DNA of 64,000 nucleotides from Clostridia bacterium (GTDB taxonomy: Bacteria; Bacillota; Clostridia; Christensenellales; Aristaeellaceae), in assembly GCA_017429695.1 (NCBI GenBank), contig JAFROK010000050.1, positions 32,952 through 96,951 of the forward strand, given 5' to 3'. The stretch's first letter is position 1, and each line of letters starts with the position of its first letter. Under the pieces are notes generated by a model. The model had not been told where the DNA came from. It was given only the letters and a program-made list of their open reading frames with translations, and ran no database searches. Shown here piece by piece: positions 1-64,000 of the stretch. A program made the translations under genes and the position numbers.

Positions 1-1
1 G

Positions 2-1267
2 CTGCAGGCTGCGATCCTGTGCTGCCCGGACGGCGGAACGGTACGGATTCCGCCGGGGGACTATGTGACGGGGCCGCTTTTCCTGAAAAGCCATATGACG
101 CTGGAAATTGCGGACGGCGCGGCCCTGCGGCTGCTGACGGACCGGAAGCGCTTTCCGGTTTTTCCCGGGGAAACTTACGCGGATAACGAACAGGGCGAGC
201 TGCTGCTGGGCATGTTCGAAGGCTGCAAGACAGACGGATTTGCCGCCGCACTGAACGGGATTGACCTGACGGATGTGGCCATCATCGGTGAAGGCATCAT
301 CGACGGCCGGGCCGGCGAAGGCGACTGGTGGATCAATCCGAAGGTGCAGCGGATCGCCTGCCGGGGAAACCTGTTCTACACCCAGCGGTGCCGGAAGATG
401 ACGGTTCAGGGGATCACATTCATGAACAGCCCCAGCTGGAATATTCATCCGGCATTCAGCGAGGACCTGGATTTCATTGATATCCGGGTCCGGGCGCCGT
501 GGGACAGCCCGAACACGGACGGCTTTGATCCGGAAAGCTGCCGCCGGGTGCGGCTGCTGGGGGCGGAGATCTCCGTCGGGGATGACTGCATTGCCATCAA
601 GAGCGGCAAAATCGACCTGGGACGGAAGTATAAGACGCCCAGCGAGGATCTGGAAATCGGCTGGTGCGCACTGCTGGACGGGCACGGCGGCGTAACGATC
701 GGCAGTGAAATGGCCGGCGGCGTGCGGCGGGTGAACGCGCATCACTGCTATATGAAAGGCAACGACCGGGCCCTGCGGATCAAGACCCGGCGGGACCGGG
801 GCAAGGACGGCATTGTGGATGAAATCCGCTTCCGGGACGTCCGGATGGAAGATGTCAAAATGCCGCTGGTGGTCAACAGCTTCTACTTCTGCGACGCGGA
901 TGGCAAATCCGATCGGGTGCAGAGCCGCGAAAAGCAGCCGGTGGACGAAACGACGCCGGAAATCGGCACGGTTGCCTTTGAACGGGTGAAAGCGGTCGGC
1001 TGCAAGGCGTGCGCGGCGTATGCCATGGGCCTGCCGGAAAAGCCGATGAAGGAACTGATCCTGCGGGACTGCCAATTCTCCTTTGACCCGGAAGCGGAAC
1101 CGATGGTGCCGGCGATGGCACTGGGCGTCGAGACATGCTGCCGGCGGGGCGTCATTGCCCGGTATCTGGAGAAGCTGACCATGCAGAATGTGATGCTGGA
1201 CGGGTTTGAGGGCGATCTGCTGGAAACCACGGAAGTACAGGTAATTGATACGGACGCTGAAGTATAA
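2..1267 (+). CDS. GH28 polygalacturonase-type glycoside hydrolase (5' end outside window)
   Basis: Glycoside hydrolase family 28 enzymes hydrolyse galacturonan or rhamnogalacturonan by inversion. The reading frame is open back to base 2, where it already encodes the family's N-terminal region (GGTVRIPPGDY, then TGPLFLKSH), so the start codon lies before the window; an internal GTG at 65 is not the start. The family motifs are present in order: NTDG-FD near 512-529, GDDCIAIKSG near 578-607, GHGGVTIGSE near 680-710 and RIKT near 776-788, which supply the three catalytic Asp and the substrate-binding basic residues. No signal peptide can be judged. The gene is followed after 18 bp by kduI, so product uptake and uronate metabolism are encoded together. 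Whether the substrate is polygalacturonate or rhamnogalacturonan backbone cannot be told from the motifs. Confidence 0.93.
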   Translation: MQAAILCCPDGGTVRIPPGDYVTGPLFLKSHMTLEIADGAALRLLTDRKRFPVFPGETYADNEQGELLLGMFEGCKTDGFAAALNGIDLTDVAIIGEGIIDGRAGEGDWWINPKVQRIACRGNLFYTQRCRKMTVQGITFMNSPSWNIHPAFSEDLDFIDIRVRAPWDSPNTDGFDPESCRRVRLLGAEISVGDDCIAIKSGKIDLGRKYKTPSEDLEIGWCALLDGHGGVTIGSEMAGGVRRVNAHHCYMKGNDRALRIKTRRDRGKDGIVDEIRFRDVRMEDVKMPLVVNSFYFCDADGKSDRVQSREKQPVDETTPEIGTVAFERVKAVGCKACAAYAMGLPEKPMKELILRDCQFSFDPEAEPMVPAMALGVETCCRRGVIARYLEKLTMQNVMLDGFEGDLLETTEVQVIDTDAEV

Positions 1268-1285
1268 AAATGGAGGAATTCGGGT

Positions 1286-2128
1286 ATGGACATTCGGTAC
1301 AGCTGCAATCAACGGGATTTCAAACGGTACACCACAGAAGAAGTACGGAAGGAGTTCCTGATTGAGAAACTCTTTACGCCGGAACAGGTGGAGGCGGTTT
1401 ACAGCCATGTGGACCGCATGGTGACGCTGGGCGTGATGCCGGTGAAGGAAAAAGTGTCCATTGACAAGGGCATTGATATCTGGCACAATTTCGGCACGGA
1501 GTATTTCCTGGAACGCCGGGAGTGCGGCATGTTCAATGTCGGCGGCGCCGGAAAGGTGACCGCGGACGGGAAGGTATACGAGCTGGGATACAAGGACTGC
1601 CTGTACCTGACCCGCGGCGCAAAGGAAGTGCTGTTTGAGAGCGATGATCCGCAACAGCCCGCAAAGTTCTATATCGTTTCCGCCCCGGCCCACTGCAGCT
1701 ACGAGAACCGGCTGATCAAGATTGCGGACGCGGCCAAGAAACCCTGTGGCGACGCGGCCACCAGCAACAAGCGGGTGATTAACCAGTTCATCCATCCCTC
1801 GGTACTGAATACCTGCCAGCTGTCCATGGGGATGACGGTGCTGGAAAGCGGCAGTGTGTGGAACACGATGCCGGCGCATACCCATGAGCGGCGGATGGAA
1901 GTATATTTCTATTTTGAAGTGCCGCAGGACAATGTGGTGTTCCATATGATGGGCGAAGGACAGGAAACGCGGCATATTGTGATGCAGAACGAGCAGGCGG
2001 TGATTTCGCCCAGCTGGTCGATTCATGCCGGCGCCGGAACGAGCAATTATACGTTTATCTGGGCGATGGGCGGGGAGAACCAGGCGTTTGACGATATGGA
2101 CAATATTAAGACAACCGATCTGAGATAA
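1286..2128 (+). CDS. kduI: 5-dehydro-4-deoxy-D-glucuronate isomerase
   Basis: KduI converts 4-deoxy-L-threo-5-hexosulose uronate (from unsaturated galacturonides) to 3-deoxy-D-glycero-2,5-hexodiulosonate in the cytoplasm. The 280-residue length equals the family norm. The C-terminal half carries the zinc-binding HTHERRMEVY motif (two His and the Glu of the metal site) and the family block NEQAVISPSWSIHAG with the third His. GGAGGAATTC precedes the ATG by a suitable distance. It lies between the GH28 gene and kduD, the usual order of a pectin catabolic cluster. The frame stays open for 28 further codons after the TAA (see findings), but the protein itself is complete and full length. Confidence 0.97.
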   Translation: MDIRYSCNQRDFKRYTTEEVRKEFLIEKLFTPEQVEAVYSHVDRMVTLGVMPVKEKVSIDKGIDIWHNFGTEYFLERRECGMFNVGGAGKVTADGKVYELGYKDCLYLTRGAKEVLFESDDPQQPAKFYIVSAPAHCSYENRLIKIADAAKKPCGDAATSNKRVINQFIHPSVLNTCQLSMGMTVLESGSVWNTMPAHTHERRMEVYFYFEVPQDNVVFHMMGEGQETRHIVMQNEQAVISPSWSIHAGAGTSNYTFIWAMGGENQAFDDMDNIKTTDLR

Positions 2129-2236
2129 CCAGGGGGCTTTCCGATCGCCACCCTGGACCCCTTCGGCATCTGGGTCCCGAAGGACAGAGAGAACCAAGTA
2201 CTTGACGAACGATAACTGAAAACGGAGGAAAAGAAA

Positions 2237-3034
2237 ATGGATATGAATGCTTTCAGCCTGAAGGGAAAAATTGCCTGGATTACCGGAGCCAGCTACGGCA
2301 TCGGATTTGCCATTGCTGAGGCCTATGCGGCCGCCGGCGCGACCATCGTTTTTAACGACATCAACCAGGAACTGGTGGACAAGGGCCTGAAGGCCTATGC
2401 GGAAAAGGGCATTGACGCCAAAGGCTATGTCTGCGACGTGACGAACGAGGAAGCGGTTCAGGCGCTGGTGAAGCAGATTGAAGCTGAAGTCGGCGTGATT
2501 GACATCCTCGTGAACAATGCCGGCATTATCCGCCGGATTCCGATGATTGAAATGAGCGCCGCGGAATTCCGCAAGGTCATCGACGTGGATCTGAACGCGC
2601 CGTTTATCTGCGCCAAGGCGGTGATTCCTTCGATGATTCAGAAGGGCCACGGCAAGATTATCAACATCTGCAGCATGATGAGCGAACTGGGCCGGGAAAC
2701 CGTTTCCGCTTACGCGGCGGCCAAGGGCGGCCTGAAGATGCTGACCCGGAACATCTGCTCCGAATACGGCGAGCACAACATCCAGTGCAACGGCATCGGG
2801 CCGGGCTATATCGCCACGCCCCAGACGGCGCCCCTGCGGGAAAAGCAGCCCGACGGCAGCCGCCATCCCTTTGACCAGTTCATTATTGCCAAAACGCCGG
2901 CCGCCCGCTGGGGAACGCCGGAAGACCTGCAGGGTCCCGCCGTATTCCTGGCCAGCGACGCCAGCAATTTCGTGAACGGCCATATCCTGTATGTGGACGG
3001 CGGTATTTTGGCTTATATCGGGAAACAGCCCTGA
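2237..3034 (+). CDS. kduD: 2-dehydro-3-deoxy-D-gluconate 5-dehydrogenase / gluconate 5-dehydrogenase (SDR)
   Basis: KduD is the NAD(P)-dependent short-chain dehydrogenase that reduces the KduI product to 2-keto-3-deoxygluconate. The N-terminal cofactor motif TGASYGIG, the structural NNAG motif (VNNAGIIRRIP) and the catalytic YAAAK (Tyr and Lys, preceded by a Ser in CSMMSE) are all visible. The length of 265 residues is normal for the family. The start is supported by GGAGGAAAAG just upstream. Position directly after kduI favours the kduD assignment over a generic gluconate 5-dehydrogenase, which is the main alternative because the two groups are close relatives. No terminator is seen between it and the next promoter at 3083. 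Confidence 0.92.
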   Translation: MDMNAFSLKGKIAWITGASYGIGFAIAEAYAAAGATIVFNDINQELVDKGLKAYAEKGIDAKGYVCDVTNEEAVQALVKQIEAEVGVIDILVNNAGIIRRIPMIEMSAAEFRKVIDVDLNAPFICAKAVIPSMIQKGHGKIINICSMMSELGRETVSAYAAAKGGLKMLTRNICSEYGEHNIQCNGIGPGYIATPQTAPLREKQPDGSRHPFDQFIIAKTPAARWGTPEDLQGPAVFLASDASNFVNGHILYVDGGILAYIGKQP

Positions 3035-3082
3035 GCACACAAAGATTCATCCATTTTGTCCATATGAAACCCGTTTTTTGAC

Positions 3083-3112
3083 TTTACGAATGCGAACGTT
3101 TTCATGTATAAT
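3083..3112 (+). promoter_or_regulatory. Promoter with LacI/CcpA-type operator for the transport operon
   Basis: A perfect -10 box TATAAT lies at 3107-3112 and a TTTACG -35-like box at 3083-3088, spacing 18. A second candidate -35, TTGACT at 3078-3083, would leave a poor spacing of 23. Between the boxes, 3091-3104 reads TGCGAACGTTTTCA. This is centred on CG, fits 12 of 14 positions of the cre consensus and has the TG..AACGTT..CA symmetry of LacI-family operators. Bound protein would occlude RNA polymerase, so repression by CcpA or a pathway-specific LacI regulator is inferred. Confidence 0.65.
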
Positions 3113-3160
3113 AGTATCTGAATGATGGACAAATAAGCCAAGAACCCCGGAGGAAATATC

Positions 3161-3748
3161 GTGCACAGCCAGAAAACGGTCGGTCAGTACCGCGGAATTG
3201 ACCTGTTTTTGTTCACTGTATTGCTGGCCGTTTTCGAGACCGTTATCGTCAAAGCGGCAACCAGCTGGTTTCCCAAAGAAGCCTGGATGGTTTCCGCGGT
3301 GCCGGCGGTAACGGCGATCGTGATGGTGCGCTGGGGTCCCTGGTGTGCGCTGACCGCCGCGGCCGGCGGAATCATTACCACGTTCACGGTCGGCGGAGGA
3401 TGGCAGCAGTACCTGATTTACGCCGTGGGCAACCTGGCGGTGCTGGCAGTGCTTCCGCTGAAAAAGAAGTGGGGATGGAAAAAGCTCCGCGAAAGCATTC
3501 CGGTCAACCTGCTGTTCGGCGCGCTGAGCGTGCTGGCCATGCACCTGGGCCGGGCTGTGCTGGTGATGATATTCAGCGGATCGATTGAAACGGCATGGGA
3601 AACGATCGCGCACGACTCCATCACTTACATCTTTACCCTGACGATTGTCTGGATCGCTTCCCGGCCGGACGGGCTGCTGGAGGACCAGATTCATTACCTG
3701 AAAAGGCTCAGCCATGAGCCGGAGAAGAAGGAAGGGGCGCCTGAATGA
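3161..3748 (+). CDS. Small polytopic membrane protein, ECF S-component-like
   Basis: A 195-residue protein with about six hydrophobic segments and a charged C-terminal tail. Translation begins at GTG 3161, chosen because GGAGGAAAT lies just upstream and no ATG is available. The arrangement of glycine- and alanine-rich membrane helices (for example WCALTAAAGGIITTF followed by an amphipathic WQQYLIYAVGN helix) resembles substrate-binding S components of energy-coupling-factor transporters, but no diagnostic motif was recognised, so this is a resemblance and not an assignment. It is first in the transport operon and its stop overlaps the start of the next permease (ATGA), so it is translationally coupled to an ABC sugar permease. 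It may be an accessory membrane subunit of that importer. Confidence 0.6.
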   Translation: MHSQKTVGQYRGIDLFLFTVLLAVFETVIVKAATSWFPKEAWMVSAVPAVTAIVMVRWGPWCALTAAAGGIITTFTVGGGWQQYLIYAVGNLAVLAVLPLKKKWGWKKLRESIPVNLLFGALSVLAMHLGRAVLVMIFSGSIETAWETIAHDSITYIFTLTIVWIASRPDGLLEDQIHYLKRLSHEPEKKEGAPE

Positions 3749-4851
3749 GAGCGAACGGGACGGATTACCTGATTTACGATCAGGAAAACGGCATATACCG
3801 GGAAGATCCGGAACAGGCCGTCCGTGATGATGTGGAGAAGCACTACTGGCTGAATGTGCTGCGGGCCATCATCAAGGACTGGCGGCTGTACCTGATGCTG
3901 GTGCCGATGCTGCTGGTATTCCTGCTTTGGCGCTACCTGCCGATGTACGAGCTGCTGCGCGCCTTCAAGGTGGACGGCAGTGAGGCGCAGTCGGTATCGG
4001 AATGGGCCTACAAAGGATTTTCCAATTTCCGGGCACTGCTGATCGGTACGGGAACCAACGCGGCGCTGTCCCAGGAATTCTGGATGTCCCTGCGGAACAC
4101 ATTCCTGCTGAGCTTCTACGGGCTGTGCTTCGGCTTCCCGATGCCGATCATCCTGGCCCTGTTCTTCAATGAAATCCGCTCCAATGCGGCCCGCAGCGTG
4201 CTGCAGGTGATGACTTACCTGCCCAAGTTTATGTCCACCGTTATCATGACGTCCCTGGTGGTGATGCTGGTGAAAGGCGCGACAACCGCCGGCAAACTGG
4301 CGGCGCCTCCCGGCGTCATCTCCCAGCTGCTGGTCAACATGGGGCTCGTTTCCGAAACGGCGGCCAATGCGGGCCTGCTCCGGAGCGCGGATTATTTCCG
4401 GGCGATTTACCAGGTGAGCGGCATCTGGGAAACCGCCGGTTATGACAGCATCGTATTCTTCGCGGCAATCATCGCGATCTCGCCGACCAGCTATGAAGCC
4501 GCCCAGATCGACGGCGCCGGCAAATGGGCGCAGATGCGCTATGTGGTGCTGCCCAGCATCCTGAGCACGATTGTGATCATGCTGATTACCCGGATCGGCT
4601 CGATGCTGAGCATCGGCTACGAAAAAGTCATCCTGCTGACGAATAACCTGGAAAAGGGCAAGGGCGACGTCCTGACGACGGCGCAGGTTGTATCCACCTT
4701 TGCATGGCAGACCAGCCAGGCGTCCGGCTCTTCGAAGGGACTGCCCGGAATCGCGTCCGCCGCGGAAATGATCAATAACGTGGTCGGCATGCTGCTGGTG
4801 ATCGGCGCGAATACGATTGCCCGCAAGGCATCCAACGTATCGCTGTACTGA
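3745..4851 (+). CDS. ABC sugar transporter permease, LplB family
   Basis: Inner-membrane permease of a CUT1-type oligosaccharide importer. The cytoplasmic coupling (EAA) motif is present as SYEAAQIDGAGKWAQMRYVVLP near residues 250-270. About six transmembrane helices are visible. At 368 residues it is longer than typical LplB proteins (about 300). The additions are a charged N-terminal extension of some 45 residues before the first helix and a Gly/Ala-rich loop in the middle (around GLVSETAANAGLL). It overlaps the preceding gene by 4 bp and is followed after 16 bp by its partner permease. In a pectin cluster the expected substrate is a galacturonate- or rhamnogalacturonan-derived oligosaccharide. 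Confidence 0.92.
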   Translation: MRANGTDYLIYDQENGIYREDPEQAVRDDVEKHYWLNVLRAIIKDWRLYLMLVPMLLVFLLWRYLPMYELLRAFKVDGSEAQSVSEWAYKGFSNFRALLIGTGTNAALSQEFWMSLRNTFLLSFYGLCFGFPMPIILALFFNEIRSNAARSVLQVMTYLPKFMSTVIMTSLVVMLVKGATTAGKLAAPPGVISQLLVNMGLVSETAANAGLLRSADYFRAIYQVSGIWETAGYDSIVFFAAIIAISPTSYEAAQIDGAGKWAQMRYVVLPSILSTIVIMLITRIGSMLSIGYEKVILLTNNLEKGKGDVLTTAQVVSTFAWQTSQASGSSKGLPGIASAAEMINNVVGMLLVIGANTIARKASNVSLY

Positions 4852-4867
4852 GGAGAGGAGAGGAACC

Positions 4868-6391
4868 GTGAAAAGAAAACTGGAAATCTCCGAACTGATA
4901 TTCAAGATCATCAGCTATGTGCTGCTGACCGTGTTCGCGCTGTGCTGCCTGTATCCGTTTGTCTACGCGGCATCTTCCTCGATCAGCGGAAAGCGGAATG
5001 TCCAGAACGACCTGTTTGAGCTGTATGAGCCCGTGACGGCCCAGGGGAAAAGTGATATCTACCTGGTCAACAGCGATGAAGGCATCCGCCTGAAGGCCGT
5101 ACTGAACGACAAGGGTGAAATCGTTTCGGCCCAGCGGATCGGCGAGAACGGCAGCACGGAGGACGTCAAGGACGCCATCCGGAACGCGAACAACGAACTG
5201 GTAGCGCTGCAGCTCCAGGACAGCGAGGGAAACGCTGTTACGGACGACGCCGACGAGCCGGTTTTCGCGGCGGTGATCTGGTTCAGCAATGAAGACGGCA
5301 TTGGTCTCCAAGGCTTTTTTGACCGGGACATGACCTTTGTGGATGACGGAAAGACAACCCTGAAGGATCCGGAATACCTGGCGGAACGGATTGCCACCCT
5401 GAACAAAGAATACCAGCTGAAGGTGGCCCGGGTATCGACCGTGAAGGGCAAGGCGGGATATACCAAGGACAAGACCACGTCGCTGCTGGCGATTGAATGT
5501 GAACACGCGCTGGCTGCCGGAACCCCCATTTCCGATATTATCCAGGTGGATGTGGAAAAGAAAAAGGTGCAGGTTCCGAAAAGCGAACTGGATATCACGA
5601 TCGTGGAAGGCGCGTCCGTTGTACGGAAAACAGAACAGCGCGGGATTGTGCTGCTGCCCAAGGCGATTCAGTTCCGGGCGTTCAAATGGATGTTCCAGCA
5701 GGACGTTTTCTGGAATTCCTATTCCAACACCCTGTTCCTGACGGTTTACGGTACGGTATGGGCCCTGGTGGTATCAATCCTGGGCGCCTATGCCCTGAGC
5801 AAGAAGCGGCTGAAATTCCGCAAGTTCTTCAACTTCTTCCTGGTATTCACGATGTGGTTCAGCGCCGGTATCGTGCCGCAGCGGCTGAACTACCTGGCCA
5901 CGAAGACGGCGTTCCACAATGTGGGCATTATGGACGACAAATGGATGGTCGTTATCGCCATGGGTATGGCCGCGATGAATATCATCCTGCTGCGGAATGC
6001 CTTTGAAAACGTTCCGGGCGAAATTGAAGAGGCAGCCATTGTGGACGGCGCGACCGAAATGCAGGTGCTGCGCCAGGTGTTTATTCCCATGAGCAAATCG
6101 ACCATCGCGACGGTGGCGCTGTTCTTTGCCATCAGCCGGTGGAACGGATACTTCTGGGCGAAACAGATGGTGACCAATTCCTGGGAATGGCCGTTGCAGG
6201 TATATATCCGAACCAAACTGGATGAATTGGTGTATGACCCGGAAGTAATCAACTACTGGAATGAAACATACGCCACCGATTCGGTCATTTACGCGCTGAT
6301 CGTATGTTCCATCATTCCGATCCTGATCATCTATCCCTTTATCCAGAAATACTTCGCCAAAGGCACGAATGTCGGCGGCGTAAAAGAGTGA
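4868..6391 (+). CDS. ABC sugar transporter permease, YtcP/AraQ-like, with large extracytoplasmic insertion
   Basis: Second permease of the importer. Start GTG 4868 is chosen because AGGAGAGGAGAGG lies just before it; upstream in-frame codons have no ribosome binding site and overlap the previous gene. The first helix ends at YPFVYAASSSISG (residues 29-41). The usual short linker is then replaced by about 215 residues of soluble, beta-rich sequence before the family pattern resumes at GIVLLPK (residue 259). The EAA loop reads EEAAIVDGATEMQVLRQVFIP. Known YtcP/LplC proteins are near 290-300 residues, so at 507 this one is unusual. The insertion lies on the outside of the membrane by the positive-inside pattern and could dock the solute-binding protein or bind glycan; this is inference. 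Confidence 0.92.
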   Translation: MKRKLEISELIFKIISYVLLTVFALCCLYPFVYAASSSISGKRNVQNDLFELYEPVTAQGKSDIYLVNSDEGIRLKAVLNDKGEIVSAQRIGENGSTEDVKDAIRNANNELVALQLQDSEGNAVTDDADEPVFAAVIWFSNEDGIGLQGFFDRDMTFVDDGKTTLKDPEYLAERIATLNKEYQLKVARVSTVKGKAGYTKDKTTSLLAIECEHALAAGTPISDIIQVDVEKKKVQVPKSELDITIVEGASVVRKTEQRGIVLLPKAIQFRAFKWMFQQDVFWNSYSNTLFLTVYGTVWALVVSILGAYALSKKRLKFRKFFNFFLVFTMWFSAGIVPQRLNYLATKTAFHNVGIMDDKWMVVIAMGMAAMNIILLRNAFENVPGEIEEAAIVDGATEMQVLRQVFIPMSKSTIATVALFFAISRWNGYFWAKQMVTNSWEWPLQVYIRTKLDELVYDPEVINYWNETYATDSVIYALIVCSIIPILIIYPFIQKYFAKGTNVGGVKE

Positions 6392-6404
6392 TTAGTGGTT
6401 AGTG
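6391..6404. repeat. Two tandem TTAGTG-type heptamers after permease stop
   Basis: ATTAGTG GTTAGTG directly follows, and shares one base with, the TGA stop of the permease gene. The same heptamer family recurs at 13401-13435 and 20211-20233, so it appears to be a dispersed short tandem repeat. Confidence 0.6.
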
Positions 6405-6489
6405 GGTGTATCAATCAGGTAACTTCGCAGACGGCAGTTCTGCCGGAAGCGTTGAAAAAATCACAAATAATTTTTTAGGAGGTAGCCCC

Positions 6490-8598
6490 ATGAAGAAACT
6501 CTTGTCCCTGGTCCTGGCTCTGGCCCTGGTGCTTTCGCTGGCCGGAACCGCCCTGGCCGCCGGTAACTATGCGGAAGGCACTGTGCTCCGCATGGCGGTT
6601 GGTTACAACAATGCCAAAACCGGTATCGTGTTTGACGCTGAAGTCGCCGGCGAAGGCGTTACCCTGGCAGACGGAAACACCTACACTTCCGGAAGCCTGA
6701 AGCCCACCTGGGTTGCACTGGAAAATATCCTCGGCGTTAAGTTCGAGAGCAAGTACCAGGGCAACACCGCGGCGAAGGAATTTGAATTCTGGAAAGACAA
6801 CCTGGCGGAAGTTGACATGGTCAGTGGCACTGCGGCCGGCCTGTCTGAAAACGGCGAAGCCGGACTGCTGGTGAACCTGGCAGATTACCTGGATGTGATG
6901 CCGAACTTCAAGGCCTATCTGGATGCCAACCCCATCGTTAAGCTGTCCATCACCGGCAACACTGACACCGGCGCGATCTACTTCAGCCCCTACTTTGACG
7001 GCGTGAACGACATCGAGCGGATGCCCCTGATGCGCGTTGACTGGGTTGAGAAGCTGCTGGACGGCGAAGGCCCGTTTGAAGCGGATGAAAGCAACGAGAC
7101 CGAAGAATTTGTTTATGAACCCATCATGCCGACCTTCATCGCGCTGGATGTGGACGTTGTGACCGCGGACGGCACTGCTGTGGAAACCATCCAGAAGGAC
7201 TATGAAGCGACCACTGAAGATCCCCAGATCGGCGGCAACATCGTTGCCCTGATGAATGCCAAGGGAACCATGACCGGTGTGGAAGCGGTCAACATGCTCC
7301 GCGACTATATCGACAAGGCTTATCATGGCTACTACGGCACCAAGCGTTCCGACCTGTTCGTGGGCCAGAACGCCGCGTGGGACGCGGATGAACTGGTAGC
7401 GCTGCTGCGCTGCGTGATCTCCAACCCCCAGACGCTGAACGGTACGGACTATGTTGAAGCGATTTTCTCCCGTGAAGACAACAACAACCAGCGCCGGATC
7501 GACCTTTTCCGCCTGGCCGGACATCTCTTCGGTGTACGCGGACTGGAATCCCGGAAGGATTACCTATATGTGGGCGTGGACGGCAACCTGCATGACGCCC
7601 GCCAGGAAGCCGATACCTACGTTGCGCTGGAAAAGATGAACCAGATGGCCCGTGAAGGCCTGATCGCCCAGAGCTTCATCAATGTGGAAGAAGCGAGCTC
7701 CAGCAAGTACCTGGAGACCGACGGCGGCTTCATGAGCTATGACTACAACCAGACCCAGACGGCCATGAACCAGACCAAGCTGCAGAACGACGCAGGCGAG
7801 AAGTACATGGCGGTTATGCCCCCGATCGCTCCGTGGTATGACAAGGGCGAAGAAGAAGACGGCGAACACAATCCGACCTTCATGCGGTTCACCGAATCCT
7901 GGCGTTCCGTGAAGACGGACGGCTGGGCCATTTCCAAGGCCGGTGTTGCCGGAGACGACAACAAGCTGTATGCCGCGCTGGCGCTGATTGACTACGCTTA
8001 TTCTCCTGAAGGCCAGATTCTGATGAGCTACGGCCCCGACGCCTTCATCAAGACCAAGGACGACGGCAGCTATGAAACCTTCCTGTTCAACGGTAAGGAA
8101 ATGCCCGTGATCGCGGATGCGACCTACGCTGAACTGTGGGAGAAGGCTTCCGGCAACTACACGAACTACGCCCGCCAATACCTGGGCTCCACCCTGAGCT
8201 TCGTCAAGAGCCAGGCCTTCGAGTACCAGTGCACGCATGAGCTTGGCAAGATCGGCGCCGGATATATCTCCAACGCTATTGGCCTGGGCACCATCAAGCA
8301 TCCGGAACTGGCGCTGACCGAGAATCCCTGGTACACCTCTGTTCCCACCGTGCTCCCGTCCACCACGGATGAATCCAGCAACCTGTCCTCCTACAAGGAG
8401 CTGAATGATTCCTTCTCTGGCGCCAAGGGCGGCGAGAACATTTTCGTGAACATCATTGCCCAGGGCCTGGTCGGTGCGACCGGTACCGAGTTTGCTGCTG
8501 AAGCGGCAGAAAAGATCACCCAGAATATGTATGGTGACAAGTACCTGAACATCGTCAATGCCCAGTGGCAGCGGCTGAAGGACTACTACACCAAATAA
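6490..8598 (+). CDS. Extracellular solute-binding protein (family 1-like) of the pectin ABC importer
   Basis: Secreted substrate-binding protein of the oligosaccharide importer. Start ATG 6490 follows AGGAGGTAGCCCC; upstream in-frame codons lack a ribosome binding site. Residues 1-24 form a classical signal peptide ending ALA-AG. There is no lipobox cysteine, which is odd for a Gram-positive binding protein that normally needs a lipid anchor. The mature part (about 680 residues) has the aromatic and Asp/Gly-rich composition of LplA/family 1 binding proteins, for example EFWKDNLAEVDMVSG and SYSPEGQILMSYGPD-like segments, but is clearly longer than the usual 450-550. It sits directly after its permeases and before a stable hairpin, a common arrangement that raises the level of the binding protein. 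Confidence 0.85.
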   Translation: MKKLLSLVLALALVLSLAGTALAAGNYAEGTVLRMAVGYNNAKTGIVFDAEVAGEGVTLADGNTYTSGSLKPTWVALENILGVKFESKYQGNTAAKEFEFWKDNLAEVDMVSGTAAGLSENGEAGLLVNLADYLDVMPNFKAYLDANPIVKLSITGNTDTGAIYFSPYFDGVNDIERMPLMRVDWVEKLLDGEGPFEADESNETEEFVYEPIMPTFIALDVDVVTADGTAVETIQKDYEATTEDPQIGGNIVALMNAKGTMTGVEAVNMLRDYIDKAYHGYYGTKRSDLFVGQNAAWDADELVALLRCVISNPQTLNGTDYVEAIFSREDNNNQRRIDLFRLAGHLFGVRGLESRKDYLYVGVDGNLHDARQEADTYVALEKMNQMAREGLIAQSFINVEEASSSKYLETDGGFMSYDYNQTQTAMNQTKLQNDAGEKYMAVMPPIAPWYDKGEEEDGEHNPTFMRFTESWRSVKTDGWAISKAGVAGDDNKLYAALALIDYAYSPEGQILMSYGPDAFIKTKDDGSYETFLFNGKEMPVIADATYAELWEKASGNYTNYARQYLGSTLSFVKSQAFEYQCTHELGKIGAGYISNAIGLGTIKHPELALTENPWYTSVPTVLPSTTDESSNLSSYKELNDSFSGAKGGENIFVNIIAQGLVGATGTEFAAEAAEKITQNMYGDKYLNIVNAQWQRLKDYYTK

Positions 8599-8628
8599 TC
8601 ACGATTCCTTAATTCCTTGAGTCATCAC

Positions 8629-8660
8629 GCTCCCGCCTGCCGGGGTCGGCAGGCGGGAGC
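8629..8660 (+). terminator. Strong hairpin after the solute-binding protein gene (processing or attenuation element)
   Basis: A perfect 13-bp GC-rich stem (8629-8641 with 8648-8660) encloses a 6-base loop. No run of T follows, so it is more likely a stabilising or partial-termination hairpin protecting the binding-protein mRNA than a full terminator. The downstream genes have no evident promoter of their own and would rely on read-through. Confidence 0.75.
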
Positions 8661-8699
8661 AATGAATCGCAATATCATCCGATGAAGGGGTTCGTAATC

Positions 8700-9353
8700 A
8701 TGTACAGAAAGCAAATGACGCTTCAGCGTATCCTCTGTATCCTGATGGTTGTCGTCAGTGCAGTTGTGTTTGTTTACGCGCTGGGATTCATGACCGATGC
8801 CAACGACATGATTGCCACGGCTGCGCTGGGATATGAAGCACCGACGGGTACATCGGCGGAAGTTAAAGCTGAGATTGCGGCCAAGAAAGCGCCGATGCGC
8901 CAGTTTATGGATGATATGAACCTGTTTGACAGCATTTTTGTGAAGGTCGGCATCGGGCTGATCCTGGTTTCCCTGACCCTTCTTTTAACGAATACGCACA
9001 CCCGGCGGAAATACTATATCAGCAACTATATTGCCACATTGCTTACGGTGGGCGCAGCATGCGCGGTGTCCGTGTGGGCCCACGGAGAGATTGCCGGACT
9101 GAGGGCCCGCTACTTTTCGGGAGAAATTGATTTCGACTTTGTGAAAATGGCATGCGATGACCTGGCGCGGGGGAACGGCTCCGTTCAGTCCGTGAATGTA
9201 TATACGGAATCCGCGTTCTGGTTTGACGTGCATTATTATGTTTTCGGTATCCTGCTGCTGATGGCGGCATTCCTGATTCTGAATGCAATCTGGAAGAGCA
9301 TTCTGATGAAGCGCGAAAAGAACGCGCTTGCCATGGGAAAGGCGGTGAGCTGA
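8700..9353 (+). CDS. Uncharacterised integral membrane protein 1 of the pectin transport operon
   Basis: A 217-residue protein with about four transmembrane segments: one near the N terminus (LCILMVVVSAVVFVYALGF), then a loop of about 60 residues, two in the middle and one near the C terminus (FGILLLMAAFLILNAIWKS). ATG 8700 is chosen because AAGGGG lies 9 bases upstream; the ATG at 8682 has no ribosome binding site. The family was not recognised. The next gene begins directly after its stop codon, indicating co-translation. Its position between the binding protein and the ATPase of the importer suggests an accessory role in transport or sensing, which cannot be tested from sequence alone. Confidence 0.7.
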   Translation: MYRKQMTLQRILCILMVVVSAVVFVYALGFMTDANDMIATAALGYEAPTGTSAEVKAEIAAKKAPMRQFMDDMNLFDSIFVKVGIGLILVSLTLLLTNTHTRRKYYISNYIATLLTVGAACAVSVWAHGEIAGLRARYFSGEIDFDFVKMACDDLARGNGSVQSVNVYTESAFWFDVHYYVFGILLLMAAFLILNAIWKSILMKREKNALAMGKAVS

Positions 9354-9896
9354 ATGAGCGAGGAACGGCTGATCCGAAGGGACCGGATGAGATTTACCAA
9401 AAATACCGCGTCTTCCCGGCTGGCGATCCTGGCCATTATCCTGAACGTGCTCTTCTTTGTAAGTATATATAAAGTAAACGTTGAGGCCTATTACAGCTGG
9501 CTGATCGGCGTTTCCATCCTGTATAACCTGGTGTTTATGCTGGCGACCTTCCTGGCCAGTGAAGGCGTCAAACGATATAATGTCCGGTATTCGGTGCTGC
9601 TGGTGCTGCTGGGGGCCGGGCAGGTAGTCCGGATTTTCATCATTCCCGCGATGATGAAAGTGATGCACTACACGGAAAGCGTTGCCGTTTACAAATACAG
9701 CAAACGCACCAAGCAGGAAGTATTCGACCATTTTGATACGATTGACAAGATTGTGATGCCCGCGGATCAGTATACCCGTGTTGTGATCTATCTGGGTGTA
9801 TCTGCGCTGTGCCTGCTGGCCGCGGCACTGATCAACTGGTACAAGAGCCGGGAGCTTGCGGCGGCAGAGGCAGATTCCGGCGCAAAGCAGGCGTAA
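9354..9896 (+). CDS. Uncharacterised integral membrane protein 2 of the pectin transport operon
   Basis: A 180-residue protein with about four hydrophobic helices (starting LAILAIILNVLFFVSIYKV and ending VIYLGVSALCLLAAALINWY), a positively charged N terminus and a charged loop between helices 3 and 4. The ATG directly follows the stop of the preceding gene with GGTGAG upstream. No family was recognised. The gene is followed by a well-defined ABC ATPase, so the four small membrane proteins are arranged as two pairs on either side of that ATPase. It may form a membrane complex with its partner at 8700-9353, which has a similar size and topology. Confidence 0.68.
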   Translation: MSEERLIRRDRMRFTKNTASSRLAILAIILNVLFFVSIYKVNVEAYYSWLIGVSILYNLVFMLATFLASEGVKRYNVRYSVLLVLLGAGQVVRIFIIPAMMKVMHYTESVAVYKYSKRTKQEVFDHFDTIDKIVMPADQYTRVVIYLGVSALCLLAAALINWYKSRELAAAEADSGAKQA

Positions 9897-9908
9897 GGAG
9901 GACAGCAC

Positions 9909-10982
9909 ATGGCGGAATTATCGCTGCAGCATCTGGACAAGATTTACGACAATAATGTTCAGGCTGTGTTTGACTTCAATATGGACGTGAAGGACGGCGA
10001 GCTGATTGTGCTGGTCGGTCCGTCCGGATGCGGCAAGAGCACCACGCTGCGGATGGTGGCCGGGCTGGAAGACATTTCCAAAGGCCGGCTGCTGCTGGAT
10101 GGGAAGGATATTACCCAGGCGCCGGCCAAGGATCGGGATATGGCCATGGTTTTCCAGAACTACGCGCTTTACGGGCATATGACGATTTATGAAAACATGG
10201 CTTTCAGCCTGACGCTGCGCAAAGAGGACAAGAACGTGATTCACCGGAAGGTGATGGCGGCGGCGGAAATCCTGGACCTGACAGCCCAGCTGAACAAGAA
10301 ACCGGCGCAGCTTTCCGGCGGACAGCGGCAGCGGGTGGCCATGGGGCGTTCCATTGTGCGGAATCCCAGCGTGTTCCTGTTTGACGAGCCGCTATCCAAC
10401 CTGGACGCGAAACTGCGGGGATCCACCCGGCGGGAAATCCTGCTGCTGCACAAGCGCCTCGGCGCCACCATGATGTATGTGACCCATGACCAGACGGAAG
10501 CCCTGACGCTGGCGGACCGAATCGTGTGCATGAGCATGGGCCATGTGCAGCAGATCGGCACGCCGATGGAGCTGTATGACAGTCCCGCGAACATGTTCGT
10601 GGCCGGGTTTATCGGGCTGCCGCCCATGAATTTCCTGCATGTTGTTGTGAATGACGATATCCTGAAAGGGGAAGGTTTTGAAGTCTCCCTGACGGAAGAA
10701 GAGCGGAGCCTGCTGGCAACTTACCGGCAGAAGGAAATCGTACTTGGCGTACGGCCGGAGGATCTGGCGGAGGGCGACGAAATCCCTGTGGAAGTGATGA
10801 CCAACGAAAACCTGGGCATGAACACGCTGGTTCACGGGTATATCGGCGGCCAGCGAACCATGCCTGTGACGGCCAAACTGCGGGGCTGGAAGGATTACCG
10901 CAACGGCGACGGCATCCGCCTGAAGATTGTCCGGAAACATTTCTTTGACGCTGAAACGACCGAAGCCATCCGGAAGGAGTGA
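9909..10982 (+). CDS. ABC transporter ATP-binding protein, MsmX/UgpC family (first copy)
   Basis: Energising ATPase of a carbohydrate importer. Visible motifs are Walker A GPSGCGKST, Q-loop region VFQNYALYGHMT, signature LSGGQRQRVAMGR, Walker B VFLFDEPLSNLD and switch THDQTEA. The C-terminal third matches the OB-fold regulatory domain of this family (for example VLGVRPEDL). The 357-residue length is normal. AAGGAGGAC precedes the ATG. MsmX-like ATPases usually serve several importers from an unlinked gene; here one is embedded between four uncharacterised membrane proteins and a second copy lies 2.5 kb downstream, suggesting dedicated subunits. Confidence 0.95.
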   Translation: MAELSLQHLDKIYDNNVQAVFDFNMDVKDGELIVLVGPSGCGKSTTLRMVAGLEDISKGRLLLDGKDITQAPAKDRDMAMVFQNYALYGHMTIYENMAFSLTLRKEDKNVIHRKVMAAAEILDLTAQLNKKPAQLSGGQRQRVAMGRSIVRNPSVFLFDEPLSNLDAKLRGSTRREILLLHKRLGATMMYVTHDQTEALTLADRIVCMSMGHVQQIGTPMELYDSPANMFVAGFIGLPPMNFLHVVVNDDILKGEGFEVSLTEEERSLLATYRQKEIVLGVRPEDLAEGDEIPVEVMTNENLGMNTLVHGYIGGQRTMPVTAKLRGWKDYRNGDGIRLKIVRKHFFDAETTEAIRKE

Positions 10983-10988
10983 GGAAAG

Positions 10989-11606
10989 ATGGTTCTGCTG
11001 AGCGCTCTGCTGGGAATTGCGCCGACCTACTATTACTACATTTCCGCACTTATTCTGGCCGCGTTCATCTTTATCATGATCCGTAGGGAAAGCCGGCGGA
11101 GATTCTTTGTGGCCCTGAAGCGGAAACCGCAGAACATTCCGCTGGTCATGATAACCTGCTGTTTTCTGTGGTATTCATTCAACCTGTCATTGATTTCCTA
11201 TACGACCACCCAGATCCAGGCCGATACGGGCCTGATGGGATTTGTGATTATGCTGCTGTCGATCCTGGCGATCGTCTGCGTCATGAACGCGTTTCCCTAC
11301 CGGAAAAAGACCAAGGTGCCGATGCTGATCCTGTCTTTTGTGATGATGGGGATAATCCTGACGTGCGATCTCCTCTACCTGGGCACCATCGCAAGCAAAC
11401 TGGCCCAGAATATCCTGGAAGCCTCGGCGGTGCCGAAGGTTCTCCAGACGAGGTCCATCCTGATTGCCCATGTGGTAATGATCGGCATTGCAGCGCTGCT
11501 GACGGCGACGCTGCCGGTTTACCGGAAGTGGATCCGGAAGATCAATACGTCCATTGAGATCGCGGAGAATGTGGAGATGGAAGCGATCGATATCAGCGGT
11601 GAGTGA
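10989..11606 (+). CDS. Uncharacterised integral membrane protein 3 of the pectin transport operon
   Basis: A 205-residue protein with about five to six transmembrane segments, including the N-terminal YYYISALILAAFIFIMI and a pair in the middle (LMGFVIMLLSILAIVCVMN and VPMLILSFVMMGIILTC). A short acidic tail ends the protein. GGAGTGAGGAAAG precedes the ATG, 6 bp after the ATPase stop codon. The family was not recognised. It lies immediately after the ATPase and before another small membrane protein, which makes it a plausible additional subunit of the importer. An unrelated small transport function cannot be excluded. Confidence 0.68.
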   Translation: MVLLSALLGIAPTYYYYISALILAAFIFIMIRRESRRRFFVALKRKPQNIPLVMITCCFLWYSFNLSLISYTTTQIQADTGLMGFVIMLLSILAIVCVMNAFPYRKKTKVPMLILSFVMMGIILTCDLLYLGTIASKLAQNILEASAVPKVLQTRSILIAHVVMIGIAALLTATLPVYRKWIRKINTSIEIAENVEMEAIDISGE

Positions 11607-11611
11607 CGCCC

Positions 11612-12259
11612 ATGGCACGGAACAGGGAAAAACCCGGCCGGGAGCCGGATAAAACCGCGGCGGAATATTATGAGCTGAAAAGCGACGCGGTGAATGAACT
11701 GATCAACGCCAATGTGACCAACACGAAGCCGGTTGATCCGAAAGAGCTGAAAAAGTACCGCCGGAAAAGCATCCTGAACCTGCCGGAAGGCCTGAAATAC
11801 TTCCTGCTGAAATGGTGGTTTGCCGGCGTAGTCTGCTGGTTCTTCATGATCGGACTGTCGCCGTACGGGATCAATACCCTGGATATGATCGTAATCATGG
11901 GCGTTGTGACCGGTTTGCTGTGGGACCTGCCGGTGAACGCGTTTATCCGCCTGAAAGCGGAGACGAAGGATTACGGCCGGTATATGATGTTACCGAAGAC
12001 CGGCGTGATTGCCGGCGCGCTGAACGTTGTTTACGGCATTGTGCTGATATTCCTGACGGCGATGACATACAACGCTGTGAATGCCGCGCTCGGGACAGGA
12101 AACGGCGAAGGCGCGATCGGCGTCGGGCCGATTCTGTTCGGAATATTTACGGCCGGGTGGGACTGGCTGCTGCTGCAGTGCAAAAAACTGGGCGGCGCTA
12201 TGCTGGCGGACGCGAAGAAAAGCGCGGCACAGGCCGGCGGAACCACGAAAAAGAAATGA
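11612..12259 (+). CDS. Uncharacterised integral membrane protein 4 of the pectin transport operon
   Basis: A 215-residue protein with a charged 60-residue cytoplasmic N terminus followed by about four transmembrane helices (LKWWFAGVVCWFFMIGL, TLDMIVIMGVVTGLLWDL, TGVIAGALNVVYGIVLIFL and VGPILFGIFTAGWDWLLL) and a Lys-rich tail. ATG 11612 is preferred over GTG 11603 because GGTGAG falls 8 bases upstream of the ATG. The family is not recognised. It ends 18 bp before the GH105 gene, so it shares an operon with an intracellular enzyme acting on the imported oligosaccharides. Confidence 0.68.
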   Translation: MARNREKPGREPDKTAAEYYELKSDAVNELINANVTNTKPVDPKELKKYRRKSILNLPEGLKYFLLKWWFAGVVCWFFMIGLSPYGINTLDMIVIMGVVTGLLWDLPVNAFIRLKAETKDYGRYMMLPKTGVIAGALNVVYGIVLIFLTAMTYNAVNAALGTGNGEGAIGVGPILFGIFTAGWDWLLLQCKKLGGAMLADAKKSAAQAGGTTKKK

Positions 12260-12277
12260 TACAGACAGGGGAAACGC

Positions 12278-13408
12278 ATGCGGGAAATGATTGAACAGTA
12301 CCTGCTGGAACTGATCCGACGCAGCACACCGCGAAAAACCGCCTGGAACATGGAGAAAATCCGCGCCGGCGGGGAAGTCAAGTGGAACTATATTGACGGG
12401 TGCATGCTGATTGCGCTGATCACCATGACGGAGATTACCGGGGACGACCGGTACGCTGCGTTCGCGGAGCAGGTGGGCGACAGCTTTGTGCAGGAGGACG
12501 GGAGTATCCTGACCTTTGACCCGGAGCATCGCGCGCTGGACGATTTCAACGAGAGCCGGATTCTGTTTCCCCTGCTGCGGCTCACGGGGAAGGAGAAATA
12601 CCGGAAAGCCATTGAACAGCAATATGGTTTCCTGATGGAGCAGCCCCGGACATACGAGGGGAACTTCTGGCACAAGAAGGTTTATCCGGACCAGGTATGG
12701 CTGGACGGTACCTATATGGCGCTTCCCTTCATTGCCACCTACCAGCGGGAAATGGGAAACGGGGACTATTCGGATATTATCCGCCAGCTCCGGATTATCC
12801 GGGAGCGGATGCGGGATCCGGAAACCGGCTTGTATTATCACGGATACGACGCAAGCAGGAAGGCGTTCTGGGCAGATCCGGAAACCGGGCTGAGCCGGAA
12901 CTTCTGGCTGCGGGCGGACGGATGGTTTGCCTGCGCACTGGCGGACCTGGCGGACATCATTCCGGCGGAGAAGCCGGAGCGGGCGGAAATTGCCGGAATG
13001 CTGGCGGAGTTTATGGACAGCATCGCCAGGTATATGGATCCGGAAACCGGCATGTACTGGCAGGTGATTGACCAGGGCGGCCGGGAAGGCAACTACCCGG
13101 AAACCAGCGGCAGCGCCATGATCGCCTATGCCATGCTGAAAGGGGCGCGGCTGGGAATCCTGGAGAGCCGGTTCCGCACCCTGGGGCAGAAGACATTTAC
13201 CGGGATTACGGAGCGGTATATGACGGTCCGGGACGGTATGCCGGAACTGACGAACATCTGCCTGGTGGCCGGGCTGGGGCCGGAGAAGAATCCCCGGCGG
13301 GATGGCTCCTATGAATACTACATTTCAGAGCCGATTGTGGCGAACGATGCCAAAGGCGCCGCGCCGTTTGTGCTCTGCTATACGGAAATACGGAGAATCA
13401 GTGGTTAG
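12278..13408 (+). CDS. GH105 unsaturated glucuronyl/rhamnogalacturonyl hydrolase (YteR/YesR-like)
   Basis: Cytoplasmic hydrolase that removes the unsaturated uronic acid from the non-reducing end of oligosaccharides made by pectate or rhamnogalacturonan lyases. The 376-residue length and lack of a signal peptide match YteR. Family landmarks include KWNYIDGCML, the catalytic Asp context WLDGTYMALPF and the later WLRADGWFACALADL segment of the (alpha/alpha)6 barrel. Its products feed KduI/KduD encoded upstream. The TAG stop codon lies inside the first copy of a GTGGTTA heptamer repeat, so the last residues (SG) are encoded by the repeat; the true ancestral C terminus may have been slightly different. 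Confidence 0.92.
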   Translation: MREMIEQYLLELIRRSTPRKTAWNMEKIRAGGEVKWNYIDGCMLIALITMTEITGDDRYAAFAEQVGDSFVQEDGSILTFDPEHRALDDFNESRILFPLLRLTGKEKYRKAIEQQYGFLMEQPRTYEGNFWHKKVYPDQVWLDGTYMALPFIATYQREMGNGDYSDIIRQLRIIRERMRDPETGLYYHGYDASRKAFWADPETGLSRNFWLRADGWFACALADLADIIPAEKPERAEIAGMLAEFMDSIARYMDPETGMYWQVIDQGGREGNYPETSGSAMIAYAMLKGARLGILESRFRTLGQKTFTGITERYMTVRDGMPELTNICLVAGLGPEKNPRRDGSYEYYISEPIVANDAKGAAPFVLCYTEIRRISG

Positions 13409-13435
13409 TGGTTAGTGGTTAGTGGTTAGTGGGGG
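13401..13435. repeat. Heptanucleotide tandem repeat GTGGTTA x4 plus a partial copy
   Basis: Four perfect copies of GTGGTTA (13401-13428) and a degenerate fifth GTGGGGG. The first copy supplies the stop codon of the GH105 gene, and the last runs into the GGGGGAGG ribosome binding site of the second ATPase gene. Copy-number change would alter the spacing between the two genes without changing either protein. Confidence 0.85.
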
Positions 13436-13445
13436 AGGCAAAGCG

Positions 13446-14512
<1,067 letters not shown>

Positions 14513-14516
<4 letters not shown>

Positions 14517-15307
14517 TCCAGTTTGACTTTCATTCTTTCGCTGTCATGCTCCGGAATCGCGCCGGCCAGGCGGGATTCCAGGTAATAACGCGGCGCGGTG
14601 CCGAATTTCTTCTTGAACATTTTTGAAAAATACAGCGGGTCATGGAAACCGCACAGCGGCGCGATATCCGAAATGGTTTTCGCGCCGGCATTTGCGTCGC
14701 TGACCAGCAGCTCCGCGGCCATCTTCAGGCGCTTGTCCGTGAGATAACGGTGCGGTGTGACGCCCAGCTCCTTCTGGAAGAGCTTGCGGAGATAATCGTA
14801 GCTGAAGGGCAATGAATGCAGGTAAGCATCCAGCTCATAGGTGCTATCGGCATAGTTGGAGATGATATTGTTTTCAATCTCAGCGACAACCGGCGTCAGG
14901 GTGCTGCCGGTCTGGTAAGCCACCAGGTAGCAGCTGATCAGGTCTCCGTAGACTGAAAGCAGCGTGGAGGTATCCTTCCGGTCGGAGTAGAAGTGGAAGA
15001 AAACCGCGTTAAAAGCGTCCAGCAGGAAATGGTTGGAGTCATCGGAGATGACCATCGGCGAGGTAAAGGACAGCGCCGGGGACACCATATTGATATGGAT
15101 ATTCTGGAAGCCGTCCGCGCTGGCGTTGGAATGGGGCACCATGGGGGGAATGATGACCACATCCCCCTCCTGGTAGTCCAGCCGGCGGTCGTCAAAGACG
15201 AAAGCGCCGGAGCCGTAGGTGCAGTAAACGAATTCCCAGCTTTCATGCGCATGCCGGGAAACGGTGTAAATGACAGTATGCTTGCCGACATAGGTGATAT
15301 CATTCAT
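14513..15307 (-). CDS. AraC-family transcriptional regulator
   Basis: A 264-residue regulator. The N-terminal cupin half (residues 15-70) contains HAHESWEFVYCTYG and YQEGDVVIIPPMVPHSN, the usual sugar-sensing pocket of AraC proteins. The C-terminal 100 residues form the double helix-turn-helix, with SYDYLRKLFQKELGVTP and the conserved CGFHDPLYFSKMFKKKFG. The start at 15307 is fixed by CGGAGGG upstream on the minus strand. It lies convergent to the transport operon and divergent from the pectinesterase gene, so it probably activates the pectin island in response to an imported uronide; the ligand itself cannot be deduced. Confidence 0.93.
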
Positions 15308-15365
15308 ACGGGAACCCTCCGTTTCAGGATGGCACAGGGGGGTGACAGTTTTGGTATGTAAGAGC

Positions 15366-15394
15366 ATTGTATCATGCCGACCGGCGAAAAACAA
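15366..15394 (-). promoter_or_regulatory. Promoter for the AraC regulator gene
   Basis: On the minus strand TTGTTT (15389-15394) and TACAAT (15366-15371) are separated by exactly 17 bases, placing transcription start about 50-60 bases before the AraC ATG. The 174-bp divergent region also has to drive the pectinesterase; no comparably good plus-strand promoter was found. Confidence 0.6.
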
Positions 15395-15481
15395 GATTTC
15401 CATGAATCCGGAGCCGGCCGGATGTTTGATGGCGGTTTGCCAGAATACCGCCGGAAAGAACCAGGTGAAGGGGAAAAGAGC

Positions 15482-16447
15482 ATGATGATAACAGTGGCAA
15501 AGGACGGCAGCGGGGACTATACCGGTATCCAGGCGGCTGTGGACAGCATTCCGGAATACCCCGGAGAGGAACCGGTGCAGATCCTGGTCCGCGTTGGGGA
15601 GTACCGCGAAAAAGTGGTGATTCACCGGGACAACGTGGTGCTGACGGGCGAGGATCCGGAACATACCGTGGTGGCTTGGAACGGATGCGCCAAAGACCTT
15701 TATCCGGACGGAACGGAGAAGGGAACCTTCCTTTCTTCCACGCTGATGGTCACCGGCAGCCATGTGACGGTGGAAAACATCACAATCCGCAATGATGCCG
15801 GGGACGGCCGGATTGCCGGCCAGGCGGTTGCCGTATACGCGGCCGGAGACCGGGGAATATGGAAAAACTGCCGGATGATTGCACACCAGGACACACTGTT
15901 CTGCGGGCCGGTCCGCCTGCCGAACGTGCGGGAGGATATCGGCAGCCGGACGGGATCGGCGGAGGCGGTACTCCGGGTGGAGGACGGACACCTGACGCAC
16001 AGCCGGCAGTATTTTGAGAACTGCCTGATCCGGGGAGATGTGGATTTTATTTTCGGGTGCTACCGCTGCTGGTTTGAACGGTGCACGCTGTTTATGAATG
16101 AGCGCGGCGGCTGGTATACCGCGGCGAATACGAACGAGGGCCAGGAGTGCGGATTTGTTTTTCACCGCTGCCGACTCACCGGAAACTGTGCGCCCGGCGC
16201 GGGATTTCTCGGAAGGCCCTGGCGGAAGTATGCCCGGACTGTTTTCCTGGAATGCGAGATGGACGAACATGTGGCGCCGGAGGGCTTCAGCGACTGGGAT
16301 GAGGAGCGGGTGGTTACGGAACGCTGCGGGGAATGGCGGACGACCGGTGCCAGGGCGGACCAGCGGACCCGGCACCCGGCCCAGAAGCGGCTGACGGACC
16401 GGGAAGCGGAAGCGGTTTTAAGAAGCAGGGAACAGTGGACATTATGA
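15482..16447 (+). CDS. Pectin methylesterase, carbohydrate esterase family 8
   Basis: Demethylates homogalacturonan, making it accessible to GH28 or lyases. The 321-residue protein begins at ATG 15482 behind GAAGGGGAAAAG; earlier in-frame codons lie in the AraC promoter region. CE8 landmarks are present: GEYREKVVI, QAVAVYA, the first catalytic Asp in HQDTLF, the second in DVDFIFG and the substrate-binding Arg in FLGRPWRKYART. No signal peptide is seen, which implies a cytoplasmic enzyme acting on imported methylated oligosaccharides, consistent with the intracellular GH105 in the same island. The preceding sequence resembles no signal peptide in frame. It is probably controlled with the divergent AraC regulator. 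Confidence 0.93.
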   Translation: MMITVAKDGSGDYTGIQAAVDSIPEYPGEEPVQILVRVGEYREKVVIHRDNVVLTGEDPEHTVVAWNGCAKDLYPDGTEKGTFLSSTLMVTGSHVTVENITIRNDAGDGRIAGQAVAVYAAGDRGIWKNCRMIAHQDTLFCGPVRLPNVREDIGSRTGSAEAVLRVEDGHLTHSRQYFENCLIRGDVDFIFGCYRCWFERCTLFMNERGGWYTAANTNEGQECGFVFHRCRLTGNCAPGAGFLGRPWRKYARTVFLECEMDEHVAPEGFSDWDEERVVTERCGEWRTTGARADQRTRHPAQKRLTDREAEAVLRSREQWTL

Positions 16448-16464
16448 ATGAATTATGGTAATAT
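16436..16464 (+). promoter_or_regulatory. Promoter for the TPR exoprotein gene
   Basis: TGGACA at 16436-16441 and TAATAT at 16459-16464 with 17-bp spacing. The element overlaps the end of the pectinesterase gene, so the TPR gene starts its own transcription unit. Confidence 0.6.
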
Positions 16465-16545
16465 GACGTTCGATTCATTATATTTTTATCCCGAACCCCA
16501 GCGGCAGGTATGACTTGCCGCCGAAGATAAATGGAGGAATCAAGC

Positions 16546-18156
16546 ATGAAAAAACGTATGACTGCCATTGTGATTGCCCTGATGATGGCACTGCTGACCG
16601 TTGTGTCCGCTTTCGCCGTGTCGGAGATCGATGCTCAAAAGGCTGACACCTATTACAACCTGGCCAACAGCTATCTGAATGCCGGCGACAATTATGACAA
16701 AGCGATCGAATACCTGGACAAGGTGCTTTCCTACTGCGGGGAAGAAACTTCCTCGGATTTGTATGCGGACCTTTATATGAAAAAGGCGATCGCATATACC
16801 GCCAAGGGCGATAATGACAGCACGCTGGAAAACCTGGACAAGGTGCTTTCCTACTGCAGCGCGGAAACCCCCGCGGAAACATATGCCGAAATCTATTCCC
16901 GGAAAGCCACCGCGCTGATCCAGAAGGATGATTATGACGCCGCGATGGAAGTGCTGAATCAGGAACTGCAGTATGTAACCGAGGAAACGCTTCCTGATGC
17001 GTATGCGGAAGCACACCTGAAAATCGGCTGCGTTCATATCCTGAAGAAGGAATATGACCAGGGCCTGGCCGAGCTGGACGAAGTGCTCCGGCTTTATCCG
17101 ACAGCTTCGGACGTATTCATCGTGAAGGCTCAGGCCTATTCCGAACTGGAAGATTACGTGATGGCCGCCGAAAACCTGGAAAAATACATTGAATACTCCG
17201 GCGATATCGCCCAGTATGAAGCGCTGAACGACCTGTATACCAAAGCCGGGGACGCGGAGAAGGCCCAGGCCGCACTGGATGCTTTCAACAGCCGCCTGGA
17301 TACGGCAAACCAGGATTTTGAAGCGGCGAACGCCAAAATGGAAGCCGGCGAATACGAAGAAGCCATTCAGATGTACACGGCTTACCTGCAGGATACGGTG
17401 AACGGGCTCAACGCCTGCTACAACATCGGCATCTGCTACCTGCGCCAGGAAAAATACGCGGAAGCGCTGCCCTATTTCACCACCTGCCGGGAAAACGGCG
17501 GCAGCTTTGAAGGACTCCTGTACAATATCGCGATCTGCTCCATGATGACGGACAAGTATCCGGAAGCGATCGAAGCATTCAACGCCTCCATCGAAAGCGA
17601 ACCCTTCCAGGAGGACAGTTTGTACAACCGCGGCGTCTGCTATGTGGCCACCCAGGAGTACCAGCCGGCAGCCGATGATTTCACCGCATACCTGGAAATG
17701 AAGAATGAAGCTGCAAAGGCCGCTGCGGAGGAAGGCACCGAGGTGCCCGAATTCGTGGATAACGCGAACTACTTCCGGGGCGTATGCTATATGGCGCTCG
17801 CGGAATATGAGAAGGCAGAAGCCGATTTCGGCGCCTGCATCAGCAACGATGTTTTCGCGATGGAATGCCGGTACAACCGCGGCGTTGTTTACCTGCAGAC
17901 CGCGAAATATGAAGCCTGCAAGGAAGACCTGACCTTCTGCATCGACAACGCCTATGAAGTGGACGCATGCTTCTACTCCCGTGCTTACGCCAATATGGGC
18001 CTGGAAGATTACGAAGCGGCGCTGGCTGACGTGACGGCCTGCATTGAGCATGAATTCCAGCTGGCTGACAGCTACAAGCTGCGCGGAGATATCTATCATA
18101 CGCTGGGCGATGAAGAGAAAGCCCGGACGGACTGGGAAGCTTCCCTGGAGTATTAA
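16546..18156 (+). CDS. Secreted tetratricopeptide-repeat protein
   Basis: A 536-residue protein with a signal peptide (residues 1-24, ending SAFA-V) and TPR units through almost the whole mature chain, recognisable by repeated patterns such as YYNLANSYLNAGDNYDKAIEYLDKVL and YNIGICYLRQEKYAEALPYF. Two early repeats share ENLDKVLSYC/EYLDKVLSYC. ATG 16546 is used because GGAGGA lies upstream; an ATG inside that site is rejected. No enzymatic domain is visible. TPR exoproteins usually mediate protein-protein contacts at the cell surface. It has its own promoter and is followed by a terminator, so it is probably a single-gene unit and not part of the pectin operon. Confidence 0.88.
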   Translation: MKKRMTAIVIALMMALLTVVSAFAVSEIDAQKADTYYNLANSYLNAGDNYDKAIEYLDKVLSYCGEETSSDLYADLYMKKAIAYTAKGDNDSTLENLDKVLSYCSAETPAETYAEIYSRKATALIQKDDYDAAMEVLNQELQYVTEETLPDAYAEAHLKIGCVHILKKEYDQGLAELDEVLRLYPTASDVFIVKAQAYSELEDYVMAAENLEKYIEYSGDIAQYEALNDLYTKAGDAEKAQAALDAFNSRLDTANQDFEAANAKMEAGEYEEAIQMYTAYLQDTVNGLNACYNIGICYLRQEKYAEALPYFTTCRENGGSFEGLLYNIAICSMMTDKYPEAIEAFNASIESEPFQEDSLYNRGVCYVATQEYQPAADDFTAYLEMKNEAAKAAAEEGTEVPEFVDNANYFRGVCYMALAEYEKAEADFGACISNDVFAMECRYNRGVVYLQTAKYEACKEDLTFCIDNAYEVDACFYSRAYANMGLEDYEAALADVTACIEHEFQLADSYKLRGDIYHTLGDEEKARTDWEASLEY

Positions 18157-18206
18157 TTGAAATCGCCGTTCCCGGAAAGAAAAATCCGCCGAACGAAAAA
18201 GGACGG

Positions 18207-18232
18207 ACCGCCGGCATACCGCCGGCGGTTTT
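18207..18232 (+). terminator. Rho-independent terminator after the TPR gene
   Basis: Perfect 9-bp stem ACCGCCGGC / GCCGGCGGT (18207-18215 and 18221-18229) with a 5-base loop, followed by TTTT. Confidence 0.8.
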
Positions 18233-18267
18233 CCCAATGAATCCGACTGAAAGGGTTGGAGAAGCAA

Positions 18268-19353
18268 ATGATTATCCTGATGAAAATCCTGAAGCTTATC
18301 CTGAAAATTATCCTGCGGCTGATACCGGTGCTGCTCCTGATTGCGATCATCGGCCTCGGGGTGCTGACCATTACGGAGTACCGGCCCAAGGATACAGAAA
18401 CGGTGATTGCAGACCATCCGGTGACGGCGGAGTTCCGTACCGGGGAGGAATATACCCTGGTGACCTGGAACTGCGGTTACGGCGCACTGGGCGACAATGC
18501 CGACTTTTTTATGGATGGCGGAAAATCCGTGTATACGGCGGATAAGGACCGGGTGCAGCTGAACCTGAACGGTATTCGGGATACCCTGAAAGCGCAGGAC
18601 GCAGACCTGATCCTGCTGCAGGAAGTGGATATCAATTCCGACAGAAGCTATCATACGGACGAACGGACCATCCTGAAGCAGGCAATGGCCGGCGGAACGG
18701 AGGCGTTTGCGTATAATTTCAACACGCTTTATGTGCCGTATCCGCTTCCGCCGATCGGCCACGTGGAGAGTGGGCTGTATACCCTCAGTTCGGCAGATAT
18801 CCGGCAGGCGGAACGGATTGCACTGCCGACTCCATTCTCCTGGCCGGTCCGGATTGTTAACCTGAAACGATGCCTGCTGGTGAGCCGGATTCCGCTGGCG
18901 GATACGGACAAAGAATTGGTGCTGGTCAATCTGCACCTGGAAGCGTATGACGACGGCGCCGGCAAGGAAGCCCAGACCCGGGCGCTGATGGATCTGCTGA
19001 TCAATGAATATGGCAAGGGCAATTATGTGATTGCCGGCGGGGACTTCAACCAGCAGTTTTCCGACGTGAAAAGCCCCTATCAGTCAACGGGTGCGCCATG
19101 GCAGCCGGGAAGGATTGATGTGGAAGCTTACCGGCCGGATTTTTCCACACAGATGAGCACAACCGCACCGACATGCCGTTCCCTGGACAGGAAATATGCC
19201 GGTGCGGATCAAAAGAGTTTTCCCTGTTATATGATTGACGGGTATATCGTATCCGCCAATGTGCAGGTGAATACGATTGAAACGATTGATACGGATTTCA
19301 GGTATTCCGACCACAATCCGGTCCGGATGTCATTCCGGCTGCTGCCGGAATAA
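18268..19353 (+). CDS. Membrane-anchored endonuclease/exonuclease/phosphatase-family protein
   Basis: A 361-residue protein with an N-terminal transmembrane anchor (residues about 5-33, LILKIILRLIPVLLLIAII) and an extracytoplasmic EEP domain. The full metal and catalytic set is visible: TWNCGYG (Asn), LLQEVD (Glu), NLHLEAY (His), AGGDFNQ (Asp and Asn) and the C-terminal SDHNPV (Asp-His pair). Homologues include phosphodiesterases, sphingomyelinases and inositol phosphatases, so the substrate is unknown, but an external location argues against DNA repair. ATG 18268 is chosen because GGAG lies 6 bases upstream; a TTG at 18256 is the alternative. It stands alone after a terminator. Confidence 0.87.
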   Translation: MIILMKILKLILKIILRLIPVLLLIAIIGLGVLTITEYRPKDTETVIADHPVTAEFRTGEEYTLVTWNCGYGALGDNADFFMDGGKSVYTADKDRVQLNLNGIRDTLKAQDADLILLQEVDINSDRSYHTDERTILKQAMAGGTEAFAYNFNTLYVPYPLPPIGHVESGLYTLSSADIRQAERIALPTPFSWPVRIVNLKRCLLVSRIPLADTDKELVLVNLHLEAYDDGAGKEAQTRALMDLLINEYGKGNYVIAGGDFNQQFSDVKSPYQSTGAPWQPGRIDVEAYRPDFSTQMSTTAPTCRSLDRKYAGADQKSFPCYMIDGYIVSANVQVNTIETIDTDFRYSDHNPVRMSFRLLPE

Positions 19354-19360
19354 TGAATGA

Positions 19361-19376
19361 TTCCGGCGGGAATCAA
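19361..19376. terminator. Weak hairpin between convergent genes
   Basis: GATTCC GGCG GGAATC forms a 6-bp stem with a 4-base loop between the two stop codons. No T tract is present on either strand, so termination activity is uncertain. Confidence 0.3.
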
Positions 19377-20194
19377 TGCAGACGGGCGCCGTCGAAGATC
19401 AGGGTCCAGCCGCGGGCGGGATTGGTGACGGAGCAGGTCTGAATCGGACTGTTCATGTCGACCGGCGGCGCGCTGCGCAGCCGGTCATCTGTCATATATG
19501 CCAGGAAATCCTTCAGCTCGCTGCCCTCGCGGGGCGCCGGCTGATGGGAGCAGATCACATGGCGGACGGAAATGCCCGCTTCTTCTTCCGCGGCGCGGAG
19601 GAAACGGAGCATATCATCCCGCCAGCACTGTACATCCGCTGATTCCGCGAACCACATCCAGGTGCAGGGATTCCAGTCGTCCCCGGTCAGCAGCAGTTCA
19701 TATTCCGGAACGAGTACCATGACGCTGCCGGGCGTATGAGCCGGCACGTGGATGATTTTTACATCCAGGATGCCCAGGGAAAGGGACAGGCAGGGAAAGC
19801 CGCCCAGCGCAGACGTGAAAGAGAGCGGTTCCGGGTCCGGAATCGGCGCGGTAAGGAAATCTTCCGGAACGGTAAGGCCTTTATCATATGCCTGCCCCCG
19901 GACAGCTTCCCGCTGGGCTTTTGCGGTCCGAAGCCGGAAGACCGGCATATCATCCGCACACATCATGGTTTTCGGGAACCAGCGGGCGCCCAGCACATGG
20001 TCGTGGTGTCCGTGGGTCAGGAGCACGCTGACCGGGAGAACGGTCAGCGTTTTCACGTATGCCGAAACGTCTTCGGTACCGTAGCCGACATCAATGAGCA
20101 GGGCCTGGTCCCGTCCGGTGATCAGGGTAAAGCTGACGCCCATTTCATCGGTGATGTGAAATATGCCGGGGAAGGGTTCAATGTGATGAAACAT
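19373..20194 (-). CDS. MBL-fold metallo-hydrolase
   Basis: A 273-residue cytoplasmic hydrolase of the metallo-beta-lactamase superfamily. The metal-binding motif THGHHDHVLG is near residue 60, followed by PAHTPGSV (third His) and TGDDW (bridging Asp), and ICSHQP near the C terminus supplies a further His. These are features of the glyoxalase II-like group. The start at 20194 is supported by GGAGGTCTCCC immediately upstream on the minus strand. The substrate is unknown; glyoxalase II, lactonase or phosphorylcholine-esterase-like activities are all possible. A heptamer repeat lies between it and the upstream Nudix gene. Confidence 0.88.
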   Translation of the reverse strand: MFHHIEPFPGIFHITDEMGVSFTLITGRDQALLIDVGYGTEDVSAYVKTLTVLPVSVLLTHGHHDHVLGARWFPKTMMCADDMPVFRLRTAKAQREAVRGQAYDKGLTVPEDFLTAPIPDPEPLSFTSALGGFPCLSLSLGILDVKIIHVPAHTPGSVMVLVPEYELLLTGDDWNPCTWMWFAESADVQCWRDDMLRFLRAAEEEAGISVRHVICSHQPAPREGSELKDFLAYMTDDRLRSAPPVDMNSPIQTCSVTNPARGWTLIFDGARLH

Positions 20195-20210
20195 GGGAGA
20201 CCTCCGGTTT

Positions 20211-20233
20211 TAGTGATTAGTGATTAGTGGATA
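20211..20233. repeat. Heptamer tandem repeat TAGTGAT x2 plus TAGTGGA
   Basis: TAGTGAT TAGTGAT TAGTGGA TAG lies between the MBL gene and the Nudix gene. It is the same family as the TTAGTGG repeats at 6391 and 13401. It continues into CTGTCAGTTGGCAGT, which overlaps the Nudix stop codon and contains its own short CAGTTGGCAGT pattern. Confidence 0.6.
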
Positions 20234-20237
20234 GCTG

Positions 20238-20648
20238 TCAGTTGGCAGTCGGATTTTGCAGTTTGCGGATTACTTCCAGGTCGGCAGGGAGCCAGCGGAC
20301 GGTATCCAGTTCCTCCCGCAGCAGCCATCCGGCGGATTCGTGTTCTTTCAGGACCGGGGATCCGGACAGGATCCGGCAGGAAAAACAAGCCATGGACAGA
20401 TGGAAATCCGGATAATCGTATTCCACGTCCGCCAGCTTTTTGCCAACGGCAATTTCGGTATCCAGTTCCTCCCGGATTTCCCGGACCAGCGCGGCTTCCG
20501 GCGTTTCACCTGCTTCGATTTTGCCGCCCGGGAATTCCCACCAGTCCTTCCATGGACCGTACCCCCGCTGGGTGGCGAAAATCCGACCACCGTCCCGGAT
20601 GACGGCTGCGACGACCCGGATGGTTTTCATCGGCATCATTCTTTCCAT
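20238..20648 (-). CDS. Nudix hydrolase, MutT/8-oxo-dGTP diphosphatase-like
   Basis: A protein of about 130-136 residues with the complete Nudix box GGKIEAGETPEAALVREIREELD (G-x5-E-x7-REUxEE pattern). The N terminus (MKTIRVVAAVIRDGGRIFATQRGYG) and the WWEFPGGK context are those of MutT-type (d)CTP or 8-oxo-dGTP pyrophosphatases of Gram-positive bacteria, which clean the nucleotide pool. Three in-frame ATGs lie close together (20648, 20639/20636 and 20630). The last, giving MKTIRV, agrees best with homologues and has GGAAAG upstream. The last codons and stop lie in repeat-like sequence at 20226-20245. Confidence 0.9.
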   Translation of the reverse strand: MERMMPMKTIRVVAAVIRDGGRIFATQRGYGPWKDWWEFPGGKIEAGETPEAALVREIREELDTEIAVGKKLADVEYDYPDFHLSMACFSCRILSGSPVLKEHESAGWLLREELDTVRWLPADLEVIRKLQNPTAN

Positions 20649-20664
20649 ATCGTTTTTTTCTGCA

Positions 20665-23600
20665 TCAGTCTTTCAGGATGCCGGCGTTATGGAGCAGGCG
20701 GCAGATCAGTTCCGTACGCTCCATGATCATATTGGCCAGCACTTCCGCCGCGGTGGCAGGATCGTCCGGATACAGATCCGCCAGGGTCTTTCTCCGGGCT
20801 TCGATCAGGCGGTCAAAGCTGATCCGGTCCGCCGCGATTTTTGCGCGCTGGGTATCATCCGAGGACAGGTACCAGGCATCGTACATCCTGTTCAGCTGCA
20901 GCAGCCAGTTGCCCTGGGCCCGCTGCCAGGCAACGGCCCTGTCATCGTCATCGGCGGCCATTTCCAGCAGGCGTTCCGTCAGCTGCATGGTGATGTTGTG
21001 GGTTTCGCACTGGCTGTCCACCACATGGGCGGAACCGTTGGCCAGATAAGTCGTTTCGTGGCTGCATTCATTGCCGGTTTTCGTGCCCGACGCGGCCGTA
21101 TGGCTGCCTTCCAGGCTGTCGGAACGGGTTTCCGGTGCGGAATGCAGTTCATAGCACATCCGGACCGTCTTGTTCATCTGCTCTTCGGCGGCGATGGCTT
21201 CCGCCTCCGCCGGATCGCAGATGAGGCTGAGGGAGGATTCCAGTGCGCTGAGGTGGTATGCCCAGGCAGCCTTTTCATCCTCGGCGTTCCGGGCGCCTTC
21301 CGCATCGGCCTTCTCAATCCACTCGGCATACATTTCGTCGATTTCGACAGTCCACAGGTCCTTTGCCTCGCTGTAAGCCCGGCTTTCCATGAGGGCTTTG
21401 GCATCGGCGGCCGTTGCGGTATGCGCTTCACACTCGGTGACGTCATGCTCGGCGACGCCTTCGCCCAGGGCGGTCAGCGGGTTTTCGCAGGTGGCACCGT
21501 CCAGTTTGACTGCTTTCGGCGTCCGGGGTACCGCTTCGATGGCGGTCGGCGCGACAACCGGGTCGGAGAAGGTTTCAAAGTAGTCCGTTCCGTTGACTGT
21601 CCACCAGACGCTGGCAATGTTGGTGACGGTGGTGTTCTCCACATCAGCGGGGCCGGGGATGAAACTGAAAGGATAGGATTTGGTTTCCCCGGCGACCAGG
21701 GTTTCATGCGCATAGGCGGTCCGGAATCCGTTTGCATCCGGCGGCGCCAGGCAGTCCCGGACATCCAGGTCCGGGATATCCTTCACGGTGTTGTTGGTCA
21801 CATTGATCATGTAACGGATTTCTTCGGCTTCCTCATAGTACCTGCCGTTTTCCGGCGTGCTCACAATCACCTTTTCGACCATGACGCCGTTACTGTCTTC
21901 CAGGCCGGCCGGAACGATGCAGACATTTGAGGTTTCCCGGATCTTTTTCAGGGACGGATCGACATAGGTTGCGGTGGCCGTGTTGATGACCTTGCCTGTT
22001 TTGGCTTCCCATTTGGACGTGTGATGCTTGAATTTGACGGTCACCGATGCGCCTTTCTTCATGGCGCCGATCTGTTTGATGGGCTCCTTGGGATCGGTGT
22101 TCAGTTCGTCATATACTTTGATGTCGGTAATGACCTTACCGGTATTGTTGATAATGGTGATCTCATAGCTCACGATTTCACCGGGCAAGTAGAACAGGCC
22201 GTTTTCCGGGATGCTGACCGCGGTTTTATACAGATGGAGCGAACCGGTACCGAAATCCGCCGGCGCTTTGGCGGAGGCCTTGGCGGACTTCAGCTTGCCG
22301 TCTGATCCGGTATAGGAGGCGATGACGGTATTGAGGATTTCACCGGCCGGGATATCCGCCGCTTTCACCTGATAAGACGCAGCGAAGGTTTTGATATCTT
22401 TGGCTTTCAGGTCAAAGGAGGCGAGGCTGGTATCGGAAACCAGCTGATCGGTCAGGATGACTTTTTCGACATCTGCGTTGGATGTGTTGGCCACAGTGAT
22501 CTGGTATTTGATCTTTTCGCCCTTGACAAAGAAAGCACCGTTGGCCGGTTTGTTCATGACTTTCTTGGAAACGGCCAGCTGCTGTTCCTCCGGCGGGGTC
22601 CATCCGCCACTGCTGCCTTCTCCACCGCCGCCGATTCCGCCGGCGGCGATGTTGTTGAACCAGGCCTTATTCGATTCAGCATTCTTTTTCTTAAATGTGC
22701 AGCGGGCGATGAAGCCGACGGTGAACTGCACATCCAGCGCGTCCTGGTCCGTGACGGTATAGGTCCAGGTATCCGTCATTTTTTCACCGGGAATCAGGGT
22801 CTCCGGCTGGGCAATTTCGGTATCCTTCTTCTTGTCCGGCTTCATGCCTTTGTACATATACAGCCGGACGGACATAGCATCATCCTTCTTGGACAGATTG
22901 GTCAGCGTCCACTGGTAGATAATCTGGTCCCCGGAAGCATAATAGTCTTTCACGGGGGAGACCTGCTCCACCTCCAGCAGCAGTTTTACGCCGGATGTGT
23001 CCGAATAGCTGGCCTCGCCGGAGCCGATACCCGGCAGAAGCGCCTTTTTGACCTTCGGCCAGCCGATGCCGTCGCCCTTGATACCCAGGTAGCTTTTTTC
23101 AAATTTGCTGACGGCGTTGGCGGTGCCGCTGTCGAACTTACCGCTGATCTTGCCTTTATACAGCTTCAGGGCCGACAGGGCGGTCTGCAGATCCTTCACT
23201 TCCGATTCCGGATTGTCACCGCCTTTGTACAGCGTGCCTTCCGGATAGAAGCTTTCGGTGTTTTTTTTGCCGCAGCGCTCACACGTGGCGGAACGTTTAC
23301 CCTTGCTGTGGTCTGTCGCTTCCTCAGTAATCTCCCATTCACCATAGGAATGCCCCAGCTTGGGGATGGTCTGGCGCTTGGAGGCGCCGCAGAGCTGGCA
23401 GGTATGCTTCTGCATGCCGTCTTTGGTACAGGTGGCTTCTTTGGTAATTGTCCATTCGCCCCATTCATGCTCCAGCTTCGGAATGGCTTCTGTCTGCTTG
23501 AGGCCGCAGAGCAGGCAGGTCTTGGTTTTCAGGCCCTGGGAGGCGCAGGAGGCCTGCGTCGTGATGAACCAGTCGCCGTACTGATGGGCTGAAGCTTTGG

Positions 23601-24396
23601 GAATGCTTTCTGTTTCTGTGTTTCCGCAGACGGAGCAGGTGCGGGTTTGTGAACCGTTGGCATTGCAGGTGGCTTCTTTGGTAACGATCCAGTCGCCATA
23701 GGAATGGTTTCCGGTTTTTTTGATGGTGGCGGTTTCCGTGACCGTGCCGCAGACGGTGCAGTAGGTTTCTTTTTTGCCTTCTGCGCCGCAGGTGGCCTCT
23801 TTTGTGATCCGCTCCGTGAGGGAATGGCCCTTCGCGGCGACGGCTTCGGTCTGGGTGCCCCCGCAGACGGAACAGGAACGGGTCCGGGAGCCTTTTTCGG
23901 TGCAGGTGGGTTCTTTGGATGTTATCCATTCGCTGTAGGTATGATTGCCGGTTGCCTTGATGGCGGATGTTCCGGTTACGGTTCCGCAGACCGTGCAATA
24001 GGTTTCCTTAACGCCGTCCGCAGCGCAGGTGGCTTCTTTCGCAATGCGTTCCGCCGTGGAATGTCCCTTTGCAGCAATCGCTTCGGTCTGGGTGTCGCCA
24101 CAGACGGAACAGGTGCGGGTCCGGGAACCCTTTTCTGTACATGTGGGTTCTTTGGTGACTTTCCAGTCGTCGTAGCTGTGTCCCAAAGCCGGGACTTCTT
24201 CTGTCTCGGTCTGCATGCAGTTGTTGCACCACCGGGTCCTGGACCCTTTTTCGGTACAGGTGGGTTCCGGGCGGACGGCCCAGTCGCTCCAGGCGTGGTT
24301 GCCGGGTCCGCAGTCCAGCATGGCGGATGCCAGGCCGGGCAGCAGCATGCCCAGCACCAGCAGGATGGCCAGTATTCCCTTTATCGTTTTCCTCAT
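20665..24396 (-). CDS. Large modular secreted protein: Cys-repeat, peptidoglycan-binding, DUF11-like and LprI-like domains
   Basis: A 1243-residue exoprotein with a signal peptide (residues 1-26). ATG 24396 is preferred over 24402 because GGGAGGA lies 7 bases before it. From about residue 33 to 385 there are nine repeats of about 39 residues with the pattern H-x-W-x(5)-A/P-TC-x(3)-G-x(5)-C-x-x-CG. Repeats 3 and 5 lack the Trp and repeat 9 has lost its first Cys. A PG_binding_1-like domain follows (about 387-455, LQTALSALKLYKGKISGKFD), then three to four Ig-like DUF11/CARDB domains to about 970. The C-terminal 260 residues contain two helical units rich in W/Y and Cys that resemble LprI-like (DUF1311) domains. 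No sortase motif was seen; wall attachment may rely on the peptidoglycan-binding domain. Confidence 0.85.
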   Translation of the reverse strand: MRKTIKGILAILLVLGMLLPGLASAMLDCGPGNHAWSDWAVRPEPTCTEKGSRTRWCNNCMQTETEEVPALGHSYDDWKVTKEPTCTEKGSRTRTCSVCGDTQTEAIAAKGHSTAERIAKEATCAADGVKETYCTVCGTVTGTSAIKATGNHTYSEWITSKEPTCTEKGSRTRSCSVCGGTQTEAVAAKGHSLTERITKEATCGAEGKKETYCTVCGTVTETATIKKTGNHSYGDWIVTKEATCNANGSQTRTCSVCGNTETESIPKASAHQYGDWFITTQASCASQGLKTKTCLLCGLKQTEAIPKLEHEWGEWTITKEATCTKDGMQKHTCQLCGASKRQTIPKLGHSYGEWEITEEATDHSKGKRSATCERCGKKNTESFYPEGTLYKGGDNPESEVKDLQTALSALKLYKGKISGKFDSGTANAVSKFEKSYLGIKGDGIGWPKVKKALLPGIGSGEASYSDTSGVKLLLEVEQVSPVKDYYASGDQIIYQWTLTNLSKKDDAMSVRLYMYKGMKPDKKKDTEIAQPETLIPGEKMTDTWTYTVTDQDALDVQFTVGFIARCTFKKKNAESNKAWFNNIAAGGIGGGGEGSSGGWTPPEEQQLAVSKKVMNKPANGAFFVKGEKIKYQITVANTSNADVEKVILTDQLVSDTSLASFDLKAKDIKTFAASYQVKAADIPAGEILNTVIASYTGSDGKLKSAKASAKAPADFGTGSLHLYKTAVSIPENGLFYLPGEIVSYEITIINNTGKVITDIKVYDELNTDPKEPIKQIGAMKKGASVTVKFKHHTSKWEAKTGKVINTATATYVDPSLKKIRETSNVCIVPAGLEDSNGVMVEKVIVSTPENGRYYEEAEEIRYMINVTNNTVKDIPDLDVRDCLAPPDANGFRTAYAHETLVAGETKSYPFSFIPGPADVENTTVTNIASVWWTVNGTDYFETFSDPVVAPTAIEAVPRTPKAVKLDGATCENPLTALGEGVAEHDVTECEAHTATAADAKALMESRAYSEAKDLWTVEIDEMYAEWIEKADAEGARNAEDEKAAWAYHLSALESSLSLICDPAEAEAIAAEEQMNKTVRMCYELHSAPETRSDSLEGSHTAASGTKTGNECSHETTYLANGSAHVVDSQCETHNITMQLTERLLEMAADDDDRAVAWQRAQGNWLLQLNRMYDAWYLSSDDTQRAKIAADRISFDRLIEARRKTLADLYPDDPATAAEVLANMIMERTELICRLLHNAGILKD

Positions 24397-24465
24397 CTTC
24401 ATGTCCTCCCGTTATGCAGTTGAAAAAAGCAAACAAACAGAAATTTCACGCAAGAAACTACAATC

Positions 24466-24495
24466 AATATACACTGTCAAAAAAGCATGTGTCAA
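24466..24495 (-). promoter_or_regulatory. Promoter for the large secreted protein gene
   Basis: On the minus strand a perfect TTGACA (24490-24495) and TATATT (24466-24471) are separated by 18 bases, about 70-90 bases before the start codon. A second TTGACA copy lies inside the spacer. Confidence 0.7.
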
Positions 24496-24587
24496 TGAAG
24501 GGACCGGGAAAAGTTGCCTTTTGAGGAGGCGGGCAACAAGGAATGAGGGAATTTCTGAACATTATTTGTTTTCTTTTCTTTCAGCAC

Positions 24588-24615
24588 TTTACCACGCTGA
24601 AAAATCGGGTATACT
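24588..24615 (+). promoter_or_regulatory. Promoter for putP
   Basis: TTTACC (24588-24593) and TATACT (24610-24615) with 16-bp spacing, ending 45 bases before the putP ATG. Confidence 0.6.
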
Positions 24616-24660
24616 GTATCCAACCTGCATATGCAGACTCACGAAACGGAGGGATGCCCT

Positions 24661-26133
24661 ATGGGTATTACCAACTGGACAGAAGCCATTGTATTTATCA
24701 TCTACCTGCTTTTCATGATCGGTATCGGCCTGTTCTTCTTCCTGCGCAGCAAGAACGGCGGAGAGAAGGAATATTTCCTGGGCGGCCGGAAGATGGGCCC
24801 CTGGGTCAGCGCCCTTTCCGCCGGCGCATCGGATATGAGCGCCTGGGTGCTGATGGGCCTGCCGACTGCGATCTTTGCTTCGGGCCTCGGCCAGATCTGG
24901 ACGCCGATCGGCCTGGCGCTGGGCTACGCGCTGAGCTGGATCTTTGAAGCACCGCGGCTGCGGGCGTTCTCGATCGTGTCGGACGACGCGATTACCATTC
25001 CGCAGTACCTGACGAGGCGGTTTAAGTCCAAGTCCTATTCGCTGCAGGTTGTCTGCGCGGTGATCTTCCTGATTGCCTATACAATCTATGCGGCTTCCTC
25101 CATCAAGGCGGCCGGCACACTGTTCAACAAGGTCATCGGGCTGGATGCCAATGTGGCGATGTATATCGCGACGGCGATCATTATTGCCTACACCTTCCTG
25201 GGCGGATTTTCTGCTGTCTGCTGGACAGACTTCTTTCAGGGCATGCTGATGCTGGGTGCCCTGCTGCTGGCCCCGATCTTTGCCCTGGGTATGCTGGATG
25301 CCGATACCATAGCGGCGATTACCGGCAAAACGGCTGACTTCTACAATCCCTTCACCAGCTGGAAGGATATTCTGTCCGGCATGGGCTGGGGCCTCGGCTA
25401 CTTCGGTATGCCGCACATCATCATCCGCTTCCTGTCCATCCGGTCCCAGAAAGCGCTCCGCAAATCGGCGACAATCGGTATTTCCTGGACGACCCTGATT
25501 CTGATTTTTGCCACGCTGGTCGGTATTTTCGGCCGCGAAATGCTGGCCTATGACCAGGAGATCGTTGACAAAGAACTGGTGTTCATCACGATGGTGCGGC
25601 AGATCTTCCCGGCAGTGATTTCCGGTATCCTGCTGTCCGCCATCCTGGCGGCGTCCATGTCCACTGCGGACAGCCAGCTGCTGGCGGCGGCTTCCGCCTT
25701 CTCCAGCGATGTGTATAAGCCCATCGTCCGCAACAACCAGGCCAGCGACCGGGAAATGCTGTGGACCGGCCGGATGGTCGTGCTGATCATTGCGATTCTT
25801 GCGCTGGTGATTGCCTCCAGCCCGGATACCGGAACGATCATGAACCTGGTTTCCAATGCCTGGGGCGTGTTCGGCGCTGCCTTCGGCCCGGTGATCCTGC
25901 TGAGCCTGTACTGGAAGCGGCTGAACTTTGCCGGTGCGCTGAGTGGCATCATTGCCGGCGCGGCGGTCGATATCCTGTGGCTGGTATTCCTGTCCGGAAC
26001 CGGCGTGTATGAGATTATCCCCGGCTTCATCTGCGGTCTGATCGCTGCGGTGGTCGTTTCCAGGATGACCAAAGCACCGAGTAAAGAAGTGGAAGACCTG
26101 TTTGACGCCGGCGTCAATTACGTGGAAGAATGA
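24661..26133 (+). CDS. putP: Sodium/proline symporter
   Basis: A 490-residue member of the sodium:solute symporter family that imports proline with Na+. The PutP-specific N-terminal signature is visible: EYFLGGRKMGPWVSALSAGASDMSAWVLMGLPTA. This is followed by helix 5 (YLTRRF) and the internal SILAASMSTADSQLLAAASAFSSD region typical of the Na+ site. About 13 hydrophobic helices fit the family. ATG 24661 follows CGGAGGGA; an upstream in-frame ATG at 24631 has no ribosome binding site. It is monocistronic, with its own promoter and a strong terminator. Confidence 0.95.
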   Translation: MGITNWTEAIVFIIYLLFMIGIGLFFFLRSKNGGEKEYFLGGRKMGPWVSALSAGASDMSAWVLMGLPTAIFASGLGQIWTPIGLALGYALSWIFEAPRLRAFSIVSDDAITIPQYLTRRFKSKSYSLQVVCAVIFLIAYTIYAASSIKAAGTLFNKVIGLDANVAMYIATAIIIAYTFLGGFSAVCWTDFFQGMLMLGALLLAPIFALGMLDADTIAAITGKTADFYNPFTSWKDILSGMGWGLGYFGMPHIIIRFLSIRSQKALRKSATIGISWTTLILIFATLVGIFGREMLAYDQEIVDKELVFITMVRQIFPAVISGILLSAILAASMSTADSQLLAAASAFSSDVYKPIVRNNQASDREMLWTGRMVVLIIAILALVIASSPDTGTIMNLVSNAWGVFGAAFGPVILLSLYWKRLNFAGALSGIIAGAAVDILWLVFLSGTGVYEIIPGFICGLIAAVVVSRMTKAPSKEVEDLFDAGVNYVEE

Positions 26134-26143
26134 CGAAGCATTA

Positions 26144-26178
26144 GGTACCAGGTGTCAGGTTTCAGGTACCAGGTATCA
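26144..26178. repeat. Five tandem GGTNNCA heptamers after putP
   Basis: GGTACCA GGTGTCA GGTTTCA GGTACCA GGTATCA: five contiguous 7-base units with fixed GGT..CA and variable middle bases, starting 10 bases after the putP stop codon and directly before its terminator. Confidence 0.85.
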
Positions 26179-26181
26179 GAA

Positions 26182-26213
26182 GAGGCGTTCCGGTTTGGAA
26201 CGCCTCACTTTTT
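26182..26213 (+). terminator. Rho-independent terminator of putP
   Basis: Perfect 10-bp stem GAGGCGTTCC / GGAACGCCTC (26182-26191 and 26197-26206), 5-base loop, then ACTTTTT. On the other strand the flanking AG..AG gives no T tract, so it serves mainly the plus strand. Confidence 0.92.
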
Positions 26214-26224
26214 ACAGACAGTAT

Positions 26225-26803
26225 TCAATTCAGCTTCTGGATGACAAAGCATTCCGGAGCGCCGGGGGAGGCATTCAGGAAATGCTGGTGCAGCACGTTA
26301 TATTTCCGGTTGGAAAGGCCGGAAAGCAGGGCGCCCAGTTCGGCACGCTCCCGGTCGCCCTCTGCATGGCCGGGATAGGCGCAGATGACCAGCACTCCCA
26401 TGGGCAACAGCAGAGACAGCGCTTTTTCCACCGCCTGGCGGGTGGTTTCCCAGCGGGTGGTTACCGTATGGTCTCCGCCGGGCAGCCAGCCCAGGTTGAA
26501 AACCACGGCGCGCACCTGAACTGGCACATAAGCATCCATTTCCTGGTGGCCGGTGCAGAACAGGGAAGCCCGGTCCAGCATGCCGTTTTCCTCCAGGCGG
26601 GCCTTTGCAGCGGCAACAGCCTGGGGCTGGATATCGAAAGCATAGACATGGCCGGCGGGGCCGACGGCTTCGCAGAGCATCAGGGTATCATGGCCGTTAC
26701 CCATGGTGGCGTCAATCACGGCATCGCCCGGCCGGATGACGCGGCGAAGGACATCTTCCGCCAGAAACCGGGCGGATTTCAATTCATATTGCATATCGGT
26801 CAT
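26225..26803 (-). CDS. mnmM: tRNA (mnm5s2U34)-methyltransferase MnmM-like, class I SAM-dependent
   Basis: A 192-residue Rossmann-fold methyltransferase. The SAM-binding motif VIDATMGNGHDTLML and the acidic loop AFDIQPQA are followed by the MnmM/YtqB signature FNLGWLPGGDHTVTT and the later CAYPGHAEGDRE block. In Gram-positive bacteria this enzyme completes mnm5s2U34 of tRNA. ATG 26803 overlaps the stop of the upstream PIG-L gene (ATGA), so it is translationally coupled to a secreted deacetylase, an odd partnership that may be only positional. The assignment rests on motif agreement across the whole short protein. Confidence 0.88.
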   Translation of the reverse strand: MTDMQYELKSARFLAEDVLRRVIRPGDAVIDATMGNGHDTLMLCEAVGPAGHVYAFDIQPQAVAAAKARLEENGMLDRASLFCTGHQEMDAYVPVQVRAVVFNLGWLPGGDHTVTTRWETTRQAVEKALSLLLPMGVLVICAYPGHAEGDRERAELGALLSGLSNRKYNVLHQHFLNASPGAPECFVIQKLN

Positions 26804-28017
26804 TCCAAATCAATATGTTCCAGGAAATCGTTGCAGGCTACGTCCGGGCCGACCCGGGTGGCATAGAGGCCGAAATCCGTGTTTTCATAATAGGTGCCTG
26901 TGATTTCCACACGCAGCGGCTTGCGGTATCCGCCGATGCGGAAAGTCAGGTCATACTGGGTCTTGTGCTTTTCAAAGGCCTCGATGGCAGCCTCCATGCC
27001 GGTTTTGCCATCCAGGTTTTTCAGCGGCGTATCCCATTCAAAATGCAGGCGGTCCGCCTTATCCCCGTAGCGGTGGATATACAGCTTTTTGACTTCCCAG
27101 GTTCCGTACAGCGCCGCGGATTCCGGATCGCTTTCCGGATCTGCGGCCAGGTCAAAGCACTGGACGCAGGCGTCCGCCACCATTTTATGCTGACCGTGGC
27201 CGTATTCCCCCTTCAGGTCCTGGGTGAGCACGACTTCCGGCCGGTATTTGCGGAACAGCTCCGTGACCCAGGACAGGACCTTGGTTTTGCCGGCAAGCTG
27301 GTAAGCTTTTTTCAGGTTGTCGCTGTATTTGTCGGTGAATGGGCCGAAAACCGGGTAATGCCGGACCCCCATGGTCCACAGGCCGTCCAGGGCCTCACTC
27401 CGGCGGGTGTCGCCGCAGTGGACCAGGTAGGCGACGATGACGCGCTTTCCGAGCTCTGTATTATATGTCGGGATCGCGCCGGCAAAGAAGAGCAGTTCGT
27501 CATCCGCGTGGGCGACCAGGAGCAGCAGGTCCGCTTTCTCATACGTTTCCTCCCAGCGCTGCACCCAGCCGGGCAGTTCTCCGGAGCCGAAAACATACAA
27601 CTCATTGATGACCAGCTGGGCCTTTTTGGTGCCGGTTTCAATGATGCGGATTTCCGTTTCGCCGTCCAGATCGTAACACACATGATGGAAGCGGGTATCG
27701 CCTTCGGCCAGGAGGACCCATTCGCCGTCCACTTTGTGCTGGATTTCATAGCTGGCCGGCATGATGCGGAACAGGATATACAGGGCGTACATGGGCTCGT
27801 CGGAGCGGATTTCCAGATATGGATTTTTGACGCTGCCGCTCTGCCAGTATTTCAGGTAATCCCCGTTGACCAGGCGGGTGTTCTTCCAGGAGTTTTTGGA
27901 GGCCTTGAAGCTGCACTGAGCGGAAATATCGGCTGCTTCCTCTGCGGAAACAGCCGATATCAGCAATACCGTCAGAAGCAGCACAAGCAGGGGCAGGACC
28001 CATCGTGCTTTTCTCAT
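26800..28017 (-). CDS. Secreted PIG-L family deacetylase
   Basis: A 405-residue protein with a signal peptide or membrane anchor (residues 1-26, ending VSAEEA). An N-terminal beta-rich region of about 120 residues that may bind carbohydrate precedes the deacetylase domain. The LmbE/PIG-L zinc motif AHADDE lies near residue 175 and the downstream zinc ligand in GQHKMV near residue 285. PIG-L proteins remove N-acetyl groups from GlcNAc-containing substrates; being external, this one would act on wall or exogenous glycans. ATG 28017 is chosen for GAGGAA upstream and because the signal peptide begins there. It belongs to a four-gene minus-strand operon starting at 30096. Confidence 0.88.
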   Translation of the reverse strand: MRKARWVLPLLVLLLTVLLISAVSAEEAADISAQCSFKASKNSWKNTRLVNGDYLKYWQSGSVKNPYLEIRSDEPMYALYILFRIMPASYEIQHKVDGEWVLLAEGDTRFHHVCYDLDGETEIRIIETGTKKAQLVINELYVFGSGELPGWVQRWEETYEKADLLLLVAHADDELLFFAGAIPTYNTELGKRVIVAYLVHCGDTRRSEALDGLWTMGVRHYPVFGPFTDKYSDNLKKAYQLAGKTKVLSWVTELFRKYRPEVVLTQDLKGEYGHGQHKMVADACVQCFDLAADPESDPESAALYGTWEVKKLYIHRYGDKADRLHFEWDTPLKNLDGKTGMEAAIEAFEKHKTQYDLTFRIGGYRKPLRVEITGTYYENTDFGLYATRVGPDVACNDFLEHIDLE

Positions 28018-28036
28018 ACTGTCTTCCTCACCATTT

Positions 28037-29158
28037 TCATTCAGCGGCGGTTTCCGCCGGCTTTTCACCGCTCCGGTTCCAGTTCCGGGCGGCCCACACA
28101 CCCGCGAAGCCCATTGCCGCAAGGACAAAAGTCATAAAGATATAGCAGACTGTGTGGGAAAAATCAAACCATTTTCCGTCGATGGCAAACTCCGTGACCA
28201 CAATCAGGCCGAGACATACGACCAGGATGATCATCGGCAGCCAGCGCTTCAGGGCCGGAACGCCTTTGCTTCCGATGATCCAGTACATGAGCACACCGAG
28301 CAGCACCAGCGCACAGAACAACTGTTCCACATGGACAAACAGCCATTTGATATCATCGCCCCGCATGCTCTCGCACATGATCTGAGGGAGGCAAAGGAAG
28401 AACAGCGTCAGTGTAAAGCTCAGTCCGGTCCGGCCTTTGCCCCGGAGGCTGATGACGAAAGCAATCACCGCCCAGATCAAGGCAAAGAGCGCAGAAAGCA
28501 TGCAGATATTCCAGACCCAGCCGGAATACCCGCCGGCGATATCGATTTCCAGCGCAAAGGGAAAGTGTGCCAGGGAACTGCCGGCCGGCAGCGGTTTACC
28601 GCCGCCGTGCAGGTGAAGCGACGGTTCATAGGTCTGCCCCAGGCGGAACAGGACGACCATCAGGGCACCGAAGGGCGCAAACGCGTCCATGCCGGCGGTA
28701 ACGGCCTTTTCACCCCGCCGGGTGATGCAGTTGGCAATCAGGACGGACAGGCATACGCCCAGGGCGCCGCAGAAGAAGGAAAGCTCGGCGCCGCTGAATG
28801 TATACAGGGGGAGCAGCACGTCATCGTCCCAATACAGGTCTTCCAGCGAAAGATCAAACATTTCTGTCAGCACAACAAAACCGACCCGGGCAAGCTCCAG
28901 TGCAAGGCGTACCGTCAGCGCCAGGGCAATGACCGCGGTCAGCAGCGCCCATTTCCGGACAGGCCGGCTGATTTCACGCCGGTCCAGCAGGCAGCGCAGG
29001 CCGTACAGCGCGAAGATCACAAGCGTGCCGATGGTCATCCACTGCAGATAAGGCGTCATGGGCTCCTGAGACGTTTCCCGCTCCAGGATGGTCTGCAGGC
29101 CGTATGGCGTAAAGAGCATCAGCGCGGCGGTTTTCAGCTGAAGCAGATAGGGATTCAT
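28037..29158 (-). CDS. Polytopic membrane protein resembling a degenerate Lgt-type fold
   Basis: A 373-residue protein with eight or more hydrophobic helices. The central block (SGAELSFFCGALGVCLSVLI, then MDAFAPFGALMVVLFRLGQ) follows the layout of prolipoprotein diacylglyceryl transferase (W-GG-hG-G then D-AP-GR-GNF-N-E). However, the catalytic-region His of Lgt is replaced by Cys and the GRxGNxxNxE signature is lost, so normal Lgt activity is unlikely. The similarity is judged by eye only and could be superficial. It overlaps the upstream phosphodiester glycosidase-like gene by 4 bp and precedes the PIG-L gene by 19 bp. A role in transferring or handling a lipid or glycan group at the membrane is a guess from these neighbours. 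Confidence 0.6.
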   Translation of the reverse strand: MNPYLLQLKTAALMLFTPYGLQTILERETSQEPMTPYLQWMTIGTLVIFALYGLRCLLDRREISRPVRKWALLTAVIALALTVRLALELARVGFVVLTEMFDLSLEDLYWDDDVLLPLYTFSGAELSFFCGALGVCLSVLIANCITRRGEKAVTAGMDAFAPFGALMVVLFRLGQTYEPSLHLHGGGKPLPAGSSLAHFPFALEIDIAGGYSGWVWNICMLSALFALIWAVIAFVISLRGKGRTGLSFTLTLFFLCLPQIMCESMRGDDIKWLFVHVEQLFCALVLLGVLMYWIIGSKGVPALKRWLPMIILVVCLGLIVVTEFAIDGKWFDFSHTVCYIFMTFVLAAMGFAGVWAARNWNRSGEKPAETAAE

Positions 29159-30096
29159 TCCTGACCCTCCCCGTTCCAGGCGGAAGCGAAGTAGATAATA
29201 TCCGGAATCAGGCGGAAATTGACCTTGTTCTGGGAATTCACCCGCTGGTGATTGAAATACAGGGAAGTGGACAGGCCGCCGTCCAGATTGAAGGCAATCT
29301 GTGCGCCTTCATCCGCGCACAGCCGGGCAAAATCCTTCAGGGGAAGTCCCAGAGTATAGCTCTGTTCCATGGTGGTCAGGATCATCTTATAATGCAGTTT
29401 GCCGATCTGGCAGATTGCGATCCGGGCGTAATACTTTTCGGGATCCAGGTGGGCAAAGGAAGGCAGCTTTTTCAGCGGCTGGCCGTCTTCAACCAGGATT
29501 GGTCCGAAATAGAAGGCGTTGATCACCTGTTTTCCGTCCACCGTATCGGAAAGGGTGTCCTTTTTCGGCAGATGATACACATGGAAATCTCCGTCCTCAT
29601 CGATCAGCAGCATATCGCGCTTTTCCTTCAGCTTGTTGCGGTAAGTGATCCCCTGGCGGATGATCAGGCCTTCACTGTTATAGGAGGGTGAGTCACCGTT
29701 GAAGGCAACGACTGCGTTGACACGTTCAGCAATATTGGCAATCTCATCGTCGTTCTTGGTATCAAAGGATACGGCCGGCGCTGTCCGCAACTGGGACGCG
29801 TCACCGACCTGGATATCCACAACCCAGTATCCGGCGTCCCGTCCACGGTATCCGGTCACATAAGGTGCAGCGTCCTTGTATTCAATGCTGACCCGGATGG
29901 TCGGGTCCTCATAGACGGTTTCGCTTTTATAGCCGTCCGCCTGGGGTGCGTATCCGCCGGTAAAATCAATCGGCAGCGGATTGGATACCAGCGTGTCCTC
30001 AACGATGATTTCCGCAACCGGTGCTTCCTCTCCCAGCGCGGTGCAGGAGAAGAGCAGCAGGAAGGCGAGCAGCAGGCAGACAATGGCTTTTTTCAC
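29155..30096 (-). CDS. Phosphodiester glycosidase (NAGPA/DUF2233) domain protein, secreted
   Basis: A 313-residue exported protein. The GTG start at 30096 follows GGGAGG, and the first 22 residues form a signal peptide; LFSC could be a weak lipobox. The C-terminal half carries the NAGPA family motif FNLDGGLSTSLYF, in which the DGG Asp is conserved, and an earlier NGDSPSY segment. Family members cleave N-acetylglucosamine-1-phosphodiester bonds or act in exopolysaccharide and wall metabolism. It is the first gene of an operon with a membrane protein and a PIG-L deacetylase, a set that suggests remodelling of a surface glycan or teichoic-acid-like polymer. Confidence 0.87.
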   Translation of the reverse strand: MKKAIVCLLLAFLLLFSCTALGEEAPVAEIIVEDTLVSNPLPIDFTGGYAPQADGYKSETVYEDPTIRVSIEYKDAAPYVTGYRGRDAGYWVVDIQVGDASQLRTAPAVSFDTKNDDEIANIAERVNAVVAFNGDSPSYNSEGLIIRQGITYRNKLKEKRDMLLIDEDGDFHVYHLPKKDTLSDTVDGKQVINAFYFGPILVEDGQPLKKLPSFAHLDPEKYYARIAICQIGKLHYKMILTTMEQSYTLGLPLKDFARLCADEGAQIAFNLDGGLSTSLYFNHQRVNSQNKVNFRLIPDIIYFASAWNGEGQE

Positions 30097-30136
30097 AGGA
30101 CAAAACCTCCCGAAAAAATCACTTAACTCCTTGAAT

Positions 30137-30164
30137 ATTATAAGATTTCACGGGACATTGTCAA
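30137..30164 (-). promoter_or_regulatory. Consensus promoter of the glycan-remodelling operon
   Basis: On the minus strand TTGACA (30159-30164) and TATAAT (30137-30142) both match the consensus perfectly, spacing 16. It lies about 45 bases before the GTG start of the first gene and should be strong and constitutive. Confidence 0.85.
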
Positions 30165-30284
30165 GGCAGGCGCTGATGAACCGATGCCGGTAAAAAGGAA
30201 TCGCGCATACTGGACATTTGTTGGACAGGGGATGATACCATTGTCTCAAAACCTGGAAAACTTTGGAATGGAGGAATACCGAAA

Positions 30285-31034
30285 ATGAAAAAACTGATGA
30301 TGGTTATGCTGGCCCTGGTGCTGGCGGCGGGCTGCGCTGCCGGCCTGGCAGAAGAGGGAAAAGAAGTTGCCGCGGAGAGCGGACTGCATGTGGATATCCA
30401 GCATGTGACGGATTCCCCTGAATGGATTGCGAATCTGCCCGCGGCCCAGGACGCGACCCAGCTGTTTGTGGTTGCTGCGATCGACATGGAAAAGACAACC
30501 GCCTTTATCTCCATGCACCGGAAGGATGAAAACGGTGCCTGGAAGCAGATCCTTTCCACACCCGGATTCGTGGGCAAGAACGGCCTGTGCCCGGACGAAG
30601 AACACAAGGAAGGATGCGCGCAGACCCCTGCCGGCGTGTATCACTTCAACAAGGCATTCGGCATCGCTGCGGATCCCGGCTGCGCCATTCCCTATATCCA
30701 GGTGGACGAGAATACCTACTGGTCCGGCGATCCGGACCGTCAGTATAACCAGATGGTCGATATCCGCGATGTGCCGGAACTGGTGATGGACGACAGCGAG
30801 CACATTGTGGATTACGAATACCAGTATCAGTACTGCCTGAATATCTCCTTCAACGAGGACGGGACGGCCGGCCGCGGCAGCGCGATTTTCCTGCACTGCT
30901 TCGGACCGCAGAAGCCCTGGACCGGCGGATGCGTCGCGGTTCCGGAAAATATCATGAAGATGATTATGCAGAACGTTCAGGAAGACTGCGTTGTTGTGAT
31001 TGACACCCTGGAAAACCTGGGCGGAAGCTTCTGA
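30285..31034 (+). CDS. L,D-transpeptidase (YkuD)-type lipoprotein
   Basis: A 249-residue protein with a lipoprotein signal peptide (lipobox LAAGC, Cys17). The C-terminal half holds the YkuD catalytic stretch: IFLHCFGPQKPWTGGCVAVPE. The His of the FLHC segment and the Cys of GGCVAV fit the His-Cys active pair, with TGGC replacing the more common SHGC. Substrate-side segments such as TPAGVYHFNKAFG are typical of ErfK/YkuD proteins that use a TPxGxF loop. It would act on peptidoglycan or on attached peptides at the cell surface. Start: GGAGGAATACC precedes the ATG. It is divergent from the glycan-remodelling operon and only 20 bp before the next gene. Confidence 0.85.
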   Translation: MKKLMMVMLALVLAAGCAAGLAEEGKEVAAESGLHVDIQHVTDSPEWIANLPAAQDATQLFVVAAIDMEKTTAFISMHRKDENGAWKQILSTPGFVGKNGLCPDEEHKEGCAQTPAGVYHFNKAFGIAADPGCAIPYIQVDENTYWSGDPDRQYNQMVDIRDVPELVMDDSEHIVDYEYQYQYCLNISFNEDGTAGRGSAIFLHCFGPQKPWTGGCVAVPENIMKMIMQNVQEDCVVVIDTLENLGGSF

Positions 31035-31054
31035 TTATCGGAGGAGAACGGAAC

Positions 31055-31813
31055 ATGCCGGAATTCGGTGCACAGAGTTATACCGTCCGTGAATACTGCC
31101 GAAATGAACAGGATTTCGGGCGGACGCTGGAAAAGATTGCCGCCATCGGCTACCGGAACATCCAGCTTTCCGCCATCGGCCCCATTGATCCGAAACGGGT
31201 GAAAGCGCTGTGCGATCAGAACGGGCTGAAGATTGTGTTGACCCACAATCCGGAAAGCGAATTCCTGAACGAACCGGAGAAACTGATTGAACGCCATATA
31301 CTGTATGGATGTGCCTATGCCGGCCTTGGATTTCTGCCGGAACGGTATCATACAGCGGAAGGGCTGCCCCGGTTCGGGGAGGACTTCCGGCCTGCGGCGG
31401 AAAAGCTGAAGCAGGCCGGCATGAAACTGATGTATCACAATCATGCGTTTGAATTTGCCCGCATGCCGGACGGAAGGCACATGATGGACCATCTGCTGGA
31501 AATGATGCCGGCGGAGCTGATGGGCATTACAGCCGATACCTACTGGCTGCATTACGGCGGCATGGATGTCTGTATGTGGCTGAATGAACACGCAGAGCGC
31601 CTGCATATTGTGCACCTGAAAGATTTCAGCATTTCCGGGTTTGAAATCCGGATGGCGCCGGTGGGTGGCGGCAACCTGGACTTTGCCCGGATCATGGACA
31701 TGCTGCGGCTGAACGGCGTAACGGAGTATGCACTGGTGGAGCAGGACGACTGCTACGGCGCTTCTCCTTTCGACTGCCTGAAACAGAGCTATGACTACCT
31801 GATGAAATTGTAA
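31055..31813 (+). CDS. Sugar phosphate isomerase/epimerase (xylose isomerase-like TIM barrel)
   Basis: A 252-residue AP-endonuclease-2/xylose isomerase-like TIM barrel protein. Probable metal ligands are seen at the usual strand ends: His in MYHNHAFEF, Asp in ADTYWLHYGG, His in VHLKDF and Glu in ALVEQDD. Such enzymes often work with Gfo/Idh/MocA dehydrogenases in inositol or unusual-sugar catabolism; three such dehydrogenases lie elsewhere in the window but are not adjacent. GGAGGAGAACGGAAC precedes the ATG. The substrate is unknown. A terminator follows. Confidence 0.88.
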   Translation: MPEFGAQSYTVREYCRNEQDFGRTLEKIAAIGYRNIQLSAIGPIDPKRVKALCDQNGLKIVLTHNPESEFLNEPEKLIERHILYGCAYAGLGFLPERYHTAEGLPRFGEDFRPAAEKLKQAGMKLMYHNHAFEFARMPDGRHMMDHLLEMMPAELMGITADTYWLHYGGMDVCMWLNEHAERLHIVHLKDFSISGFEIRMAPVGGGNLDFARIMDMLRLNGVTEYALVEQDDCYGASPFDCLKQSYDYLMKL

Positions 31814-31836
31814 AAACGAAATGGGTTACAGTTTTT

Positions 31837-31870
31837 CCGTCTGCTCCATGAGAAGCAGGCGGGCTTTTTT
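31837..31870 (+). terminator. Rho-independent terminator
   Basis: CCGTCTGCT (31837-31845) pairs with AGCAGGCGG (31854-31862) through 9 bp including one G-T pair, followed by GC and TTTTTT (31865-31870). Confidence 0.85.
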
Positions 31871-31937
31871 ATGCGTGCCTCAGCTGTTTCTCCATTGGTC
31901 ACGGTCCGGTTACAGGGAACGGTGAGGAGAATAATCC

Positions 31938-32081
31938 ATGACCGCCTTTGTCTTTTTTCATAACGGATTCGGGAAATGGATTGACGGGGTGCGGAACAGC
32001 TTTTATGATTGCTTCAGACGGAAAGGGAGATTATTCGCTGCGCTCCGAATGAATGAAACAGTGTGCGGAATGAAGGCATGA
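31938..32081 (+). CDS. Possible small protein of 47 residues
   Basis: In the 317-bp gap between the terminator and the ABC exporter, ATG 31938 has a good GAGGAGA site 7 bases upstream and opens a 47-codon frame ending at TGA 32079. The product is basic and aromatic (MTAFVFFHNGFGKWIDGVRN at the start) with one Arg/Lys cluster, and lacks a clear signal peptide or helix. No homologue was recognised and no sharp promoter is seen, so it may be either a real leader-like small protein or chance. Confidence 0.3.
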   Translation: MTAFVFFHNGFGKWIDGVRNSFYDCFRRKGRLFAALRMNETVCGMKA

Positions 32082-32130
32082 CATCCGGGATGAAACCGGA
32101 GTGCGGCTGTTAAAAAAGCCGGAGGAATGA

Positions 32131-33897
32131 ATGAGGTTTCTTTGGAAGTATCTGAAGCATGATAAATGGCGGATTATGGGCGGTATGGGGCTGAAACTGG
32201 CGGGCACGCTGGTGGAGCTGCTGATTCCCTATATCATGGAACATCTGCTGGATCATGTGGTGCGCGAGAAGCAGGTCCTGCCGGTGCTGCTGTGGGGCGG
32301 GGCAATGATTCTGCTGGCCTGTGCGGTCCGCTTCCTTAATGTGACGGCAAACCGGCGGGCGGTACGAATCGCCCGGAACAATATCCTGAAAATCCGGCAG
32401 GACCTGTTCCATGCCGCCCTGAACCTGAGCGGCGGACAGACGGACCGGATTGGTATGCCGTCGATCATTTCCCGTATGACATCGGATACTTATAATGTGC
32501 AGAGCTTCATGCAGTCTGTGCAGACGCTTGGAATCCGTGCGCCGATTATGCTGATTGGCGGGATTGCGGTTACGCTCGCAATGGATGCCGGCCTGGCGCT
32601 GATCCTTTGCATCATGGCGCCGATTATGATCGGCCTGGTGGTTTTTATCTCTTTCAGGGGGATTCCGCTGTATGACATGGTGCAGCGGGGCATGGACGAT
32701 ATTGTTCGGATTATGCGGGAAAACATTACCGGAATCCGGGTAGTGAAGGCGCTGAGCAAGGAACCGTTTGAAATGCGGCGGTTCGGTGAGGCAAACAATA
32801 CCACCTCCAGGCGGGATATCAAAGCCGGTATTACAATGGCGATGCCGGGACCGGTGGTGACGCTGTTTCTGAACATCGGACTGACGCTGATTGTATTTAT
32901 CGGCGCACGAAGGGTGAATTCCGGCGCAACGGAGCCGGGGGTGATCCTGGCATTTCTGACATATTTCAATATGATCCTGATGGGCGTGATGGGCCTGAAC
33001 CGGGTGTTTATGATGCTTTCGAAGGCGAATGCTTCCGCAGCCCGGATTGCCGAACTTGCGGAAACGGAGGAAGACCTGCCGGTGCTGCCGGCGGAAGCGG
33101 GGGCAAAGACGGAACGGGAAGGTTATATTGTCTTTGACCATGTTTCCTTCACCTATGCGCCGGGAGAAGGCAATGCGCAGTATGACGCGGCAGCCTTTGC
33201 CGGGTCTGCCCGGCAGCAGTGCCTGAAGGATATTGATTTTACCATCCGGCGGGGCGGATCCCTGGGCATTATCGGTGCCACCGGCAGCGGAAAAACTACA
33301 ATCATCAACCTGCTGATGCGCTTTTACGACGCCGATGAGGGACATGTGTTTGTGGACGGGCGGGATATCCGGACATGGGACAGGGATGAACTGCGGCGAC
33401 ATTTCGGCGCAGTGTTCCAGAACGACACGATTTTTGCGGCCAGTATCCGGGAAAACGTTGTGTTCGGCCGGGATGTGGGTGATGCCGGGTTGGAGGAAGC
33501 GTTGGCGGACGCGAAGGCGGCGGACTTTGTGAACGGTTATATGGACGGCGCAGATCATGAGGCGGCTATTCACGGCAGTAATTTTTCCGGCGGGCAGAAG
33601 CAGCGGCTGCTGATTGCCCGCGCGCTGGCGGCAAAGCCGGATATCCTGGTGCTGGATGACGCCTCCTCCGCGCTGGATTACCGGACGGACGCGGAACTGC
33701 GCAAAGCCATCCGGGAACGCCATGCGGATACGACGCTGATTGTGATTGCCCAGCGGATTTCTTCGATCATGAACCTGGACGAGATCATCGTGCTGGATGA
33801 GGGCGAAATGATCGGCCGCGGAACCCATGAGGAACTGATGCGCCGCTGCCCGGAATACCGGGAAATCCAGCAGACGCAGATGGGGGAGGCGGGATAA
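32131..33897 (+). CDS. Heterodimeric ABC exporter, subunit 1 (degenerate-site half)
   Basis: A 588-residue half-transporter: six transmembrane helices (residues about 15-310), then an ATPase domain. Walker A is GATGSGKTT and the signature FSGGQKQRLLIAR is canonical, but Walker B ends LVLDDASSALD with Asp in place of the catalytic Glu, and the switch His is replaced by Gln (IAQRISS). These substitutions are the pattern of the non-hydrolysing site in heterodimeric exporters such as LmrCD, BmrCD and TM287/288. GGAGGAATGA precedes the ATG. The partner gene begins directly after its stop codon. The substrate is probably a drug, lipid or peptide and cannot be specified. Confidence 0.93.
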   Translation: MRFLWKYLKHDKWRIMGGMGLKLAGTLVELLIPYIMEHLLDHVVREKQVLPVLLWGGAMILLACAVRFLNVTANRRAVRIARNNILKIRQDLFHAALNLSGGQTDRIGMPSIISRMTSDTYNVQSFMQSVQTLGIRAPIMLIGGIAVTLAMDAGLALILCIMAPIMIGLVVFISFRGIPLYDMVQRGMDDIVRIMRENITGIRVVKALSKEPFEMRRFGEANNTTSRRDIKAGITMAMPGPVVTLFLNIGLTLIVFIGARRVNSGATEPGVILAFLTYFNMILMGVMGLNRVFMMLSKANASAARIAELAETEEDLPVLPAEAGAKTEREGYIVFDHVSFTYAPGEGNAQYDAAAFAGSARQQCLKDIDFTIRRGGSLGIIGATGSGKTTIINLLMRFYDADEGHVFVDGRDIRTWDRDELRRHFGAVFQNDTIFAASIRENVVFGRDVGDAGLEEALADAKAADFVNGYMDGADHEAAIHGSNFSGGQKQRLLIARALAAKPDILVLDDASSALDYRTDAELRKAIRERHADTTLIVIAQRISSIMNLDEIIVLDEGEMIGRGTHEELMRRCPEYREIQQTQMGEAG

Positions 33898-35667
33898 ATG
33901 GCACGAAGGGATTCCATTATGACCAAACCCAGGGATTCCCGGGGTGCATTCCGGCGGCTCCTGTCCTACCTGGGGGCCTTTAAGGCGCTGATTCTGCTGG
34001 TGGCGGTCATGTGCCTTGTAAGCAACGTGCTTTCCCTGATCGGGCCGAGCCTGGCGGGTTCCGCTATTGAGGCGGCTGCCCGGGGAAAGGGAAAAGTGGA
34101 TTTTGATGTAGTGACATATTACGCGGTACGGATGCTGATTGTATACGCCTGCTCCTCGCTGATCACCATCCTGATCCACATGGTGATGGTCAACGTATCC
34201 AAGCGCGTGGCGCGGAAAATGCGGCAGGATATATTCGACAAGCTGATGCGCCTGCCGGTGGGGTTCTTCGACCGGAATCAGGCGGGAGACATTATCAGCC
34301 GGGCCTCCTATGATGTGGACGTGATCAGTACCTGTATGTCTACGGACGTGACGGCGATCCTGACCAGCGTTGTGACCGTCATCGGCGCGCTGATCATGAT
34401 GGTACGGATTTCTCCGGCACTGAGCCTGGTGGCGCTGGTGACAGTGCCGGCCTCCGTTGCCTTTACCGCGCACATGCGAAAGAAAACACAGCCCCGTTTT
34501 GTGAAACGGTCGAAGTCCTACGGAGCGATGAACGGTTTTGTGGAAGAACAGCTGTCCGGGCAAAAGACGATCCAGGCATATGCTTACGAGGACCGGATTG
34601 ACGGCAAATTCGACACGATCAACCACCAGGCGGCGGACGCATACTATGACGCGGATTCCCTGGGGGTTACCATCGGGCCGACCATGAATTTTATCAACAA
34701 TATCTGCCTTAGCCTGATCGCACTTCTGGGCTCAGTGCTCTACATGAACGGAGCCATCGGACTGGGAAGCATATCCTCTTTTGTGCTGTATTCCCGGAAG
34801 TTTTCCGGGCCGATCAACGAGGTGGCGAATATCATTAACGAGCTCTTTTCCGCGCTGGCGGCAGCGGAGCGTGTGTTCGGCCTGCTGGACCAGGCGGAGG
34901 AACTGAAGGATGCCGAAAATGCCCGGATCCTGGAAAATGTGGCAGGCAATGTGGCGCTGGAGAACGTCTCCTTCGGTTACGAACCGGAGCGGACGATTAT
35001 CCACAACCTGTCCATGCGGGCGGACGCCGGAAAATTGATTGCCATTGTCGGGCCCACCGGGGCCGGAAAAACGACGATTATCAACCTGCTGATGCGCTTT
35101 TATGACGTGGACAGCGGATGCATCAGGGTGGATGGACAAAACATCCGTGAACTGACCCGGCGGAGCCTGCGGAGCGCCTACGCCATGGTGCTGCAGGATA
35201 CATGGGTGTTCCGGGGAACAATATTTGACAATATCGCCTACGGCAAGGAAGGAGCGACCATGGAAGAAGTTGTGGCTGCAGCAAAGGCTGCGCATATCCA
35301 TCCGTTTATCATGCGCCTGCCGGAAGGCTACCATACGGTGATCAGCGAGGACGGCGGAAACATTTCCAAGGGACAGAAGCAGCTGTTGACCATTGCCCGG
35401 GCGATGCTGTATTCCTCCCATATGCTGATCCTGGATGAAGCGACATCCAACGTGGATACCTCTACCGAACGCCAGATCCAGCGGGCTATGCGGGACCTGA
35501 TGAAGGGCCGGACCTGTTTTGTGATTGCCCACCGGCTGAGCACCATCCGGAACGCTGACAATATCCTGGTGGTGGACCAGGGCGATGTGGTCGAACAGGG
35601 AACCCATGAGGAGCTGATGCGGAAAAAGGGATTCTATCATGCCCTGTACAAGGCGCAGTTTGAATAG
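33898..35667 (+). CDS. Heterodimeric ABC exporter, subunit 2 (catalytic half)
   Basis: A 589-residue partner with six membrane helices and an ATPase domain. Walker A is GPTGAGKTT, Walker B LILDEATSNVD has the catalytic Glu, and the switch AHRLST keeps its His. The signature is ISKGQKQLLTIAR, where LSGGQ is altered; in the dimer this altered signature faces the Asp-containing Walker B of subunit 1, producing one degenerate and one consensus site. This complementary pattern strongly supports an obligate heterodimer. No clear terminator is seen before the tex promoter. Confidence 0.93.
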   Translation: MARRDSIMTKPRDSRGAFRRLLSYLGAFKALILLVAVMCLVSNVLSLIGPSLAGSAIEAAARGKGKVDFDVVTYYAVRMLIVYACSSLITILIHMVMVNVSKRVARKMRQDIFDKLMRLPVGFFDRNQAGDIISRASYDVDVISTCMSTDVTAILTSVVTVIGALIMMVRISPALSLVALVTVPASVAFTAHMRKKTQPRFVKRSKSYGAMNGFVEEQLSGQKTIQAYAYEDRIDGKFDTINHQAADAYYDADSLGVTIGPTMNFINNICLSLIALLGSVLYMNGAIGLGSISSFVLYSRKFSGPINEVANIINELFSALAAAERVFGLLDQAEELKDAENARILENVAGNVALENVSFGYEPERTIIHNLSMRADAGKLIAIVGPTGAGKTTIINLLMRFYDVDSGCIRVDGQNIRELTRRSLRSAYAMVLQDTWVFRGTIFDNIAYGKEGATMEEVVAAAKAAHIHPFIMRLPEGYHTVISEDGGNISKGQKQLLTIARAMLYSSHMLILDEATSNVDTSTERQIQRAMRDLMKGRTCFVIAHRLSTIRNADNILVVDQGDVVEQGTHEELMRKKGFYHALYKAQFE

Positions 35668-35713
35668 GCCGGAAGCGCTGCCGGATCTTCATGGAGATAT
35701 ACCGTTTCGGTCA

Positions 35714-35743
35714 TTTACAGAACGGATACGGACCTGCTATGAT
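35714..35743 (+). promoter_or_regulatory. Promoter for tex
   Basis: TTTACA (35714-35719) and TATGAT (35738-35743), spacing 18, ending 35 bases before the TTG start. Confidence 0.65.
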
Positions 35744-35778
35744 GAAACATGCTACATATGGAAAAGGAGAGATCATCT

Positions 35779-37953
35779 TTGGCTGAAGCAACACAGACAG
35801 TACAGACGGATTATTCGGTTCTGCTGGCAGGGGAGTTTTCCCTGCGGCCGGCCCAGGTAGCGGCGGCGGTGGAACTGCTGGACGCGGGCAATACGATTCC
35901 CTTTATCGCCCGGTACCGGAAGGAAGCGACGGGATCCCTGGACGACCAGGTGCTGCGGGAAATGGCGGAACGCCTGGAATACCTGCGGAATATGGACAAG
36001 CGCCGGGACGAGATCCGGAAGAGCCTGACGGAACAGGACGTGATGACGGACGAGCTGGAAACCCAGCTGGCCGGCGCGAAAACCCTGAGCGAGCTGGAGG
36101 ACATCTATCGTCCGTTCCGGCCGAAACGCCGCACCCGGGCAACGGTGGCGAAAGAGCGGGGACTGGAGCCGCTGGCCCTGTGGCTGATGATGCAAACTGC
36201 CGGAGATCCGGAGGAAGAGGCCCGGAAATATATCGACCCCGAAAAGGAAGTGCCGGACGCGGAGGCCGCCCTGGCCGGCGCACGGGATATCCTGGCGGAG
36301 ACCGCCAGCGACAGCGCCGCCCTGCGGAAGGAACTGCGGGAGATGCTGGAGCGGGAAGGTGTTATCTGCACGAAGGACGCGAAGGAAGAAGACAGCGTAT
36401 ACAGCATGTATTATGACTACCGGGAACCGGTGAGGACCATGGCGGCGCACCGGATCCTGGCGGTGAACCGGGGCGAGCGGGAAGAATTCCTGAAGGTAAC
36501 CCTGGAAGCGCCGGAGGAAAAGGCCATGGCGGCCGTACGGCGGGAGTTTGTGCGGGGCAGCACTGAAGCCGGAAAACAGGTGGAAGCCGCCTGCGACGAC
36601 GCATGGACCCGGCTGATTTTCCCGTCGCTGGAACGGGAAATCCGCGCGGAGCTGACGGACCGGGCCAACGAATCTGCCATCCGGGTGTTCAGCCGGAACT
36701 TGCACCAGCTGCTGATGCAGCCGCCGATCAAGGGCAAGGTCACCCTGGGGGTGGACCCGGGCTTCCGCACCGGCTGTAAGCTGGCGGTGGTGGACGAAAA
36801 CGGCAAGGTGCTGGACACCGGCGTCGGATATTTTACGCTGCCGGGAAACGAAGGCGGAAAAGCGGCAGCGGCCCGGCTGATCAAAGGATTTGTTCAGAAA
36901 TACGGCGTGACCGCGATTGCCATTGGCAACGGCACGGCCAGCCGGGAGAGCGAGCAGTTCATTGCAGGCCTTTTGCCGGACATGCCCGGTGTTGCCTACA
37001 TGATCGTCAGCGAAGCCGGGGCGTCGGTTTACTCGGCCAGCAAGCTGGCGGCAGAGGAATTTCCGGACTTTGACGTGACCCAGCGAAGCGCGGTGTCCAT
37101 CGCACGGCGCATGCAGGACCCGCTGGCGGAACTGGTCAAGATTGACCCGAAGGCTATTGGCGTCGGGCAGTATCAGCATGACCTGAAGCAGAACGAGCTG
37201 AGCGGGGCCCTGGACGGCGTGGTGGAACAGTGCGTAAACCAAGTCGGCGTGGAAATATCCACCGCTTCGGCTGAACTGCTGAGCCATGTGGCGGGCATCG
37301 GGCCGGCGCTGGCAAAGAACATTGTCGCCTACCGGGAGGAAAGCGGCATTCCGACCCGCCAGGCACTGAAAAAGGTGCCGAAGCTGGGGCCGCGGGCCTA
37401 TGAGCAGTGCGCCGGGTTCCTGCGGGTGGCGGACAGCAAAAACCCGCTGGACGCGACGGCTGTGCACCCGGAAAGCTACGACGGCGCGAAAGCGGTGCTG
37501 GAGAAGCTCGGATACGACCTGAAGAACCTGAAGAAAGGCGGACTGCCGGAAATCCTGCTGAAGGCGAAAGCCTACGGGGAGGAAAAACTGGCGGCGGAGA
37601 CCGGGCTCGGCCTGCCGACGCTGCGGGATATCCTGAGCGAGCTGGCCAAGCCGGGACGGGATCCCCGTGACGATCTGCCCAGGCCGGTGCTGCGTACGGA
37701 CGTGCTGGATATCAAAGACCTGACGCCGGGCATGGAGCTGACGGGCACGGTTCGGAACGTGATCGACTTCGGCGCTTTTGTGGATATCGGGGTGCACCAG
37801 GACGGGCTGGTGCATATTTCCCGGATGGCGGACCGGTTTATCCGCAGCCCGGGCGAGGTGGTCAAGGTGGGCGATATCGTGAAGGTATGGGTGGTCAGTG
37901 TGGATGAAAAGAAGAAGCGGATTGCGCTGACCATGGTGAAGGAAAAACAGTAA
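35779..37953 (+). CDS. tex: Tex family S1 RNA-binding transcription accessory protein
   Basis: A 724-residue protein matching the usual Tex length. Domain order: helical Tex N-terminal region with the conserved FIARYRKEATGSLDDQVLR, a YqgF-like nuclease-fold domain from about residue 320 (LGVDPGFRTGCKLAVVDENG), helix-hairpin-helix motifs (IGPALAKNIVAYREESG and VPKLGPRAYEQCAGFLR) and a C-terminal S1 domain at about 652-724 (GTVRNVIDFGAFVDIGVHQDGLVHIS). TTG 35779 is proposed as the start because AAAGGAGAG lies 7 bases upstream; an in-frame ATG at 35758 has no ribosome binding site and would overlap this site. Confidence 0.95.
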   Translation: MAEATQTVQTDYSVLLAGEFSLRPAQVAAAVELLDAGNTIPFIARYRKEATGSLDDQVLREMAERLEYLRNMDKRRDEIRKSLTEQDVMTDELETQLAGAKTLSELEDIYRPFRPKRRTRATVAKERGLEPLALWLMMQTAGDPEEEARKYIDPEKEVPDAEAALAGARDILAETASDSAALRKELREMLEREGVICTKDAKEEDSVYSMYYDYREPVRTMAAHRILAVNRGEREEFLKVTLEAPEEKAMAAVRREFVRGSTEAGKQVEAACDDAWTRLIFPSLEREIRAELTDRANESAIRVFSRNLHQLLMQPPIKGKVTLGVDPGFRTGCKLAVVDENGKVLDTGVGYFTLPGNEGGKAAAARLIKGFVQKYGVTAIAIGNGTASRESEQFIAGLLPDMPGVAYMIVSEAGASVYSASKLAAEEFPDFDVTQRSAVSIARRMQDPLAELVKIDPKAIGVGQYQHDLKQNELSGALDGVVEQCVNQVGVEISTASAELLSHVAGIGPALAKNIVAYREESGIPTRQALKKVPKLGPRAYEQCAGFLRVADSKNPLDATAVHPESYDGAKAVLEKLGYDLKNLKKGGLPEILLKAKAYGEEKLAAETGLGLPTLRDILSELAKPGRDPRDDLPRPVLRTDVLDIKDLTPGMELTGTVRNVIDFGAFVDIGVHQDGLVHISRMADRFIRSPGEVVKVGDIVKVWVVSVDEKKKRIALTMVKEKQ

Positions 37954-37966
37954 GGGGATGCAGGAA

Positions 37967-39121
37967 ATGAGTACGGTTCGGCTGGGAATCATCGGAATCG
38001 GCAATATGGGCAGCGCCCATGTGGAGAATATCCTGGGCGGAAAATGCCCGGAGATTGCGGTAACCGCGGCGGCGGACCGGCGGGAATCCCGCCGGCGGTG
38101 GGCGGCAGAACGGATGCCGGATGCAAAGATTTTTACCGAAGGGGAGGAACTGATTGCCTCCGGAACATGCGACGCAGTGCTGATTGCCGTGCCGCATTAC
38201 CAGCATCCGTCGCTGGCTGTTTCCGCGTTTGACCATGGCCTGCATGTCATGTGTGAAAAGCCGGCGGGCGTCTATACGCTGCAGGTGCGGGAGATGATCG
38301 CGGCGGCGGACCGGCATCCGGAACTGACTTTCGGGATGATGTTCAACCAGCGGACCAACTGCGTATACCGCAAACTGAAGGAAATGATTGACGGCGGTGA
38401 ACTGGGGCAGCTGAAACGCATGAGCTGGCTGGTAACCGACTGGTACCGCACGCAGTTCTATTATGATTCCGGTGCGTGGCGGGCGACCTGGGCCGGGGAG
38501 GGCGGCGGTGTGCTGCTGAACCAGTGTCCGCACCAGCTGGACCTGCTGCAGTGGCTGTGCGGCCTGCCGGTGAAGGTGCAGGCCCGCTGCTATGAAGGCA
38601 GATGGCATGATATTGAAGTGGAAGATGACGTGAGCGCCCTGCTGGAGTTTGAAAACGGCGCGACCGGCGTGTTTGTGACAACAACCGGCGACGCGCCGGG
38701 CACTAACCGCCTGGAGATATCCGGCACGAAGGGAAAGATCGTCTGCGAGGATGACAGGCTGAACTTCTGGCGGAACAAAACGGATGAGCGGACATGGTGC
38801 ACGGAATGCAAGGAAGGCTTCCGGAAACCGGACTGCGAACAGATTGCTGTGGAAACAGACGGGCAGAATATCCAGCATCCGGCGGTGATGAACGCCTTCG
38901 CGGCGCATATCCTGCGGGGTGAACCGCTTGTGGCGGACGGACGGGAAGGGATCCGCGGGCTGATGCTTTCCAATGCCATGCATTTATCCTCCTGGCTGGG
39001 GAAAGAAGTGACCCTGCCGATCGACGAGGAACTGTTTTACCGGCTGCTGAAGGAAAAATGCCAAAACTCCCGCCATAAGGAAGAACGGGATGTGACGATT
39101 TCAACAGAAGGAAGCTACTGA
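37967..39121 (+). CDS. Gfo/Idh/MocA family oxidoreductase (first of a tandem pair)
   Basis: A 384-residue NAD(P)-dependent dehydrogenase. The N-terminal Rossmann motif GIIGIGNMGSAHV is followed by the conserved EKPAG (residues near 97) whose Lys is catalytic, and the C-terminal alpha/beta domain contains GGGVLLNQCPHQLDLLQWL, with the family His/Asp pair. ATG 37967 is chosen because AGGGG lies about 9 bases upstream; the in-frame ATG at 37958 is too close to it. Substrates are sugars or inositols, not predictable here. It overlaps functionally with the next gene, another family member starting 2 bp after its stop, indicating two sequential or alternative steps of one pathway. Confidence 0.92.
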   Translation: MSTVRLGIIGIGNMGSAHVENILGGKCPEIAVTAAADRRESRRRWAAERMPDAKIFTEGEELIASGTCDAVLIAVPHYQHPSLAVSAFDHGLHVMCEKPAGVYTLQVREMIAAADRHPELTFGMMFNQRTNCVYRKLKEMIDGGELGQLKRMSWLVTDWYRTQFYYDSGAWRATWAGEGGGVLLNQCPHQLDLLQWLCGLPVKVQARCYEGRWHDIEVEDDVSALLEFENGATGVFVTTTGDAPGTNRLEISGTKGKIVCEDDRLNFWRNKTDERTWCTECKEGFRKPDCEQIAVETDGQNIQHPAVMNAFAAHILRGEPLVADGREGIRGLMLSNAMHLSSWLGKEVTLPIDEELFYRLLKEKCQNSRHKEERDVTISTEGSY

Positions 39122-39122
39122 G

Positions 39123-40106
39123 ATGCGGAATGTCGGACTGGTCGGATGCGGGGCGATTGCCCGGGTGCATGCAGCAGTGCTGCATGCGCTGCCGGAGGTG
39201 CAGCTGTGCGCATGCTGCGATATCAAAAGGGAAAGGGCGGAGAACCTGGCCCGGGAAGACGGCTGCGCCGTATATGAAAACTATACAGAAATGCTGGAAA
39301 AGGAAAAACCGGACGTGGTGCACCTCTGCGTGCCCCATTACCTGCATGTGCCGATGGCGGAGGAAGCGGCCGAACGGGGCATCGCGGTGTTTACGGAAAA
39401 ACCGCCGGCCATTGACCGGGACCAGTGGGCCCGGCTCAGGCGAGCGGCGGAAAAGGTACCGGTCGGTATCTGTTTCCAGAACCGCTACAACCCGAACATC
39501 CGGACGGCCTGGGAAATGATCGGAAGCGGCGCGTACGGCGCGCTGACCGGGGCAAGGGCGTTTGTGACATGGCACCGGGACGCGCCGTATTACCTGGACA
39601 GCGGCTGGCGTGGACGCCTGGCTACCGAAGGCGGCGGAGCGCTGATCAACCAGGCGATTCATACACTTGACCTGCTGGTTTGGATCATGGGAACGCCGGA
39701 GAAGGCAGAGGGCCTGCTGAGCAATCACCACCTGGCCGGACAGACGGAGGTGGAGGATACCGCAGCTGTTTATATGCTTCTCGGCGGCAGGCCGGCGCTG
39801 CTGTATGCATCGAATGCCTATGCTGCAGACGCGCCGGTGATGATTGAATTCCGGCTGGAAAAAGCAACGCTGCGGCTGGAAGGAAACGGGCTGGATATTA
39901 TGACACCGGAAGGCACGGAACACAGGACGTTTACGGTGCCCGAAACCCTCGGCAAGGGCTACTGGGGGAACGGACACCTGCCGTGCATTGCAGATTTTTA
40001 CCGGAGCCTGGAAGAGAGACGGGCTTATCAGAACAATGTGGATTCCGTTGCGGATACGATGGAAGTATTGATGCAGGTATATGAAAAGGGCAGGGAAATG
40101 CCGTGA
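39123..40106 (+). CDS. Gfo/Idh/MocA family oxidoreductase (second of a tandem pair)
   Basis: A 327-residue dehydrogenase. GLVGCGAIARVHAAVL is the cofactor-binding glycine motif, TEKPPAI the catalytic Lys block and GGGALINQAIHTLDLLVWIMG the C-terminal active-site helix. It is about 60 residues shorter than its upstream neighbour and only modestly similar, so it is not a recent duplicate. Its stop codon touches the stop codon of the convergent c-di-GMP gene with no base between them. Function within sugar catabolism is inferred from the family only. Confidence 0.9.
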   Translation: MRNVGLVGCGAIARVHAAVLHALPEVQLCACCDIKRERAENLAREDGCAVYENYTEMLEKEKPDVVHLCVPHYLHVPMAEEAAERGIAVFTEKPPAIDRDQWARLRRAAEKVPVGICFQNRYNPNIRTAWEMIGSGAYGALTGARAFVTWHRDAPYYLDSGWRGRLATEGGGALINQAIHTLDLLVWIMGTPEKAEGLLSNHHLAGQTEVEDTAAVYMLLGGRPALLYASNAYAADAPVMIEFRLEKATLRLEGNGLDIMTPEGTEHRTFTVPETLGKGYWGNGHLPCIADFYRSLEERRAYQNNVDSVADTMEVLMQVYEKGREMP

Positions 40107-42473
40107 TTATTCGTTTGCCTGCTGCAGCGGAGCGAAGCCGTCGTCGATCATGGACAGCATAATATCCGCGAAGCGCGGGTCAAACTGGATGCCTTTGCCG
40201 GTTTCAAGCTCTTTGCGGATTTCTTCCGGAGCGATACCGGCCCGGTACCGGCGGTCGTGGGACATGGCATCGTAGGCATCGGCCACGGCGATGATCCGGG
40301 CCGGTTCAGGAATACCGTCGCCGGAGAGGCCATCCGGGTATCCGCTGCCGTTATACCATTCGTGGTGCCAGCGGGCGCCTTCCAGCAGGCGGGGCATTTC
40401 TTCAATTTTCCGGAGAATCCGGGCGCCGACCCGGGAATGGGTTTTGATTTTTTCGTATTCTTCCTCACTCAGTTCTCCGGGGTTGTTGATGACGGAATCC
40501 GGAATACCGATTTTTCCGATATCGTGCAGGAGCGCCATCATATATATATCTTCCTGCTCACGGGGTGTATAGCCGGCACGGCGGGAAATTTCCCGGGCAT
40601 ACTCCGCGACACGGCCGGAATGTCCGCTGGTATAGCTGTCCTTTGCATCGATGGTTTCAGCCAGGGCCTGGACCATATGCAGGGACATTTTTTCAAGCTC
40701 CGCAGTTTTGCGGGAGACGGCTTCGGTCAGGTTCATCCGCAGGTGGGCCAGCTCCAGGATGTGCTGGATCCGGACTGTCAGGATTTCCGGGGTGAAAGGC
40801 TTGCGGATAAAATCCATCGCGCCGAGCTGCAGGCATTTGGTTTCTGCGTCGGTGCTGTTGTCCGCGGTCAGGAAGATGACGGGAACGGAAGCGTCGGGCA
40901 GGTCCCGGCGGATTTTCCGGAAGGTGGCCATTCCGTCCGGATCCGGCATGGCCAGGTCCAGCAGAACCAGGTCGGGCGTCTTTTCCCGCAGCAGATCCAC
41001 CAGTTCCGTGCCGGACGACAGGGTGGTGACCTGATACCGTTCTCCGGTCAGGACCTGTTCGGTCAGGTTCAGGATGACCGGATCATCATCAACAACCACA
41101 ATCCATTCGCTGCCGGCGCGGTGGCTGCCGGGCTCCGGATGGCGGACCGGATGAACCGGCGCGTACTCGGTGGCGACTTCGGCATATTCGGGACAGTCGG
41201 AGGTATTCCACTTATGCAGGAGCCGGCCGATGACCCGGTCGATATCATGCTCGTGAATCTCCGGAAGCAGCAGGAAAAGCTGGTTGTCACCGCATTCCAT
41301 CATCACGTCGCTGGTGCGCAGGGAGGTGCGGATCATTTTGCGGAACTGGACGATCAGTTCGGCCCGCTTGGCATCGCCGGCTTCCGGGGCGACCTTGACT
41401 GTCAGCAGTACCCGGTAGGCGCAACTGTGATAACGGTCCATATAGCGGACCATGTATTTATAGATGCTGCCGAAGACTTCCCGCCCCATCCACATGGCAC
41501 TCGGTGCTTCAATCCGTTCCTCAAGGATGGCGGTGATTGTTTCCAGGTTCAGTTCGTGCCCCCGGTCGTTGCTGCGGCTTTCGTTATAACGGTACAGGCG
41601 GCTGCCGTGCTTGCCGTTCCGCTTGACGATATACAGCGCCTGATCGGCCAGGTGGAACAGCTCCGGATAATCCCGGCCATATTCCGGCACGGAAACCGCG
41701 CCGACGGAAACGCCGGTGGAAAAGGTCAGCCGGTCGCCGAGGATGGCTTTGGCACCGGCAATGTATTCCTCATTGATTTTGGCGGCAAATGATGTCAGGT
41801 CTTCACTCCGCTTTCGATTCCGCAGGAAGGCGACAAATTCGTCTCCGCCGATCCGGCCGCACTCTTCCGGATTGGGCAGGTTGTTGGCGATGATCTGAGA
41901 GAACATCACGAGGATCCGGTCGCCCGTGTCATGGCCGAAGATATCATTGACGGATTTGAAAGCATCCAGGTCCAGTACGCACAGCAGGCCGGTTTCCCGG
42001 GAGCACAGGCGGGTCATCAGGGCTTCGGATGCGGCTTTGTTCAGAAAGCCGGTCAGCGGATCCGTTTCGGCGTTTTTGGCGAAACGGTTCATCTGGGTCT
42101 GGACATCCAGGATTCTCCGGACGCGGTTGATGAGCACATCCGGGTCGAAGGGCTTCCTGATATAATCCATGGCGCCTGATTCCAGGCCGCGGACCTCCTG
42201 GTCGTGACGGTATTCCGCGGTCAGAAAAACCACCGGCACTTCCTGCCCGGGCGCCATTTCCTTTTTCAGCAGTTCATGGGTCCGGAAACCGTCCATGTCC
42301 GGCATGTTGATATCCAGCAGGAACAGATCGGGAATGCCGTTTTTCCGCACATAATCCAGCGCAGTCTGGCCGGACTGCAGTGCGGTAACCCGGTAGCCGG
42401 CTTTGCTCAGCAGATGCCCTGCCAGCTTCAGCGTGGTGACGTCGTCATCAATAACGATGATCCAGTTGGCCAT
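40107..42473 (-). CDS. REC-GGDEF-(degenerate GGDEF)-REC-HD-GYP cyclic-di-GMP signalling protein
   Basis: A 788-residue cytoplasmic response regulator. Residues 1-120 form a receiver with Asp54 in LFLLDINMPDMDG. A GGDEF diguanylate cyclase follows (about 135-300) with the intact motif GRIGGDEF. Residues 300-450 look like a second, decayed GGDEF fold (TSDVMMECGDNQLFLLLPE). A second receiver begins near 456 (VVVDDD, phosphoacceptor in LVLLDLAMPDPDG). The C terminus is an HD-GYP phosphodiesterase with HDIGK near residue 648, HHEWYNGSGYPDG and DAYDAM. Making and breaking activities are thus in one chain under two phosphorylation inputs. No kinase is adjacent; the hybrid kinase at 44721 is the nearest candidate. 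Confidence 0.93.
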   Translation of the reverse strand: MANWIIVIDDDVTTLKLAGHLLSKAGYRVTALQSGQTALDYVRKNGIPDLFLLDINMPDMDGFRTHELLKKEMAPGQEVPVVFLTAEYRHDQEVRGLESGAMDYIRKPFDPDVLINRVRRILDVQTQMNRFAKNAETDPLTGFLNKAASEALMTRLCSRETGLLCVLDLDAFKSVNDIFGHDTGDRILVMFSQIIANNLPNPEECGRIGGDEFVAFLRNRKRSEDLTSFAAKINEEYIAGAKAILGDRLTFSTGVSVGAVSVPEYGRDYPELFHLADQALYIVKRNGKHGSRLYRYNESRSNDRGHELNLETITAILEERIEAPSAMWMGREVFGSIYKYMVRYMDRYHSCAYRVLLTVKVAPEAGDAKRAELIVQFRKMIRTSLRTSDVMMECGDNQLFLLLPEIHEHDIDRVIGRLLHKWNTSDCPEYAEVATEYAPVHPVRHPEPGSHRAGSEWIVVVDDDPVILNLTEQVLTGERYQVTTLSSGTELVDLLREKTPDLVLLDLAMPDPDGMATFRKIRRDLPDASVPVIFLTADNSTDAETKCLQLGAMDFIRKPFTPEILTVRIQHILELAHLRMNLTEAVSRKTAELEKMSLHMVQALAETIDAKDSYTSGHSGRVAEYAREISRRAGYTPREQEDIYMMALLHDIGKIGIPDSVINNPGELSEEEYEKIKTHSRVGARILRKIEEMPRLLEGARWHHEWYNGSGYPDGLSGDGIPEPARIIAVADAYDAMSHDRRYRAGIAPEEIRKELETGKGIQFDPRFADIMLSMIDDGFAPLQQANE

Positions 42474-42508
42474 GGCCCGATCCCCCTGTTCAGTTGCAGT
42501 ATCAAACT

Positions 42509-42538
42509 ATTATAGCATGGACAAAAACCATGTTACAA
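42509..42538 (-). promoter_or_regulatory. Promoter for the c-di-GMP protein gene
   Basis: On the minus strand TTGTAA (42533-42538) and a perfect TATAAT (42509-42514), spacing 18, about 36 bases before the start codon. Confidence 0.7.
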
Positions 42539-42589
42539 GATATTGCGCGGATTCTTTGCAGGATATTGTGCGGCCGTTCCGGTATCCTG

Positions 42590-42619
42590 TTGACGGGAGG
42601 CGTTTTATTCTGATATCAT
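42590..42619 (+). promoter_or_regulatory. Promoter for the LUD protein gene
   Basis: TTGACG (42590-42595) and TATCAT (42614-42619), spacing 18, ending 40 bases before the start codon and divergent from the c-di-GMP gene promoter. Confidence 0.65.
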
Positions 42620-42659
42620 CGGAGCAAAAGCTGTGAAATTAAAAATGGGAGGAAAGAAA

Positions 42660-43289
42660 ATGAACGCCAATATTACCAAACGGAATGAATTGCTTGCCCA
42701 GAAATTGATCCAGGGACTGAAGAGCCGGAACATGACCGGATACTACGCCGCGACCAGGGAGGAGGCGCTGGCGCAGGCGCTCGCGTTGATTCCGGAAGGA
42801 AGCAGCGTGACCATGGGCGGCGCGATGAGTGCCCATGAGATCGGCCTGGTGGACGCGCTAAAAAAAGGCAATTACCATTTCATCGACCGGGACGCGATTG
42901 CAGACAAACGGGCGGCGATGCTGGCGGCTTACGACGCCGATTTCTTCCTGACCAGCGCAAACGCTATGACATCAGACGGCGAAATGGTGAATATTGACGG
43001 AAATGCCAACCGGGTTTCCGCAATCGCCCAGGGGCCGAAGAAGGTGTTGGTTATTGTCGGGATGAACAAGATCTGCGGTGACCTGGACAGCGCCATGAAA
43101 CGGGCCCGGAATGTGGCCGCGCCGATCAACGCCCAGCGTTTCGGCCTGAACACGCCCTGCTCCAAGACCGGAGCCTGCATGAACTGCAAGTCACCGGATA
43201 CCATCTGCTGCCAGTTCCTGATTACCCGGTATTCCCGCCATGCGGACCGGATCCATGTGATTCTGGTCAATGACAGTCTGGGATTCTGA
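42660..43289 (+). CDS. LUD-domain (LutC-like) protein
   Basis: A 209-residue protein of the lactate-utilisation (LUD) domain family. Family landmarks are GSSVTMGGAMSAHEIGL, DADFFLTSANAMTSDGEMVNIDGNANRV and a Cys-rich C-terminal segment (CSKTGACMNCKSPDTICC) that could bind an Fe-S cluster or zinc. Stand-alone LUD proteins of this type are common in clostridia; their substrate is not established, although LutABC homologues oxidise L-lactate. ATG 42660 follows GGGAGGAAAG. No LutA or LutB partner is adjacent, so a complete lactate oxidase complex is not encoded here. Confidence 0.88.
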   Translation: MNANITKRNELLAQKLIQGLKSRNMTGYYAATREEALAQALALIPEGSSVTMGGAMSAHEIGLVDALKKGNYHFIDRDAIADKRAAMLAAYDADFFLTSANAMTSDGEMVNIDGNANRVSAIAQGPKKVLVIVGMNKICGDLDSAMKRARNVAAPINAQRFGLNTPCSKTGACMNCKSPDTICCQFLITRYSRHADRIHVILVNDSLGF

Positions 43290-43351
43290 GCTGCGGCATT
43301 CCGGCATCATCAATAATATCAGGGCGAATGGAGTTATCGGGTAAAGTGAGC

Positions 43352-44689
43352 ATGAAAAGAATCGGCCGGATCATCCTGTGGGTTCTGGCACTGGCTGTGA
43401 TGATCACCCCGGCAGCGGCGGAACGGGAAATACCGGACGCGCTGCGGGTGACGCAGGAGATCGTATCAGAACGGCTGGAGAACTATAAGGTTGTTACACA
43501 ATCTGTGCTGCATTCATCCCGGGAGGATGTGGATGAAGCCATCAATGCGCGGGTGACGGCACTGACGGAAGAAGTGACGCCACTGATTCCGGAGGGAAAG
43601 GATTTCAACACCAAGCCGGCACACGGGGATATTGTGACCCAGATTACCCGGACGGGCAGCCGGTGGATGAGTTTTCATATTGTGGCGCTGGCCTCGGCCA
43701 ACGACAACCAGGTGTGGTCAAAGAGCGAAGAATACACCTACGATATGGAAACCGGCCGGCTGATCCATCTGGGGGAGATCATCCGGGAGGATAGCTGGGA
43801 AAAGCTGCTGCAGGAGATCCGGACGCAGCTGGCAGCCATGTTTCCGGAGGATGAACCGGACGAAAGCGCACTGGACGCGCTTTGCAGCCGGGAAGGCCTG
43901 GAAGGGGCCGGTTTTGTGATGACCCCCGGACACCTGGCGCTCTATTTTCCGGCGGGCGGCGTATATCCCGCGCACGCGGAAGCGCTGCTGCGTGCTGAAA
44001 TCTATGTGCCGGGACTATGGGAGATCCTGACGGAAGAAGCCAGGCAGGAAACGGACTGCAGCGGATATGCCATGATTGCGCTGACGTATGACGACGGGCC
44101 GGCGAAGGGAACGACCCGGCGGGTGCTGAACGCGACCGTGTGCCATGCGGCCCAGGTGACCTTCTTTACGATCGGGCACCGACTGGCCAAGAACGCGGAA
44201 CTGCTGCACCGGGAATTCGACGGGGGACACAGCGTGCAGAGCCATTCCTGGACGCATGACCTTGAGAAAATAAACGTGAAAAATGAGGCCAAATGGGAAG
44301 AACGCTTTAACCAGACCATGGGGAACATGATCGGAACGGTTCCGATCATGATGCGGCCGCCGGGAGGACAGGACCGCTTATTCCGGACTGCGGGATGCAC
44401 ACTGCCCATGATCCTGTGGGAAACCAATTCCCAGGATGCCGCCAAAGGAGATATATATCCGGAGGATATGATTTCCTGCTCCGGGAACGCACTGGGCGCA
44501 AAGGACGGGGATATCGTGCTTTTCCATGATGTGAAAAACTACGCCGGGGAACTGGCGGAACTGTGTATGAAACGGTTTGAGGAATGGAACATATTACTGG
44601 TGACGGTGAATGACCTGTGCGCAGTGCGCGGGGTTTCGCTGGAGGACGGATTGGTTCTCAGGTCCTGTCCGCCTGACAGCGGGGAATGA
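43352..44689 (+). CDS. Polysaccharide deacetylase (CE4, NodB fold) with N-terminal DUF3298-like domain
   Basis: A 445-residue secreted enzyme. Start ATG 43352 is chosen because it opens a good signal peptide (residues 1-25, ending AAAE); its ribosome binding site (AAAGTGAG) is weak and an ATG at 43328 is the alternative. Residues about 60-215 resemble the DUF3298/RsiV-type domain found before NodB domains. The NodB part has motif 1 LTYDDGPAKG, motif 2 HSVQSHSWTHD, motif 3 MRPPGG and a late LFHDVKN motif. It should remove acetyl groups from peptidoglycan or a related glycan. It ends about 30 bp before a convergent kinase gene. Confidence 0.9.
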   Translation: MKRIGRIILWVLALAVMITPAAAEREIPDALRVTQEIVSERLENYKVVTQSVLHSSREDVDEAINARVTALTEEVTPLIPEGKDFNTKPAHGDIVTQITRTGSRWMSFHIVALASANDNQVWSKSEEYTYDMETGRLIHLGEIIREDSWEKLLQEIRTQLAAMFPEDEPDESALDALCSREGLEGAGFVMTPGHLALYFPAGGVYPAHAEALLRAEIYVPGLWEILTEEARQETDCSGYAMIALTYDDGPAKGTTRRVLNATVCHAAQVTFFTIGHRLAKNAELLHREFDGGHSVQSHSWTHDLEKINVKNEAKWEERFNQTMGNMIGTVPIMMRPPGGQDRLFRTAGCTLPMILWETNSQDAAKGDIYPEDMISCSGNALGAKDGDIVLFHDVKNYAGELAELCMKRFEEWNILLVTVNDLCAVRGVSLEDGLVLRSCPPDSGE

Positions 44690-44720
44690 TTCATTCGGGC
44701 GATTCTGATGAAAGCCGAAA

Positions 44721-47408
44721 CTATTCTTCGGGCAGAAATTCGATTACGCCGCTGTCAGCCGGATCAGCGGACGGATCATCCGTACGGAACGGCCCGAGGA
44801 TTTCGACAATATGCCGGTAAGTTTCCATGAGCGGCGCATGTCCCTGCTGAAGCGCTGCCTCATCGCCCTGTTTTGCGGCGGCTTCCAGGACGGCGGCAGC
44901 CTTTGAAAGGCCGGTAGCACCGATGGTGCCGGAAATGCTCTTGAGGGAATGAACCAGGATGCCGTATTCATGCCAGACGCCGGAAGCGAAAGAGGATTCC
45001 ATCCGCTCCATCCTTCCGGGTGATTCTTCGGCGAATTCCGACAGGAGGGAAAGATAGAGTTCCCGGTCCTGCTGGCAGTGCATCAGTCCCAGGGCGGTAT
45101 CCACATCCTGCGGAGGCAGAAGCGCCAGGGCATCTGAGGCGGAAGCTGCCGGGACGACCGGAAAACCGGACTCATCCGGGAACGGCTGCCCGTCTGCGCC
45201 GGAGAGCAGGATGACCTTATCCGGCGGCAGATAGGCGAGGAGCGTTTTACGGAGTGCTTTGCTGTCAATCGGCTTGCTGAGGTAGTCTGTGAACCCTTCA
45301 TTTAGGTAGCGCTGCTTTGCGCCGGAGATGGCGTCGGCAGTCAGACAGATGATCGGGGTTGTCCGGTTGACGCCTGTCTCCTGGGCCTGGATGCGGCGCA
45401 TGGTTTCGATTCCGTCCATACCGGGCATCCGCTGATCCATGAGGATCACATGATAAGGAACGGAAAGGGTGAGCCGGAGCGCTTCCTTGCCGCCCAGGGC
45501 AGTATCAATCTGCATACCTGTCTTTTTCAGCAGGCCTTCGACCACCGTCAGGTTCATACGGGTATCATCGACGACGAGGATACGGACCCGGGGAGCGCGG
45601 AAGAGCTCCTGCGGCGCGTCCGCAGTCTCGCCGCTTTTTTCAAATCTTTCCCTGAAATTGCCGATCGGCTCCGTGGACTCGACCCGCTGGGGAATGATGA
45701 CGGTGAAGAGGGAGCCTTCCCCGTAATGGCTGTCCACCCGAATGGTGCCGCCCATCATATCCAGCAGGTTTTTCACGATGGTCAGGCCCAGGCCGGAACC
45801 TTCCACTTCTTCGGATTTACCAAGGCCGATCCGTTCAAACTTGCTGAAGAGCTTTTCCCGGTCTTCCGGACGGATGCCGACCCCGGTATCCAGGACAGCG
45901 ATGTTGAGACTGATGACCTGGCCCTCGATAAATGCGGTATCCTCCCCGGCGTGAACGGAAAGGGATACGGAACCGCGATCGGTATATTTGACGGCATTGT
46001 TCAGAAGGTTCAGCATGATCTGGCGGACGCGTCCCGCATCACCGAAAAGATGATCCGGAAGGCAGTCTTCCACGGCGATGTGGAAGGCCAGGTCACGGGA
46101 TGCGGCACGGACGCTGATCAGGTTGCAGACATCATTGAGGACGGAGGAAAGCATATAACTGTCTTCCCGGATTTCCATTTTTCCGGCTTCGATTTTTGAA
46201 ATATCCAGGATATCGTTAATGATGGACAGGAGGTTTTTGCCGGCGTTGTTGATGATACCGGCATAGCCGCATATATCACTGAAGACTCCGCGGACATCAT
46301 CCGGATTTTCCGGAAGATTGTCGCGGGCCTGTTTGCTTTCCCGCAGCACAATTTCATTCATGCCCATTACGGCATTGATCGGAGTCCGGATCTCATGGCT
46401 CATGGCGGCCAGGAATTCGCTCTTGGCCGCGCTGGAACGCTCGGCAATCTGGGTGGCTTCCCGCAGTTTGCCGTTTTCGGCGGCACGTTGGCTGAAATAG
46501 ACAATCAGGATGACTGCGACGACGAAAATGATCAGGATCACGGAGATCACATAAAGCACGATCGGAATAATATCATAAACACTGGAGGCGGAGGCGGAAC
46601 CGATATGCCGCATGATCGTATTCCGGATCCACAGGCCCAGGCCGAGACCGCCGAAGGAGAAGAAAAGTACAATGCCCAGGCTGGATGCTTTCAGGATGTT
46701 CTGGAGCTTTTTCTCAAAGGGGGCCAGCGGTTCCTTCTCCCGGGGAACGACCGAACGCTTGATGGCCCAGACCAGGAAGAGGAAAGACAGGCTGCTCAGG
46801 AAGGAGGACGGATAATACAGGTTGCTGACGGGGCCGGCCTGGTCGGAAGTGATCAGCATACCGAACTCAAACAGGACGATCAGGAAAGCGGCCAGGGAGA
46901 TCCATGGCCGTACCACCTGCTCCTTTTTCCGGTTCTTCCAGTACCAGGCCATGCGCTGCAGGCAGAGGACGACAATCACATTGCAGATCACGATCAGGTA
47001 GATACCGGTCAGGTACTGGCTGAAACGGAAGGAGACCGGGCCGGAAGTATCGGGGGAAGAGTTGTAGTAGAACAGGATCAGCGCAATATCCAGCGGAACC
47101 GGCAGCAGCATCAGGGGATGGAAAAACCGCCGGGCTTCCGGAATGGCCATGCGCAAAACGAGAATGAACAGGAAGAAGAAGGCCAGGCACCAGCCGGAAT
47201 AGGTCAGCAGCGTGAACGAATCAGGCCAGGATCCCATAATGACCTGGTAGGATACCCAGTAATAACTGCTCAGCATCCCGCTGACAAAGAAGAGCAGGCC
47301 ATAAAGCCAGGCCCGGTGCTTATTGGTGATGTAATAGAAAAGGCACATCAGCATGGCAACGAGGTTGGCCATCAGCTGGAATATATTTTCCGCATAATCC
47401 CAAAACAT
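44721..47408 (-). CDS. Membrane hybrid histidine kinase (7TM-HisKA-HATPase-REC-HPt)
   Basis: An 895-residue sensor kinase. The N terminus has seven or eight transmembrane helices over about 320 residues and no soluble sensor domain, as in 7TM-type receptors. The phosphoacceptor His is at about residue 338 in AAMSHEIRTP. The ATPase domain contains NAVKYTDRG and DTGVGIRPEDREKLF plus GSGLGLTIVK. A receiver spans about 606-726 with the acceptor Asp in ILMDQRMPG, and an HPt domain near 800-880 has HSLKSISGTIGA. Phosphorelay output must go to a separate regulator, perhaps the c-di-GMP protein at 40107. Start ATG 47408 follows AAGGAGATTCCG. Confidence 0.93.
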   Translation of the reverse strand: MFWDYAENIFQLMANLVAMLMCLFYYITNKHRAWLYGLLFFVSGMLSSYYWVSYQVIMGSWPDSFTLLTYSGWCLAFFFLFILVLRMAIPEARRFFHPLMLLPVPLDIALILFYYNSSPDTSGPVSFRFSQYLTGIYLIVICNVIVVLCLQRMAWYWKNRKKEQVVRPWISLAAFLIVLFEFGMLITSDQAGPVSNLYYPSSFLSSLSFLFLVWAIKRSVVPREKEPLAPFEKKLQNILKASSLGIVLFFSFGGLGLGLWIRNTIMRHIGSASASSVYDIIPIVLYVISVILIIFVVAVILIVYFSQRAAENGKLREATQIAERSSAAKSEFLAAMSHEIRTPINAVMGMNEIVLRESKQARDNLPENPDDVRGVFSDICGYAGIINNAGKNLLSIINDILDISKIEAGKMEIREDSYMLSSVLNDVCNLISVRAASRDLAFHIAVEDCLPDHLFGDAGRVRQIMLNLLNNAVKYTDRGSVSLSVHAGEDTAFIEGQVISLNIAVLDTGVGIRPEDREKLFSKFERIGLGKSEEVEGSGLGLTIVKNLLDMMGGTIRVDSHYGEGSLFTVIIPQRVESTEPIGNFRERFEKSGETADAPQELFRAPRVRILVVDDTRMNLTVVEGLLKKTGMQIDTALGGKEALRLTLSVPYHVILMDQRMPGMDGIETMRRIQAQETGVNRTTPIICLTADAISGAKQRYLNEGFTDYLSKPIDSKALRKTLLAYLPPDKVILLSGADGQPFPDESGFPVVPAASASDALALLPPQDVDTALGLMHCQQDRELYLSLLSEFAEESPGRMERMESSFASGVWHEYGILVHSLKSISGTIGATGLSKAAAVLEAAAKQGDEAALQQGHAPLMETYRHIVEILGPFRTDDPSADPADSGVIEFLPEE

Positions 47409-47481
47409 CGGAATCTCCTTTTGGCGCCGCCGCGGACGCCTGCCGGTGGTTATCAGTGCGGTTTCAGTCATGTATGTACAT

Positions 47482-47510
47482 ATTATATGCGGGAATGCAT
47501 GAAAACACAA
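47482..47510 (-). promoter_or_regulatory. Promoter for the hybrid histidine kinase gene
   Basis: On the minus strand a perfect TATAAT (47482-47487) with TTGTGT (47505-47510) at 17-bp spacing. It is followed by a GTATGTACATA palindrome-like stretch in the leader. Confidence 0.55.
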
Positions 47511-47529
47511 ATATTAATTCCCAAAACTA

Positions 47530-47558
47530 TTGACATGGAGTAGGATCAAGGCGATAAA
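47530..47558 (+). promoter_or_regulatory. Promoter for the third Gfo/Idh/MocA gene
   Basis: Perfect TTGACA (47530-47535) with GATAAA (47553-47558), spacing 17; an overlapping TAAAAT gives spacing 19. The start codon lies about 90 bases further downstream. Confidence 0.6.
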
Positions 47559-47650
47559 ATGGGATGCAGCAAAGCACGAAAAGACAGGAGATACCGGTTG
47601 CGCGGCGGTGCGGGCCGGGCGGAAACACAAAAGTCGGAGGAGAAAAAGGG

Positions 47651-48727
47651 ATGAAAGTATCAGATGGAATGACGTATGCGCCGAAGGGAAAGCCGCAGCC
47701 GGTAGTAAAACCCGGGGAGTTTGTCTTTTCCGCGGTCCGGCTGGATCACGGGCATATCTACGGCATGTGCAACGGACTCACGGAAGCGGGGGGAACCCTG
47801 AAGTATGTGTATGACCCGGATCCGGCAAAGTTGGCGGCGTTCCTGAAGGCATTTCCCCAGGCGAAAGCCGCGGAAAGCGAGGAAGAAGCGCTGAACGATC
47901 CGGAAACGAATATGATCGCAGGCGCCGCAGTGACCAGTGAGCGCTGCGCCCTGGGCCTCAGGGCCATGGCGGCCGGGAAGGATTACTTTACCGACAAGGC
48001 GCCGTTTACAACCCTGGAACAGCTGGCATCAGCGAAAAAGGCCGTAAAGGAGACCGGAAGGAAATACATGGTCTACTATGCCGAGCGGCTGCATGACGAG
48101 GGATCCATCCTGGCCGGGTACCTGGTGAGGGACGGGGAGATCGGAAAGGTGGTTTCCGTGACCGGTTTCGGCCCGCACCGCCTGGGGGCGCCGGGACGGC
48201 CGGCCTGGTTTTTTGAACGGGAAAAATACGGCGGGATCCTCTGCGATATCGGCAGCCACCAGATTGAGCAGTACCTGTACTACACGGGAGAAGAGGACGC
48301 CAGCGTGACCGCCAGCCGGATCGCGAACTTTGCACATCCGGAATATCCGGAGCTGGAGGATTTTGGAGACTGCGCGCTGACCGGGGCAAACGGCGCGGCG
48401 GGCTATTTCCGGGTGGACTGGTTTACCCCGGACGGGCTGCGGACTTGGGGAGACGGGCGGATGTTTATCCTCGGCACGGAAGGGTTTATCGAAATCCGCA
48501 AGTATATCAACCTGGCTGCGAATGAAAAGGGCGGCGGGCATGTTTACCTGGTGAACGGAAAAGGCGAACAGTATATCAGCGCAACCGGAGCGACCGGATA
48601 TCCCTTCTTCGGGGAAATGATCCTGGACTGCCTGAACCGGACGGAAAACGCCATGACCCAGGAACACGCGTTCAAAGCCGCGGAGCTTTGCCTGCTGGCC
48701 CAGAAAAATGCCCTCCGGATCGGATGA
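47651..48727 (+). CDS. Gfo/Idh/MocA family oxidoreductase
   Basis: A 358-residue oxidoreductase. ATG 47651 follows TCGGAGGAGAAAAAGGG; an upstream frame extension is untranslated leader. The cofactor-binding half is less canonical than in the other two copies (FSAVRLDHGHIYGMCNGL in place of GxGxxG). TDKAPF stands where EKP usually lies, so the catalytic Lys is retained. ILCDIGSHQIEQYLYY carries the active-site His. This divergent glycine motif suggests a distinct subgroup, possibly an enzyme with altered cofactor use. A two-component system starts 31 bp downstream and may be co-transcribed. Confidence 0.87.
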   Translation: MKVSDGMTYAPKGKPQPVVKPGEFVFSAVRLDHGHIYGMCNGLTEAGGTLKYVYDPDPAKLAAFLKAFPQAKAAESEEEALNDPETNMIAGAAVTSERCALGLRAMAAGKDYFTDKAPFTTLEQLASAKKAVKETGRKYMVYYAERLHDEGSILAGYLVRDGEIGKVVSVTGFGPHRLGAPGRPAWFFEREKYGGILCDIGSHQIEQYLYYTGEEDASVTASRIANFAHPEYPELEDFGDCALTGANGAAGYFRVDWFTPDGLRTWGDGRMFILGTEGFIEIRKYINLAANEKGGGHVYLVNGKGEQYISATGATGYPFFGEMILDCLNRTENAMTQEHAFKAAELCLLAQKNALRIG

Positions 48728-48758
48728 ATCACGGACGGAAACGGAGCAATGGAAAACG

Positions 48759-49433
48759 ATGACAACAATACTGCTGGTTGAAGACGACGCCATCCTGCGG
48801 GACGGACTGACGGAACTGTTTTCCCGGGAAGGATGGCAGGTAACCGCGGCTGCTTCGGTCCGGGAAGCGCGGGAAAAACTGAACCGGGACGTGCAGGCGG
48901 TTGTGATGGACGTAGGCCTGCCGGACGGCGACGGGGTGAGCCTGTGCCGGGAATGGCGGGAAGCAGGTGAAACAAGGCCGGTGCTTTTCCTGACGGCCCG
49001 GGGGGAAGAGTTTGATGTGGTGCGGGGACTGGACTCCGGCGGGAATGATTATGTGACCAAACCGTTCCGGATGCAGGAACTGCTGAGCCGTGTGCGGGTG
49101 CTGCTGCGCTCCGGGACAGAGCCCCGGCCGGTGAACCGGAAAGGGTTCGCCGTGGACCGGGAGCGGATGCAGGTGCTGAAAGACGGCGAAGCGCTGAACC
49201 TGACGCTGACGGAATATAAGATTGTGACGATGCTGATGGACCATCCGAATGTCGTGCCGCGGGAACGCCTGCTGGAGGTGCTGTGGGACGAAGGCGGAAA
49301 GTTTATTGATGACAATACGCTGTCGGTGCATATGAGCCGGCTGCGGGATAAGGTCGGCGCGGAACACATCCGCACAATACGGGGAGTGGGTTATCAATGG
49401 TCGGATACATCCTCAGCGGCATCCTCTTTGTGA
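48759..49433 (+). CDS. OmpR-family response regulator
   Basis: A 224-residue regulator with an N-terminal receiver (acidic pair in VEDDA, acceptor Asp in VVMDVGLPDGDG, switch Lys in VTKPF) and a C-terminal winged helix (LTLTEYKIVTMLM, VDDNTLSVHMSRLRDKVG-like region and TIRGVGYQW). ATG 48759 begins TTILLVEDD, as expected for the family. The coding region overlaps the kinase gene by 37 bp. It probably binds the 11-bp-spaced direct repeat upstream of the ABC genes at 50284-50301 and activates them. Confidence 0.93.
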   Translation: MTTILLVEDDAILRDGLTELFSREGWQVTAAASVREAREKLNRDVQAVVMDVGLPDGDGVSLCREWREAGETRPVLFLTARGEEFDVVRGLDSGGNDYVTKPFRMQELLSRVRVLLRSGTEPRPVNRKGFAVDRERMQVLKDGEALNLTLTEYKIVTMLMDHPNVVPRERLLEVLWDEGGKFIDDNTLSVHMSRLRDKVGAEHIRTIRGVGYQWSDTSSAASSL

Positions 49434-50281
49434 TCCTGGCGGTGCTGGCCGTCCGGCACTTCCTGGACAACCGGCGGCTGAGAACGCTGAGCGAACAGAT
49501 GGAGGATTACCTCACGGGCCACGGAGGAACCATTCCGCTGAGCCTGAAGGAGGACACGGTTGCCCAGGTGGAGAACGCCGCTGCGGAGATGCAGAACCGC
49601 ATCCAGGTGACGGAGGAGCGCTTCCGGCAGGAAGCGCAGCGGACCAGCGACCTGACTGCGGACATTTCCCATCAACTGAAGACGCCGCTGGCGTCCCTGC
49701 GCCTGTTCTGCGAAATGGATGAAAGCACCCACTGTGAGCAGCAGATCAGCCAGATTGAACGGATGGAAACCCTGATCAGCAGCCTGCTGCGGCTGGAAAA
49801 GCTCTGTGCGGACGGATATGAGCTGGTGTTTGACGCATGCGACCTGCGGGCACTGATCGATGAAAACTGGCGGCAGCTGCAGCCCCTGTGGCCGGACCGG
49901 ACGCTGATCCTGGAAGGGGAGGCAAAGATCCGCTGCGACGCCAGATGGATGGGAGAAGCTTTCAGGAACCTGATGAAAAATGCCTGCGAGCATACTGCGG
50001 AAGGCGGGCAGATCCGAGTCCGGCTGGAGCAGACGGACCGGACGGTCTACTGTACCCTGGAGGATAACGGCGGCGGGGCTGCGCCAAAGGACCTGCCGCA
50101 TCTGTTTGAACGCTTCTACCGGGCAGAGGATCAGCCGGTTCACGGCGCCGGGCTGGGACTGGCGATTGTCAAGGAGATCATTTACCGCCATCACGGGCAT
50201 ATCACTGCAGAAAACGGCACCGAAGGGCTGAAGTTTACTATTTCCCTGCCGGTGATGGACCTGAAGCTTACAGAATCGTAA
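49397..50281 (+). CDS. Sensor histidine kinase partner
   Basis: A 294-residue kinase with one N-terminal transmembrane helix (ILSGILFVILAVLAVRHFL) and almost no extracellular part, then a HisKA domain (DISHQLKTPLASLR, acceptor His near residue 92) and a HATPase domain (NLMKNACEHT, DNGGGAAPKDLPHLFERFYR, GAGLGLAIVKEI). Kinases with so little outside the membrane generally sense through a partner, often the adjacent FtsX-type transporter, as in Bce-like modules. The transporter encoded next is therefore the likely sensor. ATG 49397 lies inside the regulator gene. Confidence 0.92.
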   Translation: MVGYILSGILFVILAVLAVRHFLDNRRLRTLSEQMEDYLTGHGGTIPLSLKEDTVAQVENAAAEMQNRIQVTEERFRQEAQRTSDLTADISHQLKTPLASLRLFCEMDESTHCEQQISQIERMETLISSLLRLEKLCADGYELVFDACDLRALIDENWRQLQPLWPDRTLILEGEAKIRCDARWMGEAFRNLMKNACEHTAEGGQIRVRLEQTDRTVYCTLEDNGGGAAPKDLPHLFERFYRAEDQPVHGAGLGLAIVKEIIYRHHGHITAENGTEGLKFTISLPVMDLKLTES

Positions 50282-50283
50282 GG

Positions 50284-50320
50284 TGAAAGTCACCTGAAAG
50301 TAAGGTTCATCTGCTATCCT
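50284..50320 (+). promoter_or_regulatory. Response-regulator direct repeat and promoter for the ABC transporter operon
   Basis: Two copies of TGAAAGT (50284-50290 and 50295-50301) are spaced 11 bp start to start, about one helical turn, as OmpR-family dimers prefer. An extended -10 TGCTATCCT (TATCCT at 50315-50320) follows with no good -35, so the repeat replaces it. Activation by the adjacent regulator is inferred. Confidence 0.6.
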
Positions 50321-50342
50321 TGCTTTCGAGGAGGGATGAACC

Positions 50343-51026
50343 ATGGAAATTATTCGTTGTGAGAATCTTTCAAAAATATATCGTAGCGGCAGCGCCGCGG
50401 TCCACGCGGTGGACGGCGTGAGCCTTTCCTTCGGACAGGGCAGTTTTACCGCGGTGACCGGCAAGAGCGGCAGCGGCAAATCCACCCTGCTGCATCTGCT
50501 GTCCGGCCTGGACCGGCCGACGGAAGGACAGGTGATCTACCAGGAAAACGACCTGTTCCGGTATAACGAGAACCAGCTTTCCGTGCTGCGGCGCCGCCGT
50601 TTCGGTTTCGTTTTCCAGGCGTATAACCTGGTACGGGAGCTGACAGCCCAGGAAAACATCCTGCTGCCGGTGATGCTGGACCACCGTAAGCCGGATGAGG
50701 AATACCTGAAACGGCTGACGGACATGCTTGGGATTGACGACCGGCTGACCCACCTGCCCGGCGCCCTCAGCGGCGGACAGCAGCAGCGGGTGTGTATCGC
50801 CCGGGCGCTGGCGAACAAGCCGGCCATCCTGTTTGCAGACGAACCCACCGGAAACCTGGACGGAAGAACCGGCCGGGAAGTGCTGACGCTGATGCGTACG
50901 GTGAGCAATGAGCTGGGAATTACCATGATTCTGGTCACCCATGATACGGGCGTCGCTGAACAGGCGGACCGGATCATCCGGCTGGAGGACGGCAGGGTTG
51001 CCGAGGACAGCGGGGTGATGGCATGA
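50343..51026 (+). CDS. ABC transporter ATP-binding protein, MacB/LolD/BceA type
   Basis: A 227-residue ATPase that drives an FtsX-type permease. Walker A GKSGSGKST, signature LSGGQQQRVCIAR, Walker B ILFADEPTGNLD and the DEPTGNLD hallmark of this subfamily are present, with switch THDTGVAEQ. GAGGAGGG precedes the ATG. The next gene overlaps by 4 bp (ATGA). Placement after a two-component system that lacks its own sensor suggests a Bce/Lol-like module that removes or senses a peptide or lipid-linked compound at the membrane, or a mechanotransmitting system. Confidence 0.93.
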   Translation: MEIIRCENLSKIYRSGSAAVHAVDGVSLSFGQGSFTAVTGKSGSGKSTLLHLLSGLDRPTEGQVIYQENDLFRYNENQLSVLRRRRFGFVFQAYNLVRELTAQENILLPVMLDHRKPDEEYLKRLTDMLGIDDRLTHLPGALSGGQQQRVCIARALANKPAILFADEPTGNLDGRTGREVLTLMRTVSNELGITMILVTHDTGVAEQADRIIRLEDGRVAEDSGVMA

Positions 51027-53785
51027 AACGCCTGACCATGAATCATGTGGCCCGGGCAAACATCCGGGTCAACCGGAAAGCCTATATCAGCCTTTTCCTG
51101 GGCATCCTGCTGGCAGTGTACCTGGCAACGGCCACGAGCCTGTGCGCCTGGGGTGCCGTGCGCGGACACGAGGAAGAGATGGCGGAGCGCGTCGGCTGGG
51201 GGGACATGTTCCTGCTGGACGGAGAACGCGTTACGGATGAACAGCTGCGCAGCTGCGGATTCTTCCGGGAAATCGGCCATGTGACGGTCAATGCCACGGT
51301 GGAAGACAGCAATATCTGCGCAGGATACTATGACGAGACTGCGGACCGGCTGATGAACCGGACGCTGAAAGACGGCCGCCTGCCGGAAAAGGCCGGCGAG
51401 ATGGCGGCAGAGAAAAGCGCACTGATCCGTTTGGGACTGGAAACATCAGGAGTCGGCGACAGGCTGACCCTGACCATGAAGCCGGTCCACGGCGTCAGCG
51501 AGGTACGGACCTTTACCCTGGTCGGCATCCTGAACGAACAGACCGATTATCTGGATACGTATTACGAGGAAGAGGGGATGCGCTTTCCGGCACTCCTGGT
51601 TTCCCCGGAGGAAAAGTATGATGTCGGAAGTGCGATGGTACACCGGGTGCTGACCTATGCCCCGACCATTACCTACAACCAGGTTACCAGAAACTGCCCG
51701 CTGGAACTGATCAGTCCTTACGGGATCAGCCGGGAGGACGGCGGGGTGACTTTCTATGATTCCGGATGGGACCGGGCAAAGCGGATCTGGGAACGGGCCA
51801 TTGTCTGGATTGTGCTTGGCGCCGCGACACTGCTGTCTGTGTGCGTGGGCATTACATCGGCGATGGAAAGCCTGCTGAGCCGGAAAACAGAGGATATCGG
51901 CATGCTGCGGGCCATCGGCGCCACGCGCCGGCAGATCCGCCGCATCTACGGCGCGGAAGCCTGGCTGCTGACGCTGACAGCGCTGCCGGCCGGACTGATC
52001 CTTGGTGTCCTGACGGCATGGATCGTTTCGAGAATTGCGCCGGATTCGGTGGCTTTCCTGCCGAATGCCTGGCTGCTGATTCCGATCCTGGGGCTTTCTG
52101 CCCTGTGCGTATTTGTTGCCTCCCGTATGCCGCTGGTGCATGCCTCCCGCCAGATGCCGATGGGCGTGCTGCGGGATACGAAGTTGATGCGCCGGGCCGG
52201 AAAACTCCGGAACCACAGGATATTCAGGCCGGACAGCCTGATTGCCGGCCGCCGGATCCGGCTGCATCCGCTGCGCCTGCTGGGCGCCGCGGGGATGATC
52301 ACCCTGACGCTGCTGTCCGCCCTGATGCTGGGCGAGCTGGCCATGGGCCTGAACACGGAAAAGGGCGGAAACACACCGGATTACCAGATCCAGGGTGGTG
52401 CCTATGCATCGGATGATTCATTTGTGCAGATTATCGAGGAGGACGCCATGTCCCGGTCGGACCTGGAGCGGATCGCTGCCGTTCCGGGTGTGGAACGGGT
52501 GGGGAGCGTTACGGAAATCCAGGCGAACCTGCTGATGGATACCATCCCGGAATATTTCCGCACACGGAACGAATACAGCACATATGATGACGGGAGCACA
52601 TCCGAAATCGTGATCGGTACGCTGGAAGGCGCCTGGGGCGGATCGGAATGGCTGTTCCTGGATGACGAGGAGATTGCGGATGCCCGGGCGTGCCGGGACG
52701 AGGACTATACAGCGTATTACAACATGAAATGCATTGACCGGATGAACGGGATTCGCAGCGAACTGGGAATTACGGAATCCATTGTACCGGTGAAGGTGCT
52801 CGTGGCAGATCTGGATCCGGAAACGCTGAAGGAATTTGTAACGGACGGCAGGATCAATATGGAACAGCTCGACCGCGGGGAACAGGCCCTGGTCTTTGCA
52901 CCGACGATATGTGCGAGGAAGGAAAGCAGCGGCGGATATGTAATCGACAAGTGGCTGCCTGCCGGGGAGATCCGCGACGAAGAATGGGATATCATTATCC
53001 GGAATGATGCCTTTACCGCCGGCACGCCGCTGAAACTGCTGGAACTGGCCGGAAAGATGGAAATTGCGGAGGACGAATCCGGCTTCCCGGAGTACCGGGT
53101 GAACACAACGGATCATGTCCGGGCGGAGGTAACGGTCGGCGCGGTGCTCAGCGGGCCTGTGCGGATCAGTGAATATTACCAGAGCGGTTTTACCGTAATC
53201 CTGTCGCCCAAAGGCGCGGAAGCGCTGGGACTGAAACTGCCGAGCCCGACATATACGGGTATCTGGCTGGAGGGTAATCCTTCGCCGGAAGCGGAGAAGG
53301 AAATCGAAAGCGAAATCAGCCAGATTACCATGGGCAGCTGGATGAACCTGGAAAACAGAAGGGAGCTGAACCGGGAATACCGGCTGAAAAAGACGCGGCA
53401 GATGCTGCTGTTTGCGGGACTGATCCTGCTGTTCTTCGCGGTATCCCTGTTTATGCAGGTATCCGGCGCGGCCCGGCAGATCCGCTCCGAAACCCGGATG
53501 ATCGGCACGCTGCGGGCTGTCGGCGCGGACTTGAAGACGCTGGTGGGCTGCTACCGGCTGCCGGTGTGGGGAAGCGCGGTTGTGGCGCTGATTCCCTGTG
53601 CAGTCTTCTATATCATTACCGGAATTCCTGGCCTGCGCCTGTTCAGCAAAAACCATCCGGCTGTTATGCTGCCGGTGCTGGCGGCGATGGCAGCATGCGT
53701 TGCGCTGGCTTCCGTGGCAGGAATCCGCAAACGCCTGGCCGGGGTAACCCGCCGGTCCATTGTTGAAAATATCAGGGAGCTGTGA
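51023..53785 (+). CDS. FtsX-like ABC transporter permease (MacB type, two FtsX units)
   Basis: A 920-residue permease with one helix near residue 25, a large extracytoplasmic domain of about 200 residues, a first FtsX unit of three helices (about 255-380), a helix near 415, a second large domain of about 320 residues and a final FtsX unit (about 795-905). The cytoplasmic loop SRKTEDIGMLRAIGATRRQI and its C-terminal counterpart SETRMIGTLRAVGADLKTLV are typical coupling loops of these mechanotransmission ABC proteins. It is translationally coupled to the ATPase gene and followed by a membrane-anchored NEW3-like protein. The cargo is unknown; a bacitracin- or lantibiotic-type role would be a guess from the paired two-component system. 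Confidence 0.92.
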   Translation: MKRLTMNHVARANIRVNRKAYISLFLGILLAVYLATATSLCAWGAVRGHEEEMAERVGWGDMFLLDGERVTDEQLRSCGFFREIGHVTVNATVEDSNICAGYYDETADRLMNRTLKDGRLPEKAGEMAAEKSALIRLGLETSGVGDRLTLTMKPVHGVSEVRTFTLVGILNEQTDYLDTYYEEEGMRFPALLVSPEEKYDVGSAMVHRVLTYAPTITYNQVTRNCPLELISPYGISREDGGVTFYDSGWDRAKRIWERAIVWIVLGAATLLSVCVGITSAMESLLSRKTEDIGMLRAIGATRRQIRRIYGAEAWLLTLTALPAGLILGVLTAWIVSRIAPDSVAFLPNAWLLIPILGLSALCVFVASRMPLVHASRQMPMGVLRDTKLMRRAGKLRNHRIFRPDSLIAGRRIRLHPLRLLGAAGMITLTLLSALMLGELAMGLNTEKGGNTPDYQIQGGAYASDDSFVQIIEEDAMSRSDLERIAAVPGVERVGSVTEIQANLLMDTIPEYFRTRNEYSTYDDGSTSEIVIGTLEGAWGGSEWLFLDDEEIADARACRDEDYTAYYNMKCIDRMNGIRSELGITESIVPVKVLVADLDPETLKEFVTDGRINMEQLDRGEQALVFAPTICARKESSGGYVIDKWLPAGEIRDEEWDIIIRNDAFTAGTPLKLLELAGKMEIAEDESGFPEYRVNTTDHVRAEVTVGAVLSGPVRISEYYQSGFTVILSPKGAEALGLKLPSPTYTGIWLEGNPSPEAEKEIESEISQITMGSWMNLENRRELNREYRLKKTRQMLLFAGLILLFFAVSLFMQVSGAARQIRSETRMIGTLRAVGADLKTLVGCYRLPVWGSAVVALIPCAVFYIITGIPGLRLFSKNHPAVMLPVLAAMAACVALASVAGIRKRLAGVTRRSIVENIREL

Positions 53786-53790
53786 CAGAT

Positions 53791-55086
53791 ATGAAAATGA
53801 ATAAATGGCTTGCGGCCTTGCTGGCCGCATGGTTCCTCATACCCTTTTTCTCCGCGAAGGCGGAAACGGCACCGGCCTTTACGGTCGATGAAGACGCAGT
53901 GCTCCGGGATATGGATCGCTCCTGGCGGCAGGGATACATGCCGGCGGTGGGCGGAAACAGGTGGACAATGATCCTGCCGGTCCGCTCCGCGGAAGCGGCG
54001 GGCCCTGTGACAGCGGAACTGGTGTTTCCCACGGAACGTTACTCCTTTTTCAGACCCGGAAAGATGACCATGACGGCCCAGCAGGAAACCACAGGAATCT
54101 GGCGGGTACGGTTCTCACTGGACCTGTTTCCGAACCAGAAAAATGCCGATTATCCGTGCGTGATCCGGCTGACGGGAAAGAATAAAGAGGGGAAGGAACT
54201 GGTAACGGAAATTCCGTATACCATCCGGATGCGGGGCGCGACTGAAAGTATTGAAAAGGCGCGGATTGAGATCACGGATGTCCGGGCGGACCTGAATACC
54301 GGCGAAGAGGGAGAAGTGAAAGTGACCGTTACGAATCTCTGCAGCGCTACGGTCATCGAAAACCTGGAGCTGAAGATCAGCGACAGCGCAGGACACATCC
54401 TTCCCCGGGATGCGGAAACGCTGAAGATCGGGACACTGGGCATCGGGGAGAGCATGACTGTTTCCTATCCGGTTACGGTAACGGAAAAGGCCGTGGTGGC
54501 ACCGCATGTGCTGAAACTGGATCTCGCCTGGACGGCCCTGGGACAGGCGGCAAATTATTCAGCGAATTATACGGTGGCAGTCCGGCAGGAGATCCGCATG
54601 GAACAGGGCGGCCTGAAAATGGCGCCGGCGGTAACGGCGGGGGATTCCGTGAGCCTGAGCCTGCCGATTATGAACATGGGAAAGGCGGACATCGTGAATG
54701 TGCTGGCAACGGTGACCCTGCCGGGCATTACGGAACGGCAGAGCGTACTGGTGGGCACGATTCAGCCGGGCGAGACAAAGCAGGCCCAGATGGTGCTGTC
54801 GCCCGCGAAGGATATTACCGGTGACTTTGCCGGGGAAATGACGGTGGAATGCACGGACCAGGACGGGAATCCGGCATCCTTCCGGGTTCCGGTAAACCTG
54901 AAGGTGGAGGCGCCGGTGAAGGTTGACGCCGGAAAAACCGCATCCGGTGAATCCGTAAAAAAAGAAATACCGGCTGCCGTTACATGGGGACTGGCCGGCG
55001 GATGCGGACTGCTGCTGGTTTTGATCATGACCCAGAGCCTGGTGCTGCGCAGGAAAATCCACCGCCTGGAGGAAGAAAAACTCTGA
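53791..55086 (+). CDS. Membrane-anchored extracytoplasmic protein with NEW3/CARDB-like domains
   Basis: A 431-residue protein with a signal peptide (residues 1-24, ending AKAE), an extracellular region made of beta-sandwich repeats, and one C-terminal transmembrane helix (WGLAGGCGLLLVLIMTQSLVL) followed by a basic/acidic tail. The repeats (for example VTVTNLCSATVIENLELKI and LSLPIMNMGKADIVNVLAT) follow the CARDB/NEW3 pattern of Ig-like adhesion domains and COG1361-type efflux partners. ATG 53791 is favoured over GTG 53782 because GGGAG is correctly spaced for it. As last gene of the operon it may be an external partner of the FtsX-type permease. Confidence 0.8.
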   Translation: MKMNKWLAALLAAWFLIPFFSAKAETAPAFTVDEDAVLRDMDRSWRQGYMPAVGGNRWTMILPVRSAEAAGPVTAELVFPTERYSFFRPGKMTMTAQQETTGIWRVRFSLDLFPNQKNADYPCVIRLTGKNKEGKELVTEIPYTIRMRGATESIEKARIEITDVRADLNTGEEGEVKVTVTNLCSATVIENLELKISDSAGHILPRDAETLKIGTLGIGESMTVSYPVTVTEKAVVAPHVLKLDLAWTALGQAANYSANYTVAVRQEIRMEQGGLKMAPAVTAGDSVSLSLPIMNMGKADIVNVLATVTLPGITERQSVLVGTIQPGETKQAQMVLSPAKDITGDFAGEMTVECTDQDGNPASFRVPVNLKVEAPVKVDAGKTASGESVKKEIPAAVTWGLAGGCGLLLVLIMTQSLVLRRKIHRLEEEKL

Positions 55087-55088
55087 GA

Positions 55089-55135
55089 AAACGCCGTTTC
55101 ATCCGGACCGGCATCTGGACGAAACGGTGTTTTTT
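55089..55135 (+). terminator. Rho-independent terminator of the two-component/ABC operon
   Basis: AACGCCGTTTCATCC pairs with GGACGAAACGGTGTT (about 15 bp with one mismatch and one G-T pair) around a 12-base loop, followed by TTTTTT at 55130-55135. Confidence 0.88.
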
Positions 55136-55192
55136 ATGGTTTAATGGAACAGACATGAGGCCGGATTTGACTACTGCGGGAGAATGCAGAAG

Positions 55193-55978
55193 ATGCTTTT
55201 GTTTTTTGATATCGACGGAACACTTTTTGACGATGACCGACACCTGCCGGATTCTGTCAGGCCGGCGATGGAAGCGGCACAAAGGAACGGTCATCAGCTG
55301 ATCATCAACACAGGGCGCACCCTGTGCAATATGGACCACCGGCTGGACTGCCTGCCGCTGGACGGCTGGATCATGGGCTGCGGCACCCGGATCATATATC
55401 ATGAGAAGACGCTGCAAAGCATGGAATATGAACCGGAAGCATCCATGCGGCTGCGGAATCTTTTCCTGGAACTGGGTATTCCGGCGGTATATGAATGCGA
55501 TACGGCGCTGTATTTTGACCCGCGCTCCCCGGCACATCCGGCCATGAAAGGATTCCGGGAGTTTGCGGTGCGAAAGGGAATCCACCGGGAAATTACGGAA
55601 AATGATCCGGAATTCCGGGCGGTGAAGATGTTCTGCTTTGCGGACAGCAGCCAGATTGCCGAACTGGAAAAGGAAACGGCGGCAGTCGGCATGCCGTATA
55701 CATCCATCGACAGATGGCCGGAGGGCTGGGAGATGGTTCCGGCGGGATATTCCAAAGGAAAGGGAATCGATATTCTCCGGGAAAAGCTGGACATGAAGGC
55801 AGAGGAATGCTACGCCTTCGGAGACAGCCGGAACGACCTGACCATGCTGGAACATGCGGGGCACAGCATTGCGATGGGCAACGCGACAGATGACGTGAAA
55901 GCCGTATGCTCCTATGTGACGGACCGACCGGAAAATGACGGGATTGAAAAGGCGATGAAGCATTTCGGGCTGATCTGA
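55193..55978 (+). CDS. Cof-type HAD-IIB phosphatase
   Basis: A 261-residue hydrolase. Motif 1 is FFDIDGTLFDDD with the nucleophilic Asp, motif 2 INTGRT, motif 3 the Lys in SKGKG and motif 4 FGDSRNDLTML. The type IIB cap lies between motifs 2 and 3. Such enzymes dephosphorylate sugar phosphates, pyridoxal phosphate or flavin intermediates; the substrate is not predictable. ATG 55193 is selected because GGGAGA lies 8 bases upstream, while the ATG at 55184 abuts that site. It is a single gene after a strong terminator. Confidence 0.92.
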   Translation: MLLFFDIDGTLFDDDRHLPDSVRPAMEAAQRNGHQLIINTGRTLCNMDHRLDCLPLDGWIMGCGTRIIYHEKTLQSMEYEPEASMRLRNLFLELGIPAVYECDTALYFDPRSPAHPAMKGFREFAVRKGIHREITENDPEFRAVKMFCFADSSQIAELEKETAAVGMPYTSIDRWPEGWEMVPAGYSKGKGIDILREKLDMKAEECYAFGDSRNDLTMLEHAGHSIAMGNATDDVKAVCSYVTDRPENDGIEKAMKHFGLI

Positions 55979-56012
55979 AGACAACTTTACGTATGTCTCT
56001 ACGGAACGTAGG

Positions 56013-56042
56013 TTGCCTGAAACAACCATCCGCTGCTATGCT
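56013..56042 (+). promoter_or_regulatory. Promoter of the XRE-desulfoferrodoxin regulator gene
   Basis: TTGCCT (56013-56018) and TATGCT (56037-56042), spacing 18, ending 23 bases before the start codon. Upstream, CAACTTTACGT (55982-55992) and ACGTAGGTTG (56006-56015) form an imperfect inverted repeat overlapping the -35, a possible autoregulatory operator. Confidence 0.5.
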
Positions 56043-56065
56043 CATCCGGAAAGGAGTGATGACGG

Positions 56066-56665
56066 ATGGACCATTATGTAACAGGTGCAACGATCAGGAC
56101 GCTGCGGGAAAAATACCGGATGACGCAGGCCGAACTGGCGGAGCGGCTTTGCGTGAGCGATAAGGCGGTTTCCAAATGGGAAACGGGACGCGGATTTCCG
56201 GATGTATCCCTGCTGGAGCCGCTGGGAAAGGCGCTGCATGTTTCTGTTCCGGAACTGCTGTGCGGGCAGACGGTCGTCAACAAAAACAGGGCAGCCAACA
56301 TGCTGAAAAGCCTGTTCTATATCTGCCCTGTCTGCGGGAATGTGCTGTTTGCCAGAGGAGACGCACTGATCTCCTGCTGCGGAATTCAGCTTCCGGCGCT
56401 GGAAGCAGAGGAGCCGGACAATGCGCACCGGGTGAATGTTCAGCGGGTGGAAGATGAAATATATGTTTCTTCGGATCACTCCATGGGAAAAGATCATTAT
56501 CTGTCATTTGTGGTATATATGACACCTGACCGCTGCGAAACCATCGTGCTGTATCCGGAAGGAAACGCGGAGGCAAGATTCTTCTATCGCGGAACAGGCT
56601 GGCTGTATTATTATTGCAATCAGCATGGCCTGTTCCGGCAGAAGGTCAGCCGTGCTAAATGCTAA
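56066..56665 (+). CDS. XRE-family regulator fused to a desulfoferrodoxin-like domain
   Basis: A 199-residue protein. Residues 7-60 are a Cro/CI helix-turn-helix (RMTQAELAERLCVSDKAVSKWE). From residue 80 to the end the chain aligns by eye with complete class I desulfoferrodoxin. The N-terminal desulforedoxin-like centre uses Cys87, Cys90, Cys104 and Cys105 (CPVCG...CCG). The superoxide reductase-type iron site has His121, His138, His144, Cys184 and His187 (HSMGKDH and CNQHG), with spacings close to Dfx. The residues before the first His, Glu-Lys in the enzyme, are Asn119-Ala120 here, so a sensor role is more likely than efficient catalysis. GGAG lies 9 bases before the ATG. It probably controls genes by oxygen, superoxide or redox state, perhaps the adjacent hydrogenase. 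Confidence 0.88.
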   Translation: MDHYVTGATIRTLREKYRMTQAELAERLCVSDKAVSKWETGRGFPDVSLLEPLGKALHVSVPELLCGQTVVNKNRAANMLKSLFYICPVCGNVLFARGDALISCCGIQLPALEAEEPDNAHRVNVQRVEDEIYVSSDHSMGKDHYLSFVVYMTPDRCETIVLYPEGNAEARFFYRGTGWLYYYCNQHGLFRQKVSRAKC

Positions 56666-56679
56666 ACAGGCAGTTCAAG

Positions 56680-56712
56680 CAAAATCGGCTCACGTATGAT
56701 GAGCCGATTTTG
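56680..56712. terminator. Bidirectional terminator between regulator and hydrogenase genes
   Basis: Perfect 13-bp inverted repeat CAAAATCGGCTCA / TGAGCCGATTTTG (56680-56692 and 56700-56712) with a 7-base loop; A/T runs at both ends serve both convergent genes. Confidence 0.88.
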
Positions 56713-56766
56713 TAATATCTGACTGATGGCTGATCCCTTTTACATGACAAGATCAGCATGAATCAA

Positions 56767-58290
56767 TCAACGGTCCGCAAATTCTTGTTTCTGCAGCTGG
56801 GGAGGGATTTCTTCCGGATGAATTTCGCCGTCCCGGTGCACGGAGAATTCCGCCATCGGGTATTTTTTCAGGTTGTCCAGAACTTTCCGGTCATCTGCAT
56901 GGCTCAGCAGATCCGCCCGAGCTTTCAGCACAAGATTTTCTGCCTGATGTTTGGAAGGGCCCCCGATGCAGCCTCCCGGGCAGACCATGCCTTCCACGAA
57001 GTCCGCATCCAGCTTTCCTGCGTTCAGCAGCATCATGGCCTTTTTGCATTCATCGCCGCCGGCACAGGTCATCAGCCGGATTCCGGAGGTATCCTCGCCC
57101 ATTTCATCCATGACTTCCAGAACTGCTTTGGCTACGCCGCCGCTGCCGGCAAAGCGCTTACCGAAGAGGGAAGCCTCCTGATAATCCTCTTCAGTTGGTT
57201 CAACAGTTATTCCCCTGGACTCCAGAAGCGCAACAATCTCTCCATAAGTTAAAGCATAATCTGCACGGTCTGCAATGAGTTCGTTCAGAGTCTCGCCTTT
57301 TTTGGCAATGCAGGGTCCGATGAACACGGTGACGCAGTCCGGGTCCAGATGCTTCAGATAGCGGGAAACCGCCACCATGGGGGACACGGTGCCGGATTTG
57401 TTGTTTTCGTAGACTTTGGGGAAATGATGGTGAAGCATCGAGATAAAGGCAGGACAGCAGGATGTGGTCATCACTTTCCCCTCCCTGCGGGCGTGAATCC
57501 ACTCCATCGCCTCAAAGGCGGCGGTCATATCTCCGCCGAGGCCTACCTCCACCATGTCGGCGAAACCGGCCTTTTTCAGGGCGGCCCGGACAGAAGCCAT
57601 GCCGGCCTGACTGCCAAACTGGCCTTCAGTGGCCGGAGCGCACATGGCGATTACCTTTTTGCCGGCCTGAATGGCGCGAATCACATCCACAGCGAAAATC
57701 TTTGAACCGATGGCACCGAAGGGGCAGTTATGGATACAGTGACCGCAGTGGATACACTTTTCCTCATCGATCCGGCAGATGCCGGCTTCGTCATAGAAAA
57801 TTGCGCCGACAGGGCAGGCTTTTTTACAGGGACGCTCCTGGTGGATGATGGCGCCGTAGGGACAAGACTTTGCGCACAGGCCGCAGGATTTGCACTTGGT
57901 GGGATCAATGTGCATTTTGGAATCGCCGGGGGATATGGCGCCGAACCGGCAGACGTTCAGGCAGGCTTTTCCCAGGCAGAAACGGCAGATGTCGGAAACA
58001 AAGTAATCCTGGATCGAACAGTCGTCACAGGCGGCCGGAATGACAGCCACCACATTGTCTGTCAGATGGGCCGGATCCGGATACTGCCCCATGGCCAGGC
58101 GGATCCGGCCCCGGACGATTTCACGTTCCTTATAGACGCAGCAGCGGTACTTTGGTTTGGGACCGGGGCTGACATCATAGACGATTTTCTCGGTGCTTTC
58201 CTGGGTCAGCTTGTTCTCCCAGGCAAGGCGGCAAACTTCCCGCAGAATAAAATGCTTGAGTTCAACAATCCCCTTGTCATTGGTGATCAT
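56767..58290 (-). CDS. [FeFe]-hydrogenase, group B-like, with multiple 4Fe-4S clusters
   Basis: A 507-residue single-subunit hydrogenase. The N-terminal half has a Cys-rich segment (CDDCSIQDYF) followed by ferredoxin-type motifs CKSCGLCAKSC, CKKACPVGAI and CIHCGHCIHNC, giving several 4Fe-4S clusters. The catalytic half has the three H-cluster motifs TSCCPAF, GPCIAKKGE and MVCPGGCIGGP with all binding cysteines kept. The GPCIAKK form and GGCIGGP ending match group B enzymes of anaerobes, whose role (H2 evolution or sensing) is poorly known. ATG 58290 follows AAGGAGAGCG at about 12 bases; GTG 58299 is the alternative. Its neighbour is the redox-sensing regulator at 56066. Confidence 0.92.
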   Translation of the reverse strand: MITNDKGIVELKHFILREVCRLAWENKLTQESTEKIVYDVSPGPKPKYRCCVYKEREIVRGRIRLAMGQYPDPAHLTDNVVAVIPAACDDCSIQDYFVSDICRFCLGKACLNVCRFGAISPGDSKMHIDPTKCKSCGLCAKSCPYGAIIHQERPCKKACPVGAIFYDEAGICRIDEEKCIHCGHCIHNCPFGAIGSKIFAVDVIRAIQAGKKVIAMCAPATEGQFGSQAGMASVRAALKKAGFADMVEVGLGGDMTAAFEAMEWIHARREGKVMTTSCCPAFISMLHHHFPKVYENNKSGTVSPMVAVSRYLKHLDPDCVTVFIGPCIAKKGETLNELIADRADYALTYGEIVALLESRGITVEPTEEDYQEASLFGKRFAGSGGVAKAVLEVMDEMGEDTSGIRLMTCAGGDECKKAMMLLNAGKLDADFVEGMVCPGGCIGGPSKHQAENLVLKARADLLSHADDRKVLDNLKKYPMAEFSVHRDGEIHPEEIPPQLQKQEFADR

Positions 58291-58373
58291 GTTATCCACG
58301 CTCTCCTTTTTTTCTTTTCCCGGTGATCCGGCAATATCATACCACAATCAGACCTGTCGAGGAATGTGCCCGG

Positions 58374-58421
58374 AAAAAAAGTGGGTCAAAAGTTGGTTGC
58401 GAGGCAAAAAGAAAACCCGGA
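58374..58421. repeat. Dispersed repeat, copy A
   Basis: A block with AAAGTGGGTCAAAAGTTGG, then GCGAG, CAAAA and AAAACCCGGA. The same order and nearly the same sequence occur at 62297-62343 in the same orientation. In copy A the downstream terminator stem has decayed to an imperfect GGAATC..GTTGAT/ATCAAC..GGTTCC hairpin. Both copies are followed some 75 bases later by CATTATC. Confidence 0.75.
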
Positions 58422-58455
58422 ATCTGTTGATAAATCAACGGTTCCTTAACTTTCA

Positions 58456-58750
58456 TTATCTGCGTTTCTTTTCACGATACTCGCCCGGGGTCTTTCCGGT
58501 GGTTTCTTTAAATACTTTTGAAAAATGTCCTTGGCTGGAAAAACCAAGATAAGCAGCGATAACAGACGCAGATCTGTCGGTATACCGGAGGAGGCGCTTG
58601 CCTTCTTCTATTTTTTCATTGCGTACAAAGGCAGCCAGCGGAATGCCTGCGTCCTGCGTAAATCTGCGGGACAAGTGCTGACGGCTCAGGAACAGATGGT
58701 CAGCAATCTGTTCGGTTGTGATTGTTTCGGACAGATGATGCTGAATATTC
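58456..58750 (-). pseudogene. AraC-family regulator remnant (DNA-binding domain only)
   Basis: The minus strand encodes about 97 residues of a typical AraC C-terminal domain: TTEQIADHLFLSRQHLSRRF followed by SASVIAAYLGFSSQGHFSKVF and the ending TGKTPGEYREKK. There is no start codon or ribosome binding site in this segment and no ligand-binding domain; sequence upstream on that strand is simply the antisense of rhaD. The domain ends exactly where rhaD begins, so the N-terminal two thirds of the regulator gene were lost in a deletion or inversion. An originally rhamnose-responsive regulator is plausible because rhaD is its neighbour. Confidence 0.85.
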
Positions 58751-59550
58751 TGACAGCTCCCTTTATGGGGAAAATGATACGTACGACGACAAATATGTAT
58801 GATCACGGCTGGGACGAGCGGAACGGTGGTAACATCAGCCTGATGCTGGACGAGAATGATGTTGCGGAATACCTGGATATGGGGAATGTGCTGCGCACGA
58901 TACCGACCGGGTTTACGGCTCCTGAACTGGAAGGAAAGGTTTTCCTGGTCACCGGTACCGGCAAATACTTCAAGAATGTGCAGTATGCTCCGGACGTGAA
59001 CCTGGGCATCGTCCGGCTGAAGGATGCGGGACAGCAGGCAGACCTGCTGTGGGGTTATTCTGATGGCGGACAGTTCACCAGCGAATTCCCGGCCCATATG
59101 ATGAGCCATGTGGCGAGGCTGAAGGTTGATCCGCTGAATCGTGTGGTTATGCACTGTCATCCGGCGAACCTGCTGGCGATGACCTTCGTTCATACGCTGG
59201 ATGAGCGGGAGTTCACCCGGACGCTCTGGCAGATGTGCACGGAGTGCGTGGTGGTATTCCCGGACGGCGTGAACGTACTGCCCTGGATGCTTTGCGGAAC
59301 GAATGAGATCGGTGAAGCTACCGCGGCGAAAATGGAAACTGCGCGGCTGGTGGTTTGGAGCCTGCACGGGATTTATGGCGCGGGGAAAGATCTGGATGAA
59401 ACATTCGGACTGATTGAAACCGCTGAAAAAGCAGCGGAGATCTATATGAAGATTGCTCATCTGCCGCGGATCAACACGATTACGGATGAACAGATGCATC
59501 TGCTGGAAAAGAGATTTGGCATCCGGGCACGGGAAGGTTATCTGGAATAA
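58738..59550 (+). CDS. rhaD: Rhamnulose-1-phosphate aldolase
   Basis: A 270-residue class II aldolase cleaving L-rhamnulose-1-phosphate to dihydroxyacetone phosphate and lactaldehyde. Length and sequence agree with RhaD: GWDERNGGNISLML, the zinc ligands in MHCHPANLLAM, TSEFPAH and the later WSLHGIYGAGKDLDETFGLI. The start is ATG 58738 or 58735 (MMLNILTAPF); neither has a recognisable ribosome binding site, because the region just upstream is the remnant of an AraC gene on the other strand. Expression may therefore be impaired or driven from inside the remnant. Rhamnose is a product of rhamnogalacturonan, so this links to the pectin island, but rhaA and rhaB are not in the window. Confidence 0.93.
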   Translation: MLNILTAPFMGKMIRTTTNMYDHGWDERNGGNISLMLDENDVAEYLDMGNVLRTIPTGFTAPELEGKVFLVTGTGKYFKNVQYAPDVNLGIVRLKDAGQQADLLWGYSDGGQFTSEFPAHMMSHVARLKVDPLNRVVMHCHPANLLAMTFVHTLDEREFTRTLWQMCTECVVVFPDGVNVLPWMLCGTNEIGEATAAKMETARLVVWSLHGIYGAGKDLDETFGLIETAEKAAEIYMKIAHLPRINTITDEQMHLLEKRFGIRAREGYLE

Positions 59551-59597
59551 TCCATGCCGGCGGGAAACGTTTCCCTCCGCTTTTCGTATGAATTTAT

Positions 59598-59626
59598 TTG
59601 TGTCATTACGGGTTATATGGTAGTAT
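59598..59626 (+). promoter_or_regulatory. Promoter for the MMPL transporter gene
   Basis: TTGTGT (59598-59603) and TAGTAT (59621-59626), spacing 17, about 55 bases before the start codon. Confidence 0.6.
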
Positions 59627-59680
59627 ATCTGAGAGAGAAACAAACAAAATACTGCCATGACATGATATGGGGTAATGCTG

Positions 59681-62125
59681 ATGAAAAGGAAACTGGCATC
59701 ATTTGTTGTTGATCACCGTCGGGCCATCTTCGCCCTGATGGTGATTGTTGCGGCTGTCTGTGCGTTTTTGGTCACAAAAGTTGAAACAAATGAAGACCTG
59801 ACAAAATATCTGCCTGACAAATCAGAAATGAAGCAGGGAATAGACATTATGTCAGACGAGTTTCCCGAAGCACAGACCAGCCAGACAATTCGTGTCATGT
59901 TTACCCACCTGAATTCGGAAGAAAAAGAAGACATTCGCGTAAGGCTGCAACGTATCCCGTATGTGACGGGTGTTGCCTGGCAGGCGAATCATCCTGATTA
60001 TAACCGGGATAGCCATACACTGTATGTCGTCAGCACGGACGCAGGTTATAAATCTGCGGAAATGAAAGCCATCAAGAAAGCGCTTGATCAGGATTTTCAG
60101 GGTTATGAGATTGCCTGGCATGACGATGATGTCGGAATTCCCGAAGTGCCGGCATGGATATTGCTCAGCGGGGTTGCTGCTATTCTCATGATTCTGCTTG
60201 TTATGTGCGGATCGTGGATTGAACCTTTTCTCTTCCTTGCCGGAATCGGATTCGCAGTGATTATCAATCAGGGAACCAATATCTTTCAGGGGAGCGTTTC
60301 CACCGTTACCGCTTCGATGTCAGCAATCCTGCAGCTTGTGCTTTCCATGGATTATTCCATTATCCTGAGCAATCGATTCAAACAGGAAAGAGCCAAAAAC
60401 GAAGATGTTGCTGCTTCCATGAAGACAGCGGTCATCAATTCCTTTTCATCGGTCGTTTCCAGCGGAATGACGACGGTTGCCGGACTCCTGATGCTTGTGT
60501 TTATGAGCTTTAAAATCGGCATGGACCTGGGCATTGTCCTGGCGAAAGGCGTTTTCCTGAGTATGTTCTGTGTCCTGGTGATTATGCCGGGAATCCTGAT
60601 TTCCTGTGACGGCCTGATCCGGAAAACGGCCAAGAAATCGCTCCGGATCCCGACAAAAGCCTTTTCGTCGTTTTCAAACAAAAAGCATGCTGCAATTACG
60701 GCTGCGTTTGTGCTTCTGATGGCCGGGGCGCTGTTCCTGCAGCAGCAGACCGGAATCGTATATACAATGCAGCGGGAAGATCCGGTTGCAGATGTTTTTC
60801 CCGCCGACAACACAATGGTGCTTGTTTATCATAATGATGACGAGCCGGCCATTCCCGGAATCTGCGGGACGCTGGAAGCAGACAGCAATGTGAAATCTGT
60901 TGCCTGCTATTATTCAGCGCTTGCCACTCCTTATACGGCGGAGGAAATGGCGCAGAACATACCTGAAATGCAGGATGGTATAAAACTGAACGGTGATCTC
61001 CTTTCCATGATCTATTATCTGCGCTATGCGGGAGATCAGTCTCTGAAAATGACAGCGGAGGAGTTTTTGAACTTCCTTTCCGATCATGTTGCCGGGAATG
61101 AAATGTTTGAGGCATACATGATCGCGGATCAGCGGGAAATGCTTTCACAGATTGGAAATTATGCCGGTATGGTCGGCCTGCTAGCCGGGAACGATCCGAT
61201 GACGCCAAAGCAGATGGCGGACATGTTTTCAGCTTTTTCACCTGATATCAATGAAGAATCACTGGAACTGGCATTCCTGTACAAAGCGGGAATTGAAGAC
61301 GGCGATCCCAGGTGGACAATGACGATGGAGGAACTGTTTAACTTCCTTTATGGTACAGTTCAGCATGATCCGCGGCTCTCACCGCTGCTTGGCGAGGACG
61401 CAAAAGCTGCGCTGTCTGATGCAGAGGAAGAATTAGCTGCCGGGAAAACGCAGCTGGTGGGGGAAACGCATTCCCGAATGATTATCACAACCAAATACCC
61501 GGATGAGGATGAGGAAACATTCAGGTTTATTGACAGGCTTTCTTCAGCATGTGATCAAGAATTCAAAGGGAAATATTATCTTGTCGGCAATTCGGCCATG
61601 AATCTGGAAATGTCGCGCTCCTTCGGGAGTGAGTACCTGTTCATTACAATTCTGACGGCCATTGTGATTTTCCTGATTGTTTCGCTGTCTACCAGATCAT
61701 TTATGATTCCGCTAATCCTTGTATTGATTGTCCAGACCGGCGTTTTTATCACTGTGGCCAGCATCGGCCTTTTCGGGAATACCATTTATTTCCTGGCCCT
61801 GCTGATCGTCCAGTGTATTCTGATGGGTGCAACAATCGATTATGGTATTCTGTTTACAAACTATTACACTGAAAACCGAAAGAATACAGGTAAGCTTGAG
61901 GCGGTCAGGAAGGCTTATGAAGGCGCAATCCATACGATTACCACTTCAGGACTGATCCTGTTTATCGTGCCATCGGTTGTGGGCCGGTTTTTCCAGGATC
62001 CGACAATCACTGCTATCGTGGATACAATCGCTCTTGGATCATTGGCTGCAATCGCATTGATCCTGGTTTGTTTGCCAGGAATTCTCATCACTTTTGATAA
62101 ACTTGTGGACAGGAAACCCCATTGA
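59681..62125 (+). CDS. MMPL/RND-superfamily membrane transporter
   Basis: An 814-residue protein with the duplicated RND plan: one N-terminal helix (residues about 12-33), an external domain, five helices (about 160-325), a second single helix (about 345), a larger external domain and five final helices (about 650-800). The first half has the family pattern LVLSMDYSIILSNRF and the second its counterpart GATIDYGILFTNYYTE, each with the Asp-Tyr pair that carries protons in MmpL proteins. ATG 59681 follows GGGG by 8 bases. It is alone in its unit. Codon choice appears more AT-rich than in the surrounding genes, which may mark horizontal acquisition. Substrate unknown. Confidence 0.9.
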   Translation: MKRKLASFVVDHRRAIFALMVIVAAVCAFLVTKVETNEDLTKYLPDKSEMKQGIDIMSDEFPEAQTSQTIRVMFTHLNSEEKEDIRVRLQRIPYVTGVAWQANHPDYNRDSHTLYVVSTDAGYKSAEMKAIKKALDQDFQGYEIAWHDDDVGIPEVPAWILLSGVAAILMILLVMCGSWIEPFLFLAGIGFAVIINQGTNIFQGSVSTVTASMSAILQLVLSMDYSIILSNRFKQERAKNEDVAASMKTAVINSFSSVVSSGMTTVAGLLMLVFMSFKIGMDLGIVLAKGVFLSMFCVLVIMPGILISCDGLIRKTAKKSLRIPTKAFSSFSNKKHAAITAAFVLLMAGALFLQQQTGIVYTMQREDPVADVFPADNTMVLVYHNDDEPAIPGICGTLEADSNVKSVACYYSALATPYTAEEMAQNIPEMQDGIKLNGDLLSMIYYLRYAGDQSLKMTAEEFLNFLSDHVAGNEMFEAYMIADQREMLSQIGNYAGMVGLLAGNDPMTPKQMADMFSAFSPDINEESLELAFLYKAGIEDGDPRWTMTMEELFNFLYGTVQHDPRLSPLLGEDAKAALSDAEEELAAGKTQLVGETHSRMIITTKYPDEDEETFRFIDRLSSACDQEFKGKYYLVGNSAMNLEMSRSFGSEYLFITILTAIVIFLIVSLSTRSFMIPLILVLIVQTGVFITVASIGLFGNTIYFLALLIVQCILMGATIDYGILFTNYYTENRKNTGKLEAVRKAYEGAIHTITTSGLILFIVPSVVGRFFQDPTITAIVDTIALGSLAAIALILVCLPGILITFDKLVDRKPH

Positions 62126-62296
62126 CCTTTCACAGCGGAAAGGCAATGCAGAAGGTTCCCGATACTTGTTCAATGTATAAGGTCATGTATGGTGAAATCG
62201 AAATTAAAACTCTGAATATGTTGTTAATCCGAAAGATTATATCTATGAAATCCGTAGAGAAACAGTGAATATGGGTAATTGAAATAATGTATCCAG

Positions 62297-62343
62297 AAAA
62301 AAGTGGGTCAAAAGTTGGTCGCGAGACAAAATAAAAACCCGGA
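62297..62343. repeat. Dispersed repeat, copy B
   Basis: Second copy of the block described at 58374-58421, in the same orientation, here followed by an intact terminator stem. The two copies enclose the AraC remnant, rhaD and the MMPL gene. Confidence 0.75.
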
Positions 62344-62374
62344 CCTCGTTGAAAAATTAGGGGTCCGGGTTTTT
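62333..62374. terminator. Bidirectional-type terminator in repeat copy B
   Basis: AAAAACCCGGACC (62333-62345) and GGTCCGGGTTTTT (62362-62374) form a perfect 13-bp stem with a 16-base loop and T tract; it probably ends the MMPL transcript. Confidence 0.85.
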
Positions 62375-62402
62375 GCAATCATTATCCGAAACCTAAATAG
62401 TC

Positions 62403-62613
62403 GTGACTCCGCACAGCGGAGATCACTCCTTTTCGGTTGAGAATGACGCTGACGAAATATCCCGCACTGCGGGTCGTCAGTGTCATTCCAGCGATCGTCG
62501 CAACCGCTCTGACTTCGTGCATAGCACTCGTCAATCGCGGGCTCCTGTAGCTGTGGGTGACGTTACCCGATCATCTTCGGGCTTTGCCCTCGATTCTCGG
62601 ACGTCACTCCCAC
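62403..62613. repeat. Cluster of three nested palindromes (REP-like element or structured RNA)
   Basis: Within the gene-free stretch 62126-62812 there are three strong palindromes. First, GTGACTCCGC/GCGGAGATCAC at 62403-62426. Second, a 15-bp arm pair GAATGACGCTGACGA/TCGTCAGTGTCATTC (62441-62455, 62474-62488, one mismatch) enclosing CCCGC-ACT-GCGGG. Third, GTGGGTGACGT/ACGTCACTCCCAC (62553-62613) enclosing GGGCTTTGCCC. No convincing reading frame covers them. They could be repeated palindromic elements or a structured RNA of about 230 nt, most likely read on the minus strand. No known RNA family was recognised. Confidence 0.55.
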
Positions 62614-62644
62614 TCAGCTCTAAGATCGCGCCATTCCGTGATAA

Positions 62645-62663
62645 TACGCACTTTAGATGCGTA
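62645..62663. repeat. Small palindrome upstream of the mobile-element genes
   Basis: TACGCA CTTTAGA TGCGTA: 6-bp arms with a 7-base spacer, possibly an operator. Confidence 0.35.
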
Positions 62664-62714
62664 AAACGAAGAAATTATCCACGAATTATGCGACTTCCGG
62701 TACGTCTTCGAGAT

Positions 62715-62748
62715 TTTTGTAGCCATTTTGTAGCCAGTGGCTACAAAA
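62715..62748. repeat. Three copies of an 11-bp repeat TTTTGTAGCCA upstream of the mob gene
   Basis: Two direct adjacent copies (62715-62725 and 62726-62736) and one inverted copy TGGCTACAAAA (62738-62748), one base apart. Such iteron-like sets bind integrase, excisionase or an operator protein; the mob gene starts 65 bases downstream. Confidence 0.7.
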
Positions 62749-62812
62749 GGAATGATAACTCTCAAGCCACCGGATACGAATCAAAACGAATGATTCCGAG
62801 GAGGGAAACGAC

Positions 62813-63136
62813 ATGTCAGAAAAGGTGTTAGATGCGCACGGGCGCTGGAGAAATATCACGGTTGCCTTTCGGGTTTCTCCCGAAGAGGATGAACAAATCG
62901 AAAGGCTGGTCAAACTGACCGGCCTGACCAAGCAGGATTATATCATGCGGCGGTTGACGGAGCAAGATGTTATCGTTCAGGGAAATCCGAAAGTCTTTGC
63001 GGCCCTGCGCCGGGAGATGAAAGCCATCCTGGATGAACTGAGCAGATTGAACCCCGGGGATCAACTGAGCGATGAATTGACAGAAACATTATCGATGATT
63101 GGCCGGATTATGGCCGGAATGAAGGAGGCGTCATGA
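62813..63136 (+). CDS. MobC-like mobilisation / ribbon-helix-helix protein of a mobile element
   Basis: A 107-residue protein. ITVAFRVSPEEDEQIERLVKLTGLTKQDYIMRRL is the ribbon-helix-helix signature of relaxosome accessory proteins encoded by clostridial integrative elements, and the later VVQGNPxVxxALRRE-type block (here VIVQGNPKVFAALRREM) is typical of the same group. GAGGAGGG precedes the ATG. It overlaps tnpV by 4 bp. No relaxase gene is adjacent, so the element is incomplete or the relaxase lies beyond the window. Confidence 0.7.
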   Translation: MSEKVLDAHGRWRNITVAFRVSPEEDEQIERLVKLTGLTKQDYIMRRLTEQDVIVQGNPKVFAALRREMKAILDELSRLNPGDQLSDELTETLSMIGRIMAGMKEAS

Positions 63137-63492
63137 ACATGAATATTCAGTATCGCAAAGAAGGAGATTACTACATCCCGGACTGGACGATTCCGAAGAA
63201 CCAGCAGAAACCCCTTGGACTTTACGGTAGAATGAGGAAGGCATACCTTGAGGAACATCGGTCTGGCCTGTATACCAGAATGCTTCTGGCTGGCACGCTG
63301 TACGATCACCTGTATGAAACAGATCGTGCGGCACAGGAAAGGATGGATACGATCCTTCCGGAACTGGCAGCATCCGCAGGTGCAACAGAGAAACTGAAAG
63401 TCAGGGATCAGATCAAATGGGTTGGGATCATGAATACCTGCAAGGCACAGGTTGAAGAGATCATCTGTAATGAATTGATCTATGAAGATTAA
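63133..63492 (+). CDS. tnpV: TnpV-like transposon-encoded protein
   Basis: A 119-residue protein matching the small TnpV proteins of Tn4451-type and related clostridial mobile elements: YxKEGDYYIPDWTIP at the start, LGLYGRMRKAYLEEHRSGLYTRMLLAGTLYDHL in the middle and VRDQIKWVGIMNTCKAQVEEIICNELIY at the end. Its biochemical role is unknown. GGAGG lies 4 bases before ATG 63133 (10 before ATG 63139). Its coupling to the MobC-like gene shows that both belong to one element. Confidence 0.85.
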   Translation: MNMNIQYRKEGDYYIPDWTIPKNQQKPLGLYGRMRKAYLEEHRSGLYTRMLLAGTLYDHLYETDRAAQERMDTILPELAASAGATEKLKVRDQIKWVGIMNTCKAQVEEIICNELIYED

Positions 63493-63496
63493 CCGT

Positions 63497-63530
63497 CGGG
63501 GCGTCACATATTGTGGCGCCCCGCTTCTTT
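63497..63530 (+). terminator. Terminator after tnpV
   Basis: CGGGGCGTCAC / GTGGCGCCCCG (63497-63507 and 63513-63523) forms an 11-bp stem with one G-T pair, then CTTCTTT. Confidence 0.8.
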
Positions 63531-63794
63531 GAGCGCAATTCAGGATTCAGCCTGTTGCAAGATAATCCTCCGCAAAACAGGAAAAATAAGAACTTTCGGT
63601 GAATTATAGTAGAATACAACAGTGGTTTTGCCGGTGGGATAGCACACTGGATAGAAGGATCTGTAACGGTCAGAGTGGTCCCGGATTTCAGAAGCAAAAT
63701 CGGACGGATGATGGAGCTTTACTTTTGGAGGAACCGAGAAAATAAATAGTAATTACTGGACATAAGATCAAGTCGGAGAGGAGGTGCGGACAGT
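63531..63794. other. Gene-poor stretch before the truncated ATPase gene
   Basis: No complete gene was recognised. A -10-like TAGAAT lies near 63610, and two short overlapping frames run to 63749 and beyond; one encodes VTVRVVPDFRSKIGRMMELY near its end, which reads like protein, but it has no start codon with a ribosome binding site. It is probably the decayed 3' end of another element gene. Confidence 0.3.
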
Positions 63795-63869
63795 ATGAGG
63801 ATTACACATGTTGAGATCAAGAATTTCCGAGGCATTAAGCATGCGTTTGTACTCTTCCCACTTTACTGA
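63795..63869 (+). pseudogene. 5' fragment of an OLD-family ATP-dependent endonuclease-like gene, interrupted
   Basis: ATG 63795 follows GGAGAGGAGG. The 24 codons MRITHVEIKNFRGIKHAFVL... match the beta-strand and NFRGI motif that begin OLD/RecF-like SMC-type ATPases, just ahead of where Walker A should appear. The frame stops at TGA 63867. A one-base slip (CTTTACTGAT read as CTT-ACT-GAT) would restore FPLTD, the expected continuation. The sequence after 63870 has no further homology and starts with GTGCG. Confidence 0.75.
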
Positions 63870-63870
63870 T

Positions 63871-64000
63871 GTGCGATAAAGAAGTAATAGAAGTGTAAAA
63901 AATTTTGCCGTTCCTATCCGGCACTTGCGCATTGTGTCGGATAGGTCGGGCGGTTATTCGGGCAAGTCCACCTTGCCAACAAAAGAATAATAAATCTCAA
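63871..64000 (+). mobile_element. Possible 5' end of a group II intron (continues beyond the window)
   Basis: The segment begins GTGCGATAAAG, matching the GUGYG 5' terminus of group II introns. It contains strong domain I-like stems: CCTATCCGGCAC/GTGTCGGATAGG and GGCAAG/CTTGCC. It interrupts the ATPase gene at 63870/63871. Domains IV-VI and the reverse transcriptase would lie outside the window, so another kind of element end cannot be ruled out. Confidence 0.4.

Follow-up and report, generated by a model that had tools for sequence, protein, structure and literature searches.

The window, a stretch of 64,000 nucleotides of a Clostridia bacterium, carries a gene whose product joins a DNA-binding head to a domain resembling the iron enzyme superoxide reductase (SOR). 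We name it DFXR, for helix-turn-helix (HTH)-desulfoferrodoxin regulator. Sequence comparison and structure prediction confirm DFXR as a P22-c2-like XRE HTH joined to a complete desulfoferrodoxin (Dfx)-like domain with all nine metal ligands. Our preferred reading, to which we assign a probability of roughly 0.55, is that DFXR is an autoregulated one-component sensor of redox state or oxygen species that controls itself and, in many relatives, a flavoprotein of the iron-sulfur flavoprotein (ISF) type. We regard sensing of oxidation or oxygen species as the best reading because a ligand-complete, lysine-free SOR site is found in a putative autoregulator tied to an ISF-type flavoprotein. The gene and its parts are:

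56066..56665, plus strand: DFXR, the HTH-desulfoferrodoxin regulator gene (open reading frame and translation, domain matches, relatives, AF2/Foldseek)
56093..56257, plus strand: XRE/HTH_3 DNA-binding domain, residues 10-64 (Pfam HTH_3, 43.9 bits against a cutoff of 23; Foldseek 3jxb)
56315..56383, plus strand: desulforedoxin-like Cys4 site, residues 84-106, with C87, C90, C104 and C105 (alignment with SORs)
56420..56638, plus strand: SOR-like site, residues 119-191, with H121, H138, H144, C184 and H187 (alignment with SORs)

The open reading frame comprises 600 bases from an ATG start and encodes 199 amino acids; the closest relatives in our scan of genome contigs reach 89% identity. In the AF2 model (pLDDT 87.2, pTM 0.66) the HTH superposes on 3jxb, the P22 c2 repressor with operator (Foldseek TM by target 0.88, rmsd 1.4), and the nine top Foldseek matches of the model are all Dfx or SOR proteins (TM by target 0.72-0.80). 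The Dfx/SOR matches include 2ji2, 1vzg, 1dfx and the T. pallidum SOR 1y07, and phmmer relates the protein to PDB 2ji2 at E 1.2e-6. The Dfx-like region spans residues 84-191 and scores below the cutoffs of the enzyme-family profiles, with 17.4 bits against 22.2 for Desulfoferrodox PF01880 (residues 128-192) and 35.3 against 146.9 for TIGR00320 (E 1.1e-8); several DFXR relatives, unlike the window protein, pass the PF01880 cutoff. An earlier sequence-only reading of this DNA had recognised an XRE HTH, four cysteines and a five-ligand iron site with near-enzyme spacing, and had expected a Dfx-like structure. Domain matches, alignment and ligand spacing bear out the former, and the Foldseek result agrees with the latter at the level of the fold.

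The four cysteines align with those of Dfx and make up the CX2C...CC signature of the desulforedoxin (Dx) module of proteins of the HTH-Dx-SOR class, in which, as here, an HTH is N-terminal; the other five residues align with the ligands of SOR active centre II. Successive spacings within the latter site are H-H 17, H-H 6, H-C 40 and C-H 3, compared with 20, 6, 41 and 3 in the D. baarsii SOR, whose ligands we take to be numbered 49/69/75/116/119. The cysteine motif of the window protein, CX2C-X13-CC, compares with CXXCX15CC as given in the available text of SORGOdb (PMC3116461).

To follow these residues through the family we used 84 sequences (81 distinct, with three repeats), made up of 51 loci from the scan of genome contigs, 32 sequences from further genomes and the window. 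The 51 are those among 70 scanned loci with a match extending into the Dfx domain; 18 others match the HTH only and one (L064) is a fragment. Two members, the truncated L055 and a methyltransferase-like fusion (L057), lie outside alignment A1 and inside the 84, and of the 38 loci L113-L150, six gave no open reading frame under a filter requiring KWE and one Dfx-like motif. Groups A and B were separated by a text motif, and L118, whose start is misplaced, landed in B. The fusion L057 (L057:6001-7446) belongs to group B; this HTH-Dfx protein has 481 amino acids and a C-terminal part that by eye resembles a class I SAM-dependent methyltransferase. For comparison with enzymes, 31 SOR loci were taken (the 30 best of the family sample and the window genome's own), 29 of which yielded an open reading frame under a filter that required HxM...H and CxxHG, not Glu-Lys.

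The ligands are conserved throughout this set. C87, C90 and C104 are found in 84/84 members and C105 in 80/84, with His in the remaining four; H138 and H144 are likewise invariant (84/84), H121 is present in 77/84, C184 in 83/84 and H187 in 77/84, one sequence being truncated before both of the last two. In a conservation ranking of all 113 columns across the 81 distinct Dfx regions, the columns of the nine ligands take ranks 1, 3, 4, 5, 6, 8, 18, 23 and 25, so that six fall within the eight most conserved, and all nine ligands are present in 66 of the 81. The window domain is just 23-32% identical to the 29 SORs in the comparison. Since the ligand columns are among the most conserved while overall identity to SORs is low, the ligand match is more than chance.

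Variation at the ligands bears on a different reading, in which DFXR reports metal availability through reversible Fe or Zn binding, with occupancy rather than redox state governing DNA binding. H121 is absent from 6/15 group B members, which counts against the sensor reading in that the full iron site is dispensable in some members, and Asp stands at the H187 position in 5/84. Both departures, together with a Cys4 site whose three invariant cysteines are among the most constant parts of the domain, would suit a metal sensor. We nevertheless consider this reading quite unlikely, because DFXR has as its recurrent partner a redox flavoprotein rather than a transporter (see below).

The clearest departure from the enzymes lies immediately before the first His ligand. 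N119-A120 occupy the place of the enzyme's Glu-Lys in the window protein, as the sequence-only reading had noted. Lys directly before the first His occurs in 0/84 DFXR members and in 29/29 extracted stand-alone SORs, and Glu at position -2 in 44/84 and 29/29, respectively. The motif EKH-V/L-P is complete in 29/29 extracted enzymes, compared with Glu at the lysine position in 37 of the 84 DFXR members and Pro in only three. A second difference lies between the second and third His, where position 142 (K142 in the window) is Lys or Arg in 84/84 members, and in the extracted enzymes is Glu or Asp in 22/29 and Lys or Arg in 0/29. The earlier view that residues needed for turnover have been lost therefore holds for the lysine family-wide, but the "Glu-Lys pair" has not been lost as one unit, since the glutamate is retained in about half of the members. 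Nor does loss of the lysine prove loss of turnover: the Foldseek matches include a PDB entry titled neelaredoxin T24K, from Ignicoccus hospitalis, and this title implies that a natural lysine-free SOR, with Thr at the residue mutated to Lys, seems to exist.

The main rival to the sensor reading builds on this point. DFXR could be a working SOR in control of its own expression, with the HTH setting the amount of the Dfx enzyme and the flavoprotein serving as its electron donor or partner. The retention of nine ligands in most distinct members fits such an enzyme, as does the I. hospitalis entry. The uniform EKH-V/L-P of the extracted enzymes and its breakdown in DFXR speak against it, and the window genome retains a separate, normal one-iron SOR of 112 amino acids with EKHVP (L079:1492-1830, minus strand). 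Across a sample of 100 genomes of the family, with stand-alone SORs called by PF01880 at E under 1e-10, 13 genomes hold both DFXR and an SOR, 28 DFXR only, 24 an SOR only and 35 neither (p 0.40). This lack of significant association led us to reject DFXR as a dedicated regulator of the stand-alone SOR, and, running in neither direction, it gives the self-regulating enzyme no help. That 28/41 DFXR genomes lack a strong stand-alone SOR match is, however, what a DFXR enzyme would lead one to expect, and the rival survives because of these genomes and because a lysine-free SOR seems to exist. We judge it unlikely overall.

Upstream of the gene, a conserved palindrome adjoins a putative promoter:

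55998..56016, plus strand: predicted operator TCTACGGAACGTAGGTTGC, palindrome CTACG-N3-CGTAG reaching into the -35 (conserved across family promoters)
56013..56042, plus strand: putative promoter, -35 TTGCCT at 56013-56018, 18-bp spacer, -10 TATGCT at 56037-56042 (position and column conservation)

The region 55982-56042, which the sequence-only reading had suspected to be a DNA-binding site, thus contains the operator. The promoter is absent from the output of a generic scan. The consensus operator TCYACGnAnCGTAGGTTGC precedes the DFXR gene in 62/84 members at up to three mismatches, and is found in 61/81 distinct upstreams compared with 0.05% of shuffled upstreams. The pattern was derived from the first-scan loci and the window; it is also matched in 18 of the 32 remaining sequences, one of these 18 being a repeat. 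Family upstreams follow the order TCYACGnAnCGTAGG, TTG, 17 bases and TATnCT, with TG one base ahead of the -10 in about three quarters; the window spacer is 18 bp against 17 bp in this alignment consensus. Taking the -10 to end at -7 puts the centre of the palindrome near -43. Operator and the approximately 17-bp promoter geometry are found in Bacillota and Spirochaetota members alike.

Genome-wide searches suggest that the operator marks few other promoters, within patterns that weaker sites could escape and with sites classed as "own" from their sequence or position. Across 43 genomes the full pattern matched 42 times, in 38 of them, with 37 matches at DFXR's own promoter and 5 elsewhere, against 10 for the reversed control. 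When the pattern was loosened and run on 44 genomes, 29 matches were exact, all own by sequence, and 18 had one mismatch, 7 of them own, against 37 in the control. Non-own matches thus number 5 versus 10 and 11 versus 37, and in the 100 genomes 8 versus 14, with a pattern that skips the window's own site owing to its 18-bp spacer. The window genome itself has its own site and one three-mismatch site (L081), with one in the control. A large regulon is therefore unsupported, and the near confinement of full-match sites to DFXR's own promoter is also compatible with the self-regulating enzyme. Seven non-own sites were inspected: one precedes a second DFXR gene, two are promoters of one flavoprotein family and four lie in or among unrelated genes. 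Two more from the 100-genome search precede a flavocytochrome-like gene (L212) and a transporter gene (L216), both kinds being assigned by eye. In genome G005 a second DFXR copy under its own operator (L181:942-1610) occupies a separate contig and could be either a paralogue or a contaminant of the bin.

The operator is not specific to DFXR. It also precedes the own genes of 8/18 HTH-only XRE loci and of one further locus (L232). These XRE regulators (L059-L063, L066, L067, L076 and L232) have a related HTH, other C-termini and the same CTACG-N3-CGTAG with promoter, and their sequences suggest that they form a modular autoregulated subfamily. Some operator sites could accordingly belong to paralogues. 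The shared operator also indicates that operator use is independent of the Dfx domain, and so lends something to the view that this domain is a structural or dimerisation remnant that senses nothing, DFXR acting by plain autorepression. We find this very unlikely, given that a remnant would hardly keep six of nine ligand columns among the eight most conserved at such low identity to the enzymes, and given the operon link to an ISF-type flavoprotein.

This flavoprotein, of about 226 amino acids, matches FMN_red and Flavodoxin_2 (Pfam, four entries, two being the same gene). The cysteine motif CX2CX2CX6-7C is present in 39/42 flavoprotein loci, namely those with an open reading frame under a filter that itself required CxGCxxC; the other three are L195, read separately, L264 and L266. 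The compact motif and flavodoxin-type fold, by motif and Pfam only, agree with those of ISF, for which the available text of PMC3164229 gives CX2CX2CX5-7C; among 17 PDB sequences found by the flavoprotein profile, none is named ISF. At E 1e-40 the flavoprotein occurs in 18/41 DFXR genomes of the 100-genome family sample and in 11/59 others (one-sided Fisher p 0.006, kinship of genomes ignored), which leaves 23/41 DFXR genomes without it at this threshold.

In 8/18 family-sample genomes with both genes the flavoprotein lies less than 1 kb downstream of DFXR on the same strand, with 15-737 bases between matches, and in four loci (L250, L251, L253 and L254) the stop and start of the two genes overlap. 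One flavoprotein (L247) was found on reading to have no DFXR alongside and is left out of the linked count. In another genome the flavoprotein follows DFXR by about 200 bases (L195), and a scan of 90 loci added a Treponema MAG in which the two genes overlap (L047) and a genome of another bacterial family in which operator and flavoprotein are followed five bases on by DFXR (L117). Among 29 flavoprotein genes read in DFXR genomes (26 distinct), five unlinked ones are under the operator at up to three mismatches (L188, L197, L198, L200 and L240), and by eye each has a -10 at a distance of 17 bp; among those read in genomes without DFXR, 0/10 are under the operator. The window genome's flavoprotein (L194, contig C47) is unlinked, and no operator was seen there, the best match having five mismatches. 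These comparisons make the DFXR-flavoprotein pairing strong in the family, with neither linkage nor operator in the window's own genome. Supplying electrons to a self-regulating SOR would also be a fitting role for an FMN/Fe-S partner.

Downstream, the gene converges on a [FeFe]-hydrogenase-like gene (window positions 56767-58347, minus strand) across a strong stem-loop:

56679..56713, strand not assigned: stem-loop AAAATCGGCTCA...TGAGCCGATTTT, between the convergent regulator and hydrogenase genes (ViennaRNA fold)

The stem-loop (MFE -21.3 kcal/mol over 56676-56720) is absent from the output of a pattern-based scan and is probably a terminator. The sequence-only reading had seen the oxygen-sensitive hydrogenase as a relevant neighbour. 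A relative adjoins the regulator in just one other of 52 loci (L047, 36% identity, just upstream), so we reject the link and consider the adjoining hydrogenase probably incidental. Once clusters c0-c2 are set aside, which hold the gene itself, HTH paralogues and frames shifted or antisense over the gene, no neighbour cluster occurs in more than five of these 52 loci, neighbour genes being crude longest-ORF picks. In Monoglobus pectinilyticus a ZIP metal transporter lies 100 bp downstream of a group B HTH-Dfx gene whose annotation reads helix-turn-helix protein (L268:3986-5387). The metal-availability reading would welcome such a neighbour, but the case is single.

An open ferrous site can bind NO. 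DFXR could on this ground be a sensor of nitric oxide or nitrosative stress, with NO bound at its ferrous His4Cys site and with nitro compounds or derivatives of NO as substrates of the flavoprotein; loss of the lysine may also make the site less suited to an anion such as superoxide. No NO-handling gene recurs among the neighbours of the 52 loci, and we give this reading very little credence.

DFXR is found in Clostridia of rumen and gut, in Oscillibacter ruminantium (strain GH1 has a member, L021), and in spirochaetes, Treponema among them. At E 1e-25 it is present in 31/398 genomes of the phylum and 41/100 of the family, the window genome being in both counts. In a tree of 58 rows, spirochaete members fall inside Bacillota rows and at least two label changes are forced, a nesting that makes transfer of DFXR between phyla likely. 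An origin in mobile elements was rejected, as 80% of the query is covered in just 2/295 matching plasmid records (one "plasmid" being 2.6 Mb) and 1/19 matching phage records.

Returning to the oxygen-species sensor that we prefer, the family comparisons indicate that DFXR proteins are probably iron-based oxygen-stress sensors, and the following sequence of events can be proposed. Sequence establishes the domains, the conserved ligands, the missing lysine, the operator and, in relatives, the genetic linkage to the flavoprotein; that iron occupies the sites, that the protein binds as a dimer, what it senses and whether it activates or represses are inferences. A P22-c2-like HTH dimer would bind CTACG-N3-CGTAG near -43 at the promoter of DFXR itself and, in many relatives, also at the one driving the ISF-type flavoprotein gene. 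The Dfx domain, with its Cys4 and His4Cys sites and no superoxide-steering lysine, would report oxidation of the iron or binding of small oxygen or nitrogen species, and this signal would alter the output of a small regulon consisting of DFXR itself and the flavoprotein. The operator of lambda CI at PRM lies just upstream of the -35. By analogy with this position, activation by DFXR is slightly favoured over repression; repression, via occlusion of sigma region 4, fits nearly as well.

A bolder form of the sensor reading, which we put forward tentatively, is that an SOR iron site now serves as a sensor. Loss of the lysine would leave the ferrous His4Cys site open, and a rubredoxin-like Cys4 site would connect it to the DNA-binding head; a protein of this build might detect oxygen species directly and switch a two-gene, horizontally spread defence unit of regulator and ISF flavoprotein in anaerobes of two phyla. 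If DFXR is indeed a sensor, the SOR iron site would join the short list of transcription-controlling metal sites. Oxygen sensing without OxyR or SoxR is poorly known, a point made for T. denticola in the available text of PMC12724145, and for strict anaerobes lacking these regulators DFXR offers a compact, testable candidate with a ligand set, a predicted operator and a candidate target.

Taken together, the earlier interpretation is partly supported; novelty of the design is not. The architecture has been known since 2011, when SORGOdb named the class HTH-Dx-SOR (Lucchetti-Miganeh et al. 2011, PMC3116461), whose 19 proteins, like DFXR, place an N-terminal HTH ahead of the desulforedoxin-SOR module; the likeness is one of domain order. 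In its available text SORGOdb files these proteins as superoxide reductases by that order, without remarks on an operator, a regulon or loss of the lysine. In the open-licence literature, judged from titles and abstract openings, we found no functional study of an HTH-desulfoferrodoxin protein, and the operator, the family-wide lysine loss and the flavoprotein link appear unreported within the literature searched. TrtA of Treponema denticola, an oxygen-response regulator, resembles DFXR in being XRE-type and spirochaete-borne. By the available description (PMC12724145) it has 104 amino acids and nothing recognised past residue 81, making it another type of protein, and we rejected it as a characterised homologue on length and domain content.

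With ISF, the comparison by motif and Pfam extends to the partner gene, which shares the FMN_red/Flavodoxin_2 matches and the compact cysteine motif. ISF was reportedly the subject of a paper by Cruz and Ferry in 2006 dealing with oxygen and hydrogen peroxide. With desulfoferrodoxin or 2Fe-SOR (PF01880 and PF06397, TIGR00320; 2ji1, 1dfx, 1vzg and 1y07) DFXR shares both metal sites, by alignment, and the predicted fold, and differs in its extra HTH, the missing EKH-V/L-P, K142, shorter loops and, for the window protein, sub-cutoff scores. P22 c2 and the XRE autorepressors are not known to carry a metal domain. DFXR shares with them the HTH fold, 37-38% identity over 64-67 columns and an operator at its own promoter, and differs in that this operator sits just upstream of the -35.
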